From a virus: a stretch of DNA of 59,590 nucleotides. Numbering within the stretch: position 1 is the first letter of the stretch; every line of letters begins with the position of its first letter. The position numbers and the translations under genes are program-made. Shown piece by piece: positions 1-59,590 of this stretch. The DNA lies in IMG/VR virus record IMGVR_UViG_3300017917_000757, positions 1 to 59,590 of that record. The stretch is one strand, 5' to 3'. A model generated the notes under the pieces. That model was given only the letters and a program-made list of their open reading frames with translations. It did no database searches and was not told the DNA's origin.

Positions 1-99
1 GTCAGGCCTTCGCCGATCGCTTGCGAGCGGGTCTGCGACACCTGGTATTCGAGGTGGCGCATCGAGCGGTAGAACAGGACGGCAAGACCACGGGATGAC
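1..99. repeat. Terminal redundancy, left copy (assembly overlap)
   Basis: These 99 bases are identical to the last 99 bases of the window (59492-59590). The giant gene reads through the join in one frame, so this marks a circular assembly closed with a k-mer-sized overlap rather than a biological terminal repeat. Unique circle length is 59,491 bp. Confidence 0.9.
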
Positions 100-3000
100 T
101 GCTCGCGCATGGCTTGCAGGTCTTCCATCAGGCTGCGGCGCAGGGCCAGCAGCTTTTCTTGCGGCAGGTTCTTGGCGGTGCGGAAGCCTTGGTCGCCCCA
201 CAGGTACGCGTTTTCGTCCGTCTCGTCGATGGCCTCGTAGCGCTTGCCGTTGGCCTCGATGGTGCGGGCATCACGCAGGCGTGCGTCGATGTCGCTGATC
301 GCTTCCTCGATGCGAGCCTTCGTCTCCTTCCAGACCTTGGCCTCTTCGGTCAGGTTCATGATGGAGTTCACGCGCTTTTCCAGCTCGTCGAGCTTGGCGT
401 TGCGCTCCTGCTCGGGCATCTCGATCTCGCCCTGACGGGTGGCGTCTGCCTTCTCGGCTTGCTTGGCGGCTTCTCGCTCTTCTGCCTTGCGCTTGTTCTC
501 GGTGTAGCGGGACTCCCAAGCCGTGCGCTGATCGGCCGTCATGTCAGCGAAGGCCTGCTGAGCCTCGCGCTGTCGATCGCCAGACAGAGACGACAGGTAG
601 TCACGCATGGCTGGCGTGATCTCGCTGGGCAGCAGCTTCTTGCGCTGAGCCTTGGGCGCCGACTTGTACGTGCCCATGTCCAGCTCCGGCAGGTCGGCCG
701 ACTCGTCAACCGCCTTCGGGCTGGGCTTGGCGAACTTGGCCTCCTCCTTCTGCTCAGCCATCACGGCCTTGAGCTGCTTCTTGAGGTCGTCAAGGCTGGC
801 TGTATCGCGCTCGCTGACGTTGGCCTTGGTCCAGTCGCCGCCGTACTTGCGGTTCAGGCGGTCGTTTTCCTGGGTGATCTTGCGTTCGATGTCGCGTGAC
901 TTGGCATCCAGGTCGTTCCTGTCGGCGCTGGATTGGGTGCCGCCTACTGCGTCAGCCAGCTCTTCGCGCTTGGTGCCGTTTACCGTTTCGGCCGATTCCT
1001 TTCCTGTGAAAGGTTTCAGGCTGTTGTACGCCTGCTTGAGCATGGCCGGGGTCACGCTCTTGGCAAGCGGCGCCCACTCCTTGCTGGCACGCATGCGCTT
1101 CATAAGCTCGCGGACGATGTCCTTGAACTTGACGTAGCCCAGCTTGACCAGAGCCTCCATGACTTTCTGGATGGCCTTGGGCAGCTCGGAGACCGTGTGC
1201 TTTTGATCGCCCACAGCCTTGAGCTTGGTGCCACCGACGTCGGAAACGATGTCCCACAGGTTGTAGGCGGCGTCGCCCAGCTCTTCCTTGGCGGCTGCAA
1301 GCTCGGCGTTGATGCTCTTGAGGTCAGCCTTGGCCGGGGCGGCGGGCGCTACCTGGTTGGCAGGCTCACCGAATGAGCCAGTGTTGAGCAGGCGGCGAAC
1401 CTGCTCGGGCTGGTAGCCCATGGTGATCGCTTCGCGTTCGAGCTGCTCCAGGCCGTTCTTGCGCTTGGCCGAGTACTTCATGCCCAGCAGCTTCTGAGCC
1501 TCACCCTCGAAGTAGGGCGCCGTCTTGGCCCGCATCTCGTCTGTGACGTTCGCTGCTGGCTGGGCGACAGGCTGAGCCGTGCCCTTGCCCGTGAACGTGG
1601 ATTCGGCTGCGGCAACGTCCTGCTCGATGGGCGTGATCTTCTTGCGCTTCTCCGCAACCTTGGTCATCAGTTGCTCGGAAGGGGCGGCGGTCACCTCGGT
1701 CGTGGCAGTCTGAGCTGGCGGGCTCACCTGTTGAGACTGCGCCTGCTGCTGCATGGCTGCGTCCATCTCGTCCAGGCGCTCCTGGCCGGCAGGCTGCGGC
1801 TTGGCCTTGGGCGGAGCCTTGAATGTGCCACCCTGCGGGATGCTGTTGGCGTAGGTGCTGATGGCCTCGTGGATGCGGCTGATGGCTTCCGGGGCTTCCT
1901 GGCCCAGCATTGCCTCGCCGCGAGCGAACAGGCCACGGTCGGTCTTGACCTCGTTGAGGTTGGCTGTGTCGCCGTAGCGCTGGAGCGCCATCTCGATGCT
2001 CTTGCGCTGCTCTTCTGTACCGGTCTGGTACAGGTAGGCCATAGCCTCCGGGCTGCGCAGGGCGGTGATCGCTTCCTCGCGGGCGATCGGCAGGCTCGCG
2101 GTGTTCGGGCGATCGACCTGCTTGTCAGACTCGGGGATGGTGATGGTCTGCTCGGTGCCCGGCTCTTCCTTGGCTTTTCCAGTGTCAGGCTTCATGGCCT
2201 GGTTCACCACGCCGGAGCCAGCGCCACCAACACCACCGCCCAGGAAGCCAACGGCTGCGCTGTCGATGTACTCGCGGAACGCTTCCTTGCTGGTCAGGTC
2301 TTTGTCTGCACCCCAGCGCTCGATCGTGGTCTGCACACCTTCGGTCAGACCCTCGCGGAAGCCACCCTTCATGGCCTCCAGCGCGATTTCGCGGATGGCT
2401 GCACCCTTACCAGCGTCCGCAGCTTCGGAGGCTGCTGCGCGGCCAAGGCGACCCTTCACGCCGCCGACGAACTGGCCAAGGGCCTTGGAGTCCGCCCATG
2501 AATCGACGGCCGTAGCGGCAATGCCGGACAGCCAGACCTTGCCCAGGCTGTATTCCTGGCCCTTGTCGACCGCTTCCTGCACTGCGTCGCCGTAGATCGA
2601 GCCCAGCTCTTGGGTGGCGTTCAGGAAGGTGTTGGCCGTGTTCGCGCCGATCATGCGGTAGACGGTCTTGGTTGCCGTCTCTGCGGCTGCGTCAGCGGCA
2701 ACGCCCTTGGCGATGAGCTGCTGGGCTTCCTTGTCGATCAGCTTGCCGACCAGCTTCCTCACGCCAGCCTCGGCGGCACCCTTCTCGATGGCACCGGCCA
2801 CAGCGCCAGCAGCAGTACCAACGCCGGGAGCGGCAGCAGAGCCAACCGCTGCGCCAGCAAGCGAGGCAACGCCCATCTCAGCAACCTGGCCGAGCAGGTA
2901 GCCGCTGGAATAGGTGAACCACTTGCCCAGGCCACCGTTTTCCCAGGCTTCGGTGAAGGAGTCGGTGGGCTTGGAGATCGCCTGGACTTCCTTTTCGGCG

Positions 3001-3365
3001 TCCTTGTAGCCCTTCAGGCCCCATTCCTTGACGCCGGTCGCGCCAATGGTGTCGCCGATCAGCGCGGCGGTGCCGTAGAGGGTTTGCTTGAGCTGCTTGC
3101 CGGAGACGTCGAAGCCGCGGCTGAAATCGCCTTGCGTGCTCTTGGGCTTAGGCGTGACGGCGGTCTCGCCCCAATCGTAGGGATCGAACTCTTTGGCAGC
3201 GCCAGCGGCTGCGCTCGGAGCTGACGAATCACCCCAATCGTAGGGGTCGAAGGTCTTGGTTTGCGCCGCCTGAACCCTGGGGTTGACGTCCTGTGTGCGG
3301 GCTTCGTCAGACGACTTGAAAAGACGCAGGCCGAAGCCTCCGCCAGCCTGGTCTTCGTACGCCAT
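1..3365 (-). CDS. Giant virion-associated polyvalent protein, N-terminal part (continues at 59491)
   Basis: The start is ATG at 3365 with AGGAG about 8 nt upstream, 12 nt after the stop of the preceding gene. The frame has no stop to base 1 and continues in phase at 59491 down to 54520, giving 2,778 aa. The N-terminus carries a duplicated FDPYDWG motif (about residues 40 and 60), then a Gly/Ala-rich, possibly membrane-active stretch (about residues 150-190), then long charged, proline- and glutamine-rich, coiled-coil-like sequence. Very large proteins at this place in podovirus genomes are usually packaged or ejected virion proteins. No transglycosylase or other enzyme domain was recognised in this part. 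Function is inferred from size and position. Confidence 0.85.
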   Translation of the reverse strand, partial: MAYEDQAGGGFGLRLFKSSDEARTQDVNPRVQAAQTKTFDPYDWGDSSAPSAAAGAAKEFDPYDWGETAVTPKPKSTQGDFSRGFDVSGKQLKQTLYGTAALIGDTIGATGVKEWGLKGYKDAEKEVQAISKPTDSFTEAWENGGLGKWFTYSSGYLLGQVAEMGVASLAGAAVGSAAAPGVGTAAGAVAGAIEKGAAEAGVRKLVGKLIDKEAQQLIAKGVAADAAAETATKTVYRMIGANTANTFLNATQELGSIYGDAVQEAVDKGQEYSLGKVWLSGIAATAVDSWADSKALGQFVGGVKGRLGRAAASEAADAGKGAAIREIALEAMKGGFREGLTEGVQTTIERWGADKDLTSKEAFREYIDSAAVGFLGGGVGGAGSGVVNQAMKPDTGKAKEEPGTEQTITIPESDKQVDRPNTASLPIAREEAITALRSPEAMAYLYQTGTEEQRKSIEMALQRYGDTANLNEVKTDRGLFARGEAMLGQEAPEAISRIHEAISTYANSIPQGGTFKAPPKAKPQPAGQERLDEMDAAMQQQAQSQQVSPPAQTATTEVTAAPSEQLMTKVAEKRKKITPIEQDVAAAESTFTGKGTAQPVAQPAANVTDEMRAKTAPYFEGEAQKLLGMKYSAKRKNGLEQLEREAITMGYQPEQVRRLLNTGSFGEPANQVAPAAPAKADLKSINAELAAAKEELGDAAYNLWDIVSDVGGTKLKAVGDQKHTVSELPKAIQKVMEALVKLGYVKFKDIVRELMKRMRASKEWAPLAKSVTPAMLKQAYNSLKPFTGKESAETVNGTKREELADAVGGTQSSADRNDLDAKSRDIERKITQENDRLNRKYGGDWTKANVSERDTASLDDLKKQLKAVMAEQKEEAKFAKPSPKAVDESADLPELDMGTYKSAPKAQRKKLLPSEITPAMRDYLSSLSGDRQREAQQAFADMTADQRTAWESRYTENKRKAEEREAAKQAEKADATRQGEIEMPEQERNAKLDELEKRVNSIMNLTEEAKVWKETKARIEEAISDIDARLRDARTIEANGKRYEAIDETDENAYLWGDQGFRTAKNLPQEKLLALRRSLMEDLQAMREQSSRGLAVLFYRSMRHLEYQVSQTRSQAIGEGL

Positions 3366-3377
3366 AAAGGCTCCTTC

Positions 3378-4943
3378 TTACCGATACTGTGCTGCGATCC
3401 CGCGAGATGCTGCGATTTGACGCTGCTGCTCTGCTGTCAGGGCCTGCTGGTTTGCCTGGCTGCGGGCCTGCTCCAAGCGGGCAATCTCTGCCTGGGCCTG
3501 AGCCGAATAGCCTGTGCGTCGGCCAAGCTCGATCTCGCGTGTTTCTACGTCGACGATACTTGGTGATTGCAGTCCAGGACGGGCTGCTGCGGCAGGAGCC
3601 GGAGCTGCCGGAGCGGGTGCTCCAGGAGCGCCAGCGGCAGGGGGTGTCTGCTTCTGGGCGGGAGGCAGAACGAAGATTTGGCGGTCGCCAATCTTCACGT
3701 AGTAGTTCAGGCCGTCGTCGGTCTTGACGTCATCAGGCTTGGTCTTGGCAAGGCTCGTTGCCTTGTCCACGATCGACACCGGCACCAGCTCTTTGCCGTC
3801 GTTGGCGCGGCGGTTGTTCAGGCCGTAGTTGGCCATGACCGTCGAGAAGCGGTTGAGCATGCCCTGGCGCTTGGCGTCATAGGCAGCAGCAGCTTCGTCG
3901 CCAACCTCGATGCGCTCTTTGGCGGTCAGGTCTTTGGGCACGCCAAGCAGGCGCATGGCCTCCTCGGATGCGCGGTTGTTCATGGCCTGCACTGCATCGA
4001 AGTTGAACTTCTGGTCAGCCAGGTCGGCCTGACGCTTCATCAGTTGCGTCTGAGCGGCAACCTGAGCCAGGTGAGCGCGGGCGTTTGTGGCCTGTGTCTC
4101 GGCAGTCTGTCGCTGGATTTCCAGCACGCCGTTCTGGTAGGCGGCTTGCTGCTGGAGTTCGGCAACACGGGTCTGGCTGGCGAAGTAGTCCTTCGGGTCC
4201 ATGCGAGACGCCATGATCTGGTTCATGGAGACCGTGCGGCCATCGGGTGCGCGAAGCACCACGTCGTCCATCTCGATCTTCGAGCCAGGGTAGACCGGAG
4301 TCTTGGCCATCTCGAACTTGGCGCCCGGGATCATGGGCACGCCAGCTTGGCGGAGCATTGCCTCTGACGAAGTCTGGTCGCCCGTGGCCATGAAGTTGCG
4401 CATGGCGGAGATGGTCTCGTCTGCGCGGGCGTCACGGAACGCCTTCATCATGGTCAGCGAACCAGCCATTGCTTTCTGGATGGCTTCGGGGCTGTCAGCC
4501 TGCTTGAGCGCCGCCAGGTTCAGGCGGGTGTACATCTCCTGGCGCAGTTCCCATGGGGACTTCTGGCCTTCGGCCGGGGCTGCGGGAGTTGCCGGAGCTG
4601 CTGTAGCGGATGAAGCAGGGCCAGCCAGCCCCATGCGGGGAGCCGCGGGAGCTGCCTCTGCGCCAGTGGCCGGGGCTGCTTCTGCTGTAGCCGCAGCAGG
4701 GGCTGCTGTTGCTGCGCCCTCGATCTTTGGCATGTATTCGTTGACGATGGCTTCCAGCTCGTCCTGGCCAGCCTGCTTCTTGCGTGCTGCCTTCAGGTCG
4801 AGGTCTGTCTTTTCCATCTGGAGCTTGACCAGACCGCGGCGGGCTTCCGCATCCTCCATCTCGGAGCGGTGCTTCTCGCCCTCCATGTAGCCTTTTGTGA
4901 GACCGCCAACGGCGGCTCCGAGTGCTGCGATACCGGCCATCAT
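3378..4943 (-). CDS. Internal virion-type protein, 521 aa
   Basis: The N-terminus is a Gly/Ala-rich hydrophobic helix (AALGAAVGG) followed by a charged helix rich in Glu and Lys. Ala/Pro-rich linkers lie near residues 75-125 and 430-460, and coiled-coil stretches rich in Gln and Ala near residues 260-310. It overlaps the upstream gene by 4 nt and sits directly before the giant protein, the position of the ejected core proteins of T7-like phages. An alternative start is the second Met, which is better spaced from the GGAGGG site. No enzymatic domain was recognised; role inferred from order and composition. Confidence 0.75.
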   Translation of the reverse strand: MMAGIAALGAAVGGLTKGYMEGEKHRSEMEDAEARRGLVKLQMEKTDLDLKAARKKQAGQDELEAIVNEYMPKIEGAATAAPAAATAEAAPATGAEAAPAAPRMGLAGPASSATAAPATPAAPAEGQKSPWELRQEMYTRLNLAALKQADSPEAIQKAMAGSLTMMKAFRDARADETISAMRNFMATGDQTSSEAMLRQAGVPMIPGAKFEMAKTPVYPGSKIEMDDVVLRAPDGRTVSMNQIMASRMDPKDYFASQTRVAELQQQAAYQNGVLEIQRQTAETQATNARAHLAQVAAQTQLMKRQADLADQKFNFDAVQAMNNRASEEAMRLLGVPKDLTAKERIEVGDEAAAAYDAKRQGMLNRFSTVMANYGLNNRRANDGKELVPVSIVDKATSLAKTKPDDVKTDDGLNYYVKIGDRQIFVLPPAQKQTPPAAGAPGAPAPAAPAPAAAARPGLQSPSIVDVETREIELGRRTGYSAQAQAEIARLEQARSQANQQALTAEQQRQIAASRGIAAQYR

Positions 4944-6124
4944 GCCCTCCGAATCAAACCGCGGGCCTGCTGATTCTTCAGGCCGATTTCGTTCATCTTG
5001 TTCAGCTTGGACAAGCCGAAGTGCTTGACTGCGCCCTCGTTCAGCACGAACTCTCCGTCTGACAGCATCGCCGGGATGCGGTCATCACGGGGGCCGCCTG
5101 GGCCGTCCACCTCACCGCCGTTGGCGAAGTACATGCCGTAGTCCTGGTTGCCGAATGCGTTGCCTGTGCCGAAGCCACCGTTGGACGCAAAGCCGCTGGA
5201 ATCCCACCAGTTGGCGACGCTGTTGCCCATGTTGGTCAGGCCCTGCTGACCCCACTTGGTCGAGGCGATGTTGCCGATGCCGCTGAACAGGCCGGAGACG
5301 CCCTGCATCTGGCTGTTGTACATCGACATGTTGTTGCGGAAGGCGTCGTTGGTGATGCCGCCACCGCTGTTGATTGCGCCAGCAGCGATCTGAGAGCCTT
5401 GCAGCAGAGGGCTGACGGCGTTTGCGGCATTGTTGACGCCACCAGAACTTACGCCACTGGACACACCGGCCGTCTGGTTGGCGACCTGGCCGAAGGTGGC
5501 AGAGGCGTTCGGCATGTTGCGGCCGAAGTTAGCTGCGCCAGCACGAAGGGCGATGCCTTTGTCCAGGGTGTCGAAGGCTGCGCCGGTCTGAGCGCCAGCG
5601 GAGGCCAGAGCCTGGCCGGTCATCAGCTTGGCGTTCTCTCGGGCAAACGCCGACGAGTTCGGGTTGACGCCGTAACGAGCCAGGGCACGAGCGCCTTGCT
5701 GCTGAGCGTTCGAGAACTGCTGGTTGACGTTGGCGGCAGCGATGCCCATGCGCCGCTGCACGTTCTCGTTGGAGTCGTAGCCCATCGCATCGGCAGCAAC
5801 CTGCTGCTCAATGGGGCGGTAGTTCTCCTTGTAGTAGTCATACTGCTCTTTGGACTGCTCGCGTTGCTGCCTCAGGCCAGGCAGAAGCTCGGCCTGCAAG
5901 TCTTCGCGCAGCTTGAGATCACGCTCCTGCATCGGCTTGAGCGTGTTCTGGTAATAGTCCTTCTGGAAGTCGAGAGTCTCTTTCCCGAGGTCATACTGAA
6001 GCTGGGCGGCGTCTCGTGCCGTCGCATTGCTCTGAGCTGCCGCTGCACTGGCTGCATCTGCTGCGTTTTCGGATGCGACGTAGCCAAGAACCGCCGAACC
6101 CGCAATTGCCCATCCCACCGGCAT
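4940..6124 (-). CDS. Internal virion / ejection-type protein, 394 aa
   Basis: I chose ATG at 6124, 1 nt past the upstream stop, because GGAGG lies 6-7 nt before it; an in-frame Met lies 12 nt further upstream. After a short hydrophobic N-terminus come an Ala-rich helix, a Gln/Glu/Tyr-rich amphipathic coiled coil (about 60-130), a Gly/Asn/Ser-rich middle, and a C-terminal block with the motif IPAMLSDGEFVLN. That block recurs in podoviral internal virion (gp14-like) proteins. It probably enters the host envelope with its two downstream neighbours. Confidence 0.75.
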   Translation of the reverse strand: MPVGWAIAGSAVLGYVASENAADAASAAAAQSNATARDAAQLQYDLGKETLDFQKDYYQNTLKPMQERDLKLREDLQAELLPGLRQQREQSKEQYDYYKENYRPIEQQVAADAMGYDSNENVQRRMGIAAANVNQQFSNAQQQGARALARYGVNPNSSAFARENAKLMTGQALASAGAQTGAAFDTLDKGIALRAGAANFGRNMPNASATFGQVANQTAGVSSGVSSGGVNNAANAVSPLLQGSQIAAGAINSGGGITNDAFRNNMSMYNSQMQGVSGLFSGIGNIASTKWGQQGLTNMGNSVANWWDSSGFASNGGFGTGNAFGNQDYGMYFANGGEVDGPGGPRDDRIPAMLSDGEFVLNEGAVKHFGLSKLNKMNEIGLKNQQARGLIRRA

Positions 6125-6125
6125 A

Positions 6126-6473
6126 TCAGCCTCCAATCAATTCTGCGTCCACCTGTGCCGGATCGGTCACGTCGGTGGCGTGGATGCAGTACCAGACCGA
6201 ATCGGTCAAGGCACTGATCTCATGGTGAATGCCTGCTTTGATCGTTAGGCAGGCTGGTGCTTTTACATGTTGGGTCGTCTCGTCAGTCTTGACGATGACC
6301 TCGCCACTGGCCAGAAGGCTCAGGTGATCAAACTTGTGGGCGTGACTGCCAACCAGGCAACCCGCCGGAATGTGGATCTCCTTGGCGTACACGCCGCTGG
6401 AGAAGTGATGCTGGATGCCGAGGTCAACATCGAAGCGACCCTCGTTTTCCTTGAAGCGCTCCGCCGTCGTCAT
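6126..6473 (-). CDS. Small cupin-fold protein, 115 aa
   Basis: A compact beta-rich protein with cupin-like features: a Gly-Ser-His-Ala-His segment (GSHAHKFDH), then a conserved-looking GEVIVKTDE strand and an IHHEI strand near the C-terminus. The three His clusters could bind a metal. It starts at ATG 6473, overlapping the oxygenase stop as ATGA, so the two are probably coupled. Cupins beside 2OG oxygenases recur in phage structural operons; the substrate is unknown. Confidence 0.65.
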   Translation of the reverse strand: MTTAERFKENEGRFDVDLGIQHHFSSGVYAKEIHIPAGCLVGSHAHKFDHLSLLASGEVIVKTDETTQHVKAPACLTIKAGIHHEISALTDSVWYCIHATDVTDPAQVDAELIGG

Positions 6474-7063
6474 CCGCGGCACCCTTTGAACTTTTCCGTC
6501 TTGATGCAGACGATCATTGCAATGCGCTCCTCATCGGTTTCGTTGTTGACCCAATGCGGGACGCTGTTGTCGAACCAGTAGACATCGCCGTCCTTTGCCT
6601 TGATGGCGCCGTCGTTGAACACAAACTCGCTGCCTTCAGGGTTGCGCACAGCAACGTAGAACTTCTCGTAGTACGCCGCGTGCCAGCCGCCATCAACGTG
6701 CGGGTGAATCTTTCCGCCCGGCGGCAGCTTGGTGATCAGGATGCCGCCAAGGCGCTCGCCCTCCAGGTAGCCCATCATCCCGAACAGGATCGGCTTCAGC
6801 TCAGGCAGGCAGTAGTACGACGGATACCAGACCGAGTCGTGCTCTGCGTTGAAGTCCGATCCGCTTGTGCAGAAGTTGTCCGGGTTTGGGTTGTAGTTCT
6901 TGATGTCGTTGTAGCGCACCCAGATGTCCGTCATCTCCGCGTGCGGCGAACCCTTCGGTGCTGCACGCAGGGGAATCTGGCCGAAGAGGTGCGAATGCGT
7001 GGCCAGCGCCTTTTGCAGCGGACCTACGTCAACACCCTCAAGAACCTTCAGAAATCCCGGCAT
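6470..7063 (-). CDS. 2-oxoglutarate/Fe(II) oxygenase, Asp/Asn beta-hydroxylase-like
   Basis: The protein has a jelly-roll Fe(II) site: His122-x-Asp124 in the IHPHVDGG segment, distal His170 in VPHWVNN, and Arg180 in DEERIAM, suited to holding 2-oxoglutarate. This pattern fits the aspartyl/asparaginyl beta-hydroxylase family. I chose ATG 7063 over an upstream TTG. It lies between an unknown beta protein and the cupin, inside the virion operon, so it may hydroxylate a virion or host envelope protein, which is inference. Confidence 0.8.
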   Translation of the reverse strand: MPGFLKVLEGVDVGPLQKALATHSHLFGQIPLRAAPKGSPHAEMTDIWVRYNDIKNYNPNPDNFCTSGSDFNAEHDSVWYPSYYCLPELKPILFGMMGYLEGERLGGILITKLPPGGKIHPHVDGGWHAAYYEKFYVAVRNPEGSEFVFNDGAIKAKDGDVYWFDNSVPHWVNNETDEERIAMIVCIKTEKFKGCRG

Positions 7064-7112
7064 GGCCTTACCCAATCAATACAGTCGATTCTAGGTGGTG
7101 GGTGGCTAAAGC

Positions 7113-7595
7113 TCAGCCGGGAAACCAGCACCGCATGACCAGTCCATTGCCAACGATGACTTGACCTGGCCGGGCGTAAATCAGATCACCGGCCGACTTC
7201 CCGTCGACTTCACCGCCCATCACCACAAGGGCGCTTTCCTCGGCAAAGCTGATTGACCCTGTGACGGCCACCTTTTCACGACTCCAGCTCCCCTTGCCGG
7301 GCGGAGAGACGCAAATCCGAAGCGCCGTTGGGCTTAGGACTTTCTCTGTACAAACCACCCCGGCCGGGAATTCCCCAATCGTCAAATCCAAGCTGGTGTC
7401 GCCAGCGTGCAGCACCTGGGTGAAGTCGCCGCATGTGAACTCGAAGTCCCCGGCGATGTAGACGTTCAGGGTTTGCTGGTTCTGCGGGGTCACGCCCCCG
7501 GTGAACCGCTTGCAGTGGGTGTCGCCCAGGACTTGGGCCGACCTGTAGGCCGTGAACTGGCCCACGGTTACCTGCTGAAAGGAATATGCGCTCAT
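7113..7595 (-). CDS. Beta-rich protein of unknown function, 160 aa
   Basis: Predominantly short beta strands with Gly turns. The segment around residues 45-75 (GDFEFTCGDFTQ then AGDTSLDLTIGEF) looks cupin- or jelly-roll-like, but no metal ligands stand out. It overlaps the preceding fibre-assembly gene by 4 nt and is followed by 49 noncoding bases. It may belong to the oxygenase/cupin insert or be a fibre accessory protein. I do not recognise the family. Confidence 0.6.
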   Translation of the reverse strand: MSAYSFQQVTVGQFTAYRSAQVLGDTHCKRFTGGVTPQNQQTLNVYIAGDFEFTCGDFTQVLHAGDTSLDLTIGEFPAGVVCTEKVLSPTALRICVSPPGKGSWSREKVAVTGSISFAEESALVVMGGEVDGKSAGDLIYARPGQVIVGNGLVMRCWFPG

Positions 7596-8128
7596 TGCAT
7601 GGCACCCACTTCAAAGACGGTCGCGTTCTCGCTGTTCGGAGCCAGCGGCCAGACAATCAGGAACGGGTCGGCCTGGGTCGTGACGTCTCGCAGAAGCTGG
7701 CGGTAGGTCACCCACTCGGCCGGAACCTCTGTGCCGCTCTCCATCGCTCGCGTGACAACCCAATCGGAATCGGCAAGCAGCTTGTTGCGCACGGTGCGGA
7801 CTTCGGCCCACTTCTGCTGGGTCAGCAGATCGGAGGGGTAGACCTTGTTCTCTCCTGGCGACCAGTACACCCAGCCGCTCGGAGGCAGGTCATCGAATGT
7901 GATGGGCCGGTGCTCTTGGTCTGGGTCGAGCGGGCTGTACCAGATATGCCCGCGCACATCCTCAGTCGCAACCCATTGGCCATTCACCCAGCGCCAGCGC
8001 TGAAAGCCAGTCAGCTCCAGCTCAGGCAGGTCTTCTCGAACAACCTTGTGCTCGTTGTTGGCGTTGACCACAACTTCATTGATCGTCCCATCAAGGAAGC
8101 CAAGTTCATCAATGGTGTTGAGCATCAT
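7592..8128 (-). CDS. Tail fibre assembly chaperone-like protein
   Basis: The C-terminal 65 residues match the usual pattern of phage tail-fibre assembly proteins: WAEVRTVRNKLLADSDW, then EWVTYRQLLRDV and a terminal PLAP-type segment. It lies directly after the large J-like fibre gene and overlaps it by 4 nt (ATGA), the usual position for such chaperones. The N-terminal half, with several Trp and Pro, differs from short versions of the family. Confidence 0.75.
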   Translation of the reverse strand: MMLNTIDELGFLDGTINEVVVNANNEHKVVREDLPELELTGFQRWRWVNGQWVATEDVRGHIWYSPLDPDQEHRPITFDDLPPSGWVYWSPGENKVYPSDLLTQQKWAEVRTVRNKLLADSDWVVTRAMESGTEVPAEWVTYRQLLRDVTTQADPFLIVWPLAPNSENATVFEVGAMQ

Positions 8129-10434
8129 GTTTTGTACAGCGTCCAGGTGAAGATGGGTAACTGGAACTGAGAGAAAGTGCCAGAAACAAGCCGAACCACG
8201 GCGACAAAGCGAATGACGAGCCTCCAGTCATCCGGGTAATTGCCAGCGTTTGAATAAGTCCGAACGACACCGACCTGGCCCATGATTGCCAGGCTGAATG
8301 TGCAGCCAGACTGTCCAGACCATGCGCGCACCGTTGAGCCGGTGAACTGGGCCGCCACGTAGTACGGCTGGTTGTACGTGGTTCCTGCTGCGCTGGCGTC
8401 GTAAATGTCCGTGATGCCAATCTCAGTGATTGGCACATGAATGATCGCCCCCGGCTGGTAGTTGGCATTTGTGGTGCCGTAGGTTCCCTTGCCGGTGTAG
8501 ATGGTGTCTGTGTAGAAACCCTTGACGATAGCCGCCGTGTCGACCGTGCCAGTCTGAAGCACCCGGCGACGCTTGATGTCGATGAGGTCAGCCGTGACGG
8601 TGCCATCGGCACTGGCCGTGAACTTGCCATTGACCGACAGGTATCCGGTAGCGTCTGCTTGGAACCAGGCTCCGTTGTTGTAGTTGCCGATCAACAGGCC
8701 CTCAGACCCAAGGTAGAAGCCTGTCTGTCCGGCTGCTGGCCAGTAGTACCCGGCGTACCCGCCACCCATCACCGAGCCTCGGGCAACAAGCGTGTTGAGC
8801 ACGGCCTTGCCAGCCTTGCCAATCGCCCAGCCGGTCGTGCCGTTCACGGTGATGTTGCCGGTGCCGTCGATCGTGCCGTTGAAGTTGTTCGACTGGATGA
8901 AGTTGCCGATGTAGGCGTTCGTGATCGCGCCAGCCTCGATGTACGTGCCGACGTTGCCATTGTTGATCTTGTTCAGCGTGGCGAACAGGCCCTGGTTCAC
9001 GATGCCAGCGGCGGTCTTGTTGCTGGTGACGTCGCCAGCCAGCGTCCAGGAGCTGCCGTTGAAGTACCAGACCGACGAATCGCTGGTGTTGAACCACAGG
9101 TCATTGGTCGTCGCCAACGAGGTCGATGGCATTGACGACTGGCGAAACACCGTGTTCTTCGTAGCGAAGTCCGCGGGTCTGCCTGTGCCGGTAACGCCTG
9201 ACCACAGCGATGTCTGGCCAAGGCCAGCGCCGTCGTTGAGCTGGTTCGTGTCGGTGACGAACGTGGCGCCGTCCTGCCAAGCTCCGGCAACACGCACCTT
9301 GGTCTTGTATGGCGACGTGGTCGTGTCAACCCAGATGTCCCCGTTTACGGGGAGATTCGGGGATGTCGGGCCATAGAAGATGCTGTTGCGCGTCGCGTCG
9401 ACAGGAGGCTTGGAGCCGTTGATCGCGGAGTACGGAATCCCGCCAGAGTTCAGCAGGATGTTGTCGTACTGGTCGTAGATCGTGATGTTGCGCATCGTCC
9501 CGGCCAGGGCGGAGATCGTGCCCTTGACCGTGAGATTCGTTCCATCCCAGAGCAGGCTCTGGTCCGGGCTACCAACGTAGAGCTGGTTCGAGCCGTTGTA
9601 CGCACCAAGGAAGAAGCCGGTGCCGAAGTTCGATGTGCCCGGCTGGTAATCCAGGTTCACGCCGCCGTAAATCTTGCCGGTGGTCACGCCGATGGCCGCG
9701 GTGAGCGAGCCGGTCGTGATCTTGTCGGCCGCGAGGTCGGCGATCTTGGCGTTGGTCACAGCCAGGTTCTGGATGGCTGCATTGCCCACCGCCAGGTTGG
9801 CGATCTTCTCTGCGGTGACGGAGCTGCTCGCCAGCTTCTCGGCGGTGACGATCAGGTCGCCGAGGTCAACGCCGCCAACAACCGATGTCGAGACAGCCGC
9901 GCCGCCCGTGGATTGGTACGGGCCCTGGACGTTGGCAACACTGACGTGGCGAATCCAGTAGTAGTAGGTCCGGCTGGTCTTGCCGATCGCGTCGGCAAAG
10001 CTTGAGGTGTTGGACGTGCCGATCAGTACGGCGTCACCAATCTCGTCCGTCTCGGAGCGCCAGACCTCCGTGTAGGCGTGGTTGCGGTAGCCCGCACCGT
10101 CCCACGAGAGCAGGGCGGTAGCGAGGCCACTGGTGCCAACGAAGCCCGTGGGCTTGGCTGGCATTGTGAAGTCGGCCTCCGGGATGTACCCGTCGTTGTC
10201 GGCCGTCGGTGGGCGAACAGGCGAGAAGCCAGGGTTGCCGCTCAGGCCTGGCCTGTAGGACGAGCTGGTCGAGGCGAGGCCTGCATCAATCAGGTCTCGG
10301 AAGGTGACGTTGGCATCGAGCGCATCACCTACGCGACCCTCGCGCACGTCAAGCATCTGCTTGAGCGCCCGGGAAACATCGAGCAGGTTCTGCGGGGTCG
10401 GCGACGGGATGGCCGGGACTCGGGTCTCGCTCAT
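8125..10434 (-). CDS. Tail fibre / host-specificity J-like protein, 769 aa
   Basis: ATG 10434 overlaps the stop of the hub gene. Residues about 80-180 look like a fibronectin type III fold (TALLSWDGAGYRNHAYTEVW). This is followed by repeated short helices of the AEKIANLAVGNAAI and NAKIADLAADKI kind, typical of the C-terminal part of lambda J-like proteins. The distal 500 residues are Gly/Ser/Thr/Asn-rich beta sequence suited to a trimeric fibre tip. It is probably the central tail fibre or receptor-recognition protein. Confidence 0.75.
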   Translation of the reverse strand: MSETRVPAIPSPTPQNLLDVSRALKQMLDVREGRVGDALDANVTFRDLIDAGLASTSSSYRPGLSGNPGFSPVRPPTADNDGYIPEADFTMPAKPTGFVGTSGLATALLSWDGAGYRNHAYTEVWRSETDEIGDAVLIGTSNTSSFADAIGKTSRTYYYWIRHVSVANVQGPYQSTGGAAVSTSVVGGVDLGDLIVTAEKLASSSVTAEKIANLAVGNAAIQNLAVTNAKIADLAADKITTGSLTAAIGVTTGKIYGGVNLDYQPGTSNFGTGFFLGAYNGSNQLYVGSPDQSLLWDGTNLTVKGTISALAGTMRNITIYDQYDNILLNSGGIPYSAINGSKPPVDATRNSIFYGPTSPNLPVNGDIWVDTTTSPYKTKVRVAGAWQDGATFVTDTNQLNDGAGLGQTSLWSGVTGTGRPADFATKNTVFRQSSMPSTSLATTNDLWFNTSDSSVWYFNGSSWTLAGDVTSNKTAAGIVNQGLFATLNKINNGNVGTYIEAGAITNAYIGNFIQSNNFNGTIDGTGNITVNGTTGWAIGKAGKAVLNTLVARGSVMGGGYAGYYWPAAGQTGFYLGSEGLLIGNYNNGAWFQADATGYLSVNGKFTASADGTVTADLIDIKRRRVLQTGTVDTAAIVKGFYTDTIYTGKGTYGTTNANYQPGAIIHVPITEIGITDIYDASAAGTTYNQPYYVAAQFTGSTVRAWSGQSGCTFSLAIMGQVGVVRTYSNAGNYPDDWRLVIRFVAVVRLVSGTFSQFQLPIFTWTLYKT

Positions 10435-12053
10435 GTGCCCTTGGCCTCCACGGTAGAGGTCGTGATCATTGCCTGGGTGACCTTGGATGTGCCGACCAGC
10501 TCGATCTCCCAATCAACCGAGCGGAAGCCAGACGGCATCCGAAACAGGTTGTTGTCCGTAACGGTCTTGGTGAGCTTTAGGGCGCCGTCGGCGTACACCT
10601 TCATGGTGATTGGGTAGGCGTCCGCCACCACTTGGCCAAACCCGAGGTTGATCGGGAATGGCATGCGGAAGGTCTTCGAGCGCCACGTCTCCGTCAGGGC
10701 TGAGCCGCGGTCAAAGCGAACGATGTTCGTGCCCTGAGCCAGGTACAGGGTGTCGGTGCGGGCGTCGTAGTGCATCGCCGTGATGGCGGTGGTGCTGTTG
10801 ATGTCGCACGACGTCATGCGGGCGCCGGAGCCTGTGAAGTCAAAGACCAGCATCCCTCGGGTGCCGTCGAGCTTCTCGTAGCAGGCGACGTAGCGACCCT
10901 CGTACAGAGAGGCCTTGATGCTTGCCGGGTTGTAGTCGCGCCACTGCTCGGGCGTCAGCAGGTCTTTGGTGGCGATGTTGATGCCGCTGTCGCTTACCGT
11001 GACCAGGCCGTCCGGCGAGGCATAGAACACCGCGTTGCCGGTCTCGACAACGGACTCGATGGCCACACAAGCCTGGGGCAGGCTGAGCTTCTGGAAGCTC
11101 ATGGAGGCTGGATCGACGCCGGTCAGCACGTACGGGTACGCGTTGGTCAGGAAGACGGCTGACTGCCCGAAGGTGCCAACGCCGACGATGTCGTGGTCTG
11201 ACGGGTACTGGTTGGGCCAGGCGTGGGGCAGGTTGGGCTCGGAGGCATAGGCCGTGTTGGCAACGAAGCCCACAGCAATCCCGTTGGCCATCATGCGCAG
11301 GCCCTGGAGGTTGGACGGGGGAGCGATCCAGTCGGCCGATGGCAGCACTTCGCCAAGCGCAGTCTGGTCGTACGCGCTCGTCGTGCTCGTGGTGGCAACC
11401 GGCACCTCTTTCCAGAACTGGAACTGAGCGCCGCTGCCAACGGTAGACGAGAGGTAGATGCGCTTCGTTGTGATGTTGTACGCACCAACCGGAGCCACGG
11501 CCAAGCTGCCCACCGTGATGTTCTGGGCTGGGTCGATGGTGACCGTTGTTGCCGCGGCAGACGGCGGGCCCTCTTCGCCATACGCCGTGACGTACGTGTA
11601 GACGGCAGTCAGCGTGGTGGCCTTGGCGTCCTGGGCTGGAGACGAGCCAGTGATTGCCGGAGCCGAGCCAGGAGCTGGCAGACCGAGCTTGTAGCTGGCG
11701 CCCGGGTAGCTGGAGCCGGAGATGATCAGGTTGCTGGGGGCGTAGCGGACATCCGTGCCATCAGACCAGTAGAGCATCCCGTACTGGTTGTCTGCGATCG
11801 GTGAGCGCATGACGTCCGTACGGTTGGCGAACTCGAGCCAGTACTCCGTCTCGACGGCGCTGTTGCCGTAGCGGTAGATGGTCTTGGGCATGGACTTCGT
11901 CAGCGCCTTCAGGACTGTCGTGCCCTTCAGGGGGACGATTGCGCCGCTGACCAGCTTGACGTTATTGGCGACCTGGGCCGCGCCCTGGTCGAGCAGGACC
12001 GGGTCCAGGATCGGCTTGAGCCCGTCGAAGGCCTTGATGTTTACGGTCGGCAT
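10431..12053 (-). CDS. Tail hub / nozzle-like beta-propeller protein, 540 aa
   Basis: The protein is built of many short beta strands with repeated blade-like segments. The N-terminus (NIKAFDGLKPILDP) and the body (YLSSTVGSGAQFQFWKE, VFYASPDGLVTVSDSG) resemble podoviral tail nozzle or tail tubular B-type proteins. It is encoded between a small conserved phage protein and the J-like fibre, where a tail-tube or hub component is expected. No enzyme motifs seen. Assignment rests on fold impression and position. Confidence 0.6.
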   Translation of the reverse strand: MPTVNIKAFDGLKPILDPVLLDQGAAQVANNVKLVSGAIVPLKGTTVLKALTKSMPKTIYRYGNSAVETEYWLEFANRTDVMRSPIADNQYGMLYWSDGTDVRYAPSNLIISGSSYPGASYKLGLPAPGSAPAITGSSPAQDAKATTLTAVYTYVTAYGEEGPPSAAATTVTIDPAQNITVGSLAVAPVGAYNITTKRIYLSSTVGSGAQFQFWKEVPVATTSTTSAYDQTALGEVLPSADWIAPPSNLQGLRMMANGIAVGFVANTAYASEPNLPHAWPNQYPSDHDIVGVGTFGQSAVFLTNAYPYVLTGVDPASMSFQKLSLPQACVAIESVVETGNAVFYASPDGLVTVSDSGINIATKDLLTPEQWRDYNPASIKASLYEGRYVACYEKLDGTRGMLVFDFTGSGARMTSCDINSTTAITAMHYDARTDTLYLAQGTNIVRFDRGSALTETWRSKTFRMPFPINLGFGQVVADAYPITMKVYADGALKLTKTVTDNNLFRMPSGFRSVDWEIELVGTSKVTQAMITTSTVEAKGT

Positions 12054-12057
12054 TGGG

Positions 12058-12369
12058 TCACCACAAAACTTTTCGCGCCCAATAGTTGGCGCTGAACGGG
12101 TCGTTCTTGGTCAGCTCGCCGCTCTTGTTGCGGATGCCAGCCGAACGAGCCAGGTAGTTCTTTCGGCGACCTTCGTCCTTGTGCTGGGTGTAGTCCTGCA
12201 TGCCGCGCAGACCGAACTTCACCAGCCTGACTTTGTCGCCACGCTTTACGAGGACCATCTTCTTGTGGCTGTCGCCATCAGGGGCGTTGACCGGCTGGTT
12301 GTAGCCCGGGAAGGAATGGCCGCGGTAGTTGATCTTGCCGTCCTGGCGCTTGATTCCTGCCTGCTTCAT
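12058..12369 (-). CDS. Small conserved phage protein (DUF5754-like)
   Basis: A basic 103-aa protein with the recognisable block FGLRGMQDYTQHKDEGRRKN followed by an Asn-Tyr-Trp-Ala-Arg C-terminus. This pattern recurs in small proteins of many podo- and siphoviruses (DUF5754-type). Function is not established. It lies between the endolysin and the tail hub gene. Confidence 0.75.
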   Translation of the reverse strand: MKQAGIKRQDGKINYRGHSFPGYNQPVNAPDGDSHKKMVLVKRGDKVRLVKFGLRGMQDYTQHKDEGRRKNYLARSAGIRNKSGELTKNDPFSANYWARKVLW

Positions 12370-12390
12370 GGTGTCCTCGCTTGCTCGAAA

Positions 12391-12999
12391 TTATCCGTGG
12401 GAGGCCGAAAGGACGTGCATGGCCTCCTGGGTGTGCTTAATGCGATCGGCAAGCCCAATCTCGCCGCCGTTGATGCGCTTGGTCAGGCCCTTCCAATCCC
12501 CGGCCTCTGCCAGCTCATTGCACTTGTGGGTGCTCCAGAACCAGCCAGCGCTTTGTGCGGCGTACTCCGGTGTGCGAACCAGGTCTGGCTTCATCACGAA
12601 GTCCACGCCCATCGCTTTGCCGAAATGGAAGAAGTTGTCGTGCCCCGTGAGCTGGATGAACCCGGAGCCACGGAAACGCCAGCCGTCGTCGGAGGCCTCG
12701 TCGCGGTTACCCATGCGGTTCGCGTAGACCTTGTTGGCGATCTTGCGCGGGTTGCGGTGGTAGGGCTGGGCGACCTCCAGCGTCGGGAAACGCTTGGGCC
12801 AAATCTTCATCAGGCGGTCGGCGGCGTAGTTCAGGTTCTCTTCGAGGACTTTGAAGTTGCCGGACTCGTGGCCGCACTGTCCGATGAAGGCGGCTTGCTG
12901 GCGCAGGGTGTTGATCTGCCAGCGATCGAACGTGGCATTGAACACCGGAGCAAGCTCTGGGTTGATCTTGAGCTTCTGGAGATGTTCAGCGGTCACCAT
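12391..12999 (-). CDS. Endolysin, GH19 chitinase-like muramidase
   Basis: The 202-aa protein has glycoside hydrolase 19 hallmarks: FIGQCGHESGNF with the putative catalytic Glu, a second acidic cluster around NRDEASDDGWRFRGSGFIQ, and the LTGHDNF segment. It should cut peptidoglycan at lysis. There is no signal peptide, so export depends on a holin. It overlaps the Rz gene by 14 nt, forming the core of the lysis cassette. Confidence 0.9.
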   Translation of the reverse strand: MVTAEHLQKLKINPELAPVFNATFDRWQINTLRQQAAFIGQCGHESGNFKVLEENLNYAADRLMKIWPKRFPTLEVAQPYHRNPRKIANKVYANRMGNRDEASDDGWRFRGSGFIQLTGHDNFFHFGKAMGVDFVMKPDLVRTPEYAAQSAGWFWSTHKCNELAEAGDWKGLTKRINGGEIGLADRIKHTQEAMHVLSASHG

Positions 13000-13480
13000 T
13001 GAGCTGCTTCCTTACTTCGTTGTAGCTGTCGATGCAGGCGTTGAGCTGGTTGATGGCTCGGTCGCCGTCTGCTGCGATTTGGGCGATGAGGAGGAGGGTT
13101 TGTCGCTCGGCATCAGCAGCCGCGTCAGCCTCTCGGTCAGGTTCGCTTCGCGCTTCGTCCCGATTTCGGGCGGAAGCGGGGGAATCCGGGGAGGCTGGTA
13201 CACAACTGGCGGAGAAGAGGCGCACCCGGCCAGCACGGATAGCGCGATCAAGATCAGACTGCTTTTGGTCGAGGGCATGGTTGGCCTCCTGGAGCTTCGT
13301 AGCGTTGGTTGTGATCTGCTCCGTCAGGTGCTGCTCGACCTGGCGGGCCTCTTCGTTCTTCTTGGCGATCTCGGCCTGCATCTCCGCATCGCGGGTGCCC
13401 CAGCCTTCGTGGTAGCCCCAGCGGTACAGGCCGAAGGCCACCAGCAGGGTGACGCCGCCAGCAATCAGGTACTTGTTCAT
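12986..13480 (-). CDS. Rz: Rz-like inner-membrane spanin
   Basis: Residues 4-21 form an N-terminal signal-anchor helix (YLIAGGVTLLVAFGLYRW). A long charged coiled coil follows (about 30-90), then Ala/Ser/Arg-rich sequence and a C-terminal helix (INQLNACIDSYNEV). This is the usual i-spanin layout, linking the inner membrane to the outer-membrane spanin. The Rz1 gene is fully embedded in another frame, as in lambda-type pairs. Confidence 0.85.
   Translation of the reverse strand: MNKYLIAGGVTLLVAFGLYRWGYHEGWGTRDAEMQAEIAKKNEEARQVEQHLTEQITTNATKLQEANHALDQKQSDLDRAIRAGRVRLFSASCVPASPDSPASARNRDEARSEPDREADAAADAERQTLLLIAQIAADGDRAINQLNACIDSYNEVRKQLNGDR
13012..13278 (-). CDS. Rz1: Rz1-like outer-membrane spanin lipoprotein, embedded in Rz
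   Basis: The 88-aa product has a lipoprotein signal ending in LAGC, with Cys19 the lipidation site, then a proline-rich stretch (VVYQPPRIPPLPPE) typical of Rz1. It lies wholly inside the Rz gene in a different frame. Mature Rz1 would sit on the outer membrane and pair with Rz to fuse the membranes. Confidence 0.8.
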   Translation of the reverse strand: MPSTKSSLILIALSVLAGCASSPPVVYQPPRIPPLPPEIGTKREANLTERLTRLLMPSDKPSSSSPKSQQTATEPSTSSTPASTATTK

Positions 13481-13989
13481 TGCTCAGCCTTTGCCGCGGC
13501 ACGCTCCTGGGCGATCTCTTCGACCTCCGGGTGGATGTGATCGGCCGGGGTGGTCGGGGGCGGAGGCGGGGTCCAGCTCTCGTCAAGCTCGGCGTTCTTG
13601 AACCCCAGCCAGTTCCAGTCAGGAAGCTGGCTTGTCTGGCTTGGCGCTGTTGGAGCAGGCGGCACCGGCTGCGCAACCGGAGCCGCCGGGAACTTTGGGG
13701 GCTCAGGAGCAATCGCCTTGGCAGCGGCGCTCACTGCACGCTTGGACATGACGCCACCAATGCCGCCGACGATCAGCAGCACGATGTCATTGAGCATCTT
13801 GGTGTACGCCTGGTCGATGGGGGCCATCGACTTGATCGGCTGCGTCACGAACGTGACGCTGTAGAGCAGGGCGAGGACGATGACGAACAGGATCAACGTG
13901 ACCGCTACGACCACGAATCCCCAGATTCGGACTTCGATGTCGTCAGCGGTTAGGGGCTGCTTCTGATGATTGCTGTTGAGGGCTGGCAA
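13477..13989 (-). CDS. Two-helix membrane protein, holin candidate, 170 aa
   Basis: There are two membrane segments: about residues 23-49 (WGFVVVAVTLILFVIVLALL) and about 68-84 (IVLLIVGGIGGVMS). A Pro/Ala-rich soluble tail of about 80 residues follows. The start is uncertain: no ATG is available, and TTG 13989 has GGAG at suitable spacing, with another TTG at 14013. It overlaps the Rz start by 4 nt and the lipoprotein gene upstream. Position and topology fit a holin or antiholin. Confidence 0.6.
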   Translation of the reverse strand: MPALNSNHQKQPLTADDIEVRIWGFVVVAVTLILFVIVLALLYSVTFVTQPIKSMAPIDQAYTKMLNDIVLLIVGGIGGVMSKRAVSAAAKAIAPEPPKFPAAPVAQPVPPAPTAPSQTSQLPDWNWLGFKNAELDESWTPPPPPTTPADHIHPEVEEIAQERAAAKAEQ

Positions 13990-14161
13990 TTTGCTTCTCC
14001 AGGATCGGGGCAACGAGGTATTCCGGGCACTGCTGCGTGAACAGGCATTTGGGCTTCTGGCACTCGGCCTTGATGAAGTTGTCTGGGTTCTGGCACGGGT
14101 AGCGGTAGCGGTCCTCGCAACCGGCCAGCAGGAAGAGGGTGATCAGTGCTGCGTACTTCAT
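13943..14161 (-). CDS. Small phage lipoprotein, 72 aa
   Basis: A signal peptide ends in the lipobox LLAGC (Cys15). The mature part is Cys- and Pro-rich (YRYPCQNPDNF, CQKPKC, FTQQCPEYL), suggesting disulphides in the periplasm. This sequence type is common in phage lysis regions, though its role is not established. It overlaps both neighbours by a few bases. Confidence 0.75.
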   Translation of the reverse strand: MKYAALITLFLLAGCEDRYRYPCQNPDNFIKAECQKPKCLFTQQCPEYLVAPILEKQIASPQQQSSEAAPNR

Positions 14162-14310
14162 ATTCCAAGCTTCTGTAATGCGGCCTCGATCAACCGGTCA
14201 GCGATGTGGACCGGCAGCAGAGGGAGGATGTCGAGGAACACCCAGACGAAGCCCAGGTAGCAGGTGTACTTGAGCCACTTTTCCAGGTTGGTGATGAACT
14301 CGCGCCACAC
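14158..14310 (-). CDS. Small single-pass membrane protein, 50 aa
   Basis: GTG start at 14310, one base after the upstream TGA. Residues about 10-30 (WLKYTCYLGFVWVFLDILPL) form a membrane helix with an amphipathic C-terminus. It overlaps the lipoprotein gene by 4 nt. It could be a holin-like or antiholin peptide of the lysis cassette; no homologue is recalled. Confidence 0.6.
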   Translation of the reverse strand: MWREFITNLEKWLKYTCYLGFVWVFLDILPLLPVHIADRLIEAALQKLGI

Positions 14311-14311
14311 A

Positions 14312-14800
14312 TCACCGCCCGCACCTTGCCGTCTTGCAGTAATCGAAGAACTCGAACAGGCCCCAGCCAAACGCGATCAGCACCACGGTCAGGATGCCGA
14401 TGGCCAGGAACATCTCGTTGAGTTCCGCCTGGCGTCGCTTGGCGTTTCGGATTCGGGTCTTCTCTCGGTCGGCCTCCAGACGATCAGCAGCGTCCATCTC
14501 GGCGACGCGCTGCATGATGTTGTTCCAGATGTCCATGTTGTTCGATGAGAAGAACAGCCCCTTGAGCTGCTCCTCGAAGTCCTTCTGAGCCTTGAGCGAC
14601 AGCTCAAGCTCGATGGCCTTGCCCATGTTTGAGCCGCCAGACTTCTTGGCCTCACGAACCGCCTTGGTGGCCTCGTGCTTGGCATCAAAGTACTTACCGA
14701 TCAGCGGGCCGAGGCTGGCCACATCGTCTACTGCGGCCGATGCCTTCTTGATCATTTTTACGGCGGACTGTACCGCCGCGAACGCCGTGATCGGGTCCAT
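14312..14800 (-). CDS. Helical protein with C-terminal membrane anchor, 162 aa
   Basis: I chose ATG 14800, 9 nt after AAAGGGAAG. The N-terminus (MDPITAFAAVQSAVKMIKKA) and Lys/Glu-rich helices are typical of a phage protein family found near lysis genes. Residues about 128-152 form a strong membrane segment (FLAIGILTVVLIAFGWGLF). It is probably membrane-bound in the lysis region, function unknown. Confidence 0.7.
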   Translation of the reverse strand: MDPITAFAAVQSAVKMIKKASAAVDDVASLGPLIGKYFDAKHEATKAVREAKKSGGSNMGKAIELELSLKAQKDFEEQLKGLFFSSNNMDIWNNIMQRVAEMDAADRLEADREKTRIRNAKRRQAELNEMFLAIGILTVVLIAFGWGLFEFFDYCKTARCGR

Positions 14801-14828
14801 GCTGCTTCCCTTTTCTATCCGGGTTTTG

Positions 14829-15194
14829 TCATGCCAGGCGTTCGAGCTTGTAGAGCGTGCGAAGGAAGAGAACCACCAGGCTATCAATCAGATTCTGGAT
14901 GGGAGTGTCATCCTTAGGCACGGCCTTGTAGCGATGCTCCTCGACCCAATCCATCTGTGCGCGGATGGACTCGGCAACGCCGGTCGGGAACTCGTTGTCC
15001 AGCAGCGGGATGTCGAACTCGCCGAAGCGTGCAATGCAAACTTCGCTCAGCTCGTCAGCCGCCTCGATGACGCCTTCGTAGAAATCCGCCAGAGCGCGGT
15101 GCTTGGCGTCGCTGCCGGGGCCGGTGACCATCAGGTGCTGCCGGTGCGCCAGGTCACGAGCCAGGAAGAGGACGGCGACAAACTGTCCGATCAT
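14829..15194 (-). CDS. DUF5856-like helical protein, 121 aa
   Basis: An all-helical protein with His, Glu and Asp in ferritin-like spacing: LFLARDLAHRQHL, DFYEGVIEAADEL and DWVEEHRYKAVPKDDTPIQN. This matches the pattern of the DUF5856 phage family. The conserved acidic and His residues suggest a four-helix bundle, perhaps metal-binding, but no activity is established. Confidence 0.75.
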   Translation of the reverse strand: MIGQFVAVLFLARDLAHRQHLMVTGPGSDAKHRALADFYEGVIEAADELSEVCIARFGEFDIPLLDNEFPTGVAESIRAQMDWVEEHRYKAVPKDDTPIQNLIDSLVVLFLRTLYKLERLA

Positions 15195-15204
15195 GTGTTG
15201 CTCC

Positions 15205-15417
15205 TTACAGCCCGATCAGCTTCTTGACGAAATCTGCCGCGGCTCCGGGGCCGAGCAGTACTGCGGCGAGCACTGCATAAATCCAGTACTCGATCTTGTT
15301 CATGCGCTTCTCGCCGTCAGCCAGGGCCCGGTCGATGCGTGCGTAACGCTCAGCGCACACTGCTTCATGCGACATCAATTTCGCCTCCGTCTTTGAAATC
15401 ATTTCCTGATCCGTCAT
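15205..15417 (-). CDS. XhlA-like small membrane protein, holin candidate
   Basis: 70 aa: a charged amphipathic N-terminal half (AVCAERYARIDRALADGEKR) and a C-terminal membrane helix (about 43-60, IYAVLAAVLLGPGAAADF). This helix-then-anchor layout matches haemolysin XhlA / holin-class phage proteins. It is one of several candidate holins between 13477 and 15417. Confidence 0.65.
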   Translation of the reverse strand: MTDQEMISKTEAKLMSHEAVCAERYARIDRALADGEKRMNKIEYWIYAVLAAVLLGPGAAADFVKKLIGL

Positions 15418-15430
15418 GTACTGCTTTCTC

Positions 15431-15601
15431 TTATGACACTTGGTATGCGTCCGCCGGGTTAACGATGCGGTAGTCGATCAGCGGGTCGAGCGCTGGGAAC
15501 AGCAGCTTCAAAGCATCAGGCTGCGTGTTGCTCTGGATGTTGGCCAGAGTTCCCCAGCGGTCAACGTCTTGCTGAATGATGGTGTACGTGAGTGCGGCCA
15601 T
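15431..15601 (-). CDS. Small virion-accessory protein, 56 aa
   Basis: ATG 15601 with TAAGGAG 6 nt upstream and a TAA stop at 15431. The product reads MAALTYTIIQQDVDRWG at the N-terminus, with a hydrophobic core and an acidic C-terminus. It sits directly after the first of two paralogous receptor-binding-type genes. The good ribosome site and tight packing support it; no family recognised. Confidence 0.65.
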   Translation of the reverse strand: MAALTYTIIQQDVDRWGTLANIQSNTQPDALKLLFPALDPLIDYRIVNPADAYQVS

Positions 15602-15610
15602 GGTCGCTCC

Positions 15611-16645
15611 TTACGATGTCTGCATCAGCAGGCCCAATGCCGTTCCTGCTGCGCCGCAGTTGAAGAACGTGTAGTCCACGCCGGAGACGTTCATGGTGTC
15701 TCCGGTTGCTCCGATTGCAGCCCTGCACCAGTACACCGGCACAACGCCGCTCACGTACTGAATGGGCTGACCGACGTTGGTGCAGTTCACCATGATCGGT
15801 GTCACCTGGTAGCGCGGGTTGCCAACGGCGTCGTAGGTGTTCACCCTTGCGCCCTGGGCAAGCTGCGCGAAGAAGTGCGCGTTTGCCAAGTTGTTCAGCG
15901 GGCTGTACGCACCATAAGCAGTGGCAGTGTTGGGATCAACGATGTCGAACACAGACGCGCCGATTGGCTGCACTGCGCCAGCCACAACAGGAGCTGCCGC
16001 CGCCGAGTACCCGGTCTGCGACGACACGGGGTGAGACAGAGTGCAGAACGACAGCGGCTTGTTGTAGTACGTGTTGACCTCTCCAGTCGTCATCTCCCAC
16101 GCCGCAGACATTCCCCGGCCCTCACAGATCAGGGTGATGTGCCTCGGGTTCGCAATAAGGTGGAACACAGCGCCAGCAGAAAGGATGTGACAAGAGTTCT
16201 GGGTGATGGTCGCTGCGGTGCTGTTGTATGCGCGGTAACCCTCGTTGGTAGCAACACCGACGCTGGTCACAGATGTAGCTCCGCTCATCGAGAGCATCTG
16301 ATTCCCTGGCGCGGAGTTGGTGATCGTCGACTGGTTGAAGATCACGTACTTCAGCGCAGAAGGGCTACCAGCCATTGGCGCGCTGACGGCCCAGTTGAAG
16401 TACGTGGTGGTGCTGAATGTCGCGTCTGCGGCCCCAGAGCCAATTGCGCCCTGATCTGTTGCCTTGCTGCTGCCGACGTATGTCCAGCCAGCGGGCGTCG
16501 CATCAATGATCGCGGACGTCGATGTGTTAAAGCCCTGTCCGGACAGATCGCTGATGCTTGGGCTTGCGTCTGTGAGCAGACGGCACATATCCCTGATGCA
16601 CTGGTACAGGTTGGCGGACGCGCCGACGACGAGTTTTGCGTACAT
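15611..16645 (-). CDS. Virion protein of tandem pair, copy B, 344 aa
   Basis: It is a clear paralogue of the neighbour at 16655-17671. Both begin MYA(K/R)LV, share an ATPAGWTYVGS / NTPAGWTYIGS block near residue 50, an HLIANPRHITLI / HHVIATARHITII block near 170, and a C-terminus of (Y)FNCG followed by LL(M/L)QTS. The sequence is beta-rich and Ser/Thr/Gly-rich, typical of exposed virion proteins. Probably a tail spike, decoration or adhesin component; function inferred. Confidence 0.75.
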   Translation of the reverse strand: MYAKLVVGASANLYQCIRDMCRLLTDASPSISDLSGQGFNTSTSAIIDATPAGWTYVGSSKATDQGAIGSGAADATFSTTTYFNWAVSAPMAGSPSALKYVIFNQSTITNSAPGNQMLSMSGATSVTSVGVATNEGYRAYNSTAATITQNSCHILSAGAVFHLIANPRHITLICEGRGMSAAWEMTTGEVNTYYNKPLSFCTLSHPVSSQTGYSAAAAPVVAGAVQPIGASVFDIVDPNTATAYGAYSPLNNLANAHFFAQLAQGARVNTYDAVGNPRYQVTPIMVNCTNVGQPIQYVSGVVPVYWCRAAIGATGDTMNVSGVDYTFFNCGAAGTALGLLMQTS

Positions 16646-16654
16646 GCGAACCTC

Positions 16655-17671
16655 TTAACTCGTTTGCAGCAGGACGCCGAACAACGCCGATGTGCCGCAG
16701 TTGAAATAGGTGTAGACGTTGCCGTTGATGCTGACGCTGTCTCCGGACACGCCGAGACCAGCCTTCGTCCAGTAGATCGGCACGATGCCGGTGACGTACT
16801 GCACCGCTTGCCCGGCCAGGTGGTTGTGAACAAAGACGGGCTGGACCTGATAGCGCGGCAGGCCGGTCTCGCTCACTGTGTTGGCGCGGTTGCCAGCGAT
16901 TGTCTGGAGCAGCATGCCGACGTTTCCACTGTCAGCGCAGCGATATGTGCCAGAAAGAGCGCCGCCCGGGTTTTGCACTGAGAAGCTGACGGCGTTGAGG
17001 TTGGTCGCACTCGCGGTTGTTACTGGGACAGAGCCAGCCGCAACAGTCGAGTTCGAGCCTGTCGGGTGAAAGTACGCGACAAACGACGGCAGGTTGTAAA
17101 GCTGGTGAAGCTCCGTCATGGATGCCTCCCACACCGCGATCATTCCAGTGTTCTCTTGAATGATCGTGATGTGACGAGCAGTCGCGATAACGTGATGTGT
17201 AACGGAGCCAGCAGTCGAAAGCGAACTGCCGATAATGTTTGTGGTGGTCGTTGCGCTGCTCTGGCGGTAGCTCTCATTCGTCAAAACACCAGCAGACGTA
17301 GCGTTTGTTGCGCCAGTCAGCGCAAACACCTGACCATACGAGACGTTGTTGTACAAGGTGTTGGCGTGTGTCAGCGCAGCAAACTTGTACAGACTTGGGT
17401 AGTCGCGCATCGGTGCGCGGAAGCAGAGGTTCGCGCCGTTGGTGATGGCTCCGCCGCTACCGGCAATGCTCGGCTGGTCTGCTGCGCTCGTGCTGCCGAT
17501 GTACGTCCAGCCTGCCGGAGTGTTGTCCACGATCAGCGAGGTGGTCACATCGTAGCCAGCACCGGACAGATCGCTCAGGCTGGGGTTTGCAGACGTGATG
17601 AGGCGACCAATGTCACGCATACACTGCTGCGCGAACGTGCCTGCTGCTGGCGTGACAAGGCGTGCGTACAT
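16655..17671 (-). CDS. Virion protein of tandem pair, copy A, 338 aa
   Basis: Paralogue of 15611-16645, diverged along most of its length but with shared N-terminal, central and C-terminal blocks. It begins MYARLVTPAAGTFAQQC and ends LFGVLLQTS. It overlaps the upstream 66-aa gene stop as ATGA. The pair probably arose by tandem duplication; each copy may recognise a different surface structure or form a hetero-oligomer. Confidence 0.75.
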   Translation of the reverse strand: MYARLVTPAAGTFAQQCMRDIGRLITSANPSLSDLSGAGYDVTTSLIVDNTPAGWTYIGSTSAADQPSIAGSGGAITNGANLCFRAPMRDYPSLYKFAALTHANTLYNNVSYGQVFALTGATNATSAGVLTNESYRQSSATTTTNIIGSSLSTAGSVTHHVIATARHITIIQENTGMIAVWEASMTELHQLYNLPSFVAYFHPTGSNSTVAAGSVPVTTASATNLNAVSFSVQNPGGALSGTYRCADSGNVGMLLQTIAGNRANTVSETGLPRYQVQPVFVHNHLAGQAVQYVTGIVPIYWTKAGLGVSGDSVSINGNVYTYFNCGTSALFGVLLQTS

Positions 17672-17871
17672 CAGGCGGCTCCGTTGTAGAACACGGTGAC
17701 CTGCTCGCCAGAGACAGGCTTCTCCGACCAGAAGTACAGAACGCCGCCTGACAGGAGCGTGTTGTAGCTGGAGCCCTGGGCAACCTGGAACTCGTGCAGC
17801 TCGGCCAGAGACCCGCTGAACACGTAGACAGTGTTGCCGCCGAAGTGATTGATGATGTCTTGCTCAGTCAT
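17671..17871 (-). CDS. Small virion-region protein, 66 aa
   Basis: A beta-type protein with a long central hydrophobic strand (VLYFWSEKP) and no cysteine. It overlaps both neighbours by 1 to 4 nt, so it is tightly coupled in the fibre operon. The family is not recognised; it may be a small fibre or chaperone subunit. Confidence 0.6.
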   Translation of the reverse strand: MTEQDIINHFGGNTVYVFSGSLAELHEFQVAQGSSYNTLLSGGVLYFWSEKPVSGEQVTVFYNGAA

Positions 17872-18326
17872 AGTGCAACCGGGAAGTATGTGAAGGTTGT
17901 TTGCAGCTTCGAGGCGCCGCGTCCAGAGGTCGTCACGTAGGCGACGTCAAGGAAGACCCATTGGTTGCCGGGCACACTGAACGCCGTTCCGGCACTTGCG
18001 ACCTTGGAGCCCATGGCAACCGTTACGCTGGCCACCGTCGCCGCGGTTTCGTACACGTCGCCAACCTTGAAGGTGAGCACCAGCCCAGAGAGAGATGGAG
18101 ATGTTCCAAGCGTGACGCTGATGTTCGTGACGAATGCGCCAGCGGTCGTGATGCCAATCTGCGCAGCCTTCTTCAGTGTCACGATCGTTCCACTGTTGGT
18201 CACGATCCGCGTCTGCGGAACCTTGCCGCCAATCACGTTGTCCGCCTTGGCGTCTTGCACCTTCTGCACGCCAGAGAAGAGACGGCCAGTTGTGTTGTCG
18301 ATTAGGATTGCTCGTACTCTTGGCAT
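17868..18326 (-). CDS. Beta-rich virion protein, 152 aa
   Basis: Strand-turn sequence rich in Val, Thr and Gly, with an Arg/Lys-rich N-terminus (MPRVRAILIDNTTGRLF) and a C-terminus ending YFPVAL. It is encoded between the long tail fibre and the paralogous pair, and probably belongs to the distal tail. No recognised family. Confidence 0.6.
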   Translation of the reverse strand: MPRVRAILIDNTTGRLFSGVQKVQDAKADNVIGGKVPQTRIVTNSGTIVTLKKAAQIGITTAGAFVTNISVTLGTSPSLSGLVLTFKVGDVYETAATVASVTVAMGSKVASAGTAFSVPGNQWVFLDVAYVTTSGRGASKLQTTFTYFPVAL

Positions 18327-18328
18327 AG

Positions 18329-20344
18329 TTACACCGTGACCGTTTGGAAGTTGGCCTTCCAGTTGTATGTGCGGCCAGCGACACCAGTGACCTTGATCAC
18401 CGTGGCGCCGCCCTCGCTGACAAGATCAACCAACAGACCTGTATCTGTGCGGGCAATGATCTCTTCGTAGATGCTGCCCACGTCGATCTGGTTGGCCGAC
18501 CCGACGCGGCGAACAGCCGCCTGCAATCGCCAGGCACCCATCTCGGTTCCGCCGCCATCTGTTCGCTTGGCCACGACGAACACCTCGATCACAGCCGCGG
18601 AGTCTGGATCAATCGTGATGCCGCCAAGCGCGGTTTCTGTGGCGTTCGTTGTCGTGCCGAGCACATCGACACCAGAGCCACCACCGCCGCCGCCACCAGC
18701 CCCGAGATCGAACCAGGCGCCTGTGCCGTGCTTTGCTTCAAGCTTCGATGTGTCTGTGTTGTAGCGAATCCAGCCGACGGCATCAGTTGGGCGTTGAGCC
18801 GATGTGCCGCCAGGGACCGCAACGCCCATGAAGGCGCCAGAGCCGCCACGGATGCTTCCGTCGCTCAAGAACTCAAGGTACTTTGTCCCGGCCTGATGAA
18901 TCTCCAGCGTCGGCCATGTATAGCTCGATGACTTGATCGTCTGAAGTCTTGTCGTATTGCCAAAGGCATAGAGCGACAGACCTCTGTAGGCAGTGCCAAT
19001 ATCGCTGGTAGCAATGTTGAACGAGGTCAGGCCACCGTCGCTGTTTGGAACAACCCACAGATTGGTGTAGCCGCCAGTGGTGGAAGACTTGAAGCGGGTG
19101 TTCGCTCCAGGGGTTCCGATGCCGCCGTTGACGGAGTCAATGGAGATGACGCCGTTAATCGTTGGGTTGTTGATGGCGCCAGGGTTTAGCGGCGTGTAGC
19201 CGAGGGCCGTCGTGATGTCCGACGATGTGAGCGAACCCCATTGAGCTGACTGACCACTGCCACGAGAGCGAAGGAACTGGCCGCTCGTGCCGACTGACGG
19301 GTACGAGCCAACATGCAGTTCACCGCTTGTGCCAATGCCGAAGTACGTGTTCGCGTTCGTCTGGAACAACAGCGGACTATTTGTGGCCGTGCGGACAATG
19401 CCAGCGCCGTCAGAAGACAGGAGCTGGGCCGTAGTCGTGCCGTCGTTCGTTTGCAGATAGGTGGCCGCAGTGATGCCGCCGTAGACCCGCAGGTTCTTCT
19501 GCTTGCTCAGGGTCATCGCCAGCACCAGGCTTGCGGACGATCCGTATCCTGATGACGTTCCCTCAGTCACCGACCAGACGTGATCACCACCACCGTCTGC
19601 GCCCAACTGGTAGGCCGTTCCAGGACCGGTGGACAGGTACTTGTACCCACCGTTGTAGTACAGGTTCCAGAACAGGCCGCTGCCATACCCCGTGAGCGAC
19701 AGGCCGTTGGTCAGGGCGATCGTGCCATTCGAGGCCCAACCATAGACGCCATCGCCAACGCCAAGGTTCCCCGTGAGCGCACCGCCAGACAGTGGCAGGT
19801 AGTTGCTCAGCGCAGCGCTGTCGGCCGGGGTGAAGCCAAGGGCGCCAGTGACGTCAGAGGAGCCAAGCGTTACGTTGCCGCTCCTGGTGTTGAACGTCAG
19901 GACGCCGAAGTCGAGCGCCAGGTTCCCGGAGCCAACCAGGGAGTTGCCGTTCACGGACTTGATGTTCGTGCCGGACACCAGCAGCGGCTGGTACGTGCTC
20001 GATGCTGCCGCCTGTGTCAGGTAGGTGGATGCAGCGCCGGATTGCGTCAGGTACGTCGAGGCAGCGTTGGACTGCGTGAGGTACGTCGAGGCTGCATTTG
20101 CCTGCGTCAGGTACGTGGACGCAGCGCTCGCCTGTGTCAGGTACTCCAGTGCCGCGGCAGCGGTCGTCAGGTACGACGACATGCCAGCAATCGTCTGATA
20201 CGTGCTTGCGGCCGTAGCGCTCAGCAGGTACGGCGACAGAGCGCCAGCCTCCAACTTGTCGCTGTTCAGGTTCAGGAAGTTCTGATCCAGTTCAGCGTTG
20301 GTCAGAGGCGAGCCCTTGCCCGCACGAGTGACGATGGTGGTCAT
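18329..20344 (-). CDS. Long tail fibre protein with 10-residue repeats, 671 aa
   Basis: The N-terminus (TRAGKGSPLTNAELDQNF) is the usual virion-attachment motif of phage tail fibres. Residues about 38-118 are 7-8 copies of a 10-residue repeat (NAASTYLTQS type) likely to form a trimeric coiled or helical shaft. Gly/Ser/Asn-rich shaft sequence follows, including GALGFTPADS and ALGYTPLNPG fibre motifs. A poly-Gly hinge near residue 555 precedes a C-terminal globular beta domain, possibly the receptor-binding tip. No intramolecular chaperone motif was recognised. Confidence 0.85.
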   Translation of the reverse strand: MTTIVTRAGKGSPLTNAELDQNFLNLNSDKLEAGALSPYLLSATAASTYQTIAGMSSYLTTAAAALEYLTQASAASTYLTQANAASTYLTQSNAASTYLTQSGAASTYLTQAAASSTYQPLLVSGTNIKSVNGNSLVGSGNLALDFGVLTFNTRSGNVTLGSSDVTGALGFTPADSAALSNYLPLSGGALTGNLGVGDGVYGWASNGTIALTNGLSLTGYGSGLFWNLYYNGGYKYLSTGPGTAYQLGADGGGDHVWSVTEGTSSGYGSSASLVLAMTLSKQKNLRVYGGITAATYLQTNDGTTTAQLLSSDGAGIVRTATNSPLLFQTNANTYFGIGTSGELHVGSYPSVGTSGQFLRSRGSGQSAQWGSLTSSDITTALGYTPLNPGAINNPTINGVISIDSVNGGIGTPGANTRFKSSTTGGYTNLWVVPNSDGGLTSFNIATSDIGTAYRGLSLYAFGNTTRLQTIKSSSYTWPTLEIHQAGTKYLEFLSDGSIRGGSGAFMGVAVPGGTSAQRPTDAVGWIRYNTDTSKLEAKHGTGAWFDLGAGGGGGGGSGVDVLGTTTNATETALGGITIDPDSAAVIEVFVVAKRTDGGGTEMGAWRLQAAVRRVGSANQIDVGSIYEEIIARTDTGLLVDLVSEGGATVIKVTGVAGRTYNWKANFQTVTV
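19989..20225 (-). repeat. 30-bp tandem repeats inside the tail fibre gene
   Basis: About eight imperfect 30-bp units, each encoding roughly (A/S)(N/G)AASTYLTQ. Units in the middle (20016-20135) are most alike, while flanking ones have drifted. Unit number could change by slippage or recombination and alter shaft length. Confidence 0.8.
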
Positions 20345-20356
20345 GCTCTACCCCGA

Positions 20357-20806
20357 TCAGGAGATCGTCACGGTCCAGATGATGGTCAGCGTGTCGTTGA
20401 CATCTTTGTTGACCGTCGGGAACACGGTGCGGCAAAGCATCGTGCCGCCGGAGCTGGCGTTGAAGATGCCTGCCTCGGTCAGTGCAGTCAGGGTTGCCGG
20501 GGTGTTCATGCCGAACGTGCCGGTGTAGACGATGGCGTTGTCGGTGACGACCGCCGAGGTCAGGGCCACGCGTGCCGATTCGGTGCCGAGGGCCGTGTCG
20601 CCGAGTGCGGCTGCGGTGGTGCCGGTGCCGACTGCCATGTGGCTCATGACGGCGGGGGAAGTGCCGTTCATGCGGGCGGAGATGAAGTTCAGGCCGCTGG
20701 TGACAACCAGGTTCTTGACGACCTGCTCTTGCTTCACGGCGCCATCCTTGGACGTGACCGTGATCTTCAGTTCGCCAGTGGCTTTGAGGATTTCGTTGCT
20801 GTTCAT
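20357..20806 (-). CDS. Conserved beta-rich tail protein, 149 aa
   Basis: The sequence has the alternating strand pattern of phage tail or fibre-attachment proteins, with the segments VVKNLVVTSGLNFIS, MAVGTGTTAA and EAGIFNASSGG that recur in phage virion proteins of this size. It lies between a repeat-containing protein and the fibre. Likely structural; exact place in the tail unknown. Confidence 0.65.
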   Translation of the reverse strand: MNSNEILKATGELKITVTSKDGAVKQEQVVKNLVVTSGLNFISARMNGTSPAVMSHMAVGTGTTAAALGDTALGTESARVALTSAVVTDNAIVYTGTFGMNTPATLTALTEAGIFNASSGGTMLCRTVFPTVNKDVNDTLTIIWTVTIS

Positions 20807-20815
20807 GTTTACCCC

Positions 20816-21685
20816 TTAGAAGGTCTGTTCGCTGCCTACATATGCCTCCGCAAAGTAGGACTGATCCGCGTAGCTCTGCCAGCGCATGTAGCCCGTCTCG
20901 GACGTGGCCACAGCGTCGACGCTGCGCTTCTGGATTTGTTTGCTCGCCTGCTCGGCGGTGATGGCTGAGTCGGCCAGCGCCTTGATGACAGCGAACCTCT
21001 TGACGTCCGTGGCCAAACCAGCGGACACCAGCCCCTTGTTGGGGGCCAGGCTCACGGCGTCAGCAACCAGCGGCATGTCTGCGACGCGGAAGCCGCCGTC
21101 CTTGAAGTCCACGTCAGCCAGGTCGGTGACGGTGACCGAGTCAGACAAGCGCTTGATGAAGTTCCTGGCCTGGTTGTCTGTAGCGGTCTTGGCCTCTGTG
21201 AAGCTGCGGTTGAATGCAGCGACCAAGACCACAGCGTCGGCTACCGATACCGATTCGCTCTTGACCTTGGTGAAGCGAAGGACGTTGTCGTCGTCTGCCG
21301 CCACGCCATTGAAGTCGTCTGTGGCATCGACGCTCTCCTGAAGCCGCTTCGTGAGCGTTGGGCGGAACTGGTCGACTGCCGACAGCGATTCGTTAAAGCC
21401 CTTGCCGAAGAATCGGCGAACCACATCGACAGCAACAACGCCGTGGCGGAAAGCCTCGCCAGCCCCGAAAGATGCGGCAGCCTTGATGCCGCGCACGTAC
21501 GCAGACGCCGAGATCGAGGTGACGGCGATCTTGGCCGACATCGTGCTGGCGCTGGTGATCGCCGAGATGCGTGACGCCGTCTTGGTGGCGGTTGCCGTGA
21601 TGCCCTGAGCAGCAACCGCAGCGACGAGCTTGCCCGAAGACGCAAGCGCCTTGAGCACCCCGATGGCGGTTGCCGTCAGTTTCAT
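20816..21685 (-). CDS. Repeat-containing virion protein, 289 aa
   Basis: The C-terminal two thirds contains about seven degenerate repeats of roughly 28 residues around a core like KRLSDSVTVTD or KRLQESVDATD. The N-terminus is Ala/Ser/Thr-rich and may form a helix or beta-solenoid cap. Such repeats occur in extended phage tail proteins. It overlaps the BppU-like gene by 1 nt (ATGA). No catalytic motif seen. Confidence 0.65.
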   Translation of the reverse strand: MKLTATAIGVLKALASSGKLVAAVAAQGITATATKTASRISAITSASTMSAKIAVTSISASAYVRGIKAAASFGAGEAFRHGVVAVDVVRRFFGKGFNESLSAVDQFRPTLTKRLQESVDATDDFNGVAADDDNVLRFTKVKSESVSVADAVVLVAAFNRSFTEAKTATDNQARNFIKRLSDSVTVTDLADVDFKDGGFRVADMPLVADAVSLAPNKGLVSAGLATDVKRFAVIKALADSAITAEQASKQIQKRSVDAVATSETGYMRWQSYADQSYFAEAYVGSEQTF

Positions 21686-22005
21686 CAGAAGTCCTCTCGC
21701 ACAGAGAACTTCAGCGGCGTGTAGACGGTCTGACGACCGCCGCCCTGGAAGTCGACCTGAACCTCGCCCTCGTAGTCGCCTGCTTCTGCGAGGGTGTTGC
21801 TGTTGAAGGTGAACGTCACCTCGCCAGTAAGGCCAGCAATCACGCCGTTAAGCGTGTCGGTGAGGGTGGAGTTACCAACCTTGCGAAAGAGCATCACGAC
21901 GGTAGAGCCAGCCAGATTGATTGGCTCTCCAGTGGTGTCATCGCTAAGGGTTACCTTGATCTGCGGACGTGTGTCGCCGCGGACCAGCTTGATCTTTTCT
22001 GCCAT
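21685..22005 (-). CDS. Ig-like/BppU N-domain-type tail protein, 106 aa
   Basis: The sequence LVRGDTRPQIKVTLSDDTTG followed by GSTVVMLFRKVG and an EAGDYEGEVQVDF strand is typical of the N-terminal domain of BppU-type baseplate or fibre-connector proteins, an Ig-like sandwich. Here it stands alone as a small protein. It probably links fibres to the tail. Confidence 0.7.
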   Translation of the reverse strand: MAEKIKLVRGDTRPQIKVTLSDDTTGEPINLAGSTVVMLFRKVGNSTLTDTLNGVIAGLTGEVTFTFNSNTLAEAGDYEGEVQVDFQGGGRQTVYTPLKFSVREDF

Positions 22006-22006
22006 A

Positions 22007-22657
22007 TCAGAGCTTCCTCATCTTCACGCTCAGGTTCGAGCGCACATGGCCGTGGGTCGCCCGTTGACGCGCCACGTTGATGCCTGCGTTGAAGAGGGCT
22101 GCATGGCCAGCCGCCATCTCCACATTGGTGTAGGGCTTGCCCACGCTCACCATCAGGCGGGCAATGGCGCCGTGAGCAATGGCTTCGGCGTAGTCCTCGA
22201 ACACCTCGTCTTCGATCGTTGTCGAAGCGCGGGTTGGCTTGAGCGCGACTCGCAGTGTCAGGCCGCTGCGGAATTGGCGATCGGGCATGGGCCAGATCGT
22301 GATGGTTGCCGCATCCTTCTGGAGGTACGCGCTCGGTGTGCTGCCCTGGTTGTTGTACGAGCTGAAGAGCCTGTTGTAGACCGCTGCCTCGGATACGAAG
22401 TCGGGAGCCAGGGGGTTGAGCGGGTTGTTGTCCAGCCATGCCTTGGCCACGCGGACAACGCGGTAACCCGTGGGCGGCTCCAGGTCGTAGTCGACCTTGT
22501 TGGCGATGACGGTGACCGGGTCGTGGTCCCGGGTCAGGATGCCGCTCTTCTCGCAGAACTCGATGCAGGCGTTGCGGATCGCGTGGACCACCAGTGGCTC
22601 GGGGGCGCCGATGACCTCCGGCAGGACGTACGGGAAGAAGTCTTCGTAGAGCGCCAT
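22007..22657 (-). CDS. Head-tail / tail adaptor-like protein, 216 aa
   Basis: The N-terminal helical sequence (FFPYVLPEVIGAPEPLV, then AIRNACIEFCEKSG) and the WPMPDRQFRSGLTLRVAL strand region are typical of conserved podovirus proteins encoded after the capsid and its adaptor. Position and shape suggest a tail-completion or connector subunit, but the precise role is inferred. Confidence 0.65.
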   Translation of the reverse strand: MALYEDFFPYVLPEVIGAPEPLVVHAIRNACIEFCEKSGILTRDHDPVTVIANKVDYDLEPPTGYRVVRVAKAWLDNNPLNPLAPDFVSEAAVYNRLFSSYNNQGSTPSAYLQKDAATITIWPMPDRQFRSGLTLRVALKPTRASTTIEDEVFEDYAEAIAHGAIARLMVSVGKPYTNVEMAAGHAALFNAGINVARQRATHGHVRSNLSVKMRKL

Positions 22658-23331
22658 CAGACGCCTCCCATCTGGATTGCGGGCTCAGGAGAGTCGCCGC
22701 GTCGGTTCTGCTGCGGGGCGAACGCAACGTCCTTGGTGAGCTTCAGGCCCAGCATCCCGTTGAACTGGTTCAGGTACATGCCAGCCAGGTCAGCATTGCC
22801 AGCGAACTCCATGTCGCGGGCGTAGGCCTTGAACAGCACGAAGGCCACGATCGGCTCCATGTAGATGTCGCGCAGGCCAATGGTCGAGCTGCCGCCGCTG
22901 AGCACCGAATGCTTGAGGGTGACCTTGCCAACCAATGTCGTACCGGCCGTCTTCACTGGCGGGTACAGCCAGAACTCCCGCGATGCGCGGGGGTCGTACA
23001 TGTAGTGCTTGGGGGTGTCGCTGGCTGCGCTGCTGCGCCAGCCCGGGTTGAATGCATCGAGGACCGAGACGTCGATCAGGGTGACGGCACGTCCGTTGGA
23101 CGCGCACACGACGTCAATCAGCTTCTCGTGGGTGTCTGCCAGGGTTTGCTTGGCGCCGACGACCAGGGAGAGGTTGGTCGTCTCGGTGTTTGCGTCAGGG
23201 CGGTGGACCTGGATCAGGCGGCAGGCGTCGTTGATGTAGTTTGTGAGGTCGGGGTCCGACCAGCGATACGCGCTTGCATCGCTGTCATTCAGTACTGGAC
23301 GTACGCGGCCAAGGATGTCGGAGACGATCAT
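22657..23331 (-). CDS. Head-tail adaptor (DUF6682-like), 224 aa
   Basis: The N-terminal helices (ILGRVRPVLNDSDASAYRW, then LTNYINDACRLIQVHRPDA) match a family of phage head-tail adaptor proteins (DUF6682-type). The mid-region has strand and Trp/Tyr-rich segments (FWLYPPV). It lies between the coat region and the 216-aa adaptor, overlapping its neighbours by a few bases. It is likely a ring beneath the portal. Confidence 0.7.
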   Translation of the reverse strand: MIVSDILGRVRPVLNDSDASAYRWSDPDLTNYINDACRLIQVHRPDANTETTNLSLVVGAKQTLADTHEKLIDVVCASNGRAVTLIDVSVLDAFNPGWRSSAASDTPKHYMYDPRASREFWLYPPVKTAGTTLVGKVTLKHSVLSGGSSTIGLRDIYMEPIVAFVLFKAYARDMEFAGNADLAGMYLNQFNGMLGLKLTKDVAFAPQQNRRGDSPEPAIQMGGV

Positions 23332-23576
23332 GGAGCACCTGATGTTCTTGCGGCCGTCTTGCGGGGCCGGGTGACCTGTCTGCGAAACGCTGCCTTGGCG
23401 ACCTCAATGTCGGCAGGCTCCTGATCCGCGCTGGCGTTCACCGAATTTTCACTGGTGTTCTCTGGCTGATCCGCTGCGACAGGAGCAGGGAAGTGCTCCT
23501 CCATGTCTGGACGAGAGGCCAGGTTGGCGGTCCAAACGTAGATGTGTCCGGTGGTGGTTTGTTTCAGATAGCGCAT
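23328..23576 (-). CDS. Small acidic/basic protein after the coat gene, 82 aa
   Basis: ATG 23576 follows directly after the T-tract of the coat terminator, with no recognisable ribosome site in between. The N-terminus is MRYLKQTTTGHIYVW. The middle is acidic (EEHFPAPVAADQPENTSEN) and the C-terminus basic (RRQVTRPRKTAA). It may be a minor head or head-completion protein. Translation must depend on readthrough of the terminator or an unusual start. Confidence 0.6.
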   Translation of the reverse strand: MRYLKQTTTGHIYVWTANLASRPDMEEHFPAPVAADQPENTSENSVNASADQEPADIEVAKAAFRRQVTRPRKTAARTSGAP

Positions 23577-23605
23577 AAAAAAAGGGAGGGGAGTTACCCC
23601 CTCCC
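23577..23605 (-). terminator. Intrinsic terminator after the coat gene
   Basis: On the minus strand a 9-bp GC stem (GGGAGGGGG/TCCCCTCCC, last pair G-T) with TAAC loop is followed by seven T. It lies just downstream of the coat gene and runs into the start codon of the next gene. Confidence 0.85.
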
Positions 23606-23624
23606 CCCTCACGGGTGGACGTGA

Positions 23625-24602
23625 TTACTTGGACACGTAGGCCGAAACCAGGGCTTCGGGCTTGGTGACCTTGTAGCCGTACACGTTCAGGCCACGCATG
23701 ATGTTGCCGAACGTGGACTGCGAACGCAGGGTTTCCACGTTGGTGATCTGCGAGGCGAACGAGATGGCGTCGCGGGTGCCAGCCATGATGTTCCAGGCGG
23801 ACTTGTCGGCGTTGGCGCTGGTACCGCCAGCAGCAGCGTCTGCACCCAGGTCGGTGACCTTGGACAGGTTGTTGCTGATGTACACGGTGAAACGGTCGAT
23901 CATGCCGATCTTGCCGTTACGCAGCGGGGTCACGCTGTCGCCGGTCAGGTAGGCTTGCTTCAGATCAGAGTTCTTGATCATCGCAGCCATCCAGGCGGGG
24001 ATCACCAGCCAGCGGCCATCTTCGGGCACGTTCTGCTCGTCCAGACACTGGCCCATGTCCAGGATCAGGTCGAGCACGTTGCTCTTGGTCACAGCGCGGG
24101 GAGCGCCAGTGACGCCCAGGTTGATGTCCTGGGAGATGGCACCAGCAGTAGCGCCCTTGTTGCGGGCGGCTGCGTCGGCATACACGTTGCCCAGCACGTC
24201 GCCGTCGATGGCGATCTTCATCTGCTGACTTGCGTCATTGGTGAAGATGTCCATCAGCTTCACATCGGCCTGGACTTCGTCCACGTCGTCCAGGACGACT
24301 TGGAAGTACTTGCCCTTGTCGATGTTCAGCTCCAGGGGCTCGCTGTTCGGAACCTGAGAAGACAGGTTCATGCCCTTGGTGTAGTTGTTGATGGTGATGG
24401 TCGGGATGGTGCGGATGTAGACCTTGTCGCCTTGGCCCTTGATCTCGCCTTCCCAATCGTTGTTCGTGATCTCACCGAGAACGGTGGACTTGTAGAACTT
24501 GACCTGGAGCTTGCCAGACCATACCTCGGGGATGAAATTACCGGCGTAGCCGTCAACACCCGAACCTGCGCCGTAACGGTCGCCAGAAACTGCAAGAGAC
24601 AT
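23625..24602 (-). CDS. Major capsid (coat) protein, 325 aa
   Basis: The 325-aa protein begins after a good ribosome site and contains features of podoviral HK97-fold coat proteins. These include FIPEVWSGKLQVKFYKSTV, a Tyr-rich VYIRTIPTITINNYTKG strand, a long QFRV-type spine helix region (DLILDMGQCLDEQNVPEDG), and the RWLVIPAWMAAMIKNSDLK segment. Placement between scaffold and adaptor genes and a private strong terminator fit the most abundant virion protein. Confidence 0.9.
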   Translation of the reverse strand: MSLAVSGDRYGAGSGVDGYAGNFIPEVWSGKLQVKFYKSTVLGEITNNDWEGEIKGQGDKVYIRTIPTITINNYTKGMNLSSQVPNSEPLELNIDKGKYFQVVLDDVDEVQADVKLMDIFTNDASQQMKIAIDGDVLGNVYADAAARNKGATAGAISQDINLGVTGAPRAVTKSNVLDLILDMGQCLDEQNVPEDGRWLVIPAWMAAMIKNSDLKQAYLTGDSVTPLRNGKIGMIDRFTVYISNNLSKVTDLGADAAAGGTSANADKSAWNIMAGTRDAISFASQITNVETLRSQSTFGNIMRGLNVYGYKVTKPEALVSAYVSK

Positions 24603-24629
24603 TTCAATACCTCATAAGGCTGCGCTCGC

Positions 24630-25571
24630 TTACCGCACCCTGTTTTCGCGGATGGCGAGCTGAATTTCAGAATCAATAGCAGCCGACTGTTCCTCTGTGT
24701 ATTCCCCGCGGCGATCAGCGGCGTAGAACGCAGCGATCTCCGCACGGGTCCAGAGCTTCTTACCCTTGGGCGCCTCTGGCGTCCGGGTTGGCTCTGGAGC
24801 CACCTGGGCTTCCAGCGAGGCAGTCGATGCTGCCGACTTGTCTTGGTGAACCTTCTTGAACGCTTTGAAGAATCTGGCAACGCGGTCTGCATCGCGCTTC
24901 TCTTCAGCCTGCGACAGAATTTCTTGGCGCTGGAAGCCGGTCAGTTCATCGACCTCGCCCAGCCAAGCGTGGAACTCCGGATCGTCGTTGATGCTCTGCC
25001 AATCAGGCACAGCCATCGCCAGGCGATCGTAGAAGCTAACTTCCACGTTGGCCGTCGCCGTGCCAGAGACTTGCTCCAGCTTGCGGCGCAGCTCAGCGAT
25101 CTCCGCATCCTTGCCCTGGACCTCTTCGCGGGCTGCGCGACGGATCAGGTCAACAAGCGGTTCGCCGAACTCGGCAACCTCTTCAGGCTTCACCAGCTTC
25201 TCTGAGGGAGAAGTCAGCTTGGCCTTCAACGCCTCCACTTCTTCGGTCAGGCTATTCAACTTGGCATCACGCTCCTTGATAGCCGCATGCAGTCGCGGAA
25301 CCTCGGCGTTGTATTTGCCGCTCAGCGTCTTGAACCGTGCTTCCCATTTCTCGTCTCCGTCAGCCTGGCCGGGCATCGGGGTGGTCTGGGTAGCAGCGGG
25401 TGCCGGTGCTGCCGGTTCGCTCGGGGTCACCGTGGGGGCAACCGCCGGATTGGGATCAACGGGTGGCGTCCCGTTGTCTTCTGTCTGCTGCGGCTGGCGA
25501 GCCTGTTGCAGTCGTTGAAGAGCTTCTTCTGCCTTTCTTTCCGCCTCTAAGACGGCGCGTGGGAGGTTCAA
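24630..25571 (-). CDS. Scaffolding protein, 313 aa
   Basis: A highly charged protein with an N-terminal helix (EAERKAEEALQRLQQA), Pro/Ala-rich linker, long coiled coil (about 75-175, Lys/Glu-rich), and Lys/Arg-rich C-terminal helices. It lies directly before the coat gene. No protease motif was seen. The last segment, WTRAEIAAFYAADRRGEYTE, is typical of scaffolds that bind the coat. Confidence 0.85.
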   Translation of the reverse strand: MNLPRAVLEAERKAEEALQRLQQARQPQQTEDNGTPPVDPNPAVAPTVTPSEPAAPAPAATQTTPMPGQADGDEKWEARFKTLSGKYNAEVPRLHAAIKERDAKLNSLTEEVEALKAKLTSPSEKLVKPEEVAEFGEPLVDLIRRAAREEVQGKDAEIAELRRKLEQVSGTATANVEVSFYDRLAMAVPDWQSINDDPEFHAWLGEVDELTGFQRQEILSQAEEKRDADRVARFFKAFKKVHQDKSAASTASLEAQVAPEPTRTPEAPKGKKLWTRAEIAAFYAADRRGEYTEEQSAAIDSEIQLAIRENRVR

Positions 25572-25697
25572 ATCAAACTCCTTGAGCCTTCACTCTGCGT
25601 CCGGGGTGCCACTGGCTTGTCCCTACTGCTTCGATCCGGTGTTCTCGGTGCCAGCACAATCCGCTGCTGGTCCTGCGGTTTGCCCCGACGGGGCGAA

Positions 25698-25931
25698 TCA
25701 CTTCAGCTTGTAGAGCGTGTCCCTGGCGGCTCGCTTCTTCGAGAGGAAGTCGCTGAGCACCTGGGTCGCTCCCTGCATCCACCTTGTCTGAACTTCATCC
25801 TTGGTGAAAGCAGTCTCGTTCATCAAGCCCTGCAAACAACCATCAAGCCATTCGCAGACCTTTTCAAAATCACTGTTGCCCTCTAATGAGGACAGCGCTG
25901 CGATGATGTTAGGTGGTGTTTTGCCGAGCAT
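25698..25931 (-). CDS. Small helical protein before the scaffold gene, 77 aa
   Basis: A mostly helical, slightly acidic protein (LGKTPPNIIAALSSLEGN start, KKRAARDTLYKL end). It lies between a small conserved gene and a 126-bp noncoding gap. Family not recognised. The gap after it (25572-25697) holds a GCCCCGtcgGGGC-type inverted repeat near 25683 without a clear T-tract. Confidence 0.55.
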   Translation of the reverse strand: MLGKTPPNIIAALSSLEGNSDFEKVCEWLDGCLQGLMNETAFTKDEVQTRWMQGATQVLSDFLSKKRAARDTLYKLK

Positions 25932-25938
25932 GTGGGAA

Positions 25939-26187
25939 TTACTTACGGTAGTCCTGCTGGCTGCGCACGCCGGGGCCCAATGTGCCGCACGGAGCGTTGG
26001 GCGCCATGCCAGTCACGAGACCGCCGTCGGCATAGCACTTCGCCATGCCGCCGTTCTTCAGCATCATCGGCTCGCGTTTTTCCGCGACCGCGTACTGCTT
26101 CGGGGAGACCTTGCCAGCCTTGATGGCCTTGGCCTCCTTCATCTCTTCCTTCATGGACTCTTTGCCCTTGAACATCTTCGTTGCCAT
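25939..26187 (-). CDS. Small conserved structural-region protein, 82 aa
   Basis: A basic N-terminal helix (MFKGKESMKEEMKEAKAIKA) and a C-terminal GMAKCYADGGLVTG, GPGVRSQQDYRK segment, seen in short proteins between portal and scaffold genes of many podoviruses. Probably a minor virion or head-assembly protein. Confidence 0.7.
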   Translation of the reverse strand: MATKMFKGKESMKEEMKEAKAIKAGKVSPKQYAVAEKREPMMLKNGGMAKCYADGGLVTGMAPNAPCGTLGPGVRSQQDYRK

Positions 26188-26197
26188 GCTTGGCTCC

Positions 26198-28213
26198 TTA
26201 TTGCATTACGTTGGCTTGCGGACCGCCCGCAGGGTTGCCTGCTGCGTCGAGTGTGGCTGGTGCTCCGGGCTGTCCGCCCTGGGCTTGGGCTGCGGCCTGC
26301 ATCATCTGCTGCTCGGCCATCTGCTCTTGCTTGAACTCCAGTTGCTCGATGGTCGGCACGAGCTTGTCGGTGTCCATCTGGAGCGTCTCGGCCACCTCGC
26401 GCAGGAGGTACGAGCGACCAGGCAGACCGAGGATTTGCATGTCGATCGGGTTGGCCGTGGCTTGCAGGAATTCGTTGCGACGAACCTGGAGCTGCTCCTT
26501 GGCAACCAGACCCATAGCGCCGCGAGCCTGGACACGGAAGTCGCCCTTGGCTGACATGTCCGGGTCGTAGATCATGTTGTGGACGTACAGGCGCTCGACC
26601 AGGCTGGTCACCACCACGTCGATCGAGCTGATCGCCGACTTGATGCCCTTGGCTGCGTTGTCCATGAGCATGCTCAGGCCGGAGGCTGTGCGACCTGCGC
26701 CGCCGCCAGGGCTGTTGCCGTACACGTAGTTCGGGATGCCGGTGACTTCGTCGGCCTGCTTGCTGAAGTACTGGTACACAGCCATCAGCGGCTCGGCGTT
26801 CATGTTCGGCTGGAAGAAGCGAACGGCTGGCTGGCCACCGCCAGTGCGGTCAGTGGTCGTCTGCCAAATCTTCCAGGGGAACATCGAGGTCACGTCCTCG
26901 CCGTCAGGCAGGCGGTCAACGTGAATCTCGGCCTGCGGACCAGAGGCGATCGCCATGTTGTTCGCCAGGCTGCGGGCCGCGCCGTTGCACATGACCTGCA
27001 CGTCACGCATCTGCTCTGGCAGGGCGGTGCCCCAGAAGCTGCCGGGGATCGGCACCCACTGAGCGATCTCGTAGGGACGTGAGCCCAGGGGATCGGGGTT
27101 CAGGATGGCCTTGATGACGAACGGGCCGATGACCCAGACGTTGCACTCGTACTCTTTGTAGGGGTCGAGCTTCTTGCCCTTGTAGCCCCAATCGGTGAGC
27201 ATCTTGCCGCTCACGCTGCCCCAGAACTCGACGGCTTCGATGACGTCGGCCGTGTACAGGCGAGCATGGGGTTTGCCCTCAAGGCGGTCACGTTCCTGGT
27301 CGCCCATCAGCCACTGGCGGAAACCGGATTCGCCGAAGCGCAGCAGCACCTGGTCGATGTCGTCGTTGCTGTAGCCTGGCGTGCCCTTCATCGACTCGAG
27401 GGCGGAGCGGGTGAGGCGGTGGCGCTCGATCAGGTAGCCGTCATGGACGGTGGAGCTGTTCGGGCTGGGGAAGATGTCGTGCGGGCTGACGCGGTAGGTC
27501 TTGCGCACGAAGTCGGTGACGATCAGAGGCTTGAAACCAGGGCCCCACTTCATCGTCTTCTTGCGACGGATGACCGGGCCCTTGAGGATGGCCGTGGGGT
27601 AGGTGACAAAGTCATCGACGAACTCGCGGAAGGCCGGATCGAAGCCGCCCTCTTCGAGCTGGTCGGCGATCTTGGACTCCATGCGACGGGCCTTGTCCTT
27701 GGCTTCCTCTTTGAGCTTGGTCAGGATTTCGTCCTGCACTTGCTCCATGCGCTGGCGGAACGCCTCGGGGTGGACCTGGCCACCGGACTGCACGAAGGCT
27801 TCCATCTCCATGCGCACGAGGTCAACGATGCCCGCGCTGATCTCTGGCGGGAGGTCCGGCTCATTGGCTGGGTCCAGGGTGAACACCTGGCGCCTGCTGC
27901 CGACCATCACGTCGATGATCCAGTTCGCCGCGGCACGAGCCTTCACGTCGGTCAGGCGCATGAAGATGTCGGAGCCACCGGTCTTGGCGATGTCCATCGC
28001 CTTGTCGGGGTCGTAGACGCCGCGACGCTGACGCTCACACTGGAGCAGTCGTTCGGTGATTTCCGTCTTGGCGAACTTGGCCCGGCTCCAGCAGTCATTG
28101 ACGTGCGCCGCCAGGTCGGTGCCGATCGCTTCGATCAGCTTGTTCTTTTCGTCGACGATGACGTCGATCTCTACCGGTTGCTGAGCTGCCGGTGCAGCGA
28201 GTCCCAATTTCAT
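26198..28213 (-). CDS. Portal (head-to-tail connector) protein, 671 aa
   Basis: Length and features fit podoviral portal proteins: N-terminal helical clip domain, a wing with KWGPGFKPLIVTDFVRKTYR and VSPHDIFPSPNSSTVHDG, the TGIPNYVYGNSPGGGAGRTA segment before the stem helix, and a C-terminal Gln/Ala-rich helix (EQQMMQAAAQAQGGQPGAP). It overlaps the terminase gene by 4 nt. It forms the dodecameric ring for DNA entry and exit. Confidence 0.9.
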   Translation of the reverse strand: MKLGLAAPAAQQPVEIDVIVDEKNKLIEAIGTDLAAHVNDCWSRAKFAKTEITERLLQCERQRRGVYDPDKAMDIAKTGGSDIFMRLTDVKARAAANWIIDVMVGSRRQVFTLDPANEPDLPPEISAGIVDLVRMEMEAFVQSGGQVHPEAFRQRMEQVQDEILTKLKEEAKDKARRMESKIADQLEEGGFDPAFREFVDDFVTYPTAILKGPVIRRKKTMKWGPGFKPLIVTDFVRKTYRVSPHDIFPSPNSSTVHDGYLIERHRLTRSALESMKGTPGYSNDDIDQVLLRFGESGFRQWLMGDQERDRLEGKPHARLYTADVIEAVEFWGSVSGKMLTDWGYKGKKLDPYKEYECNVWVIGPFVIKAILNPDPLGSRPYEIAQWVPIPGSFWGTALPEQMRDVQVMCNGAARSLANNMAIASGPQAEIHVDRLPDGEDVTSMFPWKIWQTTTDRTGGGQPAVRFFQPNMNAEPLMAVYQYFSKQADEVTGIPNYVYGNSPGGGAGRTASGLSMLMDNAAKGIKSAISSIDVVVTSLVERLYVHNMIYDPDMSAKGDFRVQARGAMGLVAKEQLQVRRNEFLQATANPIDMQILGLPGRSYLLREVAETLQMDTDKLVPTIEQLEFKQEQMAEQQMMQAAAQAQGGQPGAPATLDAAGNPAGGPQANVMQ

Positions 28214-29667
28214 GTCCAGCCCCTATTGGATGCGTTGACGACCTTACGGGCCCGGACAGGGCGTAGGCCGTTGCGCACCCGCATGCACAAATACTGAAGA
28301 GCGTCGTGAGGGTGCGAGAAGGCGTCCTTCACGGGGCGGTCCCTGTATCGTGCAGAGCCGGATGTCTTGATCCGCTCGTACCGGTAGCGACCATTGAAGC
28401 CCTTACGGAGCGTCGTGCAGCGCGGATCGAGCAACATGCCCGGTCCGCCGTCGATCATCCTCGTAAGGAAATACGCCACCGATTCTCGCCGGGGAATCCA
28501 ATCGTTGGTGTCCGCCGGTTCGGTGGGGATGCCGATCTCGGCCAGCTCCATGAAGCAGGTCCGGGTGTCGGTCTGTACGCGGATCGCGCCTGCGGGGTCG
28601 CCGTCAGAAAAGCGCACGAAGCCGTTGTACTTGTTGGTCAGGATCGGGCGCACCACATCGGAAGCGAACTCCCGAATGCCCATGTCCTCGGAGATGATCT
28701 CTTCGAGGATGTGCAGCCGACCGTTTGGCATCTGCTGCCCGATGATGCAGGTTGGGGTGAGACCGAAGTCCCAGCCCAGGATGATTGGCAGACCGCGCAC
28801 AGGCTCCAGCGGTTTCTCGCTGACGTGGATGCGATCGTTCCATTCCGGGAAGACTGGCTTGCCGTCGGAGGTCGTGCCGTAGTTGCCCAGCAGGAAGACG
28901 TTGACCCACGTCTCCTGTTTGCCGCCGAGCTGCTGGAGGTAGTAGCCGTGCCCGTTGGGCAGGTTGTCGATGTTCTCTGCTTCGGGGTTGGGGTGGTACT
29001 TGCCTTCCTCGTCGCGGTACAGACCGCCAGGCTGACGGAAGAACTTCCAGCCAGCGGGCGTCTCTTGCTCGGCGAACTGGTAGTACCAGTGATCGTCGTC
29101 GGGCGGGTTGGTGTCGATGATGACGCCCGTCCAGCTCGGGCCACCCTTGATCTTGGAGGGGTAGCGGCCGACACGCTGGGTACACATGTCGAAGACGCCC
29201 TTAGGAATCTCCGAGCCTTCGTTGATCCAGACGCCGGTCAGTTCCAGTGAGCGCAGCTTGCCGGTATCAAGCTCGGAGTCCAGCGCCAGGAAGATGACCT
29301 CCAGCTCCATCGCGGTGCCATCGCCGATGTCGTCGATGCGCATGAAGCTGGTGATGGGCGTGTCCCAACGGATGGGCGCCACGTTTTGCGGGAACCAGGT
29401 CTGCCACGTCTTGATCGTCGTGGACTTCAGCTCTGGGTAGGTGTTTCGGATGATGGCCCAACGGGAACGACGGACACCGTCATACCAGGGTCTTTGGGCA
29501 AGAGCACGCATGACGATCTCAGAGCAGCAGGCAGAGGACTTGCCGCTACCAACAGGGCCCATGAGACCTCGTACGAAACTGGAGTCCTGATGAAAGAGGG
29601 AAGCGACAGGTCCAGGCGGATAGTAGGTAACCGCCCCGTCGTCGACATATTCCGCTGCCTCGCTCAT
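28210..29667 (-). CDS. terL: Terminase large subunit (packaging ATPase/nuclease), 485 aa
   Basis: Walker A GPVGSGKS at residues 37-44; a Walker B-like strand GVWINEGSE near residue 150 with the catalytic Glu. The C-terminal RNase H-like nuclease has acidic residues in GWDFGLTPTC, FSDGDPAG and KDAFSHPHDALQYL. The protein drives DNA into the prohead and cuts the concatemer. It overlaps the small-subunit candidate and the portal gene by 4 nt each. Confidence 0.95.
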   Translation of the reverse strand: MSEAAEYVDDGAVTYYPPGPVASLFHQDSSFVRGLMGPVGSGKSSACCSEIVMRALAQRPWYDGVRRSRWAIIRNTYPELKSTTIKTWQTWFPQNVAPIRWDTPITSFMRIDDIGDGTAMELEVIFLALDSELDTGKLRSLELTGVWINEGSEIPKGVFDMCTQRVGRYPSKIKGGPSWTGVIIDTNPPDDDHWYYQFAEQETPAGWKFFRQPGGLYRDEEGKYHPNPEAENIDNLPNGHGYYLQQLGGKQETWVNVFLLGNYGTTSDGKPVFPEWNDRIHVSEKPLEPVRGLPIILGWDFGLTPTCIIGQQMPNGRLHILEEIISEDMGIREFASDVVRPILTNKYNGFVRFSDGDPAGAIRVQTDTRTCFMELAEIGIPTEPADTNDWIPRRESVAYFLTRMIDGGPGMLLDPRCTTLRKGFNGRYRYERIKTSGSARYRDRPVKDAFSHPHDALQYLCMRVRNGLRPVRARKVVNASNRGWT

Positions 29668-29906
29668 TCAGCCTTTGGCTTGACGCCAGTGTTCAGGTTG
29701 AACGTGATGCCCTGCGCGTTGTGCTCGACCTTGACGTCAGACAGGTTGGGCAGGCTCTTGTCCATGAGGACTTTGATGGCCTGGACCTGTTGGGTGGTGA
29801 GTTCGGTCTTGCCCATTGCGCAATCGGTGAGCCGATTGATCAGAGCGCTGACCTGGATTTTTTTGCGCACATCTTCTTGATGTGTTTTGCGGAGTCTCGC
29901 TGCCAT
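29664..29906 (-). CDS. Terminase small-subunit candidate, 80 aa
   Basis: I chose ATG 29906, within a longer open frame. The protein is basic and helical (AARLRKTHQEDVRKKIQ, then TTQQVQAIKVLMDKSLPNLS) with a short beta tail. Size, position before terL and the helix-turn-helix-like pattern fit a podoviral small terminase or DNA-recognition subunit, but I cannot prove the fold. Confidence 0.7.
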   Translation of the reverse strand: MAARLRKTHQEDVRKKIQVSALINRLTDCAMGKTELTTQQVQAIKVLMDKSLPNLSDVKVEHNAQGITFNLNTGVKPKAE

Positions 29907-29963
29907 ATCAACCTCGATGGTTTTGTTGGTGGCTTTGCGAGGATTGTGGCTGGTGGTTTGAAT

Positions 29964-30048
29964 GGCGGAGCCTGAAGGAATCGAACCCTCACCCATCCCT
30001 GAGCGGCCGGGGGTTCAAGCCCCGTTTGTGCCCTGCACGCCAGGCTCC
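29964..30048 (-). tRNA. tRNA-Ser(UGA)
   Basis: Acceptor GGAGCCT/AGGCTCC, anticodon loop CTTGAAC (anticodon TGA), long variable arm as in class II tRNAs, T-arm with TTCGATT, discriminator G and encoded CCA. Confidence 0.9.
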
Positions 30049-30053
30049 GTGTC

Positions 30054-30129
30054 TGGTGCCGCCTGAAGGACTTGAACCTTCAACCCCCGAATTACAAATA
30101 CGGTGCGCTGCCAATTGCGCCAAGACGGC
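30054..30129 (-). tRNA. tRNA-Thr(UGU)
   Basis: Acceptor GCCGTCT/AGGCGGC with one G-T pair; anticodon loop TTTGTAA (anticodon TGT); T-arm with TTCAAGT; discriminator A and encoded CCA. The anticodon stem has one T-T mismatch. Confidence 0.85.
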
Positions 30130-30130
30130 T

Positions 30131-30204
30131 TGGCATACCCCCAAGGACTCGAACCTTGACTGGCGGTTTTGGAGACCGCCGTGCTGCCGTTACACCAGGG
30201 GCAT
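30131..30204 (-). tRNA. tRNA-Trp(CCA)
   Basis: Acceptor ATGCCCC/GGGGTAT; anticodon loop CTCCAAA (anticodon CCA); T-arm with TTCGAGT; discriminator G and encoded CCA. Confidence 0.85.
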
Positions 30205-30209
30205 ACATC

Positions 30210-30284
30210 TGGCTCCGAGGGCTGGGATCGAACCAGCGACCAATTGGTTAACAGCCAACTGCACTACCGCTGTGCTACCTCGGA
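30210..30284 (-). tRNA. tRNA-Asn(GUU)
   Basis: Acceptor TCCGAGG/CCTCGGA; anticodon loop CTGTTAA (anticodon GTT); T-arm with TTCGATC; discriminator G and encoded CCA. Confidence 0.9.
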
Positions 30285-30304
30285 AAATCGTCGGGGGTTG
30301 ATGG

Positions 30305-30392
30305 TGGTGGGGGTGGAAGGATTTGAACCTTCTCGACTCTTGGTCAACGGGTTTACAGTCCGCCGCGCCTCACCATCTGCGCCGCACCCCCA
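30305..30392 (-). tRNA. tRNA-Tyr(GUA)
   Basis: Acceptor GGGGGTG/CACCCCC; anticodon loop CTGTAAA (anticodon GTA); long variable arm; T-arm with TTCAAAT; discriminator A and encoded CCA. Confidence 0.9.
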
Positions 30393-30443
30393 GGCAGGGG
30401 GTTCAATACGACGAGGATGTCGTATTACGCCAAGAGTTTGAAT

Positions 30444-30519
30444 TGGTCTGGGTGGCAGGAATCGAACCTGCGACCTCGTGTGCCCGAGACACGCGCTCTC
30501 CCACCTGAGCTACACCCAG
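30444..30519 (-). tRNA. tRNA-Pro(CGG)
   Basis: Acceptor CTGGGTG/CACCCAG; anticodon loop CTCGGGC (anticodon CGG); T-arm with TTCGATT; discriminator A and encoded CCA. Confidence 0.9.
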
Positions 30520-30872
30520 GGTGGTTGGTCGTGGTTGGACAACTGCTTGCATGCGATGAATTGTAGGTGGTGTTGGTGGCCGGTGCTGATCTCCGGCTTG
30601 AGGACGGCATACCCCTCTATACCCGCAGCCTTTCGGCAGAGCACATCAGCCTGTGCGTTCACCAACAAGGCTGAGGGCCGCGGGCCGTCCGTGTTCCACG
30701 AAGTCCACGACCTTGCTTGTCGTCAGACCCTCAGTCTTGTTGGCCCCAGTCTTTCCTGGGCGTCAGAGCCAGCTTGCGGCGCTGTGCTCATGCCACGCCT
30801 GATGCCGAAGCAGAGCAGGGACGCGTGAATTGTAAACCCAAAAACAGGCGATTGATAACTTAGGCCGAAGCA

Positions 30873-30926
30873 GCCCGTGACGTGGGCCAGCCGGACACAA
30901 GGGAAGGTGACCCGTGACGTGGGTCA
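30873..30926. repeat. Two inverted repeats with a shared GTGACGT centre
   Basis: Copy 1 is GCCC-GTGACGT-GGGC (30873-30887); copy 2 is TGACCC-GTGACGT-GGGTCA (30908-30926). The outermost shared base pair differs in both arms (G-C to A-T), so pairing is preserved. The centres are 37 bp apart. Confidence 0.75.
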
Positions 30927-31126
30927 GTCGGCGTGGTCACCAAGCGAAAGGACCGTCCACGGAGAACTCCTGGCCCACACTGCGGTGGTTATTAGCCCCA
31001 CCAACCGCTGGGGTGATGGCTTCACTCACAAAGCAGTGCCAGTGTGACCGGTGTTTTCCAGGGAAACCAGCCCTCTCTATATGTTCTATAGATACTAGAG
31101 ACTATAGAGTCTCTTCTTTCTCTAGA

Positions 31127-31194
31127 GAAAACTGTGTTCTAGGGATAACTGTTATCTAGAGAAAACAGTTTTCTAGAGAACACAGTTATCTAAC
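31127..31194. promoter_or_regulatory. Four 17-bp palindromic iterons
   Basis: Units start at 31127, 31144, 31161 and 31178: GAAAACTGTGTTC, GATAACTGTTATC, GAAAACAGTTTTC and GAACACAGTTATC, each followed by TAGN or TAAC. The second and third are perfect odd 13-bp palindromes. Exact 17-bp spacing suggests an array of protein-binding sites (operator or origin iterons). Confidence 0.8.
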
Positions 31195-31197
31195 ACT

Positions 31198-31224
31198 GAG
31201 ATAACTAAAAAAATTGGTTATCTC
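31198..31224. repeat. Inverted repeat with A-rich loop
   Basis: GAGATAAC (31198-31205) and GTTATCTC (31217-31224) form a perfect 8-bp stem around an 11-nt AT-rich loop. Its half-sites share GATAAC with the neighbouring iterons. On the minus strand the loop is T-rich, so a terminator role for the 90-aa gene is not excluded. Confidence 0.7.
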
Positions 31225-31261
31225 TAGCTTGGTTTACTCTAGTTTTAGCGCTGCCAATTTT

Positions 31262-31534
31262 TTAAGCAACAGCCTGACCACGCTTGACGTGCTCAGCAGC
31301 GCCAGCAAAGGCGTACAGAAGCTGCTTGGCCAGCTTCATCAGGTCTTCCTGACCGCCGAACTCACGCAAATCCAGCTCGGTCTCGAAAGCGTGAGGCTCA
31401 CCGTAGACCAAAACCGTCCCGTAGACCTTCACATGCCAGGGGGCGAACACAACCTGGCTCGTCTCGTCGACGTTTACCTCACGCAAAGGCTCGAACTGTC
31501 GCAGGAAAGCCTGCACTTCTTGAGCTTGAAGCAT
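31262..31534 (-). CDS. Small protein of unknown function, 90 aa
   Basis: I chose ATG 31534 with an upstream CCACGGAGAA ribosome site like those of many genes here. The product starts MLQAQEVQAFLRQFEP and ends in an Ala-rich helix (LMKLAKQLLYAFAGAAEHV). It is the first minus-strand gene after the divergent control region and precedes the iterons. Function unknown; an early regulatory role is possible but not shown. Confidence 0.65.
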   Translation of the reverse strand: MLQAQEVQAFLRQFEPLREVNVDETSQVVFAPWHVKVYGTVLVYGEPHAFETELDLREFGGQEDLMKLAKQLLYAFAGAAEHVKRGQAVA

Positions 31535-31995
31535 CGTATTTCTCCGTGGTTGACCAAAAAACAATGTAACCGGGGTTCCTTTGGCCCCCCATAGGACGTT
31601 TTTTTGGTCCACATGGGGGGTATCCCCCGTCTGTCCGGAGAAAACGCAGCCACGAGGCTATACAGCGGCGGGATAAACACGAAAGGGGGACTCGTACGTG
31701 TGATTGGGATAGCGCTGGAGTCCTCATACCCCCGTGCCTCCAGCAACGGTAGCCCTACCCCGGGGGTATCCCCACCACTACCCTGTCTTCCTCATCGACA
31801 GTCCGTTGTTTTCCAAGCGTTATCAATGGGTTAACCACCCTCTGTGTCCTAAATGCACCCACTACGTACTTTCCTTACGGGGAAAGTACTCCGTTTTCCC
31901 CATTCCAACCATGGGTAGATGTAATCCAAAGGTCTCCCTCGTGATTACGCCTGACCAAGTCATTGATTCCCCTCAACTTTTCCCCTCTAACCACC
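31535..31995. other. 461-bp divergent intergenic region
   Basis: No supported gene. It holds a long hairpin (CCCCCCATAGGAC/GTCCACATGGGGGG, 31585-31620, T-rich loop), two copies of GGGGGTATCCCC (31616-31627 and 31762-31773), one inverted ATACCCCCG (31736-31744), and the TTACGG hairpin element at 31866-31889. It separates the minus-strand late operon from the plus-strand early operon, so the start signals for both probably lie here. Confidence 0.7.
31860..31905 (+). repeat. TTMCGG hairpin element, copy 1
   Basis: CACTAC precedes a 9-bp perfect stem (GTACTTTCC/GGAAAGTAC) with loop TTACGG, followed by TCCGTTTTCCCC. Same architecture at 32190 and 39914. Could act as a terminator, processing site or antitermination signal. 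Confidence 0.7.
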
Positions 31996-32178
31996 ATGAA
32001 AAACACCCTCTTCGCCATCGTTTCCCTCGTCTCCACAGTTCCTGCTCTTTACCTCGGCATGAAAGCCGTCGTCCGCTTCGATTTGCCCTTTGTCTGCGGC
32101 TTCATACCGGTCTTCATTTGCTTGGCTCTCGCCTTCGTTTTCATCTCTCTGGCCGAGCAAGAGATGGCTCACCGGTAA
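31996..32178 (+). CDS. Small membrane protein, 60 aa
   Basis: ATG 31996. Two hydrophobic segments: residues about 4-20 (TLFAIVSLVSTVPALYLG) and 29-50 (FVCGFIPVFICLALAFVFI). There is no clear ribosome site before it, so expression may be weak. It is the first gene of the early operon. Function unknown. Confidence 0.55.
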   Translation: MKNTLFAIVSLVSTVPALYLGMKAVVRFDLPFVCGFIPVFICLALAFVFISLAEQEMAHR

Positions 32179-32189
32179 TTCCAACCCCA

Positions 32190-32250
32190 CTACAGCCCTC
32201 CCTTACGGGGGAGGGCCTCCGTTCCTCTCTCTTTTTTCTTTTCCTCTCTT
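32190..32250 (+). repeat. TTMCGG hairpin element, copy 2
   Basis: CACTACA precedes an 8-bp perfect stem (GCCCTCCC/GGGAGGGC) with loop TTACGG, followed by CTCCGTTCC and a long pyrimidine tract (CTCTCTCTTTTTTCTTTTCC). The T-tract makes a terminator role plausible for this copy. Confidence 0.75.
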
Positions 32251-32279
32251 CAACCAACGCTCTTCAAAGGAGAAACCTC

Positions 32280-32747
32280 ATGAGCAACGTCAATACCACC
32301 CGCGATTCGATCACCGGTCTGTTCAAGCCGACCCAGGCTCAGATCGACCTGCTTCGCAACCCTGAGAAGCTGAACTATCAGGGCCCTCTACCGACCACGA
32401 AGACCGAAGCGTCCAAGCTGATCACCCAGCTTCAGACGCAAGCTGCCATGCGCGATCCGTCGAGCAAGCAGATCGGTCTGATGCTCAACTACGGCGGTCG
32501 TAGCCTCGCTGGCGCCAAAGCTCGTGAGGTTTCCACCCAGATCAGCTTCCTCGAATGTCTGCTCCTTTGGGAGACCGCAGACACCGACGAGGAACATCAG
32601 AACGCCATCGACAAGGTGTTCGATCTGATCCGCCAGCGGTTCACGGCAGCGCCTGACGCTGACACCTACCTGCGCATCGTTCAGCAGCAAGCCGAGCGTC
32701 GCCAGGCCTTGATCGCTGCTCAGCAGGCCGAAGAGGCTCCGCTGTAA
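32280..32747 (+). CDS. Early protein of unknown function, 155 aa
   Basis: ATG 32280 with AAAGGAGAAA 6 nt upstream. Helical, with a Thr/Pro-rich N-terminus (FKPTQAQIDLLRNPEKL), a GLMLNYGGRSLAGAKA segment, an acidic middle and a Gln/Ala-rich C-terminus. It is followed by a strong terminator, so it forms its own unit. No family recognised. Confidence 0.75.
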   Translation: MSNVNTTRDSITGLFKPTQAQIDLLRNPEKLNYQGPLPTTKTEASKLITQLQTQAAMRDPSSKQIGLMLNYGGRSLAGAKAREVSTQISFLECLLLWETADTDEEHQNAIDKVFDLIRQRFTAAPDADTYLRIVQQQAERRQALIAAQQAEEAPL

Positions 32748-32754
32748 GCACCAG

Positions 32755-32785
32755 CCCGGGGTGGTTCGCCACCTCGGGTTTTTTT
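32755..32785 (+). terminator. Intrinsic terminator
   Basis: A 10-bp stem (CCCGGGGTGG/CCACCTCGGG, one G-T pair) with TTCG loop and seven T. Confidence 0.9.
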
Positions 32786-32833
32786 CGCCGTATCGCTCAC
32801 GGCTCAATCTTTCCACGCAGGAGGAACCAATGA

Positions 32834-33436
32834 ATGACACGCGATGACTTCCAGTACTGCTACGACCAGTACTACCTAGCGATCGTCAATGACGGCGCCT
32901 GGTATCGAGAGCTGCGCAACTGCCTCGATGACGGTGTTTCGTTCCAGATGTTCACGAAAAAGGTGGACTACATGGCCGAAGTGATCAGGCGCAAGCACCA
33001 CCTTGAAGACTGCAACACCCATCACAAGGTCTACATCAGGCTCATGGTGCTGGAGTACATGCTCGACAAGCCGATGATCAAAGCCAAGTTCGGCAACGAC
33101 GACATCTTCTGCACGCACATCAGCTTCTGCCACCAGGAAGACATGGGCTGGCTCGTCCGCGACGTCCTCGACGCACCCGCAACCCAACCCACAACCCAAC
33201 CCGAAACCACACAGGAGAACACTATGGCTTCCATCGAAATCAAGAACATCACCTTCATCAACAACACTGACGTGACCACGCTCACCGATGAGCAGCTCAT
33301 CGACGCCATCAAGAAGCTGGAGGCCGAGATCGCTGACCTTCAGGCGGTGAAGACCAACTCGACCAAGATCAAGGACAAGATCGGCACATTGCAGGACACG
33401 CTGGCCAAGGTCGTCGCCATCCTCGACGCCAGGTGA
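32834..33436 (+). CDS. Two-part early protein, 200 aa, with an internal start
   Basis: ATG 32834 lies shortly after GGAGG. Residues 1-117 form one unit rich in Tyr, Cys and His (DDFQYCYDQYYLAIV, then CTHISFCHQED). A low-complexity linker (PATQPTTQPETTQENT) follows, then residues 131-200, a separate helical unit (LEAEIADLQAVK, then TLAKVVAILDAR). The linker encodes AGGAG and an in-frame ATG at 33224, so the second unit could also be made alone. Functions unknown. Confidence 0.7.
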   Translation: MTRDDFQYCYDQYYLAIVNDGAWYRELRNCLDDGVSFQMFTKKVDYMAEVIRRKHHLEDCNTHHKVYIRLMVLEYMLDKPMIKAKFGNDDIFCTHISFCHQEDMGWLVRDVLDAPATQPTTQPETTQENTMASIEIKNITFINNTDVTTLTDEQLIDAIKKLEAEIADLQAVKTNSTKIKDKIGTLQDTLAKVVAILDAR

Positions 33437-33756
33437 AAACCTCTGAGCTGACAGAAGCCGCCCTCGACTGGGCGGTGGCGAAGTGTCAAGAAGCAGCCGC
33501 AGGCTTACCTGCCGGGTATTGGACAGGTGCTGTGGCGAGAGGCAACTTCAACCCATCAACCGACTGGTCACAAGGCGGGCCGATCATTGAGCGGGAGGGG
33601 ATCGCTATTGGCAAAGGCGATGAACAGTGGGCCGCGTTCGCCAACGCCGACACAGAGGAAGGCACACTAGGCCCCACACCCCTGATCGCAGCCATGCGCT
33701 GCTATGTGGCAAGCAAGCTGGGCGAGGAAGTCGATGTGCCAGACGAACTGCAATGA
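33433..33756 (+). CDS. NinX-like (DUF2591) protein, 107 aa
   Basis: GTG start at 33433 overlapping the upstream stop. The pattern LTEAALDWAVAKCQ, then NFNPSTDWSQGGPIIEREGI and a Met/Ala/Tyr-rich C-terminal helix (AAMRCYVASKLG) matches the DUF2591/NinX family. Function of the family is unknown. A terminator follows at 33776. Confidence 0.85.
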   Translation: MKTSELTEAALDWAVAKCQEAAAGLPAGYWTGAVARGNFNPSTDWSQGGPIIEREGIAIGKGDEQWAAFANADTEEGTLGPTPLIAAMRCYVASKLGEEVDVPDELQ

Positions 33757-33775
33757 CCATCATGACCCAACCACA

Positions 33776-33801
33776 GGGAGCTTCGGCTCCCTTTTCTTTT
33801 T
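33776..33801 (+). terminator. Intrinsic terminator
   Basis: Stem GGGAGC/GCTCCC with TTCG loop, then TTTTCTTTTT. Confidence 0.9.
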
Positions 33802-33841
33802 CAACACCCAACTCCCGATTCGATATTTACGCGAGGCTTAC

Positions 33842-34138
33842 ATGGAACATCAACCAATCATCGAGCGACAGATCAACGGCGGAACCCAGAAGGTCTACCG
33901 CTTCGACAACGGCCAGGGCGCCAGCGTTGTGCGCCACATGTACAGCTACGGCTCAGATTCCGGCAAGTGGGAGCTGGCAGTGATCCGGTTCACGGGCGCT
34001 GGAGTCTGGGACTGGACGCTGGACTACACCGCGCCGATCACGGACGACGTCATCGGCCACCTCGACTGGCATGAGGTCGAGTCCTACCTCGATCAGATCG
34101 CCGCCCTGCCCAATCAACAACTCAAGGAAGCAGCATGA
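33842..34138 (+). CDS. Small protein of unknown function, 98 aa
   Basis: I chose ATG 33842 after GCGAGGC. The product (MEHQPIIERQINGGTQKVY) is beta-rich with several Trp, then a short helical C-terminus. It overlaps the next gene by 4 nt. Family not recognised. Confidence 0.65.
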   Translation: MEHQPIIERQINGGTQKVYRFDNGQGASVVRHMYSYGSDSGKWELAVIRFTGAGVWDWTLDYTAPITDDVIGHLDWHEVESYLDQIAALPNQQLKEAA

Positions 34139-34506
34139 CCACTGACACCATCGACCTGAAATCCAGACTGTCTCAGTTCACCGGCACCACGACCTACTTC
34201 TACCATCCGCTGTACCCGTGGATGCGCTACACCGATGGCATGAAGTTCTTCTGCGAGAACGCTGGCAACGGCGCCTACTGGTTCCTCGACATAATGGGCA
34301 CCGAGCTGAAGAAGCACGCCGCCAAGCATCGACGTCTCAACATCCACATGAGCGTCGGTGGCGGAGGCGAGGGCCGCATCGAAGCGACGCCCGAAGGACG
34401 TGTCCGCCCCATCTGGACAAAGTTCATCCCGTGGACCGACTGCCCGTCCGACTTCTACGAGTTCCGCCTGACACACGGCGTCCTCTACCTGCCATCCGAG
34501 GACTGA
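34135..34506 (+). CDS. DUF6876-like protein, 123 aa
   Basis: The block LSQFTGTTTYFYHPLYPWMR, then YTDGMKFFCENAGNGAYWFL is characteristic of the DUF6876 family of small phage and bacterial proteins. The rest is a beta sheet with His-rich turns. Activity unknown. It overlaps its upstream neighbour as ATGA. Confidence 0.8.
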   Translation: MTTDTIDLKSRLSQFTGTTTYFYHPLYPWMRYTDGMKFFCENAGNGAYWFLDIMGTELKKHAAKHRRLNIHMSVGGGGEGRIEATPEGRVRPIWTKFIPWTDCPSDFYEFRLTHGVLYLPSED

Positions 34507-34507
34507 C

Positions 34508-34609
34508 ATGACGCCGGAGGTAATCAAAGCGATCGGCAGCGAAATCGTCACGCCGATCTGTGTGGTGGCGGGCATCGCCATCTGGCTTTACTTCATCACG
34601 AAGGATTGA
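34508..34609 (+). CDS. 33-aa membrane micro-protein
   Basis: ATG 34508, 1 nt after the upstream stop. Residues about 13-29 (VTPICVVAGIAIWLYFIT) form a membrane helix. Tight packing between two genes supports translation. Function unknown. Confidence 0.5.
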   Translation: MTPEVIKAIGSEIVTPICVVAGIAIWLYFITKD

Positions 34610-34610
34610 C

Positions 34611-34880
34611 ATGGGGCAGACCAAGAAGCTCTTCGAGCCTGCCGTTGGCGAGGCTCCCAAGCCCGAGACGCAGGCACAGAAGGCAGCAAAGACCGTCGAC
34701 CGGATGAAGACCGAGACGATCCACGCCCAAGCCATGCAGCTCGAATACATCCGCATGCGACTGATCGCATCGGAGGACGAGGTGAAGCGTTTGCGCGACA
34801 CCAACCGCAGCCTGGAGCTGAAACTTATCAGCTCACAGAAACTCATTCAGCAACTTCAAGGAGCAAACGATGGGACTTGA
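34611..34880 (+). CDS. Coiled-coil protein, 89 aa
   Basis: ATG 34611 one base after the micro-protein stop. After a Pro-rich N-terminus, residues about 28-82 form a heptad-type coiled coil (AMQLEYIRMRLIASEDEVK, RSLELKLISSQKLIQQL). The end encodes the ribosome site AAGGAGC of the next gene. Function unknown. Confidence 0.7.
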   Translation: MGQTKKLFEPAVGEAPKPETQAQKAAKTVDRMKTETIHAQAMQLEYIRMRLIASEDEVKRLRDTNRSLELKLISSQKLIQQLQGANDGT

Positions 34881-35274
34881 TATGTACGCCTACACAGCAC
34901 CGATGGAGATGGTCGGTAACAAAGAGGTTGACCTCAACGATGTCATCTTCGAGGATGGCACCCGCCGCCCCGGCGTGGACACAGACTTCGCCTACTGGCG
35001 CAAGTTCAACAACCTGCACGGTTGGATGGCCGAGCTGTACTACAAGAAGGGCGGCACGAAGGACGTCTTCAACTGCACAACGGTCAGGCTCATGCCAGCA
35101 GACCTCGACAGGCTCGAAGCCGAAGCGCCAACGCTCAAGCCCGCCAACGGATTTTTCTGGGGCGACCAAGAGCCGATGTCTGACAACGACATTCAGGAGG
35201 TGCGCGAGTTCGTGGCCAAGGCCAGAGAGGCAATCGCCAGCGGCAAGGCCGTGATCTACGACAGTTGGTGGTGA
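34870..35274 (+). CDS. Phage protein with MGLDMY N-terminus, 134 aa
   Basis: The N-terminus MGLDMYAYT is shared by many small phage and bacterial proteins of unknown role. The following FAYWRKFNNLHGWMAELYY block and acidic C-terminal helix (DNDIQEVREFVAKAREAI) are consistent with that family. A terminator follows. Confidence 0.75.
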   Translation: MGLDMYAYTAPMEMVGNKEVDLNDVIFEDGTRRPGVDTDFAYWRKFNNLHGWMAELYYKKGGTKDVFNCTTVRLMPADLDRLEAEAPTLKPANGFFWGDQEPMSDNDIQEVREFVAKAREAIASGKAVIYDSWW

Positions 35275-35293
35275 CCAACATGACATCCCCAGA

Positions 35294-35326
35294 GCAAAGA
35301 CCCGGCATCGACCGGGTCTTCTGCTT
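35294..35326 (+). terminator. Intrinsic terminator
   Basis: Stem AGACCCGG/CCGGGTCT with CATCGA loop, extended by AGCA/TGCT, followed by TTCTGCTTTC. Confidence 0.75.
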
Positions 35327-35371
35327 TCTGGGGCCCGCAACACAAACCAACGCAACACAACGGAGAAACCT

Positions 35372-36625
35372 ATGCCCACATGCGAACAGACCGTCGCCAT
35401 GCTCAAAGAGAAGCTGGTCGAGCAGGATCAATTCATCCAGAAGATCAGCAGCGCACCGCTTATACCGGCTGTCGTAATCGAGAAGGCCAAGGCTGGCATG
35501 CTCGTCGCAGCCGGACCTCGGCTGGTCATGGCGCACAACTTTGCTGGCGCAGACGTCGGCTCGACGGTGATGATCCACCCCGAGACGCACCAGGCGCTCA
35601 GCTTGTCGCCGTTCAAGAACAAGCTCGGCTCTCCGTGCGTTGTCGAAGGTGTCATGCCCGACGGTCGCATCGAAGTCCTGGCATCTGGCGACAAGCGCAT
35701 CGTCGTCAAGGCGGCGGCGCTCAAGAACGTCAAGATCGAACCCGGCAGCACGGCGCTGCTCGATGACTCAGGGTTTGTGCTGATGGAGCTGGTCTCGCCT
35801 CCCAAGATCGAGGTCAGCCGCCACACCCACGTCCATTGGGATCAGATCGGCGGCAACGACAGGGCCAAGCGTGAGCTGCGCGAGGCAGTCGACATGATCC
35901 GCGGCGACTCGTCCATCTTTGCGGCGTACGGAGCCAAGGCACCCAAGGGTGTGCTGCTCTACGGTCCGCCTGGCTGCGGCAAGACGATGCTCGGCAAGGC
36001 TGTGGCTACCGAGCTGGGCAGCGACGCGTTCATGTACGTCAAGGCGCCCGAGCTGCTGAACATGTACGTCGGCGCAACAGAAGAGCGCATCCGCTCCCTG
36101 TTCCGCTCGGCTCGTGACCACAAGGCACGCACCGGTCAGACGGCGGTGATCTTCATCGACGAGGCGGACGCCATCCTGCAAGAGCGTGGCACCGGTCGCT
36201 CCGGCGACATGGAAAAGACCATCGTGCCTTCGTTCCTCACGGAGATGGACGGCATCTCCGAGTCCGCAGCCATGGTCATCCTGGCTACGAACCGTCCCGA
36301 CACCCTCGATTCAGCCGTCATCCGCGACGGTCGCATCGACGCCCGCATCCTCATTGACAGACCAGGCCCGAAGGAGGTGACCGACATCTTCCGCATCAAC
36401 CTCAACGGCATGCCAACCCACGACTGCATGGTCGAAGACCTTGCAGCGCAGAGCACTGACTTGCTGTTCAACACGCCGAGCATGAAGGCTCGCATCAGCG
36501 GCGCGATGGTCGCTGGTGTGGTCGAGCGTGCCAAGCGTGCAGCCGTTCGCCGTGACATTGCAATGGGCAAGGTCAGCGGCATCACCATGGTCGACATCAC
36601 GACCGCCATCACCGAAGGAGAATGA
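35372..36625 (+). CDS. Proteasomal-type AAA+ ATPase (ARC/Mpa/PAN-like), 417 aa
   Basis: ATG 35372 after ACGGAGAAACC. Layout: short N-terminal helix, OB-like beta domain (about residues 40-145), then an AAA+ domain. Walker A is GPPGCGKT at 198-205, pore loop Met-Tyr-Val-Gly at 231-234, Walker B FIDEAD with Asp263 and Glu264, and Arg318 and Arg321 in RDGRIDARI serve as arginine-finger candidates. This coil-OB-AAA order is that of proteasomal and FtsH-like unfoldases. The C-terminus ends TEGE, without the HbYX dock used to open proteasomes, and no transmembrane segment or protease domain is present. It probably unfolds or remodels proteins alone or with a host or phage partner. Confidence 0.85.
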   Translation: MPTCEQTVAMLKEKLVEQDQFIQKISSAPLIPAVVIEKAKAGMLVAAGPRLVMAHNFAGADVGSTVMIHPETHQALSLSPFKNKLGSPCVVEGVMPDGRIEVLASGDKRIVVKAAALKNVKIEPGSTALLDDSGFVLMELVSPPKIEVSRHTHVHWDQIGGNDRAKRELREAVDMIRGDSSIFAAYGAKAPKGVLLYGPPGCGKTMLGKAVATELGSDAFMYVKAPELLNMYVGATEERIRSLFRSARDHKARTGQTAVIFIDEADAILQERGTGRSGDMEKTIVPSFLTEMDGISESAAMVILATNRPDTLDSAVIRDGRIDARILIDRPGPKEVTDIFRINLNGMPTHDCMVEDLAAQSTDLLFNTPSMKARISGAMVAGVVERAKRAAVRRDIAMGKVSGITMVDITTAITEGE

Positions 36626-36626
36626 C

Positions 36627-36836
36627 ATGGCAACCCAACTGCGCAAAACCGTACACCACGGCAATGAAGGCGACAGCGCAACCCTCTCGTCGCTTCGTCC
36701 TCCGAGCATCGACGGCGCTGTGAAGGAGGCGGACTCCGCAATGAAGCGTATCGCTGCCGAAGCCCGGCGCCAGCAGGCTGAAGAGCGAGAGCGCATGAAG
36801 CGCGAGAAGCGTCGTTGCTGCGGATGCGGGTGCTGA
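36627..36836 (+). CDS. Small basic protein with Cys-rich tail, 69 aa
   Basis: ATG 36627, 1 nt after the ATPase stop, with AAGGAGA upstream. A charged helix (MKRIAAEARRQQAEERERMK) ends in RRCCGCGC. The four cysteines may bind metal or be modified. It is co-translated with the ATPase, so it may be its partner; no family recognised. Confidence 0.6.
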   Translation: MATQLRKTVHHGNEGDSATLSSLRPPSIDGAVKEADSAMKRIAAEARRQQAEERERMKREKRRCCGCGC

Positions 36837-36837
36837 C

Positions 36838-37176
36838 ATGCTGCTCATCGACGAACTCCAGCTCCTGGGCTGGCTTGCGTTGGCGACAGCCAGCGTCAGC
36901 TTCACCATCACGAAGACGCAGATGTTTGACTTCGTGCGTGACCGCCTGCCCGAAGGCAAGGTGAGCGAACTGATGCATTGCCCGTACTGCATGGCGCATT
37001 ACGTGGCGATGTTCTTTGTTGCGCTCTACGACCCGACACCCTTCACCGGTCGTTGGTATGACTTCATCGCTTGCGTGTTCATCGTTGTCACGCTGGCGAC
37101 ACTGGTCATCCAGGTGATCTCGCTGATCGCCCGCATCTTGAACGTCCTCGTGACGTACGACCCAACCATGAACTGA
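36838..37176 (+). CDS. Membrane protein with CPYC motif, 112 aa
   Basis: Membrane segments near residues 6-24 (LQLLGWLALATASVSFTIT), 53-64 and 74-101 (FIACVFIVVTLATLVIQVI). A conserved-looking loop, SELMHCPYCMAHYVAMF, carries a CPYC pair. This layout matches small phage membrane proteins of the DUF1360-like kind. Function unknown. Confidence 0.75.
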   Translation: MLLIDELQLLGWLALATASVSFTITKTQMFDFVRDRLPEGKVSELMHCPYCMAHYVAMFFVALYDPTPFTGRWYDFIACVFIVVTLATLVIQVISLIARILNVLVTYDPTMN

Positions 37177-37184
37177 TCCAGAGC

Positions 37185-37208
37185 GGCCCGGGAAACCGGG
37201 TCGTTTCC
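37185..37208 (+). terminator. Hairpin, weak terminator candidate
   Basis: Stem GGCCCGG/CCGGGTC with GAAA tetraloop, followed only by GTTTCCC. It ends a gene cluster and is followed by a TCAATCTTTACACGTAGGAG leader. Confidence 0.6.
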
Positions 37209-37254
37209 CTTCTGGTGTCAGTCACCTTTCAATCTTTACACGTAGGAGAAAAAC

Positions 37255-37704
37255 ATGAACCTCAAACTCGACGCCGAAATGATGGCTAAGATCAAAGCCC
37301 AGCTCGAAAAAGAGCAGGCGGAAGCACCGACGGATGAGATCGACAAGGCGCTCGAAGGCGCTCACGACATCCGCAAGAACCTGATCGCAGTCAAGGGTGA
37401 AGAGTTCGCCCGGCTTGCAGAGATCGGCGTCTTGATCCACAAGCAGATGGCTCTCAATGCGTTCCTGCTCAACGGAATGATGGATGCCATCGAAGGGTTC
37501 GAGGAAGAGCATCGCCGCATGATCGGCGACATTCAGGCCACGATGTTTGCGCGCATCCTCAATCACGCGTGCCACATCTACACCAAAGACCCTGACACGG
37601 AGTTCGCCGAGTCGCTGACGCCATGGATCGACCGGATCACTGATGCCGAACAGAACGGCGTCAAAGGTCTGGCCGAGAAGTTCATGAAAGGAGATGAAGA
37701 ATGA
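37255..37704 (+). CDS. Helical protein, paralogue of the 45673 gene, 149 aa
   Basis: ATG 37255 with TAGGAGA upstream. It shares a block HDIRKNLIAVKGEEFARL with HDMLKNLRAVKGENYTRV in the product of 45673-46050 on the other strand. Mostly amphipathic helices, acidic overall (DPDTEFAESLTPW). Function unknown. Confidence 0.7.
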   Translation: MNLKLDAEMMAKIKAQLEKEQAEAPTDEIDKALEGAHDIRKNLIAVKGEEFARLAEIGVLIHKQMALNAFLLNGMMDAIEGFEEEHRRMIGDIQATMFARILNHACHIYTKDPDTEFAESLTPWIDRITDAEQNGVKGLAEKFMKGDEE

Positions 37705-37871
37705 ACACCAAAGCACTGAAGATCGTGCGTCACCTGTTCTGCTCTGAGCTGGTGCCGCGTGAGCACAACCGTTCTTACCAGCGCCAGTGGGTGCGCTCGG
37801 TGCGCATGCTCGGTGACAAGTGGCTGCTGGCCAAGACACAAAGTCGGGAGGACCAGCATGCTGCCGTATGA
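37701..37871 (+). CDS. Small basic protein, 56 aa
   Basis: ATG 37701 overlapping the upstream stop, preceded by AAGGAGATG. Rich in Arg, Trp, Leu and Gln (VPREHNRSYQRQWVRSV). It overlaps the next gene by 14 nt. No family recognised. Confidence 0.6.
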   Translation: MNTKALKIVRHLFCSELVPREHNRSYQRQWVRSVRMLGDKWLLAKTQSREDQHAAV

Positions 37872-38040
37872 CTACGCCAGGTGCAAGGCAGCGTTGCCCG
37901 ACATGAACTGCAAGAGTTGCCAGCGCTGGACTGATCACCCGGATCAGACCTGGGGCCCACGCACGCCGCAGCATGAGGCCGTCAACTCTTTCGACAAGCA
38001 GTGCCAGTACATCCCCATCGACAGGGATGACCGCAAGTGA
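37858..38040 (+). CDS. Small Cys-containing protein, 60 aa
   Basis: ATG 37858 with GGGAGGA upstream. Four cysteines (Cys9, the pair in CKSCQRW, and one near the end, CQYIPID) could bind zinc. It overlaps both neighbours, so is probably co-translated. No family recognised. Confidence 0.65.
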   Translation: MLPYDYARCKAALPDMNCKSCQRWTDHPDQTWGPRTPQHEAVNSFDKQCQYIPIDRDDRK

Positions 38041-38150
38041 AGAGCGACGATGAAGACAAGATCGCCTTCATCGTGTCGGCGTACATCGTTGCGATCCTCG
38101 TTCTGATGTCTATCCATGACTGGACGTACATCAAAGAGGCGCTATCGTGA
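38037..38150 (+). CDS. 37-aa membrane micro-protein
   Basis: GTG start overlapping the upstream stop as GTGA. An acidic start (MKSDDEDK) is followed by one membrane helix (AFIVSAYIVAILVLMSI). Overlapping gene order supports expression. Function unknown. Confidence 0.5.
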   Translation: MKSDDEDKIAFIVSAYIVAILVLMSIHDWTYIKEALS

Positions 38151-38151
38151 C

Positions 38152-38520
38152 ATGGTGCTGTCCGCTTTGCCGGGCAGCAACGCCGACGTCCGTGAGCGCA
38201 CCGGACTAGGTCTTGCCACCGTTCATCGCTGGCTTGAAGACCTGCTGCTATCGAAAGAGATTCACCTCCACCACAAGGAGCTGAGTCCACACGGAGGTCC
38301 GCTGATCTCCGTCTTCTACCCGGGCCCTGCGCCAGCAGGGTTCAGACCCAAGGTGCCAAAGATGCCGACAGATCGTGAGCGCAGTGCTCGCTATCGCAAG
38401 CGTCTTCGTCAGAGCGGCGAATGGGAAGACGTCAAAGCCAGACGTCGGGCTACATACCATGCAAACAAGAAGCCGAAGCGCGACCCGCTGACGGCTGCGT
38501 TCTTTGGAGTAACAGCATGA
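38152..38520 (+). CDS. Winged-helix DNA-binding protein, 122 aa
   Basis: The segment ADVRERTGLGLATVHRWLED followed by LLLSKEIHLHHKEL looks like a helix-turn-helix with wing. The C-terminus is basic (ARYRKRLRQSGEWEDVKARR). It is a candidate transcription regulator of the early operon; target unknown. Confidence 0.7.
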   Translation: MVLSALPGSNADVRERTGLGLATVHRWLEDLLLSKEIHLHHKELSPHGGPLISVFYPGPAPAGFRPKVPKMPTDRERSARYRKRLRQSGEWEDVKARRRATYHANKKPKRDPLTAAFFGVTA

Positions 38521-39230
38521 ACCACATCGAAACACTGAAGCAGGCGCTGGAGGCACTTACCGCCAGTTGGTCAACAGAACAAGAGATGTGGAAAGTTCAT
38601 GAGATGCACATGAACGCCATCACCGCCCTCCGCACCGCCATCGAGCAGATGGAGAAGCAGGAGCCGTTTGGGTATGTGTATGAGGAGTTCTGCTTGCCTG
38701 AATGCGCGGTGCAGCAGTCTTGGGTCGAAGAACGGTTCAGCGTAATCAAGCCGCACAAATCAAATGACATTCGCAATGTCACACCGGTATACACGCACCC
38801 ATCACCAGCAGCACAGCCAGCACCTGTGCAGGAGCCTTTGGAATACTGGAATGCAGTGGAGGGATGGGTAAAGATTGACGAGGTGCGTCAGCACTTTGAT
38901 TCAGTCGGTTGCGGCACGATTTACAAAAACGCTGGCGAAGATCGTGTTCCGCTTTACACCGCAGCACAGCGGCAATGGGTTGGGCTGACGGATGAGGAGA
39001 TTGACAAACTTTTTGGCGATGGCCCTTATGTGCAAGCTATGTTGTTGCGTGATGTTGCCAGAGCCATCGAAGCCAAGCTGCGCGAGAAGAACGCAGCACC
39101 TGTGCAGGAGCCTGACTGGAGCAACGTCGGCAGGCTGGTCGAAGCCGCGCACCGAGCGAACGCAGCCGGGCACCTGACTGGCACAAGCAACTGGGCGGCG
39201 GCAGTGTTTAAGTACATGAGCGAAGCATGA
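38517..39230 (+). CDS. Mosaic early protein, 237 aa
   Basis: ATG 38517 overlapping the upstream stop as ATGA. A helical N-terminus (ALEALTASWSTEQEMWK) leads to a mosaic body with two PAPVQEP-type linkers, typical of Ead/Ea22-like mosaic phage proteins. The C-terminal helix (RLVEAAHRANAAGH) is separate. Function unknown. Confidence 0.65.
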   Translation: MNHIETLKQALEALTASWSTEQEMWKVHEMHMNAITALRTAIEQMEKQEPFGYVYEEFCLPECAVQQSWVEERFSVIKPHKSNDIRNVTPVYTHPSPAAQPAPVQEPLEYWNAVEGWVKIDEVRQHFDSVGCGTIYKNAGEDRVPLYTAAQRQWVGLTDEEIDKLFGDGPYVQAMLLRDVARAIEAKLREKNAAPVQEPDWSNVGRLVEAAHRANAAGHLTGTSNWAAAVFKYMSEA

Positions 39231-39310
39231 ACTGGTTGTTCTACACCATGCTGGCGCTGTTCGCCTGGTTCTGGTTCGGTGTCCTGGCATTCATTTGGAA
39301 TCTGTATTGA
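39227..39310 (+). CDS. 27-aa membrane micro-protein
   Basis: ATG 39227 overlapping the upstream stop as ATGA. Almost entirely one Trp/Phe-rich membrane helix (FYTMLALFAWFWFGVLAFI). Expression inferred from overlap only. Confidence 0.4.
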   Translation: MNWLFYTMLALFAWFWFGVLAFIWNLY

Positions 39311-39431
39311 GGCGAAACTTCAACCGCGAAGCCCATCGTGGTGCAAAGCTGTGATGCCATCGAAACTCGCGCCTCAATGTTTCTGAGCGGGGACGAATCA
39401 CAGAAACGGGCTTCACTAAACAAAGCTGAAC

Positions 39432-39908
39432 ATGAGAAAAAAGTCTAAGTACAAACCCAAGGGCGTCAGGCTTGACGTCATGTCCTGGCTCAAGAGCGGC
39501 ATGCTCAAGGCCGCTGACGTTGGCGGCGGCTCGATCATCACCCAGACCCGCATCAAGAACCACATCGCCATCGAAGCCTTGCGCAAAGGCGAGGCGACGA
39601 AGGATGACATGGACGCCATGATCAATGCGTTCAATGTCACCGAGGCGTTGGCAATGCGTGGGTTAGGGGAGGACTACCGCACCGAGATCAGAGCTGCACA
39701 GGATGCGCTCTTCTCAATCGGTACACGCGCCAAAGACAAGGGCAGGTTCGTCATCACCGGACCTGAACTGGTGGCTATCAACACAGCGATGGAGGTGCAT
39801 GACGCGCAGCTCGACATCTGCACCGTCGCTCAACTCGAAGCTGCTCTTGACTATGTGTGGGAGCAGATCAGACAGAAGAACGTCAGGCGCATCCCAACTC
39901 CCTCCTGA
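39432..39908 (+). CDS. Conserved phage early protein, 158 aa
   Basis: The N-terminus KYKPKGVRLDVMSWLKSGM and the RIKNHIAIEALRKGEATKDD segment recur in short proteins of Burkholderiales-type phages. Helical and basic at the start, with an acidic C-terminal part. Function unknown. A 121-bp gap precedes it, holding only small inverted repeats. Confidence 0.75.
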   Translation: MRKKSKYKPKGVRLDVMSWLKSGMLKAADVGGGSIITQTRIKNHIAIEALRKGEATKDDMDAMINAFNVTEALAMRGLGEDYRTEIRAAQDALFSIGTRAKDKGRFVITGPELVAINTAMEVHDAQLDICTVAQLEAALDYVWEQIRQKNVRRIPTPS

Positions 39909-39913
39909 CCACC

Positions 39914-39955
39914 GCTACATCCCGCCCTTCCGGGGGCGGGACTCCGCTTCCCTCT
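39914..39955 (+). repeat. TTMCGG hairpin element, copy 3
   Basis: CGCTACA precedes an 8-bp perfect stem (TCCCGCCC/GGGCGGGA) with loop TTCCGG, followed by CTCCGCTTCC. Third copy of the element at 31860 and 32190. Confidence 0.75.
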
Positions 39956-39998
39956 ATTTCCAAGCTCTTTCCAACACCTCCAGCTTCCCCGCTTCGTG

Positions 39999-40026
39999 AC
40001 CCGCCAATCGGCGGGTTTTGTTTTTT
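39999..40026 (+). terminator. Intrinsic terminator
   Basis: Stem ACCCGCC/GGCGGGT with AATC loop, then TTTGTTTTTT. Confidence 0.9.
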
Positions 40027-40043
40027 GTAACCACGGAGAAACT

Positions 40044-41402
40044 ATGAGGAACTATCCGTACCTCGATCGCATCGCCCTGTCGATGGACGATCAGCAGATG
40101 ACTGACTTTGCTCGCCGCGTTGCTCGGCGAAGCCTTGCCAGTCCCAATGTCAATCAGCTCCTGGACATGCTGTCGCATTTGCCAAGCAATGTCACGTCCA
40201 AGACGATGAGCTTCTTGTCCGACGACTACGAAGAAGGCACACGCATGTTTGAGGTTCGTCTCTACATGCGCAACAACAGCATCTATGACATGGATTTGGA
40301 CGATCTGCGCGACCTGATCAACGGATGGCAAAGCGTCGCCACCGATTGGGATGATATCGAGCACTACCTGTATCGGCACGTCGGCCTTCGTAAGTGCGAC
40401 GAATGCGGCGAATGGGAGCTGAACACCCATACCCGCACCACCTGGGGCAGTGATGACCGCGTGTGCCGTGACTGCATCGACAACAACTACCGCTGGTCTG
40501 ACCGCTATGACGACTACGTTCACGAGGAATACGTGCGCGAGGCGATCGACCAGAACGGTCGCAGTTGCATCATCCATGAGGACGACGACGACTTTCATTA
40601 CGACGAGGACGAGGAAACCTACGTTCACATCGACTACAGCCCTGGCTCTCGCCTGATCGGCACTTACCACAGCAGCAAGGGTCATCAGCGCCCGATCATC
40701 AGTCCATGGACAAAGGCCCGCCGCCGCTTCATCGGTGTCGAGCTGGAGGTCGAGACGCGTGATGTGTCTCGTACCGACAAGGTTCAGGTTCTGCACAAGA
40801 TCATCAACAACGAGGTCTGGGGCAGCTCGGTGTTCTTCGAGAACGACGGCTCGCTGAACAACGGCTTCGAGATCATCAGCCAGCCGATGGGCATGGACAA
40901 GCATCGTGAGCTGTGGTCTTGGCTAACCGACAAGGACGCCATCCGTGGGCTGCGTTCGCACAACACGACGACGTGCGGACTGCACGTTCACATCAGCCGC
41001 GACACGCTGTCCAAGCTCCAGGTCGCCAAGATCGTGACGTTCGTCAATGACCCCGAGAACGAGCCGCTGATCCGCGCTGTCGCTCGCCGGTATGCCGAGG
41101 GCTACTGCCGCATCAAGACCAAGAAGATCGGCGCTGCTGCGCAGTCGGAGGACCGGTACGAAGCGGTGAACATCACGCCTCGCAAGACCATCGAGTTCCG
41201 CATCTTCAAGGGCACGCTCAAGTACGAGTCCCTGATGGCGGCAATCCAGTTCTCCAACGCCGTCGTTGACTTCTGCGGTCGCTCGACTACGTCGATCCGC
41301 GACCTCAAGTCCGACCAGTTCCTGGACTTCATCCGCTCCGACGAGACCGGTGACTTCGACCTGCTCGTCCCGTACCTCGACAACCGTCTCGAAACTGCTT
41401 GA
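40044..41402 (+). CDS. Amidoligase (COOH-NH2 ligase, GS-like fold), 452 aa
   Basis: ATG 40044 after CCACGGAGAA. The N-terminal half has a zinc-ribbon-like Cys set (Cys118, 121, 141, 144) and acidic linkers (HEDDDDFHYDEDEE). The C-terminal ligase domain shows FIGVELEVE near residues 229-235, DGSLNNGFEI from 268, CGLHVHIS at 311-318 (His314, His316), and TIEFRIFKG with Glu384 and Arg386. This matches the amidoligase family, which uses ATP to join a carboxylate to an amine. A class II glutaminase follows 27 nt downstream. Substrate is unknown: a peptide, protein or cell-wall precursor is possible. Confidence 0.85.
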   Translation: MRNYPYLDRIALSMDDQQMTDFARRVARRSLASPNVNQLLDMLSHLPSNVTSKTMSFLSDDYEEGTRMFEVRLYMRNNSIYDMDLDDLRDLINGWQSVATDWDDIEHYLYRHVGLRKCDECGEWELNTHTRTTWGSDDRVCRDCIDNNYRWSDRYDDYVHEEYVREAIDQNGRSCIIHEDDDDFHYDEDEETYVHIDYSPGSRLIGTYHSSKGHQRPIISPWTKARRRFIGVELEVETRDVSRTDKVQVLHKIINNEVWGSSVFFENDGSLNNGFEIISQPMGMDKHRELWSWLTDKDAIRGLRSHNTTTCGLHVHISRDTLSKLQVAKIVTFVNDPENEPLIRAVARRYAEGYCRIKTKKIGAAAQSEDRYEAVNITPRKTIEFRIFKGTLKYESLMAAIQFSNAVVDFCGRSTTSIRDLKSDQFLDFIRSDETGDFDLLVPYLDNRLETA

Positions 41403-41429
41403 TCAATTTACATACAAGGAATCCAAATC

Positions 41430-42416
41430 ATGTGTCTGCTCGTACAACAAACTGCCGCGTCCAACTTCTCTGACGAGTTCCTGGCTGACGTCTACACCAA
41501 GAACCAGGACGGCCTGGGTGTGATGTACGCCGAAGGCGGCAAGCTCCATGTCTTCAAGGCTCTGCCTGCCAACTCGCAGGACTTCATCGACTTCTACCGC
41601 AAGCACGCCGAAGGCAAGGACTGTGTGTGGCACGCCCGCATGCAAACGCACGGCGACATCGACTTCGACAACTGCCACCCCTACAAGGTGACCGACGACG
41701 TCTGGCTTGCGCACAACGGCATCCTGTCCACCGGCAACAACGCCGACAAGTCCAAGTCCGACACCTGGCACTTCATCCACAACTTCATCCGTCCTGCGCT
41801 GATCGGCAACCCCGAGCTGCTGACCGACGAGAACTGGCAGAAGTTCGTTGGCGAGATCATCGGCCGCAGCAACAAGTTTGCGCTCGTGCGTGCTGACGGC
41901 GCCGTTGTTGTGATCAACGCTCAAGCTGGCGTCAACTACGAGAACGCCTGGCTGTCCAACACCTACGCCTGGTCGTACTACAAGTTCAGTGGCCACCGCT
42001 CCGGTGGCTACACCAACATGTACAGCGGCTACGGCGGCTACCGCAGCAGGTTCGAGGACGAGGACTACGAGGACTACTACAGCAGCTACGGCACCAACTT
42101 CAAGGACAAGACCACCGAGGCCAAGGGTGGGTACGAAGGCGCCAAGGACAACACCGTGTTCCCGCCCGTCACGATCACCGCCGCCCAGGTCAGGCCGTAC
42201 GTCAAGGCTGCATGGAATCAGTGGTCTCGCCGTGGCGTTGCCGGTGTGGAGCAGTGGGTGTTCGATGCCCCGCACAAGGCTGCTGCGCTGCTGGCCTACT
42301 GGTACGAGGACATGGACGACGTTCAGGAGCTGGTCGAAGACTTCCCTGACACCGCTGCCGAATGGATTTCCGATCTGTTTACCACCGACAGTATCAGCCC
42401 TAGCCTGATTAACTGA
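41430..42416 (+). CDS. Class II glutamine amidotransferase, 328 aa
   Basis: Begins Met-Cys, so Cys2 is the expected N-terminal nucleophile after Met removal. Typical class II features follow: HARMQTHGD from His68, and AHNGIL with His95, Asn96 and Gly97 as the oxyanion and binding motif. A Gly/Tyr-rich low-complexity insert lies at about 190-225. The domain should release ammonia from glutamine, or act as an amide-cleaving Ntn hydrolase. Adjacent to the amidoligase, it could supply its amine or reverse its bond. Confidence 0.85.
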   Translation: MCLLVQQTAASNFSDEFLADVYTKNQDGLGVMYAEGGKLHVFKALPANSQDFIDFYRKHAEGKDCVWHARMQTHGDIDFDNCHPYKVTDDVWLAHNGILSTGNNADKSKSDTWHFIHNFIRPALIGNPELLTDENWQKFVGEIIGRSNKFALVRADGAVVVINAQAGVNYENAWLSNTYAWSYYKFSGHRSGGYTNMYSGYGGYRSRFEDEDYEDYYSSYGTNFKDKTTEAKGGYEGAKDNTVFPPVTITAAQVRPYVKAAWNQWSRRGVAGVEQWVFDAPHKAAALLAYWYEDMDDVQELVEDFPDTAAEWISDLFTTDSISPSLIN

Positions 42417-42425
42417 GGAGAAGAG

Positions 42426-42602
42426 ATGGACCAGTGGCAGCAGCATGTGCAACTGGAAATCTCGGATGCGCTGGGTGATGACGATCGCCTGCTTGAAATC
42501 ACGCAGTCCTTGACCCAGATGAACGAAGCCAACCTGATCCCCGATCCAGTGGCTGACCAGTTGTTCAACCAGATTTCTATCATCAACAACGGAGGGAAAT
42601 GA
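42426..42602 (+). CDS. 58-aa acidic protein ending in Gly-Gly-Lys
   Basis: ATG 42426 with TGAGGAGAAG upstream, 9 nt after the amidotransferase gene. It is strongly acidic (ten Asp/Glu, two Lys/Arg) and ends ISIINNGGK. The size, charge and terminal Gly-Gly recall prokaryotic tag proteins such as Pup, but the last codons GGA GGG AAA also form the ribosome site of the next gene, so the Gly-Gly may be incidental. Possible substrate or tag of the neighbouring ligase; unproven. Confidence 0.65.
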   Translation: MDQWQQHVQLEISDALGDDDRLLEITQSLTQMNEANLIPDPVADQLFNQISIINNGGK

Positions 42603-43132
42603 AACTGATCACCGAAGGTGACGAGGGGCTTTCGCCCCTTGTCGGCGACATCACCGGCAAGGTGGTTGTCATCAAGCACACGCGTCTGACCGCAAGGTAT
42701 CAGACGACGCGCTTCCAACTGTTCAAAGCGTATGGCGGATTCGGCTGTAAGGAGGACAGCTTAGGCCGTGCTGTGTTCGGCAGATACCTCGCCGACAATC
42801 AGGACGGACGCCGTGATCGCAGCGAGTTCATCGGCATTGCCGACGATGGCTTGGTTCGCCGCGCACTGGAGGACACAACGCCAGTGCTTGAGCTGGACCG
42901 CTCGCTCAGGCAGGTCTTGCTGATCTGCAAGGACGGTACGTACGAGTTCGGCGACACCGCCGAGCAGGCCAGGCAGCGCCTGGCACGTATCACCGAGGCA
43001 GAGGTCATCGCCGCGTACATCGCCCACCCGGAAACCAGGGTGAGCGACATTGGTTTTCTCACCTACCCGGCTGGATGTCCGCCGGTAGAGGCCAGGCTTA
43101 CGAAAGGAAAGGAGTGGATCGCCACCAGCTAG
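42599..43132 (+). CDS. Unknown protein of the amidoligase cluster, 177 aa
   Basis: ATG 42599, overlapping the acidic-protein stop by 4 nt, with GGAGG just upstream. The sequence KLITEGDEGLSPLVGDITGK, then LFKAYGGFGCKEDSLGRAVF and GTYEFGDTAEQARQRL looks like a beta-helix-beta domain. Three Cys occur (Cys50, Cys109, Cys159), with no clear catalytic set. It appears co-translated with the amidoligase genes, so a linked function is likely. Confidence 0.7.
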   Translation: MKLITEGDEGLSPLVGDITGKVVVIKHTRLTARYQTTRFQLFKAYGGFGCKEDSLGRAVFGRYLADNQDGRRDRSEFIGIADDGLVRRALEDTTPVLELDRSLRQVLLICKDGTYEFGDTAEQARQRLARITEAEVIAAYIAHPETRVSDIGFLTYPAGCPPVEARLTKGKEWIATS

Positions 43133-43317
43133 ACATCAGGCGCATGGTCAAGGGCCTCGGGTTAACGCTCGACGCCCTTATCAAAACCCGTAAACACATG
43201 AAGGGCACCATCTCCAAGGATGGCAAGTCCGTAACCGTAATCTTTCCTGTGTCACCAAGCGACCACCGCTGGCGCAGGAACATGGAGTCCTATCTCAGAA
43301 AGACCTTCGAGCTATGA
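43117..43317 (+). CDS. Small basic protein, 66 aa
   Basis: GTG 43117 has AAAGGA 6 nt upstream, overlapping the end of the previous gene; ATG 43144 is an alternative start. The sequence (LGLTLDALIKTRKHMKG, then SVTVIFPVSPSDHRWR) suggests a small helical-beta protein. Function unknown. Confidence 0.55.
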   Translation, partial: DRHQLDIRRMVKGLGLTLDALIKTRKHMKGTISKDGKSVTVIFPVSPSDHRWRRNMESYLRKTFEL

Positions 43318-43610
43318 AGAAGCAGTACCTCAAGCCTCCCCGCAAAGTAACGCCGCGTGAGCGCATGACCATCATCGAGCTGTTCACCAACAAGGCTGGC
43401 ACGCCTGGCGAGATTGCACGAGCGATGGGCCGTCCGCCCCAGACCGTGTACAGCGTGCTGGTCCGAGCTGGCCTCTGGCAGACCAACGCCAGGAAAGAGC
43501 CGCGAGAGATAAAGCTGCCTGACCCCGTGCTGGTCGAGCCCGGCACCATCACCATGATCCGTGGGCCCAAGCGCTCACTGTGGCAGCGGATCAAAGACTT
43601 CTTCGCCTGA
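43314..43610 (+). CDS. Helix-turn-helix protein, 98 aa
   Basis: ATG 43314 overlapping the upstream stop. The segment TIIELFTNKAGTPGEIARAM, then GRPPQTVYSVLVRAGLWQ is a DNA-binding helix-turn-helix of the resolvase/regulator type. The C-terminal tail is basic (RSLWQRIKDF). Last gene of the early operon; a terminator follows. Possible regulator. Confidence 0.75.
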   Translation: MKKQYLKPPRKVTPRERMTIIELFTNKAGTPGEIARAMGRPPQTVYSVLVRAGLWQTNARKEPREIKLPDPVLVEPGTITMIRGPKRSLWQRIKDFFA

Positions 43611-43617
43611 CAGAAAG

Positions 43618-43648
43618 CCAGGGCTTCGGCCCTGGCATCTTTCTTTTT
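43618..43648 (+). terminator. Intrinsic terminator, plus strand
   Basis: Stem CCAGGGC/GCCCTGG with TTCG loop and CATCTTTCTTTTT. Ends the early operon. Confidence 0.9.
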
Positions 43649-43684
43649 GACTGTCCCGGGCTGCTCGATGTTTACACGCCAGCC

Positions 43685-43716
43685 CAAAAGAAAACCCCGG
43701 CGCATTGGCCAGGGTT
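43685..43716 (-). terminator. Intrinsic terminator, minus strand
   Basis: On the minus strand AACCCTGGC/GCCGGGGTT (one T-G pair) with short loop, followed by TTCTTTTGG. Ends the replication operon that converges here. Confidence 0.75.
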
Positions 43717-43766
43717 TCTCATGTTGCAGCTCACCACATCTGGGTGGAGGCGCATGCCTCAACGCT

Positions 43767-44219
43767 TCATGCCGCGATCTTAGGTGGTGCTTCGTTGCTT
43801 TGTAAACCGGTAAGCATCCGCTCACGCACCAAAGAGGCGAAGGCTTTCAGGCTCAGCTCGATAGTGAAGTCCACGTCCTCGTCCCATTCCATGTCCGGCA
43901 TCATGAATCCCCACGGGATTCGCACACGCCATGAGCAGAAGTCCTCCCGATATGCGAGGACTGGCTCGGCGCCAACCCTTCTGGCCTGCTCCACAGCCTG
44001 CGCCCAGAAGCGGACGATGTCCCCCTCCTTGATCCTCTTGTACCGCTTGACCTCGATGGCGAACCCATCCAGGCCCACGATGTCATGCCCACCCTTGCGC
44101 GTCTGCTCCAGGTTGCGCTTCATCGGTTCCGTCAGGGCGTCGCCCAGATACTCCGACAGCTCTTTGATCAGTTCACGTTCGGCGCTTGCCCCCTTGGCTC
44201 GGCTGTTGATCTTGCCCAT
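43767..44219 (-). CDS. PD-(D/E)XK nuclease, Holliday-junction-resolvase-like, 150 aa
   Basis: The N-terminus INSRAKGASAERELIKEL and the GGHDIVGLDGFAIEVKRYK segment (Asp and the Glu-x-Lys pair) are the resolvase/restriction-type PD-(D/E)XK core. The C-terminus has a DEDVDF acidic strand. It probably resolves or trims branched phage DNA. Last gene of the minus-strand replication operon. Confidence 0.8.
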   Translation of the reverse strand: MGKINSRAKGASAERELIKELSEYLGDALTEPMKRNLEQTRKGGHDIVGLDGFAIEVKRYKRIKEGDIVRFWAQAVEQARRVGAEPVLAYREDFCSWRVRIPWGFMMPDMEWDEDVDFTIELSLKAFASLVRERMLTGLQSNEAPPKIAA

Positions 44220-44455
44220 TACGTCACGTCTTTCTTCACGCCATTGATTGCGATTTGCAAGGTGATTCCGTCGATGCCGAAGTTCCGAACCTCTGAGACC
44301 CGGGCAACGATGTCCTTCGTGACCTCTTCGATCAGGTCTTCGATTTCGTTGTTGATCATATCGGCCAGTCGCTTGCGCAGGTCAGCCTTGATCATCTGCT
44401 TGAGGTTGGCCTCGACCAGCGGGGCCACCGATGTGTAGTTGATGGTGATGCTCAT
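44219..44455 (-). CDS. Small helical protein, 78 aa
   Basis: ATG 44455, 1 nt after the upstream stop. Starts MSITINYTSVAP and is otherwise acidic amphipathic helix (ADMINNEIEDLIEEVTKDI). Function unknown; co-translated with the nuclease. Confidence 0.65.
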   Translation of the reverse strand: MSITINYTSVAPLVEANLKQMIKADLRKRLADMINNEIEDLIEEVTKDIVARVSEVRNFGIDGITLQIAINGVKKDVT

Positions 44456-44456
44456 G

Positions 44457-44789
44457 TCAGGCCCCGTATGCGCGGCGCTCCGCACGTTCGTTGGCACTCT
44501 TGGTGCGGTACAGCTCGATCTGAAGCTCGACGCCCTTGATGTGGTAGCGAAGCTTCTCTTCCTCGAACACGGCTTGCTTGAGGTCAGTCAGCAGCTTGGC
44601 GTAGGCGGGGTTGGCGTAAGCCTCCCGCTCCTGCGCTGCGGCCGTCTTGTGCCCAGCCTTCTCGGCGTCCTTCATCAGCATGGCCAGGCAGGACTTCTTG
44701 TAGTCCTCCAGGTAGCCGCGAGCCGCCCGAGCTGGGGCGTACCGGTCTGCGAGCTGGCGGTACAGCTCCAGCATTTCTTCAATGTCCAT
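44457..44789 (-). CDS. Coiled-coil protein, 110 aa
   Basis: I chose ATG 44789 after GAAAGGACC. The product is a Glu/Lys/Ala-rich helical protein (LELYRQLADRYAPARAARGY, then AVFEEEKLRYHIKGVELQI). Proteins of this shape occur in phage recombination clusters. Function unknown. Confidence 0.7.
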   Translation of the reverse strand: MDIEEMLELYRQLADRYAPARAARGYLEDYKKSCLAMLMKDAEKAGHKTAAAQEREAYANPAYAKLLTDLKQAVFEEEKLRYHIKGVELQIELYRTKSANERAERRAYGA

Positions 44790-45207
44790 GTGTGGTCCTT
44801 TCTGTTCGTCCGTCACGGTAGATAAGCGCGTCACCCATGCGGCTCGGGCAGGCGAGGAAGTCCTCTGAGCCAGGACGCAAAGGTGTGCGAGGGTTGTGTC
44901 GCTCTGGGTCGTAGGTTTGCGCTGTCATCACGGTGCTCCTGAAACTGCGGGAGTTCGGGTTCAGTCCGTGGACCGGGCCCAGCTCTTCGAGCTTCTGTTG
45001 ACCGCGCTTGGTCAGGGACCAGCCGTGGTAGACCTGACGCACAAAGCCACTGGCCACGAGGCGGGCCATGTATTCGCCATCGAATCGGCTGATGCTGTTG
45101 ATCGCGCCGACCACCAGCTTCAGTTCCTTGCTGCTCTTCACGCCGAACGACAGGGCATACAGGATGCGGTGCGATCCGGCATTGCGGACGATCTTGCCAA
45201 TGCTCAT
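44779..45207 (-). CDS. Winged-helix-like protein, 142 aa
   Basis: ATG 45207 overlapping the upstream gene. The ILYALSFGVKSSKELKLVVG segment and the SLTKRGQQKLEEL tail look like a winged helix. The C-terminal part (RPGSEDFLACPSRMGDALIY) is a separate loop-rich unit. Possible DNA-binding role; not proven. Confidence 0.6.
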   Translation of the reverse strand: MSIGKIVRNAGSHRILYALSFGVKSSKELKLVVGAINSISRFDGEYMARLVASGFVRQVYHGWSLTKRGQQKLEELGPVHGLNPNSRSFRSTVMTAQTYDPERHNPRTPLRPGSEDFLACPSRMGDALIYRDGRTERTTHGH

Positions 45208-45467
45208 GCGAACCCCAATTCTTTCTTGAACGCAGACAGGCCAAGCACGATGTCGCGGGCCTGCGCGTAGTCGAGGCAAACGTAGTAGTCCTGCCTCGCG
45301 CTGCTGTTTGCCGGGAAGCGGGCGATGAACCCGTTACCCGTGTCGATGACTCGGCAGCGCAGCTCCCCCTGAACGTGGTAGCCAATGCCCTGAACCACGT
45401 CAGACACATGCTCGATGCGGGCGACGATGTCCTCGCAGTTATCCGAGACGTAGCGCTCGTCTGTCAT
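45204..45467 (-). CDS. Small protein of unknown function, 87 aa
   Basis: ATG 45467 overlaps the upstream stop as ATGA; GAGGAAGG precedes it. The sequence VQGIGYHVQGELRCRVIDTG with a Tyr-rich core suggests a small beta-helix domain. Family not recognised. Confidence 0.6.
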   Translation of the reverse strand: MTDERYVSDNCEDIVARIEHVSDVVQGIGYHVQGELRCRVIDTGNGFIARFPANSSARQDYYVCLDYAQARDIVLGLSAFKKELGFA

Positions 45468-45676
45468 GCCTTCCTCTTTTTCTCTGCGGCCAGCGCAGCC
45501 ATTGCCCCATTGGGGCGTGTTGCCTTCAGGCGCCAGCATTTGCCGCACACCCATTTCGTCTGGCTCAGGTGGATTCCATCGTTGGTTGGCTTGTCGCTCC
45601 CGCACCGTGCGCAGGTTTGCAGGTAGCCGCTGATGTCACGCGAGCCTTCAAGGGAGAGGTTCTCTGACAGCATCAT
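45464..45676 (-). CDS. Zinc-ribbon-like small protein, 70 aa
   Basis: Starts MMLSENLSLE at 45676, overlapping the upstream stop. Two CxxC pairs (CARC and CGKC) separated by 20 residues form a zinc-ribbon pattern. Basic tail ends KKRKA. Probably nucleic-acid-binding. Confidence 0.7.
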   Translation of the reverse strand: MMLSENLSLEGSRDISGYLQTCARCGSDKPTNDGIHLSQTKWVCGKCWRLKATRPNGAMAALAAEKKRKA

Positions 45677-46050
45677 TCCCCCATCACCTGGCCGCGCTCG
45701 GACATTTCCCTGGCCTTGCGCACAAGTCCGGTTGTGTTGTTCTGGATGCGCGTCGCATCCTCGAACGCTTCCTTGATCTGCTGCTCGGTCAGCCCGGTGG
45801 CCTTGATGTAGTAGTCCATGATCCGGGTGATCATCTTCGAGCCAGCCGTGGAGATTTCCTCGGCGAGGTTTTGCGATCCGCCAACGGCGCTTGCCGAAAA
45901 GACTTCGAGCACGCTGTCGAGCTGATCGCTCAGGATGATGGCGTGGACCACACGGGTGTAGTTCTCGCCCTTCACAGCCCGCAGGTTCTTGAGCATGTCG
46001 TGGGATGTAGTGCGGATGTTGCCCACGCTCTTGATAAATTCTTCGTTCAC
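45673..46050 (-). CDS. Helical protein, paralogue of the 37255 gene, 125 aa
   Basis: Shares HDMLKNLRAVKGENYTRV with HDIRKNLIAVKGEEFARL of the plus-strand gene at 37255. Otherwise Ala/Ser- and charge-rich helices (LAEEISTAGSKMITRIMDY). It overlaps both neighbours by 4 nt. Function unknown. Confidence 0.7.
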   Translation of the reverse strand: MNEEFIKSVGNIRTTSHDMLKNLRAVKGENYTRVVHAIILSDQLDSVLEVFSASAVGGSQNLAEEISTAGSKMITRIMDYYIKATGLTEQQIKEAFEDATRIQNNTTGLVRKAREMSERGQVMGE

Positions 46051-46340
46051 TTCGCCACCTCAATCAGTCCTTTGATCCACATCTCGCGGACTGTCTTGGC
46101 GATCGCCGTCAAGATGAAGTCACGCTTTTGCTCCTTGGTCATCTTGTGACCCTGGTCGTATTCCGTATGGCAGCGATAGCAGAGCCACGCCACCATGCAG
46201 TCGTCAGCCTTGATGGCAAAGCCTTTGCCGTGCTCACCAAGGTTGCTGTGCGCCGAGACAACTGTTCCGTCGTCAGCGCCACACATCACACACCGCTGAC
46301 CCTTAGCCAGATCGAGCAGCTTCCTGTTGCGGTACGTCAC
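46047..46340 (-). CDS. HNH-type (DUF1364-like) protein, 97 aa
   Basis: RNRKLLDLAKGQRCVMCGA, then VVSAHSNLGEHGKG and AWLCYRCHTEYDQG: two Cys pairs (CVMC, CYRC) and a His-rich core match DUF1364-type phage proteins. It may be a nuclease or recombination protein. Overlaps the primase gene stop by 4 nt. Confidence 0.8.
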   Translation of the reverse strand: MTYRNRKLLDLAKGQRCVMCGADDGTVVSAHSNLGEHGKGFAIKADDCMVAWLCYRCHTEYDQGHKMTKEQKRDFILTAIAKTVREMWIKGLIEVAK

Positions 46341-48049
46341 GCATCATTCCCTTCTCCTGTCGGCGGCGAATACGCCCCGTTGAACTCCGTGAATCGGCCG
46401 GACTGTGACTGCCATTGCAGGTACGCCGTGCCACGCTTTCCAAGCCAGCGGCTGCGCACCTTCTGGACATGAACCTCGGTTGCCGCACGGGGGTTGGATG
46501 TGTCCCGGTGGACGGCGATGATGTTGTCGGCCTTGTTGTAGAAGTGCGCCGAGCCAGAGACGGCGTAGCCATCAGGGACGGGATAGGTTCCGTCCTTGTC
46601 CTTCATCAGCTTCGATGGGTGCGCCACCAGCCAGATGTGAATCTGGTTGTCACGGGCGAACTTGCGCATCTGGGTCAGGAAGAGCGACACGTATTCGGTC
46701 TCGCTCACCCCGTCCTTGCGCTTGGTGTGATCCAGCTCGTTGTACGGGTCGATGATCAGACCCTTCATGCCTTGGCGGCGGATCAGCACCTTGGCCTTGG
46801 CCAGCACGGCATCAAGGCTTGGCTCCTCGGGCATGATGAAATGGAAGTGTTCGTTCATCCATTCCTTGGCCTCGGCAAAGCGAGCCCTGTCCACCTGACC
46901 GGCAACAAGGCGTGAGCCCATGCGCTTCTCGATCAGCTTGGCCGCATGCCAAGAGATCGGCTGGTTCTCTGGGGAGCAGACGCCGAAGGACCAGCCAGCG
47001 TTCTCTGCGATGTTGACCGCCAGAGCGTCCAGCCATTCGGACTTGCCCATCGACGGGATGCCAGTGACCAGGGTCCACTGACCGGGCGCTGGCTTGTACA
47101 GGCCGTTGACCGAATCCCAACCGGTCGGCTCGCCTTGGACCATGCCGAACTCCAGCATGTAGTCAATGTCGTCGGCGATGTCTTCAATCGAGAACACGCC
47201 CTCGACAGGGAAGGGCTTGGCATCCTCGATGCAGTCACGCAGGGTCTGCGCGCCGTGCTTGACCAGTACCTCGTTGGCGTCCTTGCAGTCGGCAGGCCAG
47301 ATGACCCGCAGGCATTTCTCCCGACCAAGGCGGCGGGCCAGCTCGTCTTCGAGCTTGCGGCCTGGCTCGTCGGAGTCCACGGCCAGCACCCATTGCTTGA
47401 CCTGATCGAGCCGCTCGTCATCGAGGAATTCAAACTTCTTCTCGAAGTTCTTTGCCCGCTCCTCGGGTGCGCCGTCAGGCACAGAGATGGTGTGCTGGAA
47501 GCCAGCGACCTCCAGTGACAGGGCATCCATCTCTCCCTCGCAGATGATGGTGCGCTCGTCGCTGATGTCGTCGTACTTGTAGAGAATCTTTTCCGCGCCA
47601 GCGACCTGACGGAAGTTCTTCTTCCCGTCCCGGTACTTGATGTTCACGACCTCGCCGCCCTTGTAATAGGGGTAGGCGATTGCCGTGACCTCGTCTTCGA
47701 TCTGCGGCATCCACACGCGTTCCATGCTGATGCGGTTGCGCACCAGTACCTCGGTGGTGATGCCTCGCTGGCTGAACCAGTCGTGAGCCTTTTCGCTCAG
47801 GCCAGCCGGGCGGAACTCGGGCTTGGGGTAGACGCGCCGTGAGGGAGGGGCAGAGCGGTTGATGACCCCGCTGCCCAGGCCACCCGACCAGCCGCAGTGA
47901 TGGCAGTGCCAGATGCCCTTCTGCGTGTTGACGTTCAGGCAGGGGTAGTTCGATTTCTTGCGGGTGTGGGAGCACTGAGGGCAGGTCGTCTTGACCTCTT
48001 CCCCAGACCTTCCCTTCAGGTCAATTCCGAAATCTTGAAAAGTTTTCAT
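46337..48049 (-). CDS. Primase-helicase (T7 gp4-like), 570 aa
   Basis: N-terminal zinc-binding motif (Cys23, 26, 49, 52; TCPQC and HCHHC). Then TOPRIM with the Glu of TIICEGEMDALSLE and the Asp of AVDSDEPGRKL, and a DnaB-type helicase with Walker A GIPSMGKS and IDPYNELDHTKRK. It opens the fork and makes primers. No phage DNA polymerase was found, so it likely works with the host polymerase. Confidence 0.9.
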   Translation of the reverse strand: MKTFQDFGIDLKGRSGEEVKTTCPQCSHTRKKSNYPCLNVNTQKGIWHCHHCGWSGGLGSGVINRSAPPSRRVYPKPEFRPAGLSEKAHDWFSQRGITTEVLVRNRISMERVWMPQIEDEVTAIAYPYYKGGEVVNIKYRDGKKNFRQVAGAEKILYKYDDISDERTIICEGEMDALSLEVAGFQHTISVPDGAPEERAKNFEKKFEFLDDERLDQVKQWVLAVDSDEPGRKLEDELARRLGREKCLRVIWPADCKDANEVLVKHGAQTLRDCIEDAKPFPVEGVFSIEDIADDIDYMLEFGMVQGEPTGWDSVNGLYKPAPGQWTLVTGIPSMGKSEWLDALAVNIAENAGWSFGVCSPENQPISWHAAKLIEKRMGSRLVAGQVDRARFAEAKEWMNEHFHFIMPEEPSLDAVLAKAKVLIRRQGMKGLIIDPYNELDHTKRKDGVSETEYVSLFLTQMRKFARDNQIHIWLVAHPSKLMKDKDGTYPVPDGYAVSGSAHFYNKADNIIAVHRDTSNPRAATEVHVQKVRSRWLGKRGTAYLQWQSQSGRFTEFNGAYSPPTGEGNDA

Positions 48050-48379
48050 TGGTCTCCGTGGACAGGTGTGTTGCTGTATGCAGCAATAGAGAACATCTAT
48101 TAGATAGGTGTGTGTCTCGCTGCGCCTCTGCGTACCGCCTACTGTTTTGTTACGCTGCGCTTTGAACTTAAGAGCTACTTAAGTCCTCGGCGTAACTTCC
48201 AAAAAAGCTAGACGAAACAATGAGATGCATTATCTGTCGCACTTTTGCATCTTCCATGCGTGGAACTACGTACGACACACCGATGCTCTCGCCACTACAA
48301 TCCGCTTCACAACGAACCGCGAAAGTCAAATAGACACAAGCTATCGCGGCGGTATTGTGAACCCAACCACGGAGAACCT
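48050..48379. promoter_or_regulatory. 330-bp divergent control region
   Basis: It separates the primase operon (minus) from the recombination operon (plus) and holds no supported gene. Operator-like sequences seen: TTGCTGTATGCAGCAA (48071-48086, 6-bp stem), ATCTATTAGAT (48095-48105), and a direct repeat of ACTTAAG with palindromic CTTAAG cores (48166-48183). Promoters are expected on both strands but cannot be fixed by eye. Confidence 0.6.
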
Positions 48380-48976
48380 ATGAAGGAAATTTCAGCCGCG
48401 TTGGTTCGGGCGCAAAAAGCGTTCGGCCCCGCGCTCAAGCAGAGCGCCAACCCTCATTTCCGCAGCAAGTACGCCGACCTGGCTACATGCGTTGAAGCCG
48501 TCATCGACGCGCTCAACGACAACGGCATCGCGCTGATCCAGCAGACCAGCGAATGCGACAGCGGCGTGATCGTGGAGACCGTGTTCATCCACGAGAGCGG
48601 CGAGACCTACAGCGCTGGCAAGCTGCACGTCCCTGCGTCCAAGCATGACGCTCAGGGCTACGGCTCGGCGCTCACCTATGCGCGTCGCTACAGCCTGATG
48701 GCTGCATGCGGCATCGCCCCCGAGGACGACGATGGCAACGCCGCTACGGCTGCGCCACCGGCCCGTCGTGCTGCCGCACAAGCGGCACCCTCTACCGCCA
48801 AGGCATCAGCCCTTGACGTTTCCACGATCGAGAAGCTGGCGCTGACCAAGGCTGTTGACACGGCCACGATCTGCGCCGCCTACAAGATCGCATCGCTGAG
48901 CGAACTGCCTGTGACCAAGGTTCAGGAAGTCGTCGCTCGTCTGCAAGCAAAAGAAACCCCGGCAACACAGGAGTAA
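48380..48976 (+). CDS. ERF-family single-strand annealing protein, 198 aa
   Basis: ATG 48380 with CCACGGAGAA upstream. The N-terminal ERF domain shows SAALVRAQKAFGPALKQSAN, then KYADLATCVEAVIDALND and the YGSALTYARRYSLMAACGI segment, characteristic of P22-type ERF. The C-terminus is Ala-rich with a small helical extension. It anneals single strands for phage recombination, next to an SSB-like protein. Confidence 0.9.
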   Translation: MKEISAALVRAQKAFGPALKQSANPHFRSKYADLATCVEAVIDALNDNGIALIQQTSECDSGVIVETVFIHESGETYSAGKLHVPASKHDAQGYGSALTYARRYSLMAACGIAPEDDDGNAATAAPPARRAAAQAAPSTAKASALDVSTIEKLALTKAVDTATICAAYKIASLSELPVTKVQEVVARLQAKETPATQE

Positions 48977-48979
48977 TCA

Positions 48980-49267
48980 ATGTCCGCCACCTACAACAAC
49001 CAGATCGAAATCATTCTGTTCGAGAACACACGCGCCACCAGCGCCAAGGCTCCGGCCAAGACCGGCACCGTGACTTTCCCTGACGGCACCAAGTACGAGG
49101 TCGCCATCTGGAACAAGGTCAGCAAGAGCGGCAACCCCTTCGAGGCCGGTGTGCTCAAGCTGCCCGATCCCAAGTTCGCAGGCCGCAACGGCGGCAACGG
49201 CGGTGGCCAGCGCCAGCAGTACAGCGGCGGCAACCAAGGCATGGGCGAACAGGACATCCCGTTCTGA
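48980..49267 (+). CDS. SSB-like protein with acidic tip, 95 aa
   Basis: A compact beta domain (QIEIILFENTRATSAKAPAK, then GTKYEVAIWNKVSKSGNPF) is followed by a Gly/Gln/Asn-rich tail ending GEQDIPF. The tail matches the acidic DIPF tip of bacterial SSB that recruits repair proteins. The body is shorter than usual SSB. Coupled to ERF and the nuclease. Confidence 0.75.
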   Translation: MSATYNNQIEIILFENTRATSAKAPAKTGTVTFPDGTKYEVAIWNKVSKSGNPFEAGVLKLPDPKFAGRNGGNGGGQRQQYSGGNQGMGEQDIPF

Positions 49268-49286
49268 TCCGTAGGAATACTGGTCA

Positions 49287-50153
49287 ATGTCCAACTACAC
49301 CAACGTCCACGGTCTTCCGGATGCGTTCGTCAACGCAGTCCTGAACGATCCGTACACGGGTGGCGGAGACATCTCTGCGACTAAGCTCATTGATGCGCCT
49401 AAGCGACGCACGTTGTATCGGGCCCACAAGGAGTCTGTCGTAGAGGATGTTTCGGAACGCGTCTGGTCCCTGATGGGCCAGGCCGTTCATGCGGTGCTCG
49501 AACGCGCTGAAACAAGCGCCCTTGTCGAGCAGCGACTTTATGCAGACGTCAACGGCTGGAAGCTTAGTGGCCAGTTCGACCGCTTGCACTTAGCTGACGG
49601 TGTGCTGCAAGACTGGAAAGTCTGCTCTGTCTACAAGGCAGACGGCGACGTTTCGTGGGAGCGCCAGCTCAACGTGCTGCGCTACCTCGCCATCAAGAAC
49701 GGCTACCAAGTTGATCGCTTGCAGGTCGTTGCGATCTTCCGTGACTGGAAGCGGGCAGAGTCAAAACGAAACGACAACTATCCCGCACAGGCAATCAAGG
49801 TAATTGACATCCCTGTTTGGGGTTTAACAGACTGCGAGAAGTACGTCTCGGAACGTGTTGATTTACATCAGCGTTCCGACGCAGGGGAGGCTATCGACTG
49901 CACCGAAGAGGAGCGTTGGTACACCGGCACGACGTACGCACTGATGAAGGACGGCGGCAAGCGCGCAAAACGCGTGGTCCCCATCCTCTCAGACCTGGGT
50001 GAAATCCCCCCGGGGCATCACGTAGTAACAAGGCCTGGAAGCAACCGCCGGTGCGAAGAGTACTGCGAGGTGGCGCCTTTCTGCGCGCAGTTTCAGGCGA
50101 TCAAAGCCAGCCGAAAAGAAGAGGAAAAAAATGAAGATGATGTCGATTTTTGA
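49287..50153 (+). CDS. Cas4/RecB-like PD-(D/E)XK nuclease, 288 aa
   Basis: Core motif LSGQFDRLHLADGVLQDWKV: Asp98, Asp109 and Lys111. A Cys cluster near the C-terminus (CEEYCEVAPFC) could hold an Fe-S cluster as in Cas4/AddB proteins, though a fourth Cys is not obvious. The last residues EDDVDF resemble an SSB tip. It probably resects phage DNA for ERF-mediated annealing. Confidence 0.8.
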   Translation: MSNYTNVHGLPDAFVNAVLNDPYTGGGDISATKLIDAPKRRTLYRAHKESVVEDVSERVWSLMGQAVHAVLERAETSALVEQRLYADVNGWKLSGQFDRLHLADGVLQDWKVCSVYKADGDVSWERQLNVLRYLAIKNGYQVDRLQVVAIFRDWKRAESKRNDNYPAQAIKVIDIPVWGLTDCEKYVSERVDLHQRSDAGEAIDCTEEERWYTGTTYALMKDGGKRAKRVVPILSDLGEIPPGHHVVTRPGSNRRCEEYCEVAPFCAQFQAIKASRKEEEKNEDDVDF

Positions 50154-50319
50154 AGCGGCCGAATACCTCGGGGTAAGCGTCTTCTCGCTGCGCAAGCTGG
50201 CGCGTGAGAAGCGAATCCCTTCGGGCAAGGTTGGTCGCCAGTGGCGCTTCCGCAAGGAAGACCTGGACGATTTCCTGCGCAGCCAGTACGGAGCAGCAGA
50301 TGTCCCAGCAGCCGCTTGA
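50131..50319 (+). CDS. Excisionase/MerR-type helix-turn-helix protein, 62 aa
   Basis: ATG 50131 after GAGGAAAA. IFEAAEYLGVSVFSLRKLAR, then EKRIPSGKVGRQWRFRKEDL is the helix-turn-helix/wing of excisionase and MerR families. It overlaps the nuclease end by 23 nt. Could be an excisionase for the downstream integrase or a regulator. Confidence 0.75.
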   Translation: MKMMSIFEAAEYLGVSVFSLRKLAREKRIPSGKVGRQWRFRKEDLDDFLRSQYGAADVPAAA

Positions 50320-50611
50320 CGCAGTACCAGCAGACGTCATCAACCACCCGCTCTTCCCTGTCGTGGTGGCCGCTATCCAGCAGGCCATGTACGGCAAGGG
50401 CGAGCGGCACGGTGGCGCCGTCACTCCGTTCACAGAGCAGCCGTGGGTTCACTACGCCAAGCTGCACGGTCGTGGATTCCTGACCGGGCAGGCTGCAAAG
50501 AAACTGGAAGAGGCAGCGTCTACACGCGCTGGCGATGCGTTCGAGACCGAGGTGCTCGGGGCAATCGTCTACTGCGGCATGGCCGTGCTCAAGGAACGGG
50601 GGTTGGTGTGA
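50300..50611 (+). CDS. Conserved recombination-operon protein, 103 aa
   Basis: ATG 50300, overlapping the previous gene by 20 nt. Helical, with HGRGFLTGQAAKKLEEAAST and an Ala/Gly-rich C-terminus. Family not recognised; the overlap supports translation. Confidence 0.65.
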   Translation: MSQQPLDAVPADVINHPLFPVVVAAIQQAMYGKGERHGGAVTPFTEQPWVHYAKLHGRGFLTGQAAKKLEEAASTRAGDAFETEVLGAIVYCGMAVLKERGLV

Positions 50612-50961
50612 ACGCGCCGGACATCCCCGTGCTGGACATCGAGCTTGGCGAGCTGGGAGCGGAGGCCGGAATGATGGTCGCCGCCTCACACGCTGAGCGC
50701 GAGTCGATGGGCTGGGCGGACTTCGCTGAAGAGCTGTTCGTCCTCTACGCCATCCAACACCCGGACGGATTCATGACCGAAGACGTCCGCGTCTGGGCAG
50801 TGAAGCTTGGCTTCAACGCACCACCAGACAACCGTGCATGGGGCTACGTGGCGAGGAAGGTGGCAAGAGACGGCCACATCTACGCCGTTGGCTACAGCAA
50901 GCAAAAGAGCGCGACCTGTCACGGGTCGCCGAAGACCATTTGGAAATTGAAGGACAACTGA
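50608..50961 (+). CDS. Small protein of unknown function, 117 aa
   Basis: GTG 50608 overlapping the upstream stop as GTGA. An acidic N-terminus (VLDIELGELGAEAG), then a helical core with FMTEDVRVWAVKLGFNA and a basic C-terminal strand (KSATCHGSPKTIWKLK). Resembles a winged helix; not certain. Confidence 0.65.
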   Translation: MNAPDIPVLDIELGELGAEAGMMVAASHAERESMGWADFAEELFVLYAIQHPDGFMTEDVRVWAVKLGFNAPPDNRAWGYVARKVARDGHIYAVGYSKQKSATCHGSPKTIWKLKDN

Positions 50962-50962
50962 A

Positions 50963-51157
50963 ATGAACGATCTGAACCTGACGCTGAGCGTCCAAGAAAC
51001 ACAAACCATCCTGCAAGCCCTGGGCAAGCTTCCCTTCGAGAGCGTCGCTGACGTGTGGTTCAAGGTGAAGGGCCAGGCCGAGCAGCAAGTCGCCGCCCAG
51101 CAGGCGCATGCCGGTGGTGCTGGCGCTGCCGCAACCGACGTCGGGGGCACGGACTGA
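50963..51157 (+). CDS. Small conserved phage protein, 64 aa
   Basis: The block NLTLSVQETQTILQALGKLP followed by FESVADVWFKVKGQAEQQV is widely seen in short phage proteins of unknown role. It shares its stop with the next start (ATGA-type overlap). Confidence 0.8.
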   Translation: MNDLNLTLSVQETQTILQALGKLPFESVADVWFKVKGQAEQQVAAQQAHAGGAGAAATDVGGTD

Positions 51158-51609
51158 TGGCGCACAGCAACTTCCAGCGGACAGCCGTCTGGCTGCAAGC
51201 CTGTGGGAAAGAGCCGAGCCTTGCCAATCTGTCCACGCAGATTGGTTGCCACCTCGAAGAGTTCATCGAGTTCCTGAACTGCCTCGATCTGGACTCTGCT
51301 GACGATGCGTCCAGCCTGTCGGTCCTCACCGACGAGCTGGCGTACATCGCCAAGGGCATCAAGTCCGGGCGGGTGCTCGCCACCATCCCGGTCGAGATGC
51401 GCGAGCAGGCTCTTGATGCTCTCTGCGATACCGAGGTAACCGGCAACGGTGTCGCCTTCTTGGCCAGCATGGACAAGGAAGGCGCCGACGATGCGGTGCT
51501 CACAAGCAACGAGGCCAAGCTGGTTGACGGCAAGCCCGTGATCCTCCCGGGCGGGAAGATCGGCAAGCCCGAAGGCTGGACTGCGCCGGACCTTTCGAGG
51601 TTCGTGTGA
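51157..51609 (+). CDS. MazG/HisE-like NTP pyrophosphohydrolase, 150 aa
   Basis: All-helical, with acidic residues of the metal site in HLEEFIEFLNCLDL and LTDELAYIAKGI. The C-terminal DALCDTEVTGNGVAF, then KPVILPGGKIGKPEGW are typical of MazG-like phage proteins. It likely cleaves nucleotides, possibly (p)ppGpp or unwanted dNTPs. Inference from family. Confidence 0.8.
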   Translation: MAHSNFQRTAVWLQACGKEPSLANLSTQIGCHLEEFIEFLNCLDLDSADDASSLSVLTDELAYIAKGIKSGRVLATIPVEMREQALDALCDTEVTGNGVAFLASMDKEGADDAVLTSNEAKLVDGKPVILPGGKIGKPEGWTAPDLSRFV

Positions 51610-51845
51610 GCTTCTCGCTGGAGCAAGAGCAGCGCTGGGCGCAGGAGCTGCGGGAGGCCCGCATGCGCATGGTTGCTCGGGTTCGTGAGGCGACCTCGAT
51701 GTCGTCTCCGTCCCGGCGCATGGCGCTCTACCAGCAGTGGCGAGGTGAGCTTGGTGATGTTGCCGCAAGGGAGCAGGCCAAGTTCTCCGAGGCCGTGGTC
51801 GGTGGTCGGCGCAAGCTCTTTGAACTGGAAAGGATGATCAAGTGA
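51606..51845 (+). CDS. Small helical protein, 79 aa
   Basis: GTG 51606 overlapping the upstream stop. Arg/Glu-rich helices (ELREARMRMVARVREATSM). Function unknown. Confidence 0.6.
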   Translation: MSFSLEQEQRWAQELREARMRMVARVREATSMSSPSRRMALYQQWRGELGDVAAREQAKFSEAVVGGRRKLFELERMIK

Positions 51846-51976
51846 TCCGAGAAATCAATTGGGGCCTGCTCGGGGCGCTTGTGTTCTGTGTTGCCGCTTG
51901 GGCTGCGATCTTCATTGGCATTGGCCTGGTCGCACGTTCGGCGAAGTTCCTGTTCTGCATTGGATACGGGTGCTGA
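51842..51976 (+). CDS. 44-aa membrane micro-protein
   Basis: GTG 51842 overlapping the upstream stop as GTGA. One membrane helix (LLGALVFCVAAWAAIFIGIG); ends CIGYGC. Expression inferred from gene overlap. Confidence 0.5.
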   Translation: MIREINWGLLGALVFCVAAWAAIFIGIGLVARSAKFLFCIGYGC

Positions 51977-51977
51977 C

Positions 51978-52175
51978 ATGGAAGACAAGAACACGCGGGA
52001 GATTTACCGCCAGCGTCTGCAAGAGCAGATCGACAAGGTGCCTGAGCGCGTACGTAACGGGAGCATCCAGGTGACCCGTGACTGGATGCGCCAGCGCGAG
52101 AGGGCTATGAAGGTCTTGAAGAAATCCGGATCGACGGTAACGGAGCTGATGACTGCGCTTCAGTCGATCCAATGA
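51978..52175 (+). CDS. Small basic helical protein, 65 aa
   Basis: ATG 51978, one base after the micro-protein stop. Arg/Lys/Gln-rich (EIYRQRLQEQIDKVPERV, then RDWMRQRERAMKVLKKSG). Possibly nucleic-acid-binding. Family not recognised. Confidence 0.6.
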   Translation: MEDKNTREIYRQRLQEQIDKVPERVRNGSIQVTRDWMRQRERAMKVLKKSGSTVTELMTALQSIQ

Positions 52176-52186
52176 AAGGAAAGAAC

Positions 52187-52630
52187 ATGATGGAAACCTA
52201 TCTTGGCGTGAAGGCCGTGCAGGCCACGCTCATGAACCGCAGGGAATACAACGTCTACCGTGGCTGGGAAGTCCCGGCCGACGAGAACCCGGACGACGAG
52301 GGCTACCTTGTGGAGTACCTGGACGGCGGCAAGAGCAATCACCCGCAGCACACCGGCTACATCTCGTGGTCGCCGCGTGACGTGTTCGAGCGTGCGTACC
52401 GCCCGACCTTCGGCCTGACGTTTGGCTTGGCCGTCGAGGCGCTCAAGCAAGGCGAGAAGGTTGCGCGTGCAGGCTGGAACGGCAAGGGCATGTGGCTGCG
52501 CATGGTGAGCAAGTCGGTGCTGCCGCCCGGCCATCGCATCTACATCGAGATGAAGACGGTCGATGACGAGATCGTTCCGTGGGTGGCCAGCCAGACCGAT
52601 GTCCTGGCCGAAGACTGGATGGTGCTGTGA
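52187..52630 (+). CDS. Fused phage domain + Tad2/DUF2829-like protein, 147 aa
   Basis: ATG 52187 follows AAAGGAAAG; a longer frame starts at 52172. Residues 2-72 form one common phage domain (LGVKAVQATLMNRREYNVYR, then GWEVPADENPDDEGYLVEY). Residues 75-147 form a separate DUF2829/Tad2-like domain (FGLAVEALKQGEKVARAGWN, MWLRMVSKSV, EIVPWVASQTDVLAEDW). Tad2 proteins bind and sequester the nucleotide signal of Thoeris defence. Thus it is a candidate anti-defence protein, here as a two-domain fusion. Confidence 0.8.
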   Translation: MMETYLGVKAVQATLMNRREYNVYRGWEVPADENPDDEGYLVEYLDGGKSNHPQHTGYISWSPRDVFERAYRPTFGLTFGLAVEALKQGEKVARAGWNGKGMWLRMVSKSVLPPGHRIYIEMKTVDDEIVPWVASQTDVLAEDWMVL

Positions 52631-52914
52631 TGAAGCTCGAAGAGACCATCAAGGCCAAGCTGGAGATGGGCGACATCTTGGACGCCGTGCTTCGTGCGAA
52701 CTACATCACGCTCGACGACGGCAAGACCACCGTCTGCCAGCTCACCATGAAGAACGGCTTCACCGTGGTGGCGACCAGCTCATGCGTGTCGCCCGCCAAC
52801 TTCAACAGGGCCATCGGCGAGAAGGTGGCCTGGGACAACGCCCTCGAAAAGGTGTGGGAGCTGGAGGGCTACCTGCTCCAGCAAAAACGCTTCGAGGCCG
52901 GGCTCGTACAATGA
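52630..52914 (+). CDS. Phage gp49-family protein, 94 aa
   Basis: ATG 52630 shares a base with the upstream stop. The sequence TVCQLTMKNGFTVVATSSCV, then SPANFNRAIGEKVAWDNALE and KVWELEGYLLQQKRF is typical of the gp49-like phage family (PF13876). Function unknown; frequent near recombination genes. Confidence 0.85.
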   Translation: MKLEETIKAKLEMGDILDAVLRANYITLDDGKTTVCQLTMKNGFTVVATSSCVSPANFNRAIGEKVAWDNALEKVWELEGYLLQQKRFEAGLVQ

Positions 52915-52928
52915 GTCACGGGGGAAAG

Positions 52929-53013
52929 CGTCCGTAGCATGCACCCGTCAAGCGAGGGGGCTCCGTCGTAACTAGGAGCCAAGTGGCCACCCCTCCACAC
53001 GACGGGACGGACG
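52929..53013 (+). repeat. Nested inverted repeats upstream of the integrase
   Basis: Four nested pairs: CGTCCG/CGGACG (52929-52934, 53008-53013), CCCGTC/GACGGG (52944-52949, 53001-53006), AGGG/CCCT (52955-52958, 52991-52994), GGCTCC/GGAGCC (52959-52964, 52975-52980). They form one long imperfect hairpin, possibly a regulatory RNA leader, operator or terminator between gp49 and int. Confidence 0.65.
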
Positions 53014-53064
53014 CGAGTACCCCACCCATCTGCGCCACAAAAATCCGTTGTTCGTGCTACCTTC

Positions 53065-53086
53065 ATCCCGCGGTCTGCGGCGGGAT
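53065..53086 (+). repeat. Hairpin immediately before the integrase start
   Basis: ATCCCGC (53065-53071) and GCGGGAT (53080-53086) form a 7-bp stem with an 8-nt loop, ending 10 nt before the integrase ATG, next to its AGGAAAGGA site. It may regulate integrase translation. Confidence 0.6.
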
Positions 53087-53096
53087 AGGAAAGGAC

Positions 53097-54113
53097 ATGT
53101 CCATTCACCGTCGCGGCAATGTGTGGTGGTATTCGATCAGCATCAGGGGCAACAAGTACCGCGGCTCCTGCAAGACTGAAGACGAGCAGCAAGCCAAAGA
53201 GTTTCACGACGACCTCCGCGCCAAGCTCTGGCGCACGGGAATGCTGGGTCAGAAGCCCCGGCGCACCCTCGAAGAGGCCTTCGATCGCTTCCTGGAAGAA
53301 CGCAAACACAAGCGCACGGCCAGGGAAGATTGGAGGTTCGCCGACTGGTGGAAGTCCAAGCTCAAGGTCCAATGGCTCGACGAAGTCACGCCTGATCTGG
53401 TGAAGGAAATCCGTGACGGGGAGGCCTCCAAGGTCAAGCCAGCCACGGTCAACCGCAAGCTGGCCTTCCTGCGGGCGGTTGTGCTCACGGCGTACCGTGA
53501 ATGGCAGTGGATCGAGTCGGCCCCGAAGTTCAGGCTTTTGCCCGGGGAGGTCCAGCGGCGCAGGTTTCTTCAGCCGCACGAGGTTCTCCGCCTGGTCGAG
53601 GCTCTGCCGGAGCCCTATGCGTCGGCGGCGATGTTTGCCGTGTCCACGGGGCTGCGTCAGGCGAACGTGCTGGGGCTGCGCTGGGACGACGTTAACTTAG
53701 CCAAGCGGGTTGCGACGTTCCCGGAGCAGGTCATGAAGAACGGTCTGCCGTTCTCTTGCCCGCTCAATGAGACTGCCGTTGGGGTGATCCGCCGCCAGCT
53801 CGGCAAGCACGACACCTACGTGTTCTGCAAGCCGGACGGGCTGCGGGTGAAGGCGGTGCCCTCGAAGATGTGGAAGAGGGCGCTGGAGCAGGCGGGGCTG
53901 GACGATGTGCGCTGGCATGATCTGCGGCACACATGGGCCAGTCTGATGCGGCAAGCTGGCGTAGGTCTGGACGACCTGCAAGAGCTTGGCGGTTGGGAGT
54001 CACGCATCATGGTGCAGCGGTATGCCCACCTGGATGTGAGCCACCTGACCACCGTGGCCTCTGTGCTCGACGGGGCTTTCGACCGTGGGGCACAAAAAAG
54101 GCACACTGCCTGA
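53097..54113 (+). CDS. int: Tyrosine integrase, 338 aa
   Basis: I chose ATG 53097 (MSIHRRGNVWWYSISI) after AGGAAAGGA, instead of an upstream GTG. The N-terminal arm-binding domain is followed by a core-binding helical domain (about 65-160). Catalytic residues: Arg187 (TGLRQANVL), His274 and Arg277 (HDLRH), Trp300 in place of the usual His, and Tyr309. It should recombine attP with a host tRNA-Lys gene. attP lies 41 nt downstream. Confidence 0.95.
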   Translation: MSIHRRGNVWWYSISIRGNKYRGSCKTEDEQQAKEFHDDLRAKLWRTGMLGQKPRRTLEEAFDRFLEERKHKRTAREDWRFADWWKSKLKVQWLDEVTPDLVKEIRDGEASKVKPATVNRKLAFLRAVVLTAYREWQWIESAPKFRLLPGEVQRRRFLQPHEVLRLVEALPEPYASAAMFAVSTGLRQANVLGLRWDDVNLAKRVATFPEQVMKNGLPFSCPLNETAVGVIRRQLGKHDTYVFCKPDGLRVKAVPSKMWKRALEQAGLDDVRWHDLRHTWASLMRQAGVGLDDLQELGGWESRIMVQRYAHLDVSHLTTVASVLDGAFDRGAQKRHTA

Positions 54114-54119
54114 GAAGCC

Positions 54120-54145
54120 AAGGACTTGCTTACCGGTAAGTCCTT
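54120..54145 (+). terminator. Hairpin after the integrase, terminator candidate
   Basis: AAGGACTT/AAGTCCTT with a 10-nt centre containing palindromic CTTACCGGTAAG. Only a short T-rich tail follows, so efficiency is uncertain. Confidence 0.55.
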
Positions 54146-54153
54146 GATATTGT

Positions 54154-54200
54154 TGGTGGGTCGTGCAGGACTTGAACCTGCGACCAACGGATTAAAAGTC
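54154..54200 (-). other. attP: attP core: 3' half of a tRNA-Lys(UUU) gene
   Basis: On the minus strand the sequence runs from the anticodon loop CTTTTAA (anticodon TTT) through a full T-arm (GCAGGTTCAAGTCCTGC) and acceptor 3' strand to an encoded CCA. 5' of the loop the sequence stops pairing and is not tRNA-like, so this is a half gene. Such fragments beside a tyrosine integrase are attachment sites that restore the host tRNA after integration. Confidence 0.85.
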
Positions 54201-54326
54201 TCAATCCGCTGGTGGGACCATTGAGCAGGTACGTAGCGTTGTGTAGTGGAATCAACCACTTACCGTTCGCAGACCGCCGTCCATGTACGCAATACTACGT
54301 ACCGCAAGGACACAAAAAGAGCACAG

Positions 54327-54518
54327 TCAGCACACCCAGGAGCGCCCGCCGTACCGGTGCTCTTGGGTTTGACCACGCTTGTCGTACTCCACGTAGACCG
54401 CTGGCGGGATGATCGTCAGACGACGCTCCTTGGACTCCACCTCCCGGTTGGAGGGGGTGTGGGGAGGCGGGGCATAGAGCACCACCTCCCTCGGTTGCAG
54501 CGTCGTCTCGATCCTCAC
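54327..54518 (-). CDS. Small protein after the giant gene, 63 aa
   Basis: GTG 54518, one base after the giant gene's stop. Basic and Pro-rich (TTLQPREVVLYAPPPHTPSN), ends RYGGRSWVC. Last gene of the late operon; an AAGAGCAC/GTGCTCTT stem (54349-54356, 54321-54328) with T-tract could terminate it. Family not recognised. Confidence 0.55.
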   Translation of the reverse strand: MRIETTLQPREVVLYAPPPHTPSNREVESKERRLTIIPPAVYVEYDKRGQTQEHRYGGRSWVC

Positions 54519-54519
54519 A

Positions 54520-57500
54520 TCAGTCGCTCGCCATGGCTGCGTCGCGGAAGTCCTCGCCGGAGGCCATAGCCGCCTTGGCAACCCGGGCGTAGATGCGCTT
54601 CTCGTGCTCCATCAGCCGGTTCTTGCGGCGCACCACCTCGTCCGGATCAGCCCAAGGCTTGGCCTCGTAGTTGCGCAGGCTTGCGCGGGCTTCACGCAGC
54701 TCCTGGGTGGCGCCGGAGACCACGGCATGGGTGCGCATCAGGCCAGGGTACTCGGCCAGGATTTCCGAGCGGCGGTCCGGGTACTGCTTGTATTCGGCGT
54801 ACACGGTGTCGGCCAGCTCCTTGACGCGGCGGAATGACCCGGCGTCGTAGGAGTCCGGCACGGTCGCCGTGAAGCGGCCGATCAGGGGCAGGGGCGTGTT
54901 CTTGATCTCTTCGCCACGAGCCACGCGCACCCCGGTCGAGGCACCCTTGTAGGTCTCGTTGACCACGCCAGGCAGGTACGAGCCAATCAGGAAGTCGATC
55001 GCCGCAGGGTTGATGTCCACCAGGCCGGAGCGTGCCTTGTTGCCACCGGTCACCTCGTTCAGTGAGCGGGCAATGCTCTGGCTGATCGGGGACACGGAGC
55101 GGAACGCCGACTCGCTGTTGGGAATCTTGGCCCCGCCGAACAGGCTGTCGTCACGGTAGATCGGAGCGCCGTAGCGGTTCTCGTTCATCACCCATTCCAC
55201 GATCGGCAGCGTGGCCGTGGGCGACACACCCTTGAGCACCGTGCCAGCGATGGACTTGCTGTCCAGGCCAGAGGTTCCCATCGGGGAGAAGGCCTCGACG
55301 GCGGTGGTGGCGACACGCTTGGCGGTCTCGCTGATCGGCTGCACGCCCAGCAGGGTGTCCACGCCGAAGTGACCCAGGGCGTAGAACGCGTTCCAGCCGT
55401 AGGGGATCGGGATGGCCATGCCTGGGACGTTGGGCATGATCACGGCGGACGTCGCACGCTTGTAGACCGGCAGCTTGTCCAGGTCGTTGCGGCCAGCCTC
55501 GTCGTCATCACCCATCGCACGGGCCACCAGGTTCATCATCGCGCCGAAACCAACCATCGCGGCAGCGTAGTAGCTGGCCTTCTTGCCGTTGAAGCTGATG
55601 GTGTAGTCCGGGTTGATCTTGAAGAACAGGGAGCCGAGCTTGGCCGTGCCTTGCAGGGCCGGGTTGAAGAACAGGTAGAGCTGGCGCACAGCCTTGACGG
55701 AGCCGCGCATGTTGAAGTTGACGGTGATCTCGCCAGCGAACTTCGCGGCCTCGTTGCGGGACATGCCGCCTTCCTTGGCGACCATGTAGGCCACCAGGCG
55801 AGGAGCAATTTCCATCGGGGTCGTGAAGTGCTCGATGGCGGTGAGCACCTTGCCGAACTTGTCCTTGGCGTGCTGGAACTTGGAGGTCTCGCCCAGCAGC
55901 TCGTGGATGTCCTGGACCTGTTCTTCCAGACCCTTGCGGTTGAGGAACGTGGTCAGGCCACCTTCGGCCTTCATCTCCTTGTACGCCGCCATCAGGTCCG
56001 GATCGACGCTGATCTTGGAGCCGCGGTTGGACGCCATGAAGTAGGCGACCTTCACGGCCTTGGGCAGCAGCGTCATCATCCGTGCGGCCTGGGCCTTGGA
56101 GATGCGGTTGTCCGAGGCGGCGTTGAAGAACAGGGTCTGGGCATCGCGCAAGAAGTTGACCGGTGCCCACGCCGGGTTGTAGGTCGTGAGCATCTGGCCG
56201 ACCGTGCGGTTGAAGCGGCCGATCGCCTCCATGAAAGCGTTGGCTTCTGGCGGGTAGACCATGCCGTGGATGGCTTCGGCAAACGAGCCAGCGCTGGTGT
56301 CCTTGAACTTGATCGTGACGGGGATGCCGTTGATCTTGGCAACCATCACGCTCTTGTCGTTCATGTACTGGTCGTTCTCGCGCTCGACCACCTGGCCGGT
56401 CTCGTCGATGACACGCTTGAACTCGACCTCGTTGATCACGGCGTAGTTCGGGTCGTAGTTGTTCTCGAAAAGAGCGATGACCTTCTGGGCAACCAGGTTC
56501 TTCTGACCACGGATCAGCGCCGCTTCCATGCCAAGGATGGTGCGAGCCAGGATGTCGGTCGCTTCGGTGCTGCGACCCATCGAGCGCTTCTCGATGCCCT
56601 TGACGTTGAACTTTGTGCCGACCAGCTTGGCCGGGTCATCGAACTGATCCAGCTCAGGGCTCACGCCAGACAGGTTGACGTAGTGCTTGTAGCGCTTCAT
56701 CAGCTCGGCGGCGCCCAGCACTGTCTTGCCGTCCGGGGTGGTGTAGTTCTTGGAGCTGATCATGCCCATGCGGACCTGATAGTTGATCTTGGCCTCGGAC
56801 ATCTTGTCCGTCAGGCGACCGATCTCCATCAGCTCGTTGTAGAACTTTGCGCCCTTGATGGTACTGAGGTAGTCGCGGGCAACCTCGGTCTTCATGCCGG
56901 AACCGCCGTCAGGCATGTCCTTGTTGATGCTGGCGATCTGACGGTTGCGCTCTTCTGCGTGGCGAGCCAGCAGGAAGCGGTTGATGTCGTCGTAGTGAGC
57001 GCCCTTGGCCTTGGCATCCTCGACCCACTTCATGATCGGCTGCACAAAGTTCTCGCGGAAGCTCTCGACCACGGCACCAGTGCGGCGCTCGTAGAGTTCC
57101 AGCGCTGTGCGTACGTCCATGTCTTCGGTGATGCGGCCCTTTGCGCGGAGCGACTCGACCAGGTCAAACACCGGACGGTATTCGTTCTGGAAGCGGGTGA
57201 TCTGGTCACGCATCCAACGCTTCATGCCGGTCAGGTTGGTCATCTCGGTGAGCTTGACCATGTCCTGCGGAATCTTTTCGTCGATGAACAGGCCAGAGCG
57301 CTTGCGGCGCTGCACCTTGCCGAACTTCTGCATCACGCTCAGCACGGACTCGTAGTCGTCGTGGTTGGAAGTGACGTAGCCTTCCTTGTCGCGGATGTCG
57401 GCGCCCATCGCACGGAACAGAATCCAGCTCTGGGTGATCGGGTTGAAGCGGGCGTACGCCTTGGTGACGCCTTCCTTCTGGGCGAACATCTCGTAGACGC

Positions 57501-59590
57501 GCTCGACCTGGGAGAAGCGAACGCCCTGGTCCTCGCCCATGAAGGAGGGGACGCCACCGTTGCGGGCTGCGTTGCGTGCTGCTGCCAGGTGGAACGCCAG
57601 CTCAGCGTTGGTCAGGTTGCCCAGCCAGTCGGCGACACGGCCAAGGCCAATCTCGCGCAGGCCAGCAATCACCTTGCCGATGAATTGCTTGAACGCACCA
57701 ACAGCCTTGTTGTCGCCAGCCATGTCGGCCAGCACTTCCTCAATGGCCTCCAGCTTTGGCGTGCCCTCTGCGATCAGAGCATCAGCGGCGTTACGCACGC
57801 CAGGGTAGGTGCGGTACATGTTCTCCAGGAAGCTGTCGAGCTTGGGGCCCAGCAGAGCACGCAGACCCAGGTGGCCATAGACCTCGTGGAACAGCGTGAA
57901 CTCAACGTCAGCGTCTGACGCCAGCATGTCGCTGAACATGTAGACCGTGCCAGTCTTGGGATCGAACAAACCCTTGGCGCCCATGCCAGCATCGAGCTGC
58001 TTGACCACACGAGCGCGAACATCGTCGGGGAGCTGCATGATGTTGCGCAGCACCGCCACGTTCGGAGCGTTCTGGAATGTGCTCAGGATGCGAGCGACAG
58101 CAGCCTGCACCTTGGCAGACGTAACGACACCATTGAAGAACGGCTTTGCCGCACGCTTGAAGCGCAGCTCGTCAGGGTCACCCTCTTCGGTCTGGCCGTA
58201 GTCGCTGTTGAAGTCGAAGCCTTCGTCAGAGTTGGCCAGGTCGGAGACGCTCTCTTCACGGGCATCGTTTGCCTGACCGTATTCCTTGACGCCGAAGTAC
58301 TGCTCGATGGTCTGGCCACCGATCATTTCCTCCTGCATCACAGACTCGACGAAGTCGCCGACGATCAGCTCGATCTGCTCGGGGGTCATCGCACGCTCGC
58401 CGATTGCGTCGTTGAGCTTCTGGGCGTTGGCCATGATGATCGGCAGCTCGTCAGCCTGAGCGGCCAGCACGCGGGCGCGGAACTTCTCGAACAGGTCTTC
58501 CGGCAGGGCGTCCATGCCAATGAGCTGTTGCAGGTAAGGCGCCTTGGCGTTGACCTCGGCATCCTTGAGCACAGCCTTCTCGTGGCGCTCGATCCACTGA
58601 CGGAACTGCTCGACCTCGGTCGGGGCAATCGGACCGTCTTCGCCGACGATGCGCTCACGCAGGTCGGGGCGGGTCTTCAGGGCAAAGGCGACGTCCTGGA
58701 ACCATGCGGTCTCCAGGTCGCCAACCATTGCGCGAAGGGCCGCAAGCTCACGCTCCGGGATGCTGCCCGGGTTGCGCATCTGCGACAGCGAATAGTTCAC
58801 GAACAGCAGGTTCGGGAACGCGGTCTGCACGTCATCGGCACCACGCATCACGTCGTCAACGGTGCGGCGGGTTGCCAGCGCTTGGCGACGCTCGTTCCAC
58901 AGCTCGTAGGCGGTGCGCTCTGCGGCGGTGAAGTTGTTGATGGTGTCCGGGGCTGAGCGCAGAACCTTGTGCATGGAACGCAGCCATGCCTCACGGTACA
59001 CATGCTGATCGCCGTTGGCCTGGACGTACTCGACCATGCGGGACTGGAGGGCGATCTGGCCGCTCAGGTCCAGCATCTTGCGGGGGATGTCGTAGCCGCT
59101 GGCACGCATGGCTTCCACCAGGTCGCCGAACGTGAACTCCTTAGCCTGCATCGCCTGCTGGGCAAACTTCAGGGCGTCAGCATCCTTGATGCGGCCGGAC
59201 TTGAGGTCGCCGACCAGGCGGTAGGCAGCAGCACGCGGGGCGTCCAGGTCTTCCTGGATGGCATTGAGGAGCGCCGACTGAACCTGCGGCATTGCCCTGG
59301 CCTTCTCTTCGGGAACGCCGAAGCGACGCAGGAACTGCTCGTCGGTCATGTCGGACTCACGGCGGGACTTCTCGTCGCGGCTGCGCTCTGTCTCGTAGAT
59401 GCGCTCGATGTCCTTGCGGTTGCCGATTTCCTTGAGCATCTCGCGGATGAAGCGAGCAGACGGCTCGACCACGGAGTCTGCCTCGGCAGCGGTCAGGCCT
59501 TCGCCGATCGCTTGCGAGCGGGTCTGCGACACCTGGTATTCGAGGTGGCGCATCGAGCGGTAGAACAGGACGGCAAGACCACGGGATGAC
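54520..59590 (-). CDS. Giant virion-associated polyvalent protein, C-terminal part
   Basis: Continuation of the gene whose start is at 3365; the frame is open through the window end. It holds residues about 1,090-2,778. A metallopeptidase-like HEVYGH motif lies at residues 1657-1662 (FHEVYGHLGL), with no distal ligand confirmed. Long coiled coils follow. A C-terminal LPD38-like region (about 2,200-2,550; LYLFFNPALQGTAKLGSLFF) is typical of polyvalent phage proteins. The protein probably travels with the DNA or lines the ejection path and may modify host proteins. Any apparent start at 59553 is internal. Confidence 0.85.
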   Translation of the reverse strand, partial: SSRGLAVLFYRSMRHLEYQVSQTRSQAIGEGLTAAEADSVVEPSARFIREMLKEIGNRKDIERIYETERSRDEKSRRESDMTDEQFLRRFGVPEEKARAMPQVQSALLNAIQEDLDAPRAAAYRLVGDLKSGRIKDADALKFAQQAMQAKEFTFGDLVEAMRASGYDIPRKMLDLSGQIALQSRMVEYVQANGDQHVYREAWLRSMHKVLRSAPDTINNFTAAERTAYELWNERRQALATRRTVDDVMRGADDVQTAFPNLLFVNYSLSQMRNPGSIPERELAALRAMVGDLETAWFQDVAFALKTRPDLRERIVGEDGPIAPTEVEQFRQWIERHEKAVLKDAEVNAKAPYLQQLIGMDALPEDLFEKFRARVLAAQADELPIIMANAQKLNDAIGERAMTPEQIELIVGDFVESVMQEEMIGGQTIEQYFGVKEYGQANDAREESVSDLANSDEGFDFNSDYGQTEEGDPDELRFKRAAKPFFNGVVTSAKVQAAVARILSTFQNAPNVAVLRNIMQLPDDVRARVVKQLDAGMGAKGLFDPKTGTVYMFSDMLASDADVEFTLFHEVYGHLGLRALLGPKLDSFLENMYRTYPGVRNAADALIAEGTPKLEAIEEVLADMAGDNKAVGAFKQFIGKVIAGLREIGLGRVADWLGNLTNAELAFHLAAARNAARNGGVPSFMGEDQGVRFSQVERVYEMFAQKEGVTKAYARFNPITQSWILFRAMGADIRDKEGYVTSNHDDYESVLSVMQKFGKVQRRKRSGLFIDEKIPQDMVKLTEMTNLTGMKRWMRDQITRFQNEYRPVFDLVESLRAKGRITEDMDVRTALELYERRTGAVVESFRENFVQPIMKWVEDAKAKGAHYDDINRFLLARHAEERNRQIASINKDMPDGGSGMKTEVARDYLSTIKGAKFYNELMEIGRLTDKMSEAKINYQVRMGMISSKNYTTPDGKTVLGAAELMKRYKHYVNLSGVSPELDQFDDPAKLVGTKFNVKGIEKRSMGRSTEATDILARTILGMEAALIRGQKNLVAQKVIALFENNYDPNYAVINEVEFKRVIDETGQVVERENDQYMNDKSVMVAKINGIPVTIKFKDTSAGSFAEAIHGMVYPPEANAFMEAIGRFNRTVGQMLTTYNPAWAPVNFLRDAQTLFFNAASDNRISKAQAARMMTLLPKAVKVAYFMASNRGSKISVDPDLMAAYKEMKAEGGLTTFLNRKGLEEQVQDIHELLGETSKFQHAKDKFGKVLTAIEHFTTPMEIAPRLVAYMVAKEGGMSRNEAAKFAGEITVNFNMRGSVKAVRQLYLFFNPALQGTAKLGSLFFKINPDYTISFNGKKASYYAAAMVGFGAMMNLVARAMGDDDEAGRNDLDKLPVYKRATSAVIMPNVPGMAIPIPYGWNAFYALGHFGVDTLLGVQPISETAKRVATTAVEAFSPMGTSGLDSKSIAGTVLKGVSPTATLPIVEWVMNENRYGAPIYRDDSLFGGAKIPNSESAFRSVSPISQSIARSLNEVTGGNKARSGLVDINPAAIDFLIGSYLPGVVNETYKGASTGVRVARGEEIKNTPLPLIGRFTATVPDSYDAGSFRRVKELADTVYAEYKQYPDRRSEILAEYPGLMRTHAVVSGATQELREARASLRNYEAKPWADPDEVVRRKNRLMEHEKRIYARVAKAAMASGEDFRDAAMASD
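59492..59590. repeat. Terminal redundancy, right copy (assembly overlap)
   Basis: Exact copy of bases 1-99; see the left copy. Confidence 0.9.

Follow-up and report, generated by a model that had tools for sequence, protein, structure and literature searches.

ARC/Mpa is the gatekeeper of the Pup-proteasome, and the question raised by the present locus is what a protein of this kind does in a phage and with which partners it may act. Here, we analyzed a 59.6-kb IMG/VR virus record over its entire length of 59,590 nucleotides (hereafter the window), in which three adjacent genes form the subject of this study:

35372..36625, plus strand: predicted ARC/Mpa-like AAA+ unfoldase (P0001), 417 aa, ATG start; assigned by profile, tree and domain order.
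36627..36836, plus strand: small CxC protein, 69 aa, with a polar start, a heptad helix (GAVKEADSAM) and a C-terminal CCGCGC; counterparts occur in other phages with the same cassette.
36838..37176, plus strand: DUF1360-like membrane protein, 112 aa, with three predicted transmembrane (TM) segments and HCPYCxxHY at C48/C51; assigned by hydropathy and profile.

The minus strand of the window carries the genes for terminase, portal/head-tail adaptor, major head protein and internal virion protein, and the genes for an ERF recombinase, a primase/helicase and an integrase are located further to the right. The closest terminases were those of a Pelagibacter phage, a Methylophilales phage and Burkholderia phage BcepC6B. 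The AAA gene sits in a plus-strand non-structural block, and the label of an early operon given to it in a preliminary description of this DNA is positional only. Several other genes of the window were also noticed, including a DUF6876 protein whose gene precedes the AAA gene by three genes (34135-34506, plus strand), a phage integrase family protein (52983-54113, plus strand), which suggests a temperate phage, and a 1,677-aa protein (54520-59553, minus strand) with matches in its C-terminal half to uncharacterised PHROG families of very large proteins. Virus contigs are often fragments, which bears on all counts of presence and absence given below.

P0001 is composed of a short N-terminal helix, a tandem OB region and an AAA module that matches Pfam AAA (PF00004) at residues 194-329 (E-value 1.3e-37). 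The motifs read from the sequence include Walker A (GPPGCGKT, 198-205), pore loop 1 (M-Y232-V233-G234), Walker B (FIDE, D263/E264), sensor-1 (N307) and the arginine fingers (R318/R321); all of them are invariant or nearly so across 26-30 aligned relatives, with the exception of the Y232 position, which is occupied by an aromatic or other residue. No beta-grasp insert and no GQYL/HbYX tail (the C-terminal residues are ...TTAITEGE) were found, nor is there a transmembrane segment or a protease domain within the protein. Thus, the complete set of core ATPase motifs with a Tyr-Val-Gly pore loop and the lack of an HbYX dock, a membrane anchor and a protease, all proposed in the preliminary description, hold for the protein itself. 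The helix-OB-AAA order given there also stands, but the single OB does not, as the N-terminal part corresponds to an ARC-like coiled coil plus tandem OB. With its motifs intact, P0001 would be an ATP-driven unfoldase acting as a hexamer.

Several lines of evidence place P0001 among the proteasomal ATPases. TIGR03689 (proteasome ATPase) was the top NCBIfam model (245 bits, residues 13-361), followed by CDC48 (189 bits), PAN (179 bits) and FtsH (175 bits), with the score of P0001 remaining below the curated TIGR03689 cutoff of 504.75 bits. Across 26 aligned relatives, the best E-value was 2.9e-98 for TIGR03689 and 2.4e-61 for the next model (CDC48). In a maximum-likelihood tree of AAA domains, for which GQYL-bearing bacterial proteins served as the ARC set and PAN was left out, bacterial ARC and the phage proteins formed one clade (UFBoot 98) apart from CDC48 and FtsH; ARC alone received a value of 100, whereas the placement of the phage clade as its sister was weak (60). 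The best cellular matches, obtained by a pattern-seeded scan of one genome per species in approximately 85,000 species, were mainly ARC genes, many of which are located beside genes for Dop/PafA (Pup deamidase/ligase) and Pup. A model built from 50 bacterial ARCs among these matches could be aligned to L009, a phage relative of P0001, over the coiled coil, the beta-grasp region and everything between them (311 bits, model positions 71-544). The order of coiled coil, tandem OB and AAA in P0001, as derived from the TIGR03689 match and from sequence only, agrees with that of ARC/Mpa. Judged by these comparisons, P0001 has its nearest relative in ARC/Mpa, the proteasomal ATPase of bacteria, and not in FtsH, CDC48 or clamp loaders, in line with the proteasomal-type unfoldase proposed earlier, and the AAA+ protein is almost certainly an ARC-related motor.

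In its predicted motor and front end P0001 is ARC-like, yet several features that mark ARC are missing. P0001 shows a gap at positions 453-496 of the ARC model, which corresponds to the beta-grasp part that contacts the 20S core in Mpa (PMC9599533); this region is partly present in phage relatives such as L009 and L014. The GQYL/HbYX tail is absent from all phage members outside the group that clusters with true ARC. In the search for a co-occurring protease or ligase, no 20S core was found in 49 records carrying AAA relatives and no Pup ligase in the 54 records searched (these contigs may be partial), and ClpP is absent from the window contig. ClpP-family genes are present in 9 of the 49 records, where they are not linked to the cassette. 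Proteins of the ARC type with a GQYL tail were observed in five other IMG/VR contigs (L038, L039, L040, L047 and L050), none of which contains a Pup ligase; these genes represent either host DNA or true ARC carried by phages. A different type of ligase was also considered. In the same plus-strand block of the window, 3.4 kb downstream (39996-42416), there is an Amidoligase_2-type protein followed by a class-II glutamine amidotransferase-like protein. This pair was ruled out as a pupylation-like ligase because the amidoligase occurs in just 1 of 49 records, being absent from the other 48 searched.

The two genes that follow the AAA gene proved to be part of a conserved cassette, whose order is ARC-like AAA+, small Cys-cluster protein (usually CxC) and three-TM DUF1360-like membrane protein with CPxC. 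In the window, one nucleotide separates the AAA stop from the small gene (the junction reads ...GAAGGAGAATGACATG) and one nucleotide separates the small stop from the membrane gene, and the coupling of a small Cys-rich protein to the AAA gene that had been described previously is therefore evident. When an alignment was used as query, approximately 50 phage contigs in IMG/VR were found to encode AAA relatives, unlike the search with a single AAA protein, which returned no match. Together with two Brevundimonas phages that carry relatives, they show that this protein, called unusual in the preliminary description, is not an isolated oddity. The cassette was identified in at least 19 non-redundant phages (near-identical contigs being counted once) on contigs of 16-608 kb. 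A profile search detected the membrane protein once each in 20 of the 49 whole records. In 19 of these 20, all of which also encode the AAA protein, the two genes are neighbours with the membrane gene downstream, the exception being a 533-kb phage. The distance between the two genes is 157-898 nt in the comparison set, which excludes the window record, and a small Cys-cluster ORF lies between them in every non-redundant case, with one extra gene in L016. A further cassette is present in L119/L121, and a scan for the DNA motif of the membrane protein, in which the AAA gene was not used, revealed another full cassette in a 480-kb phage. Thus, the preliminary description was right about the missing membrane anchor of the AAA protein itself, but it overlooked the membrane protein encoded two genes downstream as part of a conserved cassette. 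Many AAA relatives in the 49 records are without the membrane gene; among them, L023 and L025 have AAA and a Cys-cluster protein together. It was also observed that relatives of this kind, for which L010, L013, L019, L025 and L031 were noted, often retain a small Cys-rich protein (CGCG and CYCGAPGCGIGPF types) encoded no more than a few genes downstream of AAA. On the whole, we consider it very probable that the three genes constitute a functional unit.

An ordinary phage AAA+ remodeller captured from the host, with neighbours that are coincidental, would be another explanation. Phages often carry AAA+ ATPases (134 phage records had matches); however, the same gene order in 19 non-redundant and highly diverged phages contradicts this explanation, and we regard it as highly improbable.

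The small proteins share a cluster of Cys residues, which takes the form of CKC, CGC, CVC, CWC, CEC, CCGCGC, GCGCGG, CCGRSCC, CTPC or CC. CxC is present in 14 of 17 small proteins, with a combined shuffle probability of about 1e-21 when the per-sequence probabilities of those 14 proteins only are multiplied. The window protein has four Cys in total, all within the last six residues, in accordance with the earlier description of it as Cys-rich. In addition, the pattern phi-phi-x-x-phi-D occurs in the heptad helix of 8 of 17 small proteins, compared with 3.4% of charge-matched ORFs. This helix resembles that of Pup. A matrix made solely from 33 distinct Pup cores, after the resemblance had been spotted by eye, scored the small-protein group above its own shuffles (Fisher 1.7e-8) and above charge-matched ORFs (Mann-Whitney 2.6e-7), and only 1 of 300 column permutations of the matrix reached the observed value. 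Under stricter permutations that preserve the heptad, 6 of 200 reached the observed signal, and the reversed matrix still gave p 2.8e-4; therefore, part of the Pup-helix signal is generic to heptads. Each of four small proteins outside the original matrix test, two of which were found later, had P<0.05. The Pup-likeness of the helix is a statistical property of the small proteins as a group, and in the window protein it is weak or marginal (0.04 against shuffles, 0.11 against controls). Because the Pup models of Pfam and NCBIfam did not match any of the small proteins up to E 10, the small protein was not filed as Pup.

The most Pup-like helices were found in L023 (EDMLKGIDKVLDEK), whose gene adjoins an AAA gene and whose phage does not encode the membrane protein, and in L350 (AGVVNDIDEVLADA), from a contig with a terminase region like that of Gordonia phages. 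The L350 record includes the membrane protein, and no ARC-like AAA was detected in it, with the locus lying at the end of the contig. In a Gordonia-phage-like contig that encodes the membrane protein, and in which no AAA was detected, the CxC protein contains VVNDIDEVLADA (Pup: LLDEIDEVLEEN). L388 (G065, positions 1-1170) denotes such a contig with a Gordonia-phage-like terminase region, the membrane protein and no ARC-like AAA in the record; the Pup helix core of its CxC protein is near-perfect, and host ARC could be the motor. L097 (3681-4501) encodes a CGC small protein and a DUF1360-like membrane protein, and no ARC-like AAA was found in this 100-kb record.

As for the membrane protein, PF07098 (DUF1360) matches 11 of 17 members and phrog_781 matches 15 of 17. 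The window copy scores 18.2 bits, which is below the PF07098 cutoff of 21, while homologous relatives exceed the cutoff. Three hydropathic segments are found in nearly all members, and R34, C48 and C51 are invariant across the aligned proteins. Since K/R residues cluster in the first loop and, for the most part, in the C-tail as well, the CPxC pair is predicted to face the cytoplasm. No cellular homologue could be confirmed by the HCPYC pattern, and among 50,697 records of deposited phages only LR756500 matched the membrane protein with three queries. The protein also occurs without AAA, either beside a thioredoxin-like protein or elsewhere. In one such lineage, represented by L098 (1391-1702), L099 (3962-4306), L100 (3998-4306) and L101 (3986-4297), the DUF1360-like gene comes directly after that of a membrane-anchored thioredoxin-like protein and a few genes ahead of a large terminase-like gene.

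The reading of the cassette that we favor, to which we assign a probability of roughly 0.45, is a membrane-recruited ARC-like unfoldase, in which the small protein serves as a Pup-like adaptor linking the motor to the membrane protein. The AAA+ protein would form an ARC/Mpa-type hexamer with coiled coils, a tandem OB ring and the Tyr-Val-Gly pore loop, and would thread polypeptides. The small protein would be its dedicated partner: its flexible N-terminus could enter the pore, its Pup-type helix would dock on the coiled coil of the AAA protein, and where Pup ends in GGQ/GGE it carries a Cys cluster. Pup attaches to the coiled coil of Mpa in helical form, and its disordered N-terminus is threaded into the pore (PMC8755798); docking of the small protein is proposed by the same arrangement, and we give the docking of the helix on the AAA protein an even chance. 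The DUF1360-like protein would reside in the inner membrane and expose its CPxC pair to the cytoplasm, where it may bind the CxC of the small protein via a shared metal or a disulfide. Such a Cys link between the two proteins is conceivable rather than probable. The motor would thereby be drawn to the membrane, where it may pull on or dismantle membrane-bound complexes of the host or of competing phages with no protease of its own.

The Cys residues could also be the center of the system. It is possible that the CxC and CPxC proteins are a redox or metal-relay pair and that the AAA+ protein loads, unloads or remodels the CxC protein, in which case the Pup likeness would reflect a generic amphipathic helix. 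Conserved Cys pairs on both partners, predicted on the cytoplasmic side, are consistent with such a thiol or metal module, as are the thioredoxin-like protein with WCxxC or CxxC that precedes the membrane protein in another phage lineage and the heptad-preserving control, which weakens the specificity for Pup. On the other hand, a redox role leaves the ARC architecture unexplained, AAA and Cys-cluster proteins are found together without the membrane protein in L023 and L025, and the small proteins found later again scored as Pup-like. We consider this explanation unlikely. The ARC-like coiled coil, tandem OB and AAA, together with the beta-grasp-like region of some relatives and the ClpP-family genes in 9 of 49 records, might instead point to a phage ARC that feeds a host protease (host 20S, HslV or ClpP) for targeted degradation, as true ARC does. 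However, the phage members outside the true-ARC group lack the docking tail, no 20S core (49 records) or Pup ligase (54 records) accompanies them, P0001 is without the part by which Mpa contacts 20S (PMC9599533), and the ClpP-family matches, which are not tied to the cassette, may be capsid proteases. Such feeding appears quite improbable.

A broader form of the membrane-recruitment reading is that the cassette is a proteasome-free relative of the ARC-Pup system, in which a Pup-like protein links the motor to a membrane protein by a reactive or metal-binding Cys end and some actinobacterial phages, encoding only the Pup-like protein and its membrane partner, use the ARC of their host; we regard this as rather doubtful. 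If true, recruitment of the ARC-Pup type would serve another job in a widespread phage branch without proteasome, ligase or docking tail, and the cassette would be a compact three-gene system for studying how an AAA+ motor reaches the membrane. The cassette also places DUF1360 and phrog_781, both of them uncharacterised families, in a functional context. Our searches of open-licence papers yielded no account of ARC in phages, of a Pup-like protein in phages or of this cassette.

Several known systems can be compared with the cassette. p97 and FtsH are models of membrane-protein extraction, and FtsH, CDC48/p97 and PAN share the classical AAA module with P0001. However, all three gave lower profile scores for P0001, the ARC-phage clade of the tree excludes CDC48 and FtsH, and P0001 has neither the protease domain of FtsH nor the second AAA ring of CDC48. 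The membrane protein is like DUF1360 (PF07098) and phrog_781 in that its relatives match these families, although the window copy falls under the Pfam cutoff. In the isolated Brevundimonas phages vB_BpoS-Polewnik and Strzyga, which are of similar size, a homologous AAA+ protein with about 40% identity over the AAA part is annotated as 'proteasome-associated ATPase'; it differs in its N-terminus and is followed by unrelated genes, with no CxC or DUF1360 cassette. Compared with Pup, the phage small protein has a Cys cluster instead of GGQ/GGE, no match to Pup profiles and no ligase, and the likeness of the window copy is weak; yet these proteins are also small and polar, with a helix that as a group resembles the LLxEIDxVL pattern, a putative functional end at the C-terminus and a gene near that of the ARC-like protein. 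Finally, although P0001 differs from ARC/Mpa in the absence of the GQYL tail, the beta-grasp insert, the 20S core and PafA/Dop and in its coupling to a membrane protein, ARC/Mpa provides the best profile and the nearest cellular relatives, and the likeness extends to the coiled coil, tandem OB and AAA, the aromatic-Val-Gly pore loop and a small putative partner protein that is encoded next door and belongs to a group with a Pup-like helix.

Follow-up and report, generated by a model that had tools for sequence, protein, structure and literature searches.

The closest described systems are phages in which an amidoligase gene is accompanied by a gene for a class II glutamine amidotransferase. 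As related in the OM43 phage paper (PMC10580990), Iyer et al. predicted in 2009 that this pair of enzymes modifies cell walls and, for phiEco32, proposed cell-wall modification along with superinfection exclusion; the same source attributes other proposals for the pair to the Marvin paper. The pair has been annotated in Marvin-like, OM43, LUZ24/tf-like and phiEco32-like phages (PMC3517423, PMC3890496, PMC5498523, PMC10580990), both enzymes are on record for the Tf and UFV-P2 phages, and in PSA-HP1 and its relatives both reside within a seven-gene peptidoglycan modification cassette (PMC5498523). According to Iyer et al. 2009 and Hardies et al. 2013, both as given in PMC5498523, the early-region cassette of phiEco32, LUZ24/tf, PSA-HP1 and their relatives also comprises an Amidoligase_2 protein and a class II amidotransferase, to which it adds an ATP-grasp ligase and a gamma-glutamyl cyclotransferase, in many cases together with a second COOH-NH2 ligase. 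In the literature since the 2009 prediction, we found no report of the substrate of the pair.

The OM43 Methylophilales phages MEP401 and MEP402 carry the same two genes as the locus considered here, in the same order and adjacent or overlapping (identity 28-29% and 30-31%), and likewise have no cassette genes recorded beside the pair; they differ in having another backbone, other small downstream genes and a longer ligase N-terminal region without clear alignment to ours. In mycobacteriophage Marvin (gp105/gp106), the amidoligase is directly followed by the class II amidotransferase, but the ligase core is very divergent (28% identity) and both backbone and host are unrelated. An earlier note on the DNA examined here had described a four-gene system and ranked it as the best candidate for an undescribed one. 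Given the 2009 prediction, as far as PMC10580990 relates it, and the annotations in several phage groups, the pair is already described, and we report here how the locus compares with these precedents.

Results

The window, i.e. the whole stretch of DNA that was analysed, is one entire virus record of 59,590 bases. Besides a portal or head-tail adaptor, a terminase, major head and internal virion proteins, it encodes a primase-helicase, an Erf-type annealing protein, an integrase and six tRNA genes. All four open reading frames of the block under study (P0001 to P0004) are present on the plus strand, with Shine-Dalgarno-like sites and with ends that overlap or nearly touch. The amidoligase/amidotransferase pair at the head of the block lies outside the structural region, amid small genes mostly of unknown function. 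PADLOC gave no meaningful defence match, and we recognized no other envelope-modifying gene in the 59,590 bases. Distant blastn of the region against phages returned no match; relatives were collected by protein searches.

P0001 (40044..41402, plus strand, 452 residues) is made up of an N-terminal helical region, a four-cysteine knuckle, an acidic linker and a C-terminal catalytic domain of glutamine synthetase (GS) fold. It matched the Pfam family Amidoligase_2 (PF12224) with 5.2e-9 and 36.8 bits, the gathering cut-off being 22, as well as PHROG amidoligase families; a homologue (L002) scored 38.3 bits against Amidoligase_2. The AlphaFold2 model of P0001, based on an input alignment of 82 sequences, had a mean pLDDT of 92. 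With this model, Foldseek returned 31 matches at E<0.001, with GS, gamma-glutamylmethylamide synthetase (GmaS), Dop, PafA and YbdK among the enzymes found. The probability was 1.00 for GS, Dop, PafA and YbdK and the best E value 1e-5, but the low TM-scores of about 0.3 place P0001 in the GS superfamily and not as a close relative of any of these enzymes. The fold had been set beforehand in the earlier note as the test of its amidoligase claim, and the claim stood.

In an alignment of 85 homologues, E233, E235, D268, E276, H314, H316, N376, E384 and R386 of P0001 were invariant, and these are the expected GS-type catalytic residues. The zinc ribbon that had been noted in this protein was found as a CxxC...CxxC, zinc-ribbon-like knuckle (C118, C121, C141 and C144), with cysteines invariant or nearly so among homologues. 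A search of the P0001 profile against PDB sequences yielded nothing beyond weak zinc-finger matches at the knuckle region. As judged from sequence and model, P0001 is a GS-superfamily amidoligase with a predicted ATP-dependent activity.

P0002 (41430..42416, plus strand, 328 residues) follows, comprising a glutaminase domain (residues ~1-190) and a C-terminal region of ~120 residues that belongs to no known family. The match to Pfam GATase_4 was just over the cut-off (3e-5); the family profile of P0002, searched with HMMER against the PDB, found GlmS and PurF, with the HxRxxTHG and HNG motifs in alignment. The Cys2, HAR..THG and AHNG motifs are present and conserved: among 72 homologues, C2, H68, R70, G97 and D111 were invariant, and H74, G75 and N96 nearly so. 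We take R70 and D111 to hold the alpha-carboxylate and alpha-amino groups of glutamine, based on what is known of GlmS and on motif position, with D111 assigned by motif only. By its motifs, P0002 belongs to the class II (Ntn) glutamine amidotransferases and has an intact glutaminase active site; together with the Pfam and PHROG matches of P0001, these conserved motifs bear out the earlier identification of the first two products as a GS-fold amidoligase and a class II glutaminase. No synthase domain was found for P0002, either fused or of its own, and a stand-alone glutaminase of this kind needs a partner. The strict adjacency described below suggests that the amidoligase is this partner, which would provide the acceptor or synthase function.

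Loci were gathered separately from the amidoligase and from the amidotransferase and were counted where enough sequence was present, adjacency being defined as an amidotransferase within 600 bases after the amidoligase on the same strand. The pair was adjacent in 68/68 viral loci found from the amidoligase, and the amidoligase preceded in all 58 of the 58 viral loci found from the amidotransferase. On contigs of bacterial genomes, adjacency was seen in 13/18; of the five exceptions, three still have the amidoligase close by, either in a different order or sharing one frame with the amidotransferase. One locus with both domains in a single frame (L180, a bacterial MAG) was considered as a gene fusion, which we rejected in favor of a probable frameshift, as the junction is rich in Arg and a fusion would deprive the amidotransferase of its free N-terminal cysteine; this locus was kept out of the evidence for the pair.

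Once near-identical pairs were removed, 98 remained. Dozens of divergent phages share both the active-site residues and the gene order, which argues against chance, and the pair occurs in unrelated backbones, as exemplified by Methylophilales phages, mycobacteriophage Marvin and an Acinetobacter phage. Pairwise distances within the P0001 and P0002 families correlate (rho 0.85 for 91 pairs; permuted maximum 0.20), with a contribution from common descent, and this correlation alone can reflect shared vertical descent. No third family was found near more than 13 of the 98 loci, nor did a conserved substrate-like small protein or a transporter accompany the pair in these loci. The amidoligase and the amidotransferase are a strongly conserved two-gene unit.

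With regard to the genes of the larger cassettes, RimK-type ATP-grasp proteins had no match in the record and its 21 relatives, with 13 of 14 controls positive, and gamma-glutamyl cyclotransferase (PF06094) was absent from the same 22 records, with 9/14 controls positive; the search for a second COOH-NH2 ligase (PF14395) gave no match, and neither did its controls. By this gene content, the pair in our record is a minimal form, free of ATP-grasp and gamma-glutamyl cyclotransferase genes. Among relatives further away, some carry an ATP-grasp-like gene or a gamma-glutamyl cyclotransferase gene close to the pair (the cyclotransferase in L090), and a Stenotrophomonas phage has the full cassette set around its relative of P0002.

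The remaining two genes behave differently from the pair. Homologues of P0003 (42426..42602, plus strand, an acidic protein of 58 residues) and of P0004 (42599..43132, plus strand, 177 residues, function unknown) are limited to one clade of related phages, the P0003 family is sometimes found away from the pair (L146, L148, L157, L158 and L050), and most pair loci have neither. P0003 and P0004 are not core parts but passengers of one phage clade. Of the expected conservation of the neighborhood, the amidoligase/amidotransferase portion was thus upheld, whereas the extension to P0003 and P0004, and with it the idea of a four-gene system, found no support. An alignment of 14 homologues divides P0004 into two segments, of which the N-terminal ~95 residues are absent from the closest relatives; its AlphaFold2 model is confident (pLDDT 89.6), and a structure search against the PDB gave no fold match below E 0.069.

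The earlier note had pointed out the Gly-Gly-Lys end of the acidic protein, by implication as significant. The P0003 gene ends in GGA GGG AAA TGA, with the stop codon overlapping the ATG start of P0004, so that GGAGGGAAA (42591..42599, plus strand) is at once the Shine-Dalgarno site of P0004 and the in-frame Gly-Gly-Lys end of P0003. Among 19 distinct P0003 homologues, Gly-Gly occurred within the last four residues in 9/9 of those with a terminal GGAGG or AGGAG and in 1/10 of those without, and it was followed by K, E, G, L or nothing. The same was observed for all collected reading frames with GGAGG near the stop, where Gly-Gly was present in 38/38 if the GGAGG was in frame and in 1/143 otherwise. 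The Gly-Gly-Lys is real in the sequence of P0003, yet it is not conserved in the family. As Gly-Gly tracks the in-frame Shine-Dalgarno sequence, the most plausible view of the tail is that it arises incidentally from the ribosome-binding site of P0004, which would leave the Gly-Gly-Lys end without the significance implied for it.

Discussion

We propose, with a probability of roughly one half, that the two genes constitute a phage module for glutamine-dependent, ATP-driven formation of an amide on a carboxylate, the foremost candidate target being an envelope peptide. P0002 would hydrolyse glutamine via its N-terminal cysteine and release ammonia, which we infer to be handed over to the partner protein. 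P0001 would activate a carboxylate with ATP and metal, probably by way of an acyl-phosphate as glutamine synthetase does, and would join the activated carboxylate to the ammonia derived from P0002, yielding the amide. The likely role of the conserved zinc-ribbon-like knuckle and the helical region of P0001 is to hold in place either a macromolecular substrate or the partner protein. We surmise that the target would be a carboxylate of peptidoglycan stem peptides or of another envelope peptide, a proposal that comes from the literature and fits this scheme, and that amidation at this site would alter the surface of the infected cell, e.g. against superinfecting phages.

MurT is a relative of Mur ligases, and GatD falls outside the class II Ntn amidotransferases. 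MurT/GatD of Staphylococcus aureus (PMC3267633), in which a two-gene set of ligase and glutaminase brings about carboxylate amidation in peptidoglycan, may be compared with our pair in how it works, with no homology claimed. The full set in the Stenotrophomonas phage and the cassette genes in some relatives link the pair to the cassette with a proposed cell-wall role (PMC5498523, PMC10580990); however, with ATP-grasp and cyclotransferase missing here, what has been proposed for the cassette might not hold for the minimal pair. It is possible, though we hold this tentatively and would not favor it, that the minimal pair represents a distinct phage type of glutamine-dependent amidotransferase, sufficient by itself, which in many unrelated phages would reach a macromolecular target of its own via the zinc-ribbon-like and helical N-terminal part of P0001, separate from the target of the larger cassettes.

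Ntn-type enzymes include amide hydrolases, and the main rival to P0002 as an ammonia donor is that it takes an amide or a gamma-glutamyl group off a peptide, whereupon the amidoligase would attach another amine to the carboxylate thus exposed, a cut-and-swap on cell-wall peptides. The papers on the larger cassettes do list the amidotransferase among degradation enzymes or term it an aminohydrolase (PMC5498523, PMC11945000), but the residues that hold glutamine in GlmS-type enzymes (R70, N96-G97 and D111) are invariant or nearly so in P0002 homologues, favoring glutamine as the substrate, and the minimal pair dispenses with the cyclotransferase and the ATP-grasp ligase; we therefore regard the hydrolase as rather doubtful. 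On the ligase side, the fold relatives of P0001 that act on small molecules (GS, GmaS and YbdK) and those that act on proteins (PafA and Dop) score alike. The pair might make or modify a small soluble metabolite, or act on the side chain or C-terminus of a host or phage protein, rather than on the envelope; amidation of a regulatory protein in support of host takeover would be one example. The knuckle could bind a macromolecule, and the position of the pair among small genes, away from the structural region, is in keeping with such a role. On the other hand, the conserved substrate-like small protein or transporter that might be looked for beside the pair was not found, and none of the present results singles out a metabolite or protein target, which makes this explanation unlikely in our estimation. 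Some phage DNA hypermodification pathways use amide-forming and glutamine-using enzymes, and a ligase with an amidotransferase could in principle decorate a modified base in phage DNA. That this applies here is very improbable: a base hydroxymethylase of the thymidylate synthase family was found neither in the record nor in 21 relatives, while the positive controls matched, and no gene among those scanned in the record matched a DNA base-modifying enzyme.

The last alternative enlists the neighboring genes, with the GS-fold ligase conjugating P0003 to targets in the manner of Pup and an Mpa/ARC-like AAA ATPase, encoded 3.4 kb upstream (35372-36625), recognizing P0003. Its ingredients are at hand: the GS fold is common to PafA and Dop, both of them among the Foldseek matches of P0001; the best NCBIfam match of the AAA ATPase is the Pup-proteasome ATPase (1.4e-72), albeit below the family cut-off; and P0003 is small and acidic with a Gly-Gly tail. 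That tail, however, follows an in-frame Shine-Dalgarno sequence and ends in a variable residue, as opposed to the conserved Gly-Gly-Glu/Gln of Pup, and most pairs have no small protein of the P0003 family. Neither Pup (PF05639) nor the Pup ligase family of PafA/Dop (PF03136) was matched in the record and four relatives, while the controls responded, for PF03136 in Corynebacterium. The AAA ATPase in turn is missing from 21 related records in which the pair occurs and, by inspection, lacks the C-terminal docking tail of Mpa. With the tail explained by the Shine-Dalgarno site, the Pup and PafA families absent and the AAA ATPase not co-occurring, we rejected Pup-like tagging, to which we attach next to no probability.

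Returning to glutamine-dependent amidation as the reading we prefer, the two genes are found widely among phages, always in strict linkage, and presumably bring a benefit, and the minimal two-gene form is the simplest version in which its chemistry may be tested. Reading the Gly-Gly-Lys end as a by-product of a ribosome-binding site also removes a tempting false lead towards a viral Pup-like system and calls for a general caution, in that a C-terminal Gly-Gly in compact genomes may mirror the ribosome-binding site of the next gene.

A minor observation concerns the transcription of the block. A pattern scan disclosed an intrinsic-terminator-like hairpin with a T-rich tail (39998..40025, plus strand), which ends ~20 bases 5' of the amidoligase start and is found at the same position in most close relatives with changed stem sequences. 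The gap from the hairpin to the start codon is too short for a promoter, so transcription of the operon probably depends on read-through or antitermination; alternatively, the hairpin may protect the 5' end of a processed transcript.

Directly 5' of the ribosome-binding site of the amidoligase gene lies a terminator-like hairpin (39998-40025, + strand), the position of which is kept within the clade, and the gap between the hairpin and the gene is too short for a promoter. In one locus from an Atopobiaceae MAG (L180), amidoligase and amidotransferase domains are covered by a single reading frame (5173-7218). Given that the joint between the two domains is Arg-rich and that the catalytic Cys of the amidotransferase would be internal rather than N-terminal, this single frame probably reflects a frameshift. 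In another collected locus (L102), the homologue of the 177-aa protein (9131-9646) ends in Lys-Gly-Gly as a result of an in-frame GGAGG, and is an independent case of a ribosome-binding site producing a Gly-Gly tail.

Upstream of the pair, an AAA ATPase of the proteasomal-ATPase type (35372-36625, + strand) had the Pup-proteasome ATPase Mpa/ARC as its top NCBIfam match (1.4e-72, below the family cut-off), together with a sub-threshold match to the proteasomal OB domain. This ATPase was sought in 21 related phage records carrying the pair and found in none; it was apparently inserted jointly with the two small genes beside it (36627-37176). Related AAA proteins, annotated as proteasome-associated ATPases, are present in Brevundimonas phages.

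Elsewhere in the record, a six-gene tRNA cluster (Ser, Thr, Trp, Asn, Tyr, Pro; 29963-30519, - strand) adjoins the packaging genes, and a 1677-aa reading frame (54520-59553, - strand) occupies the record's end.
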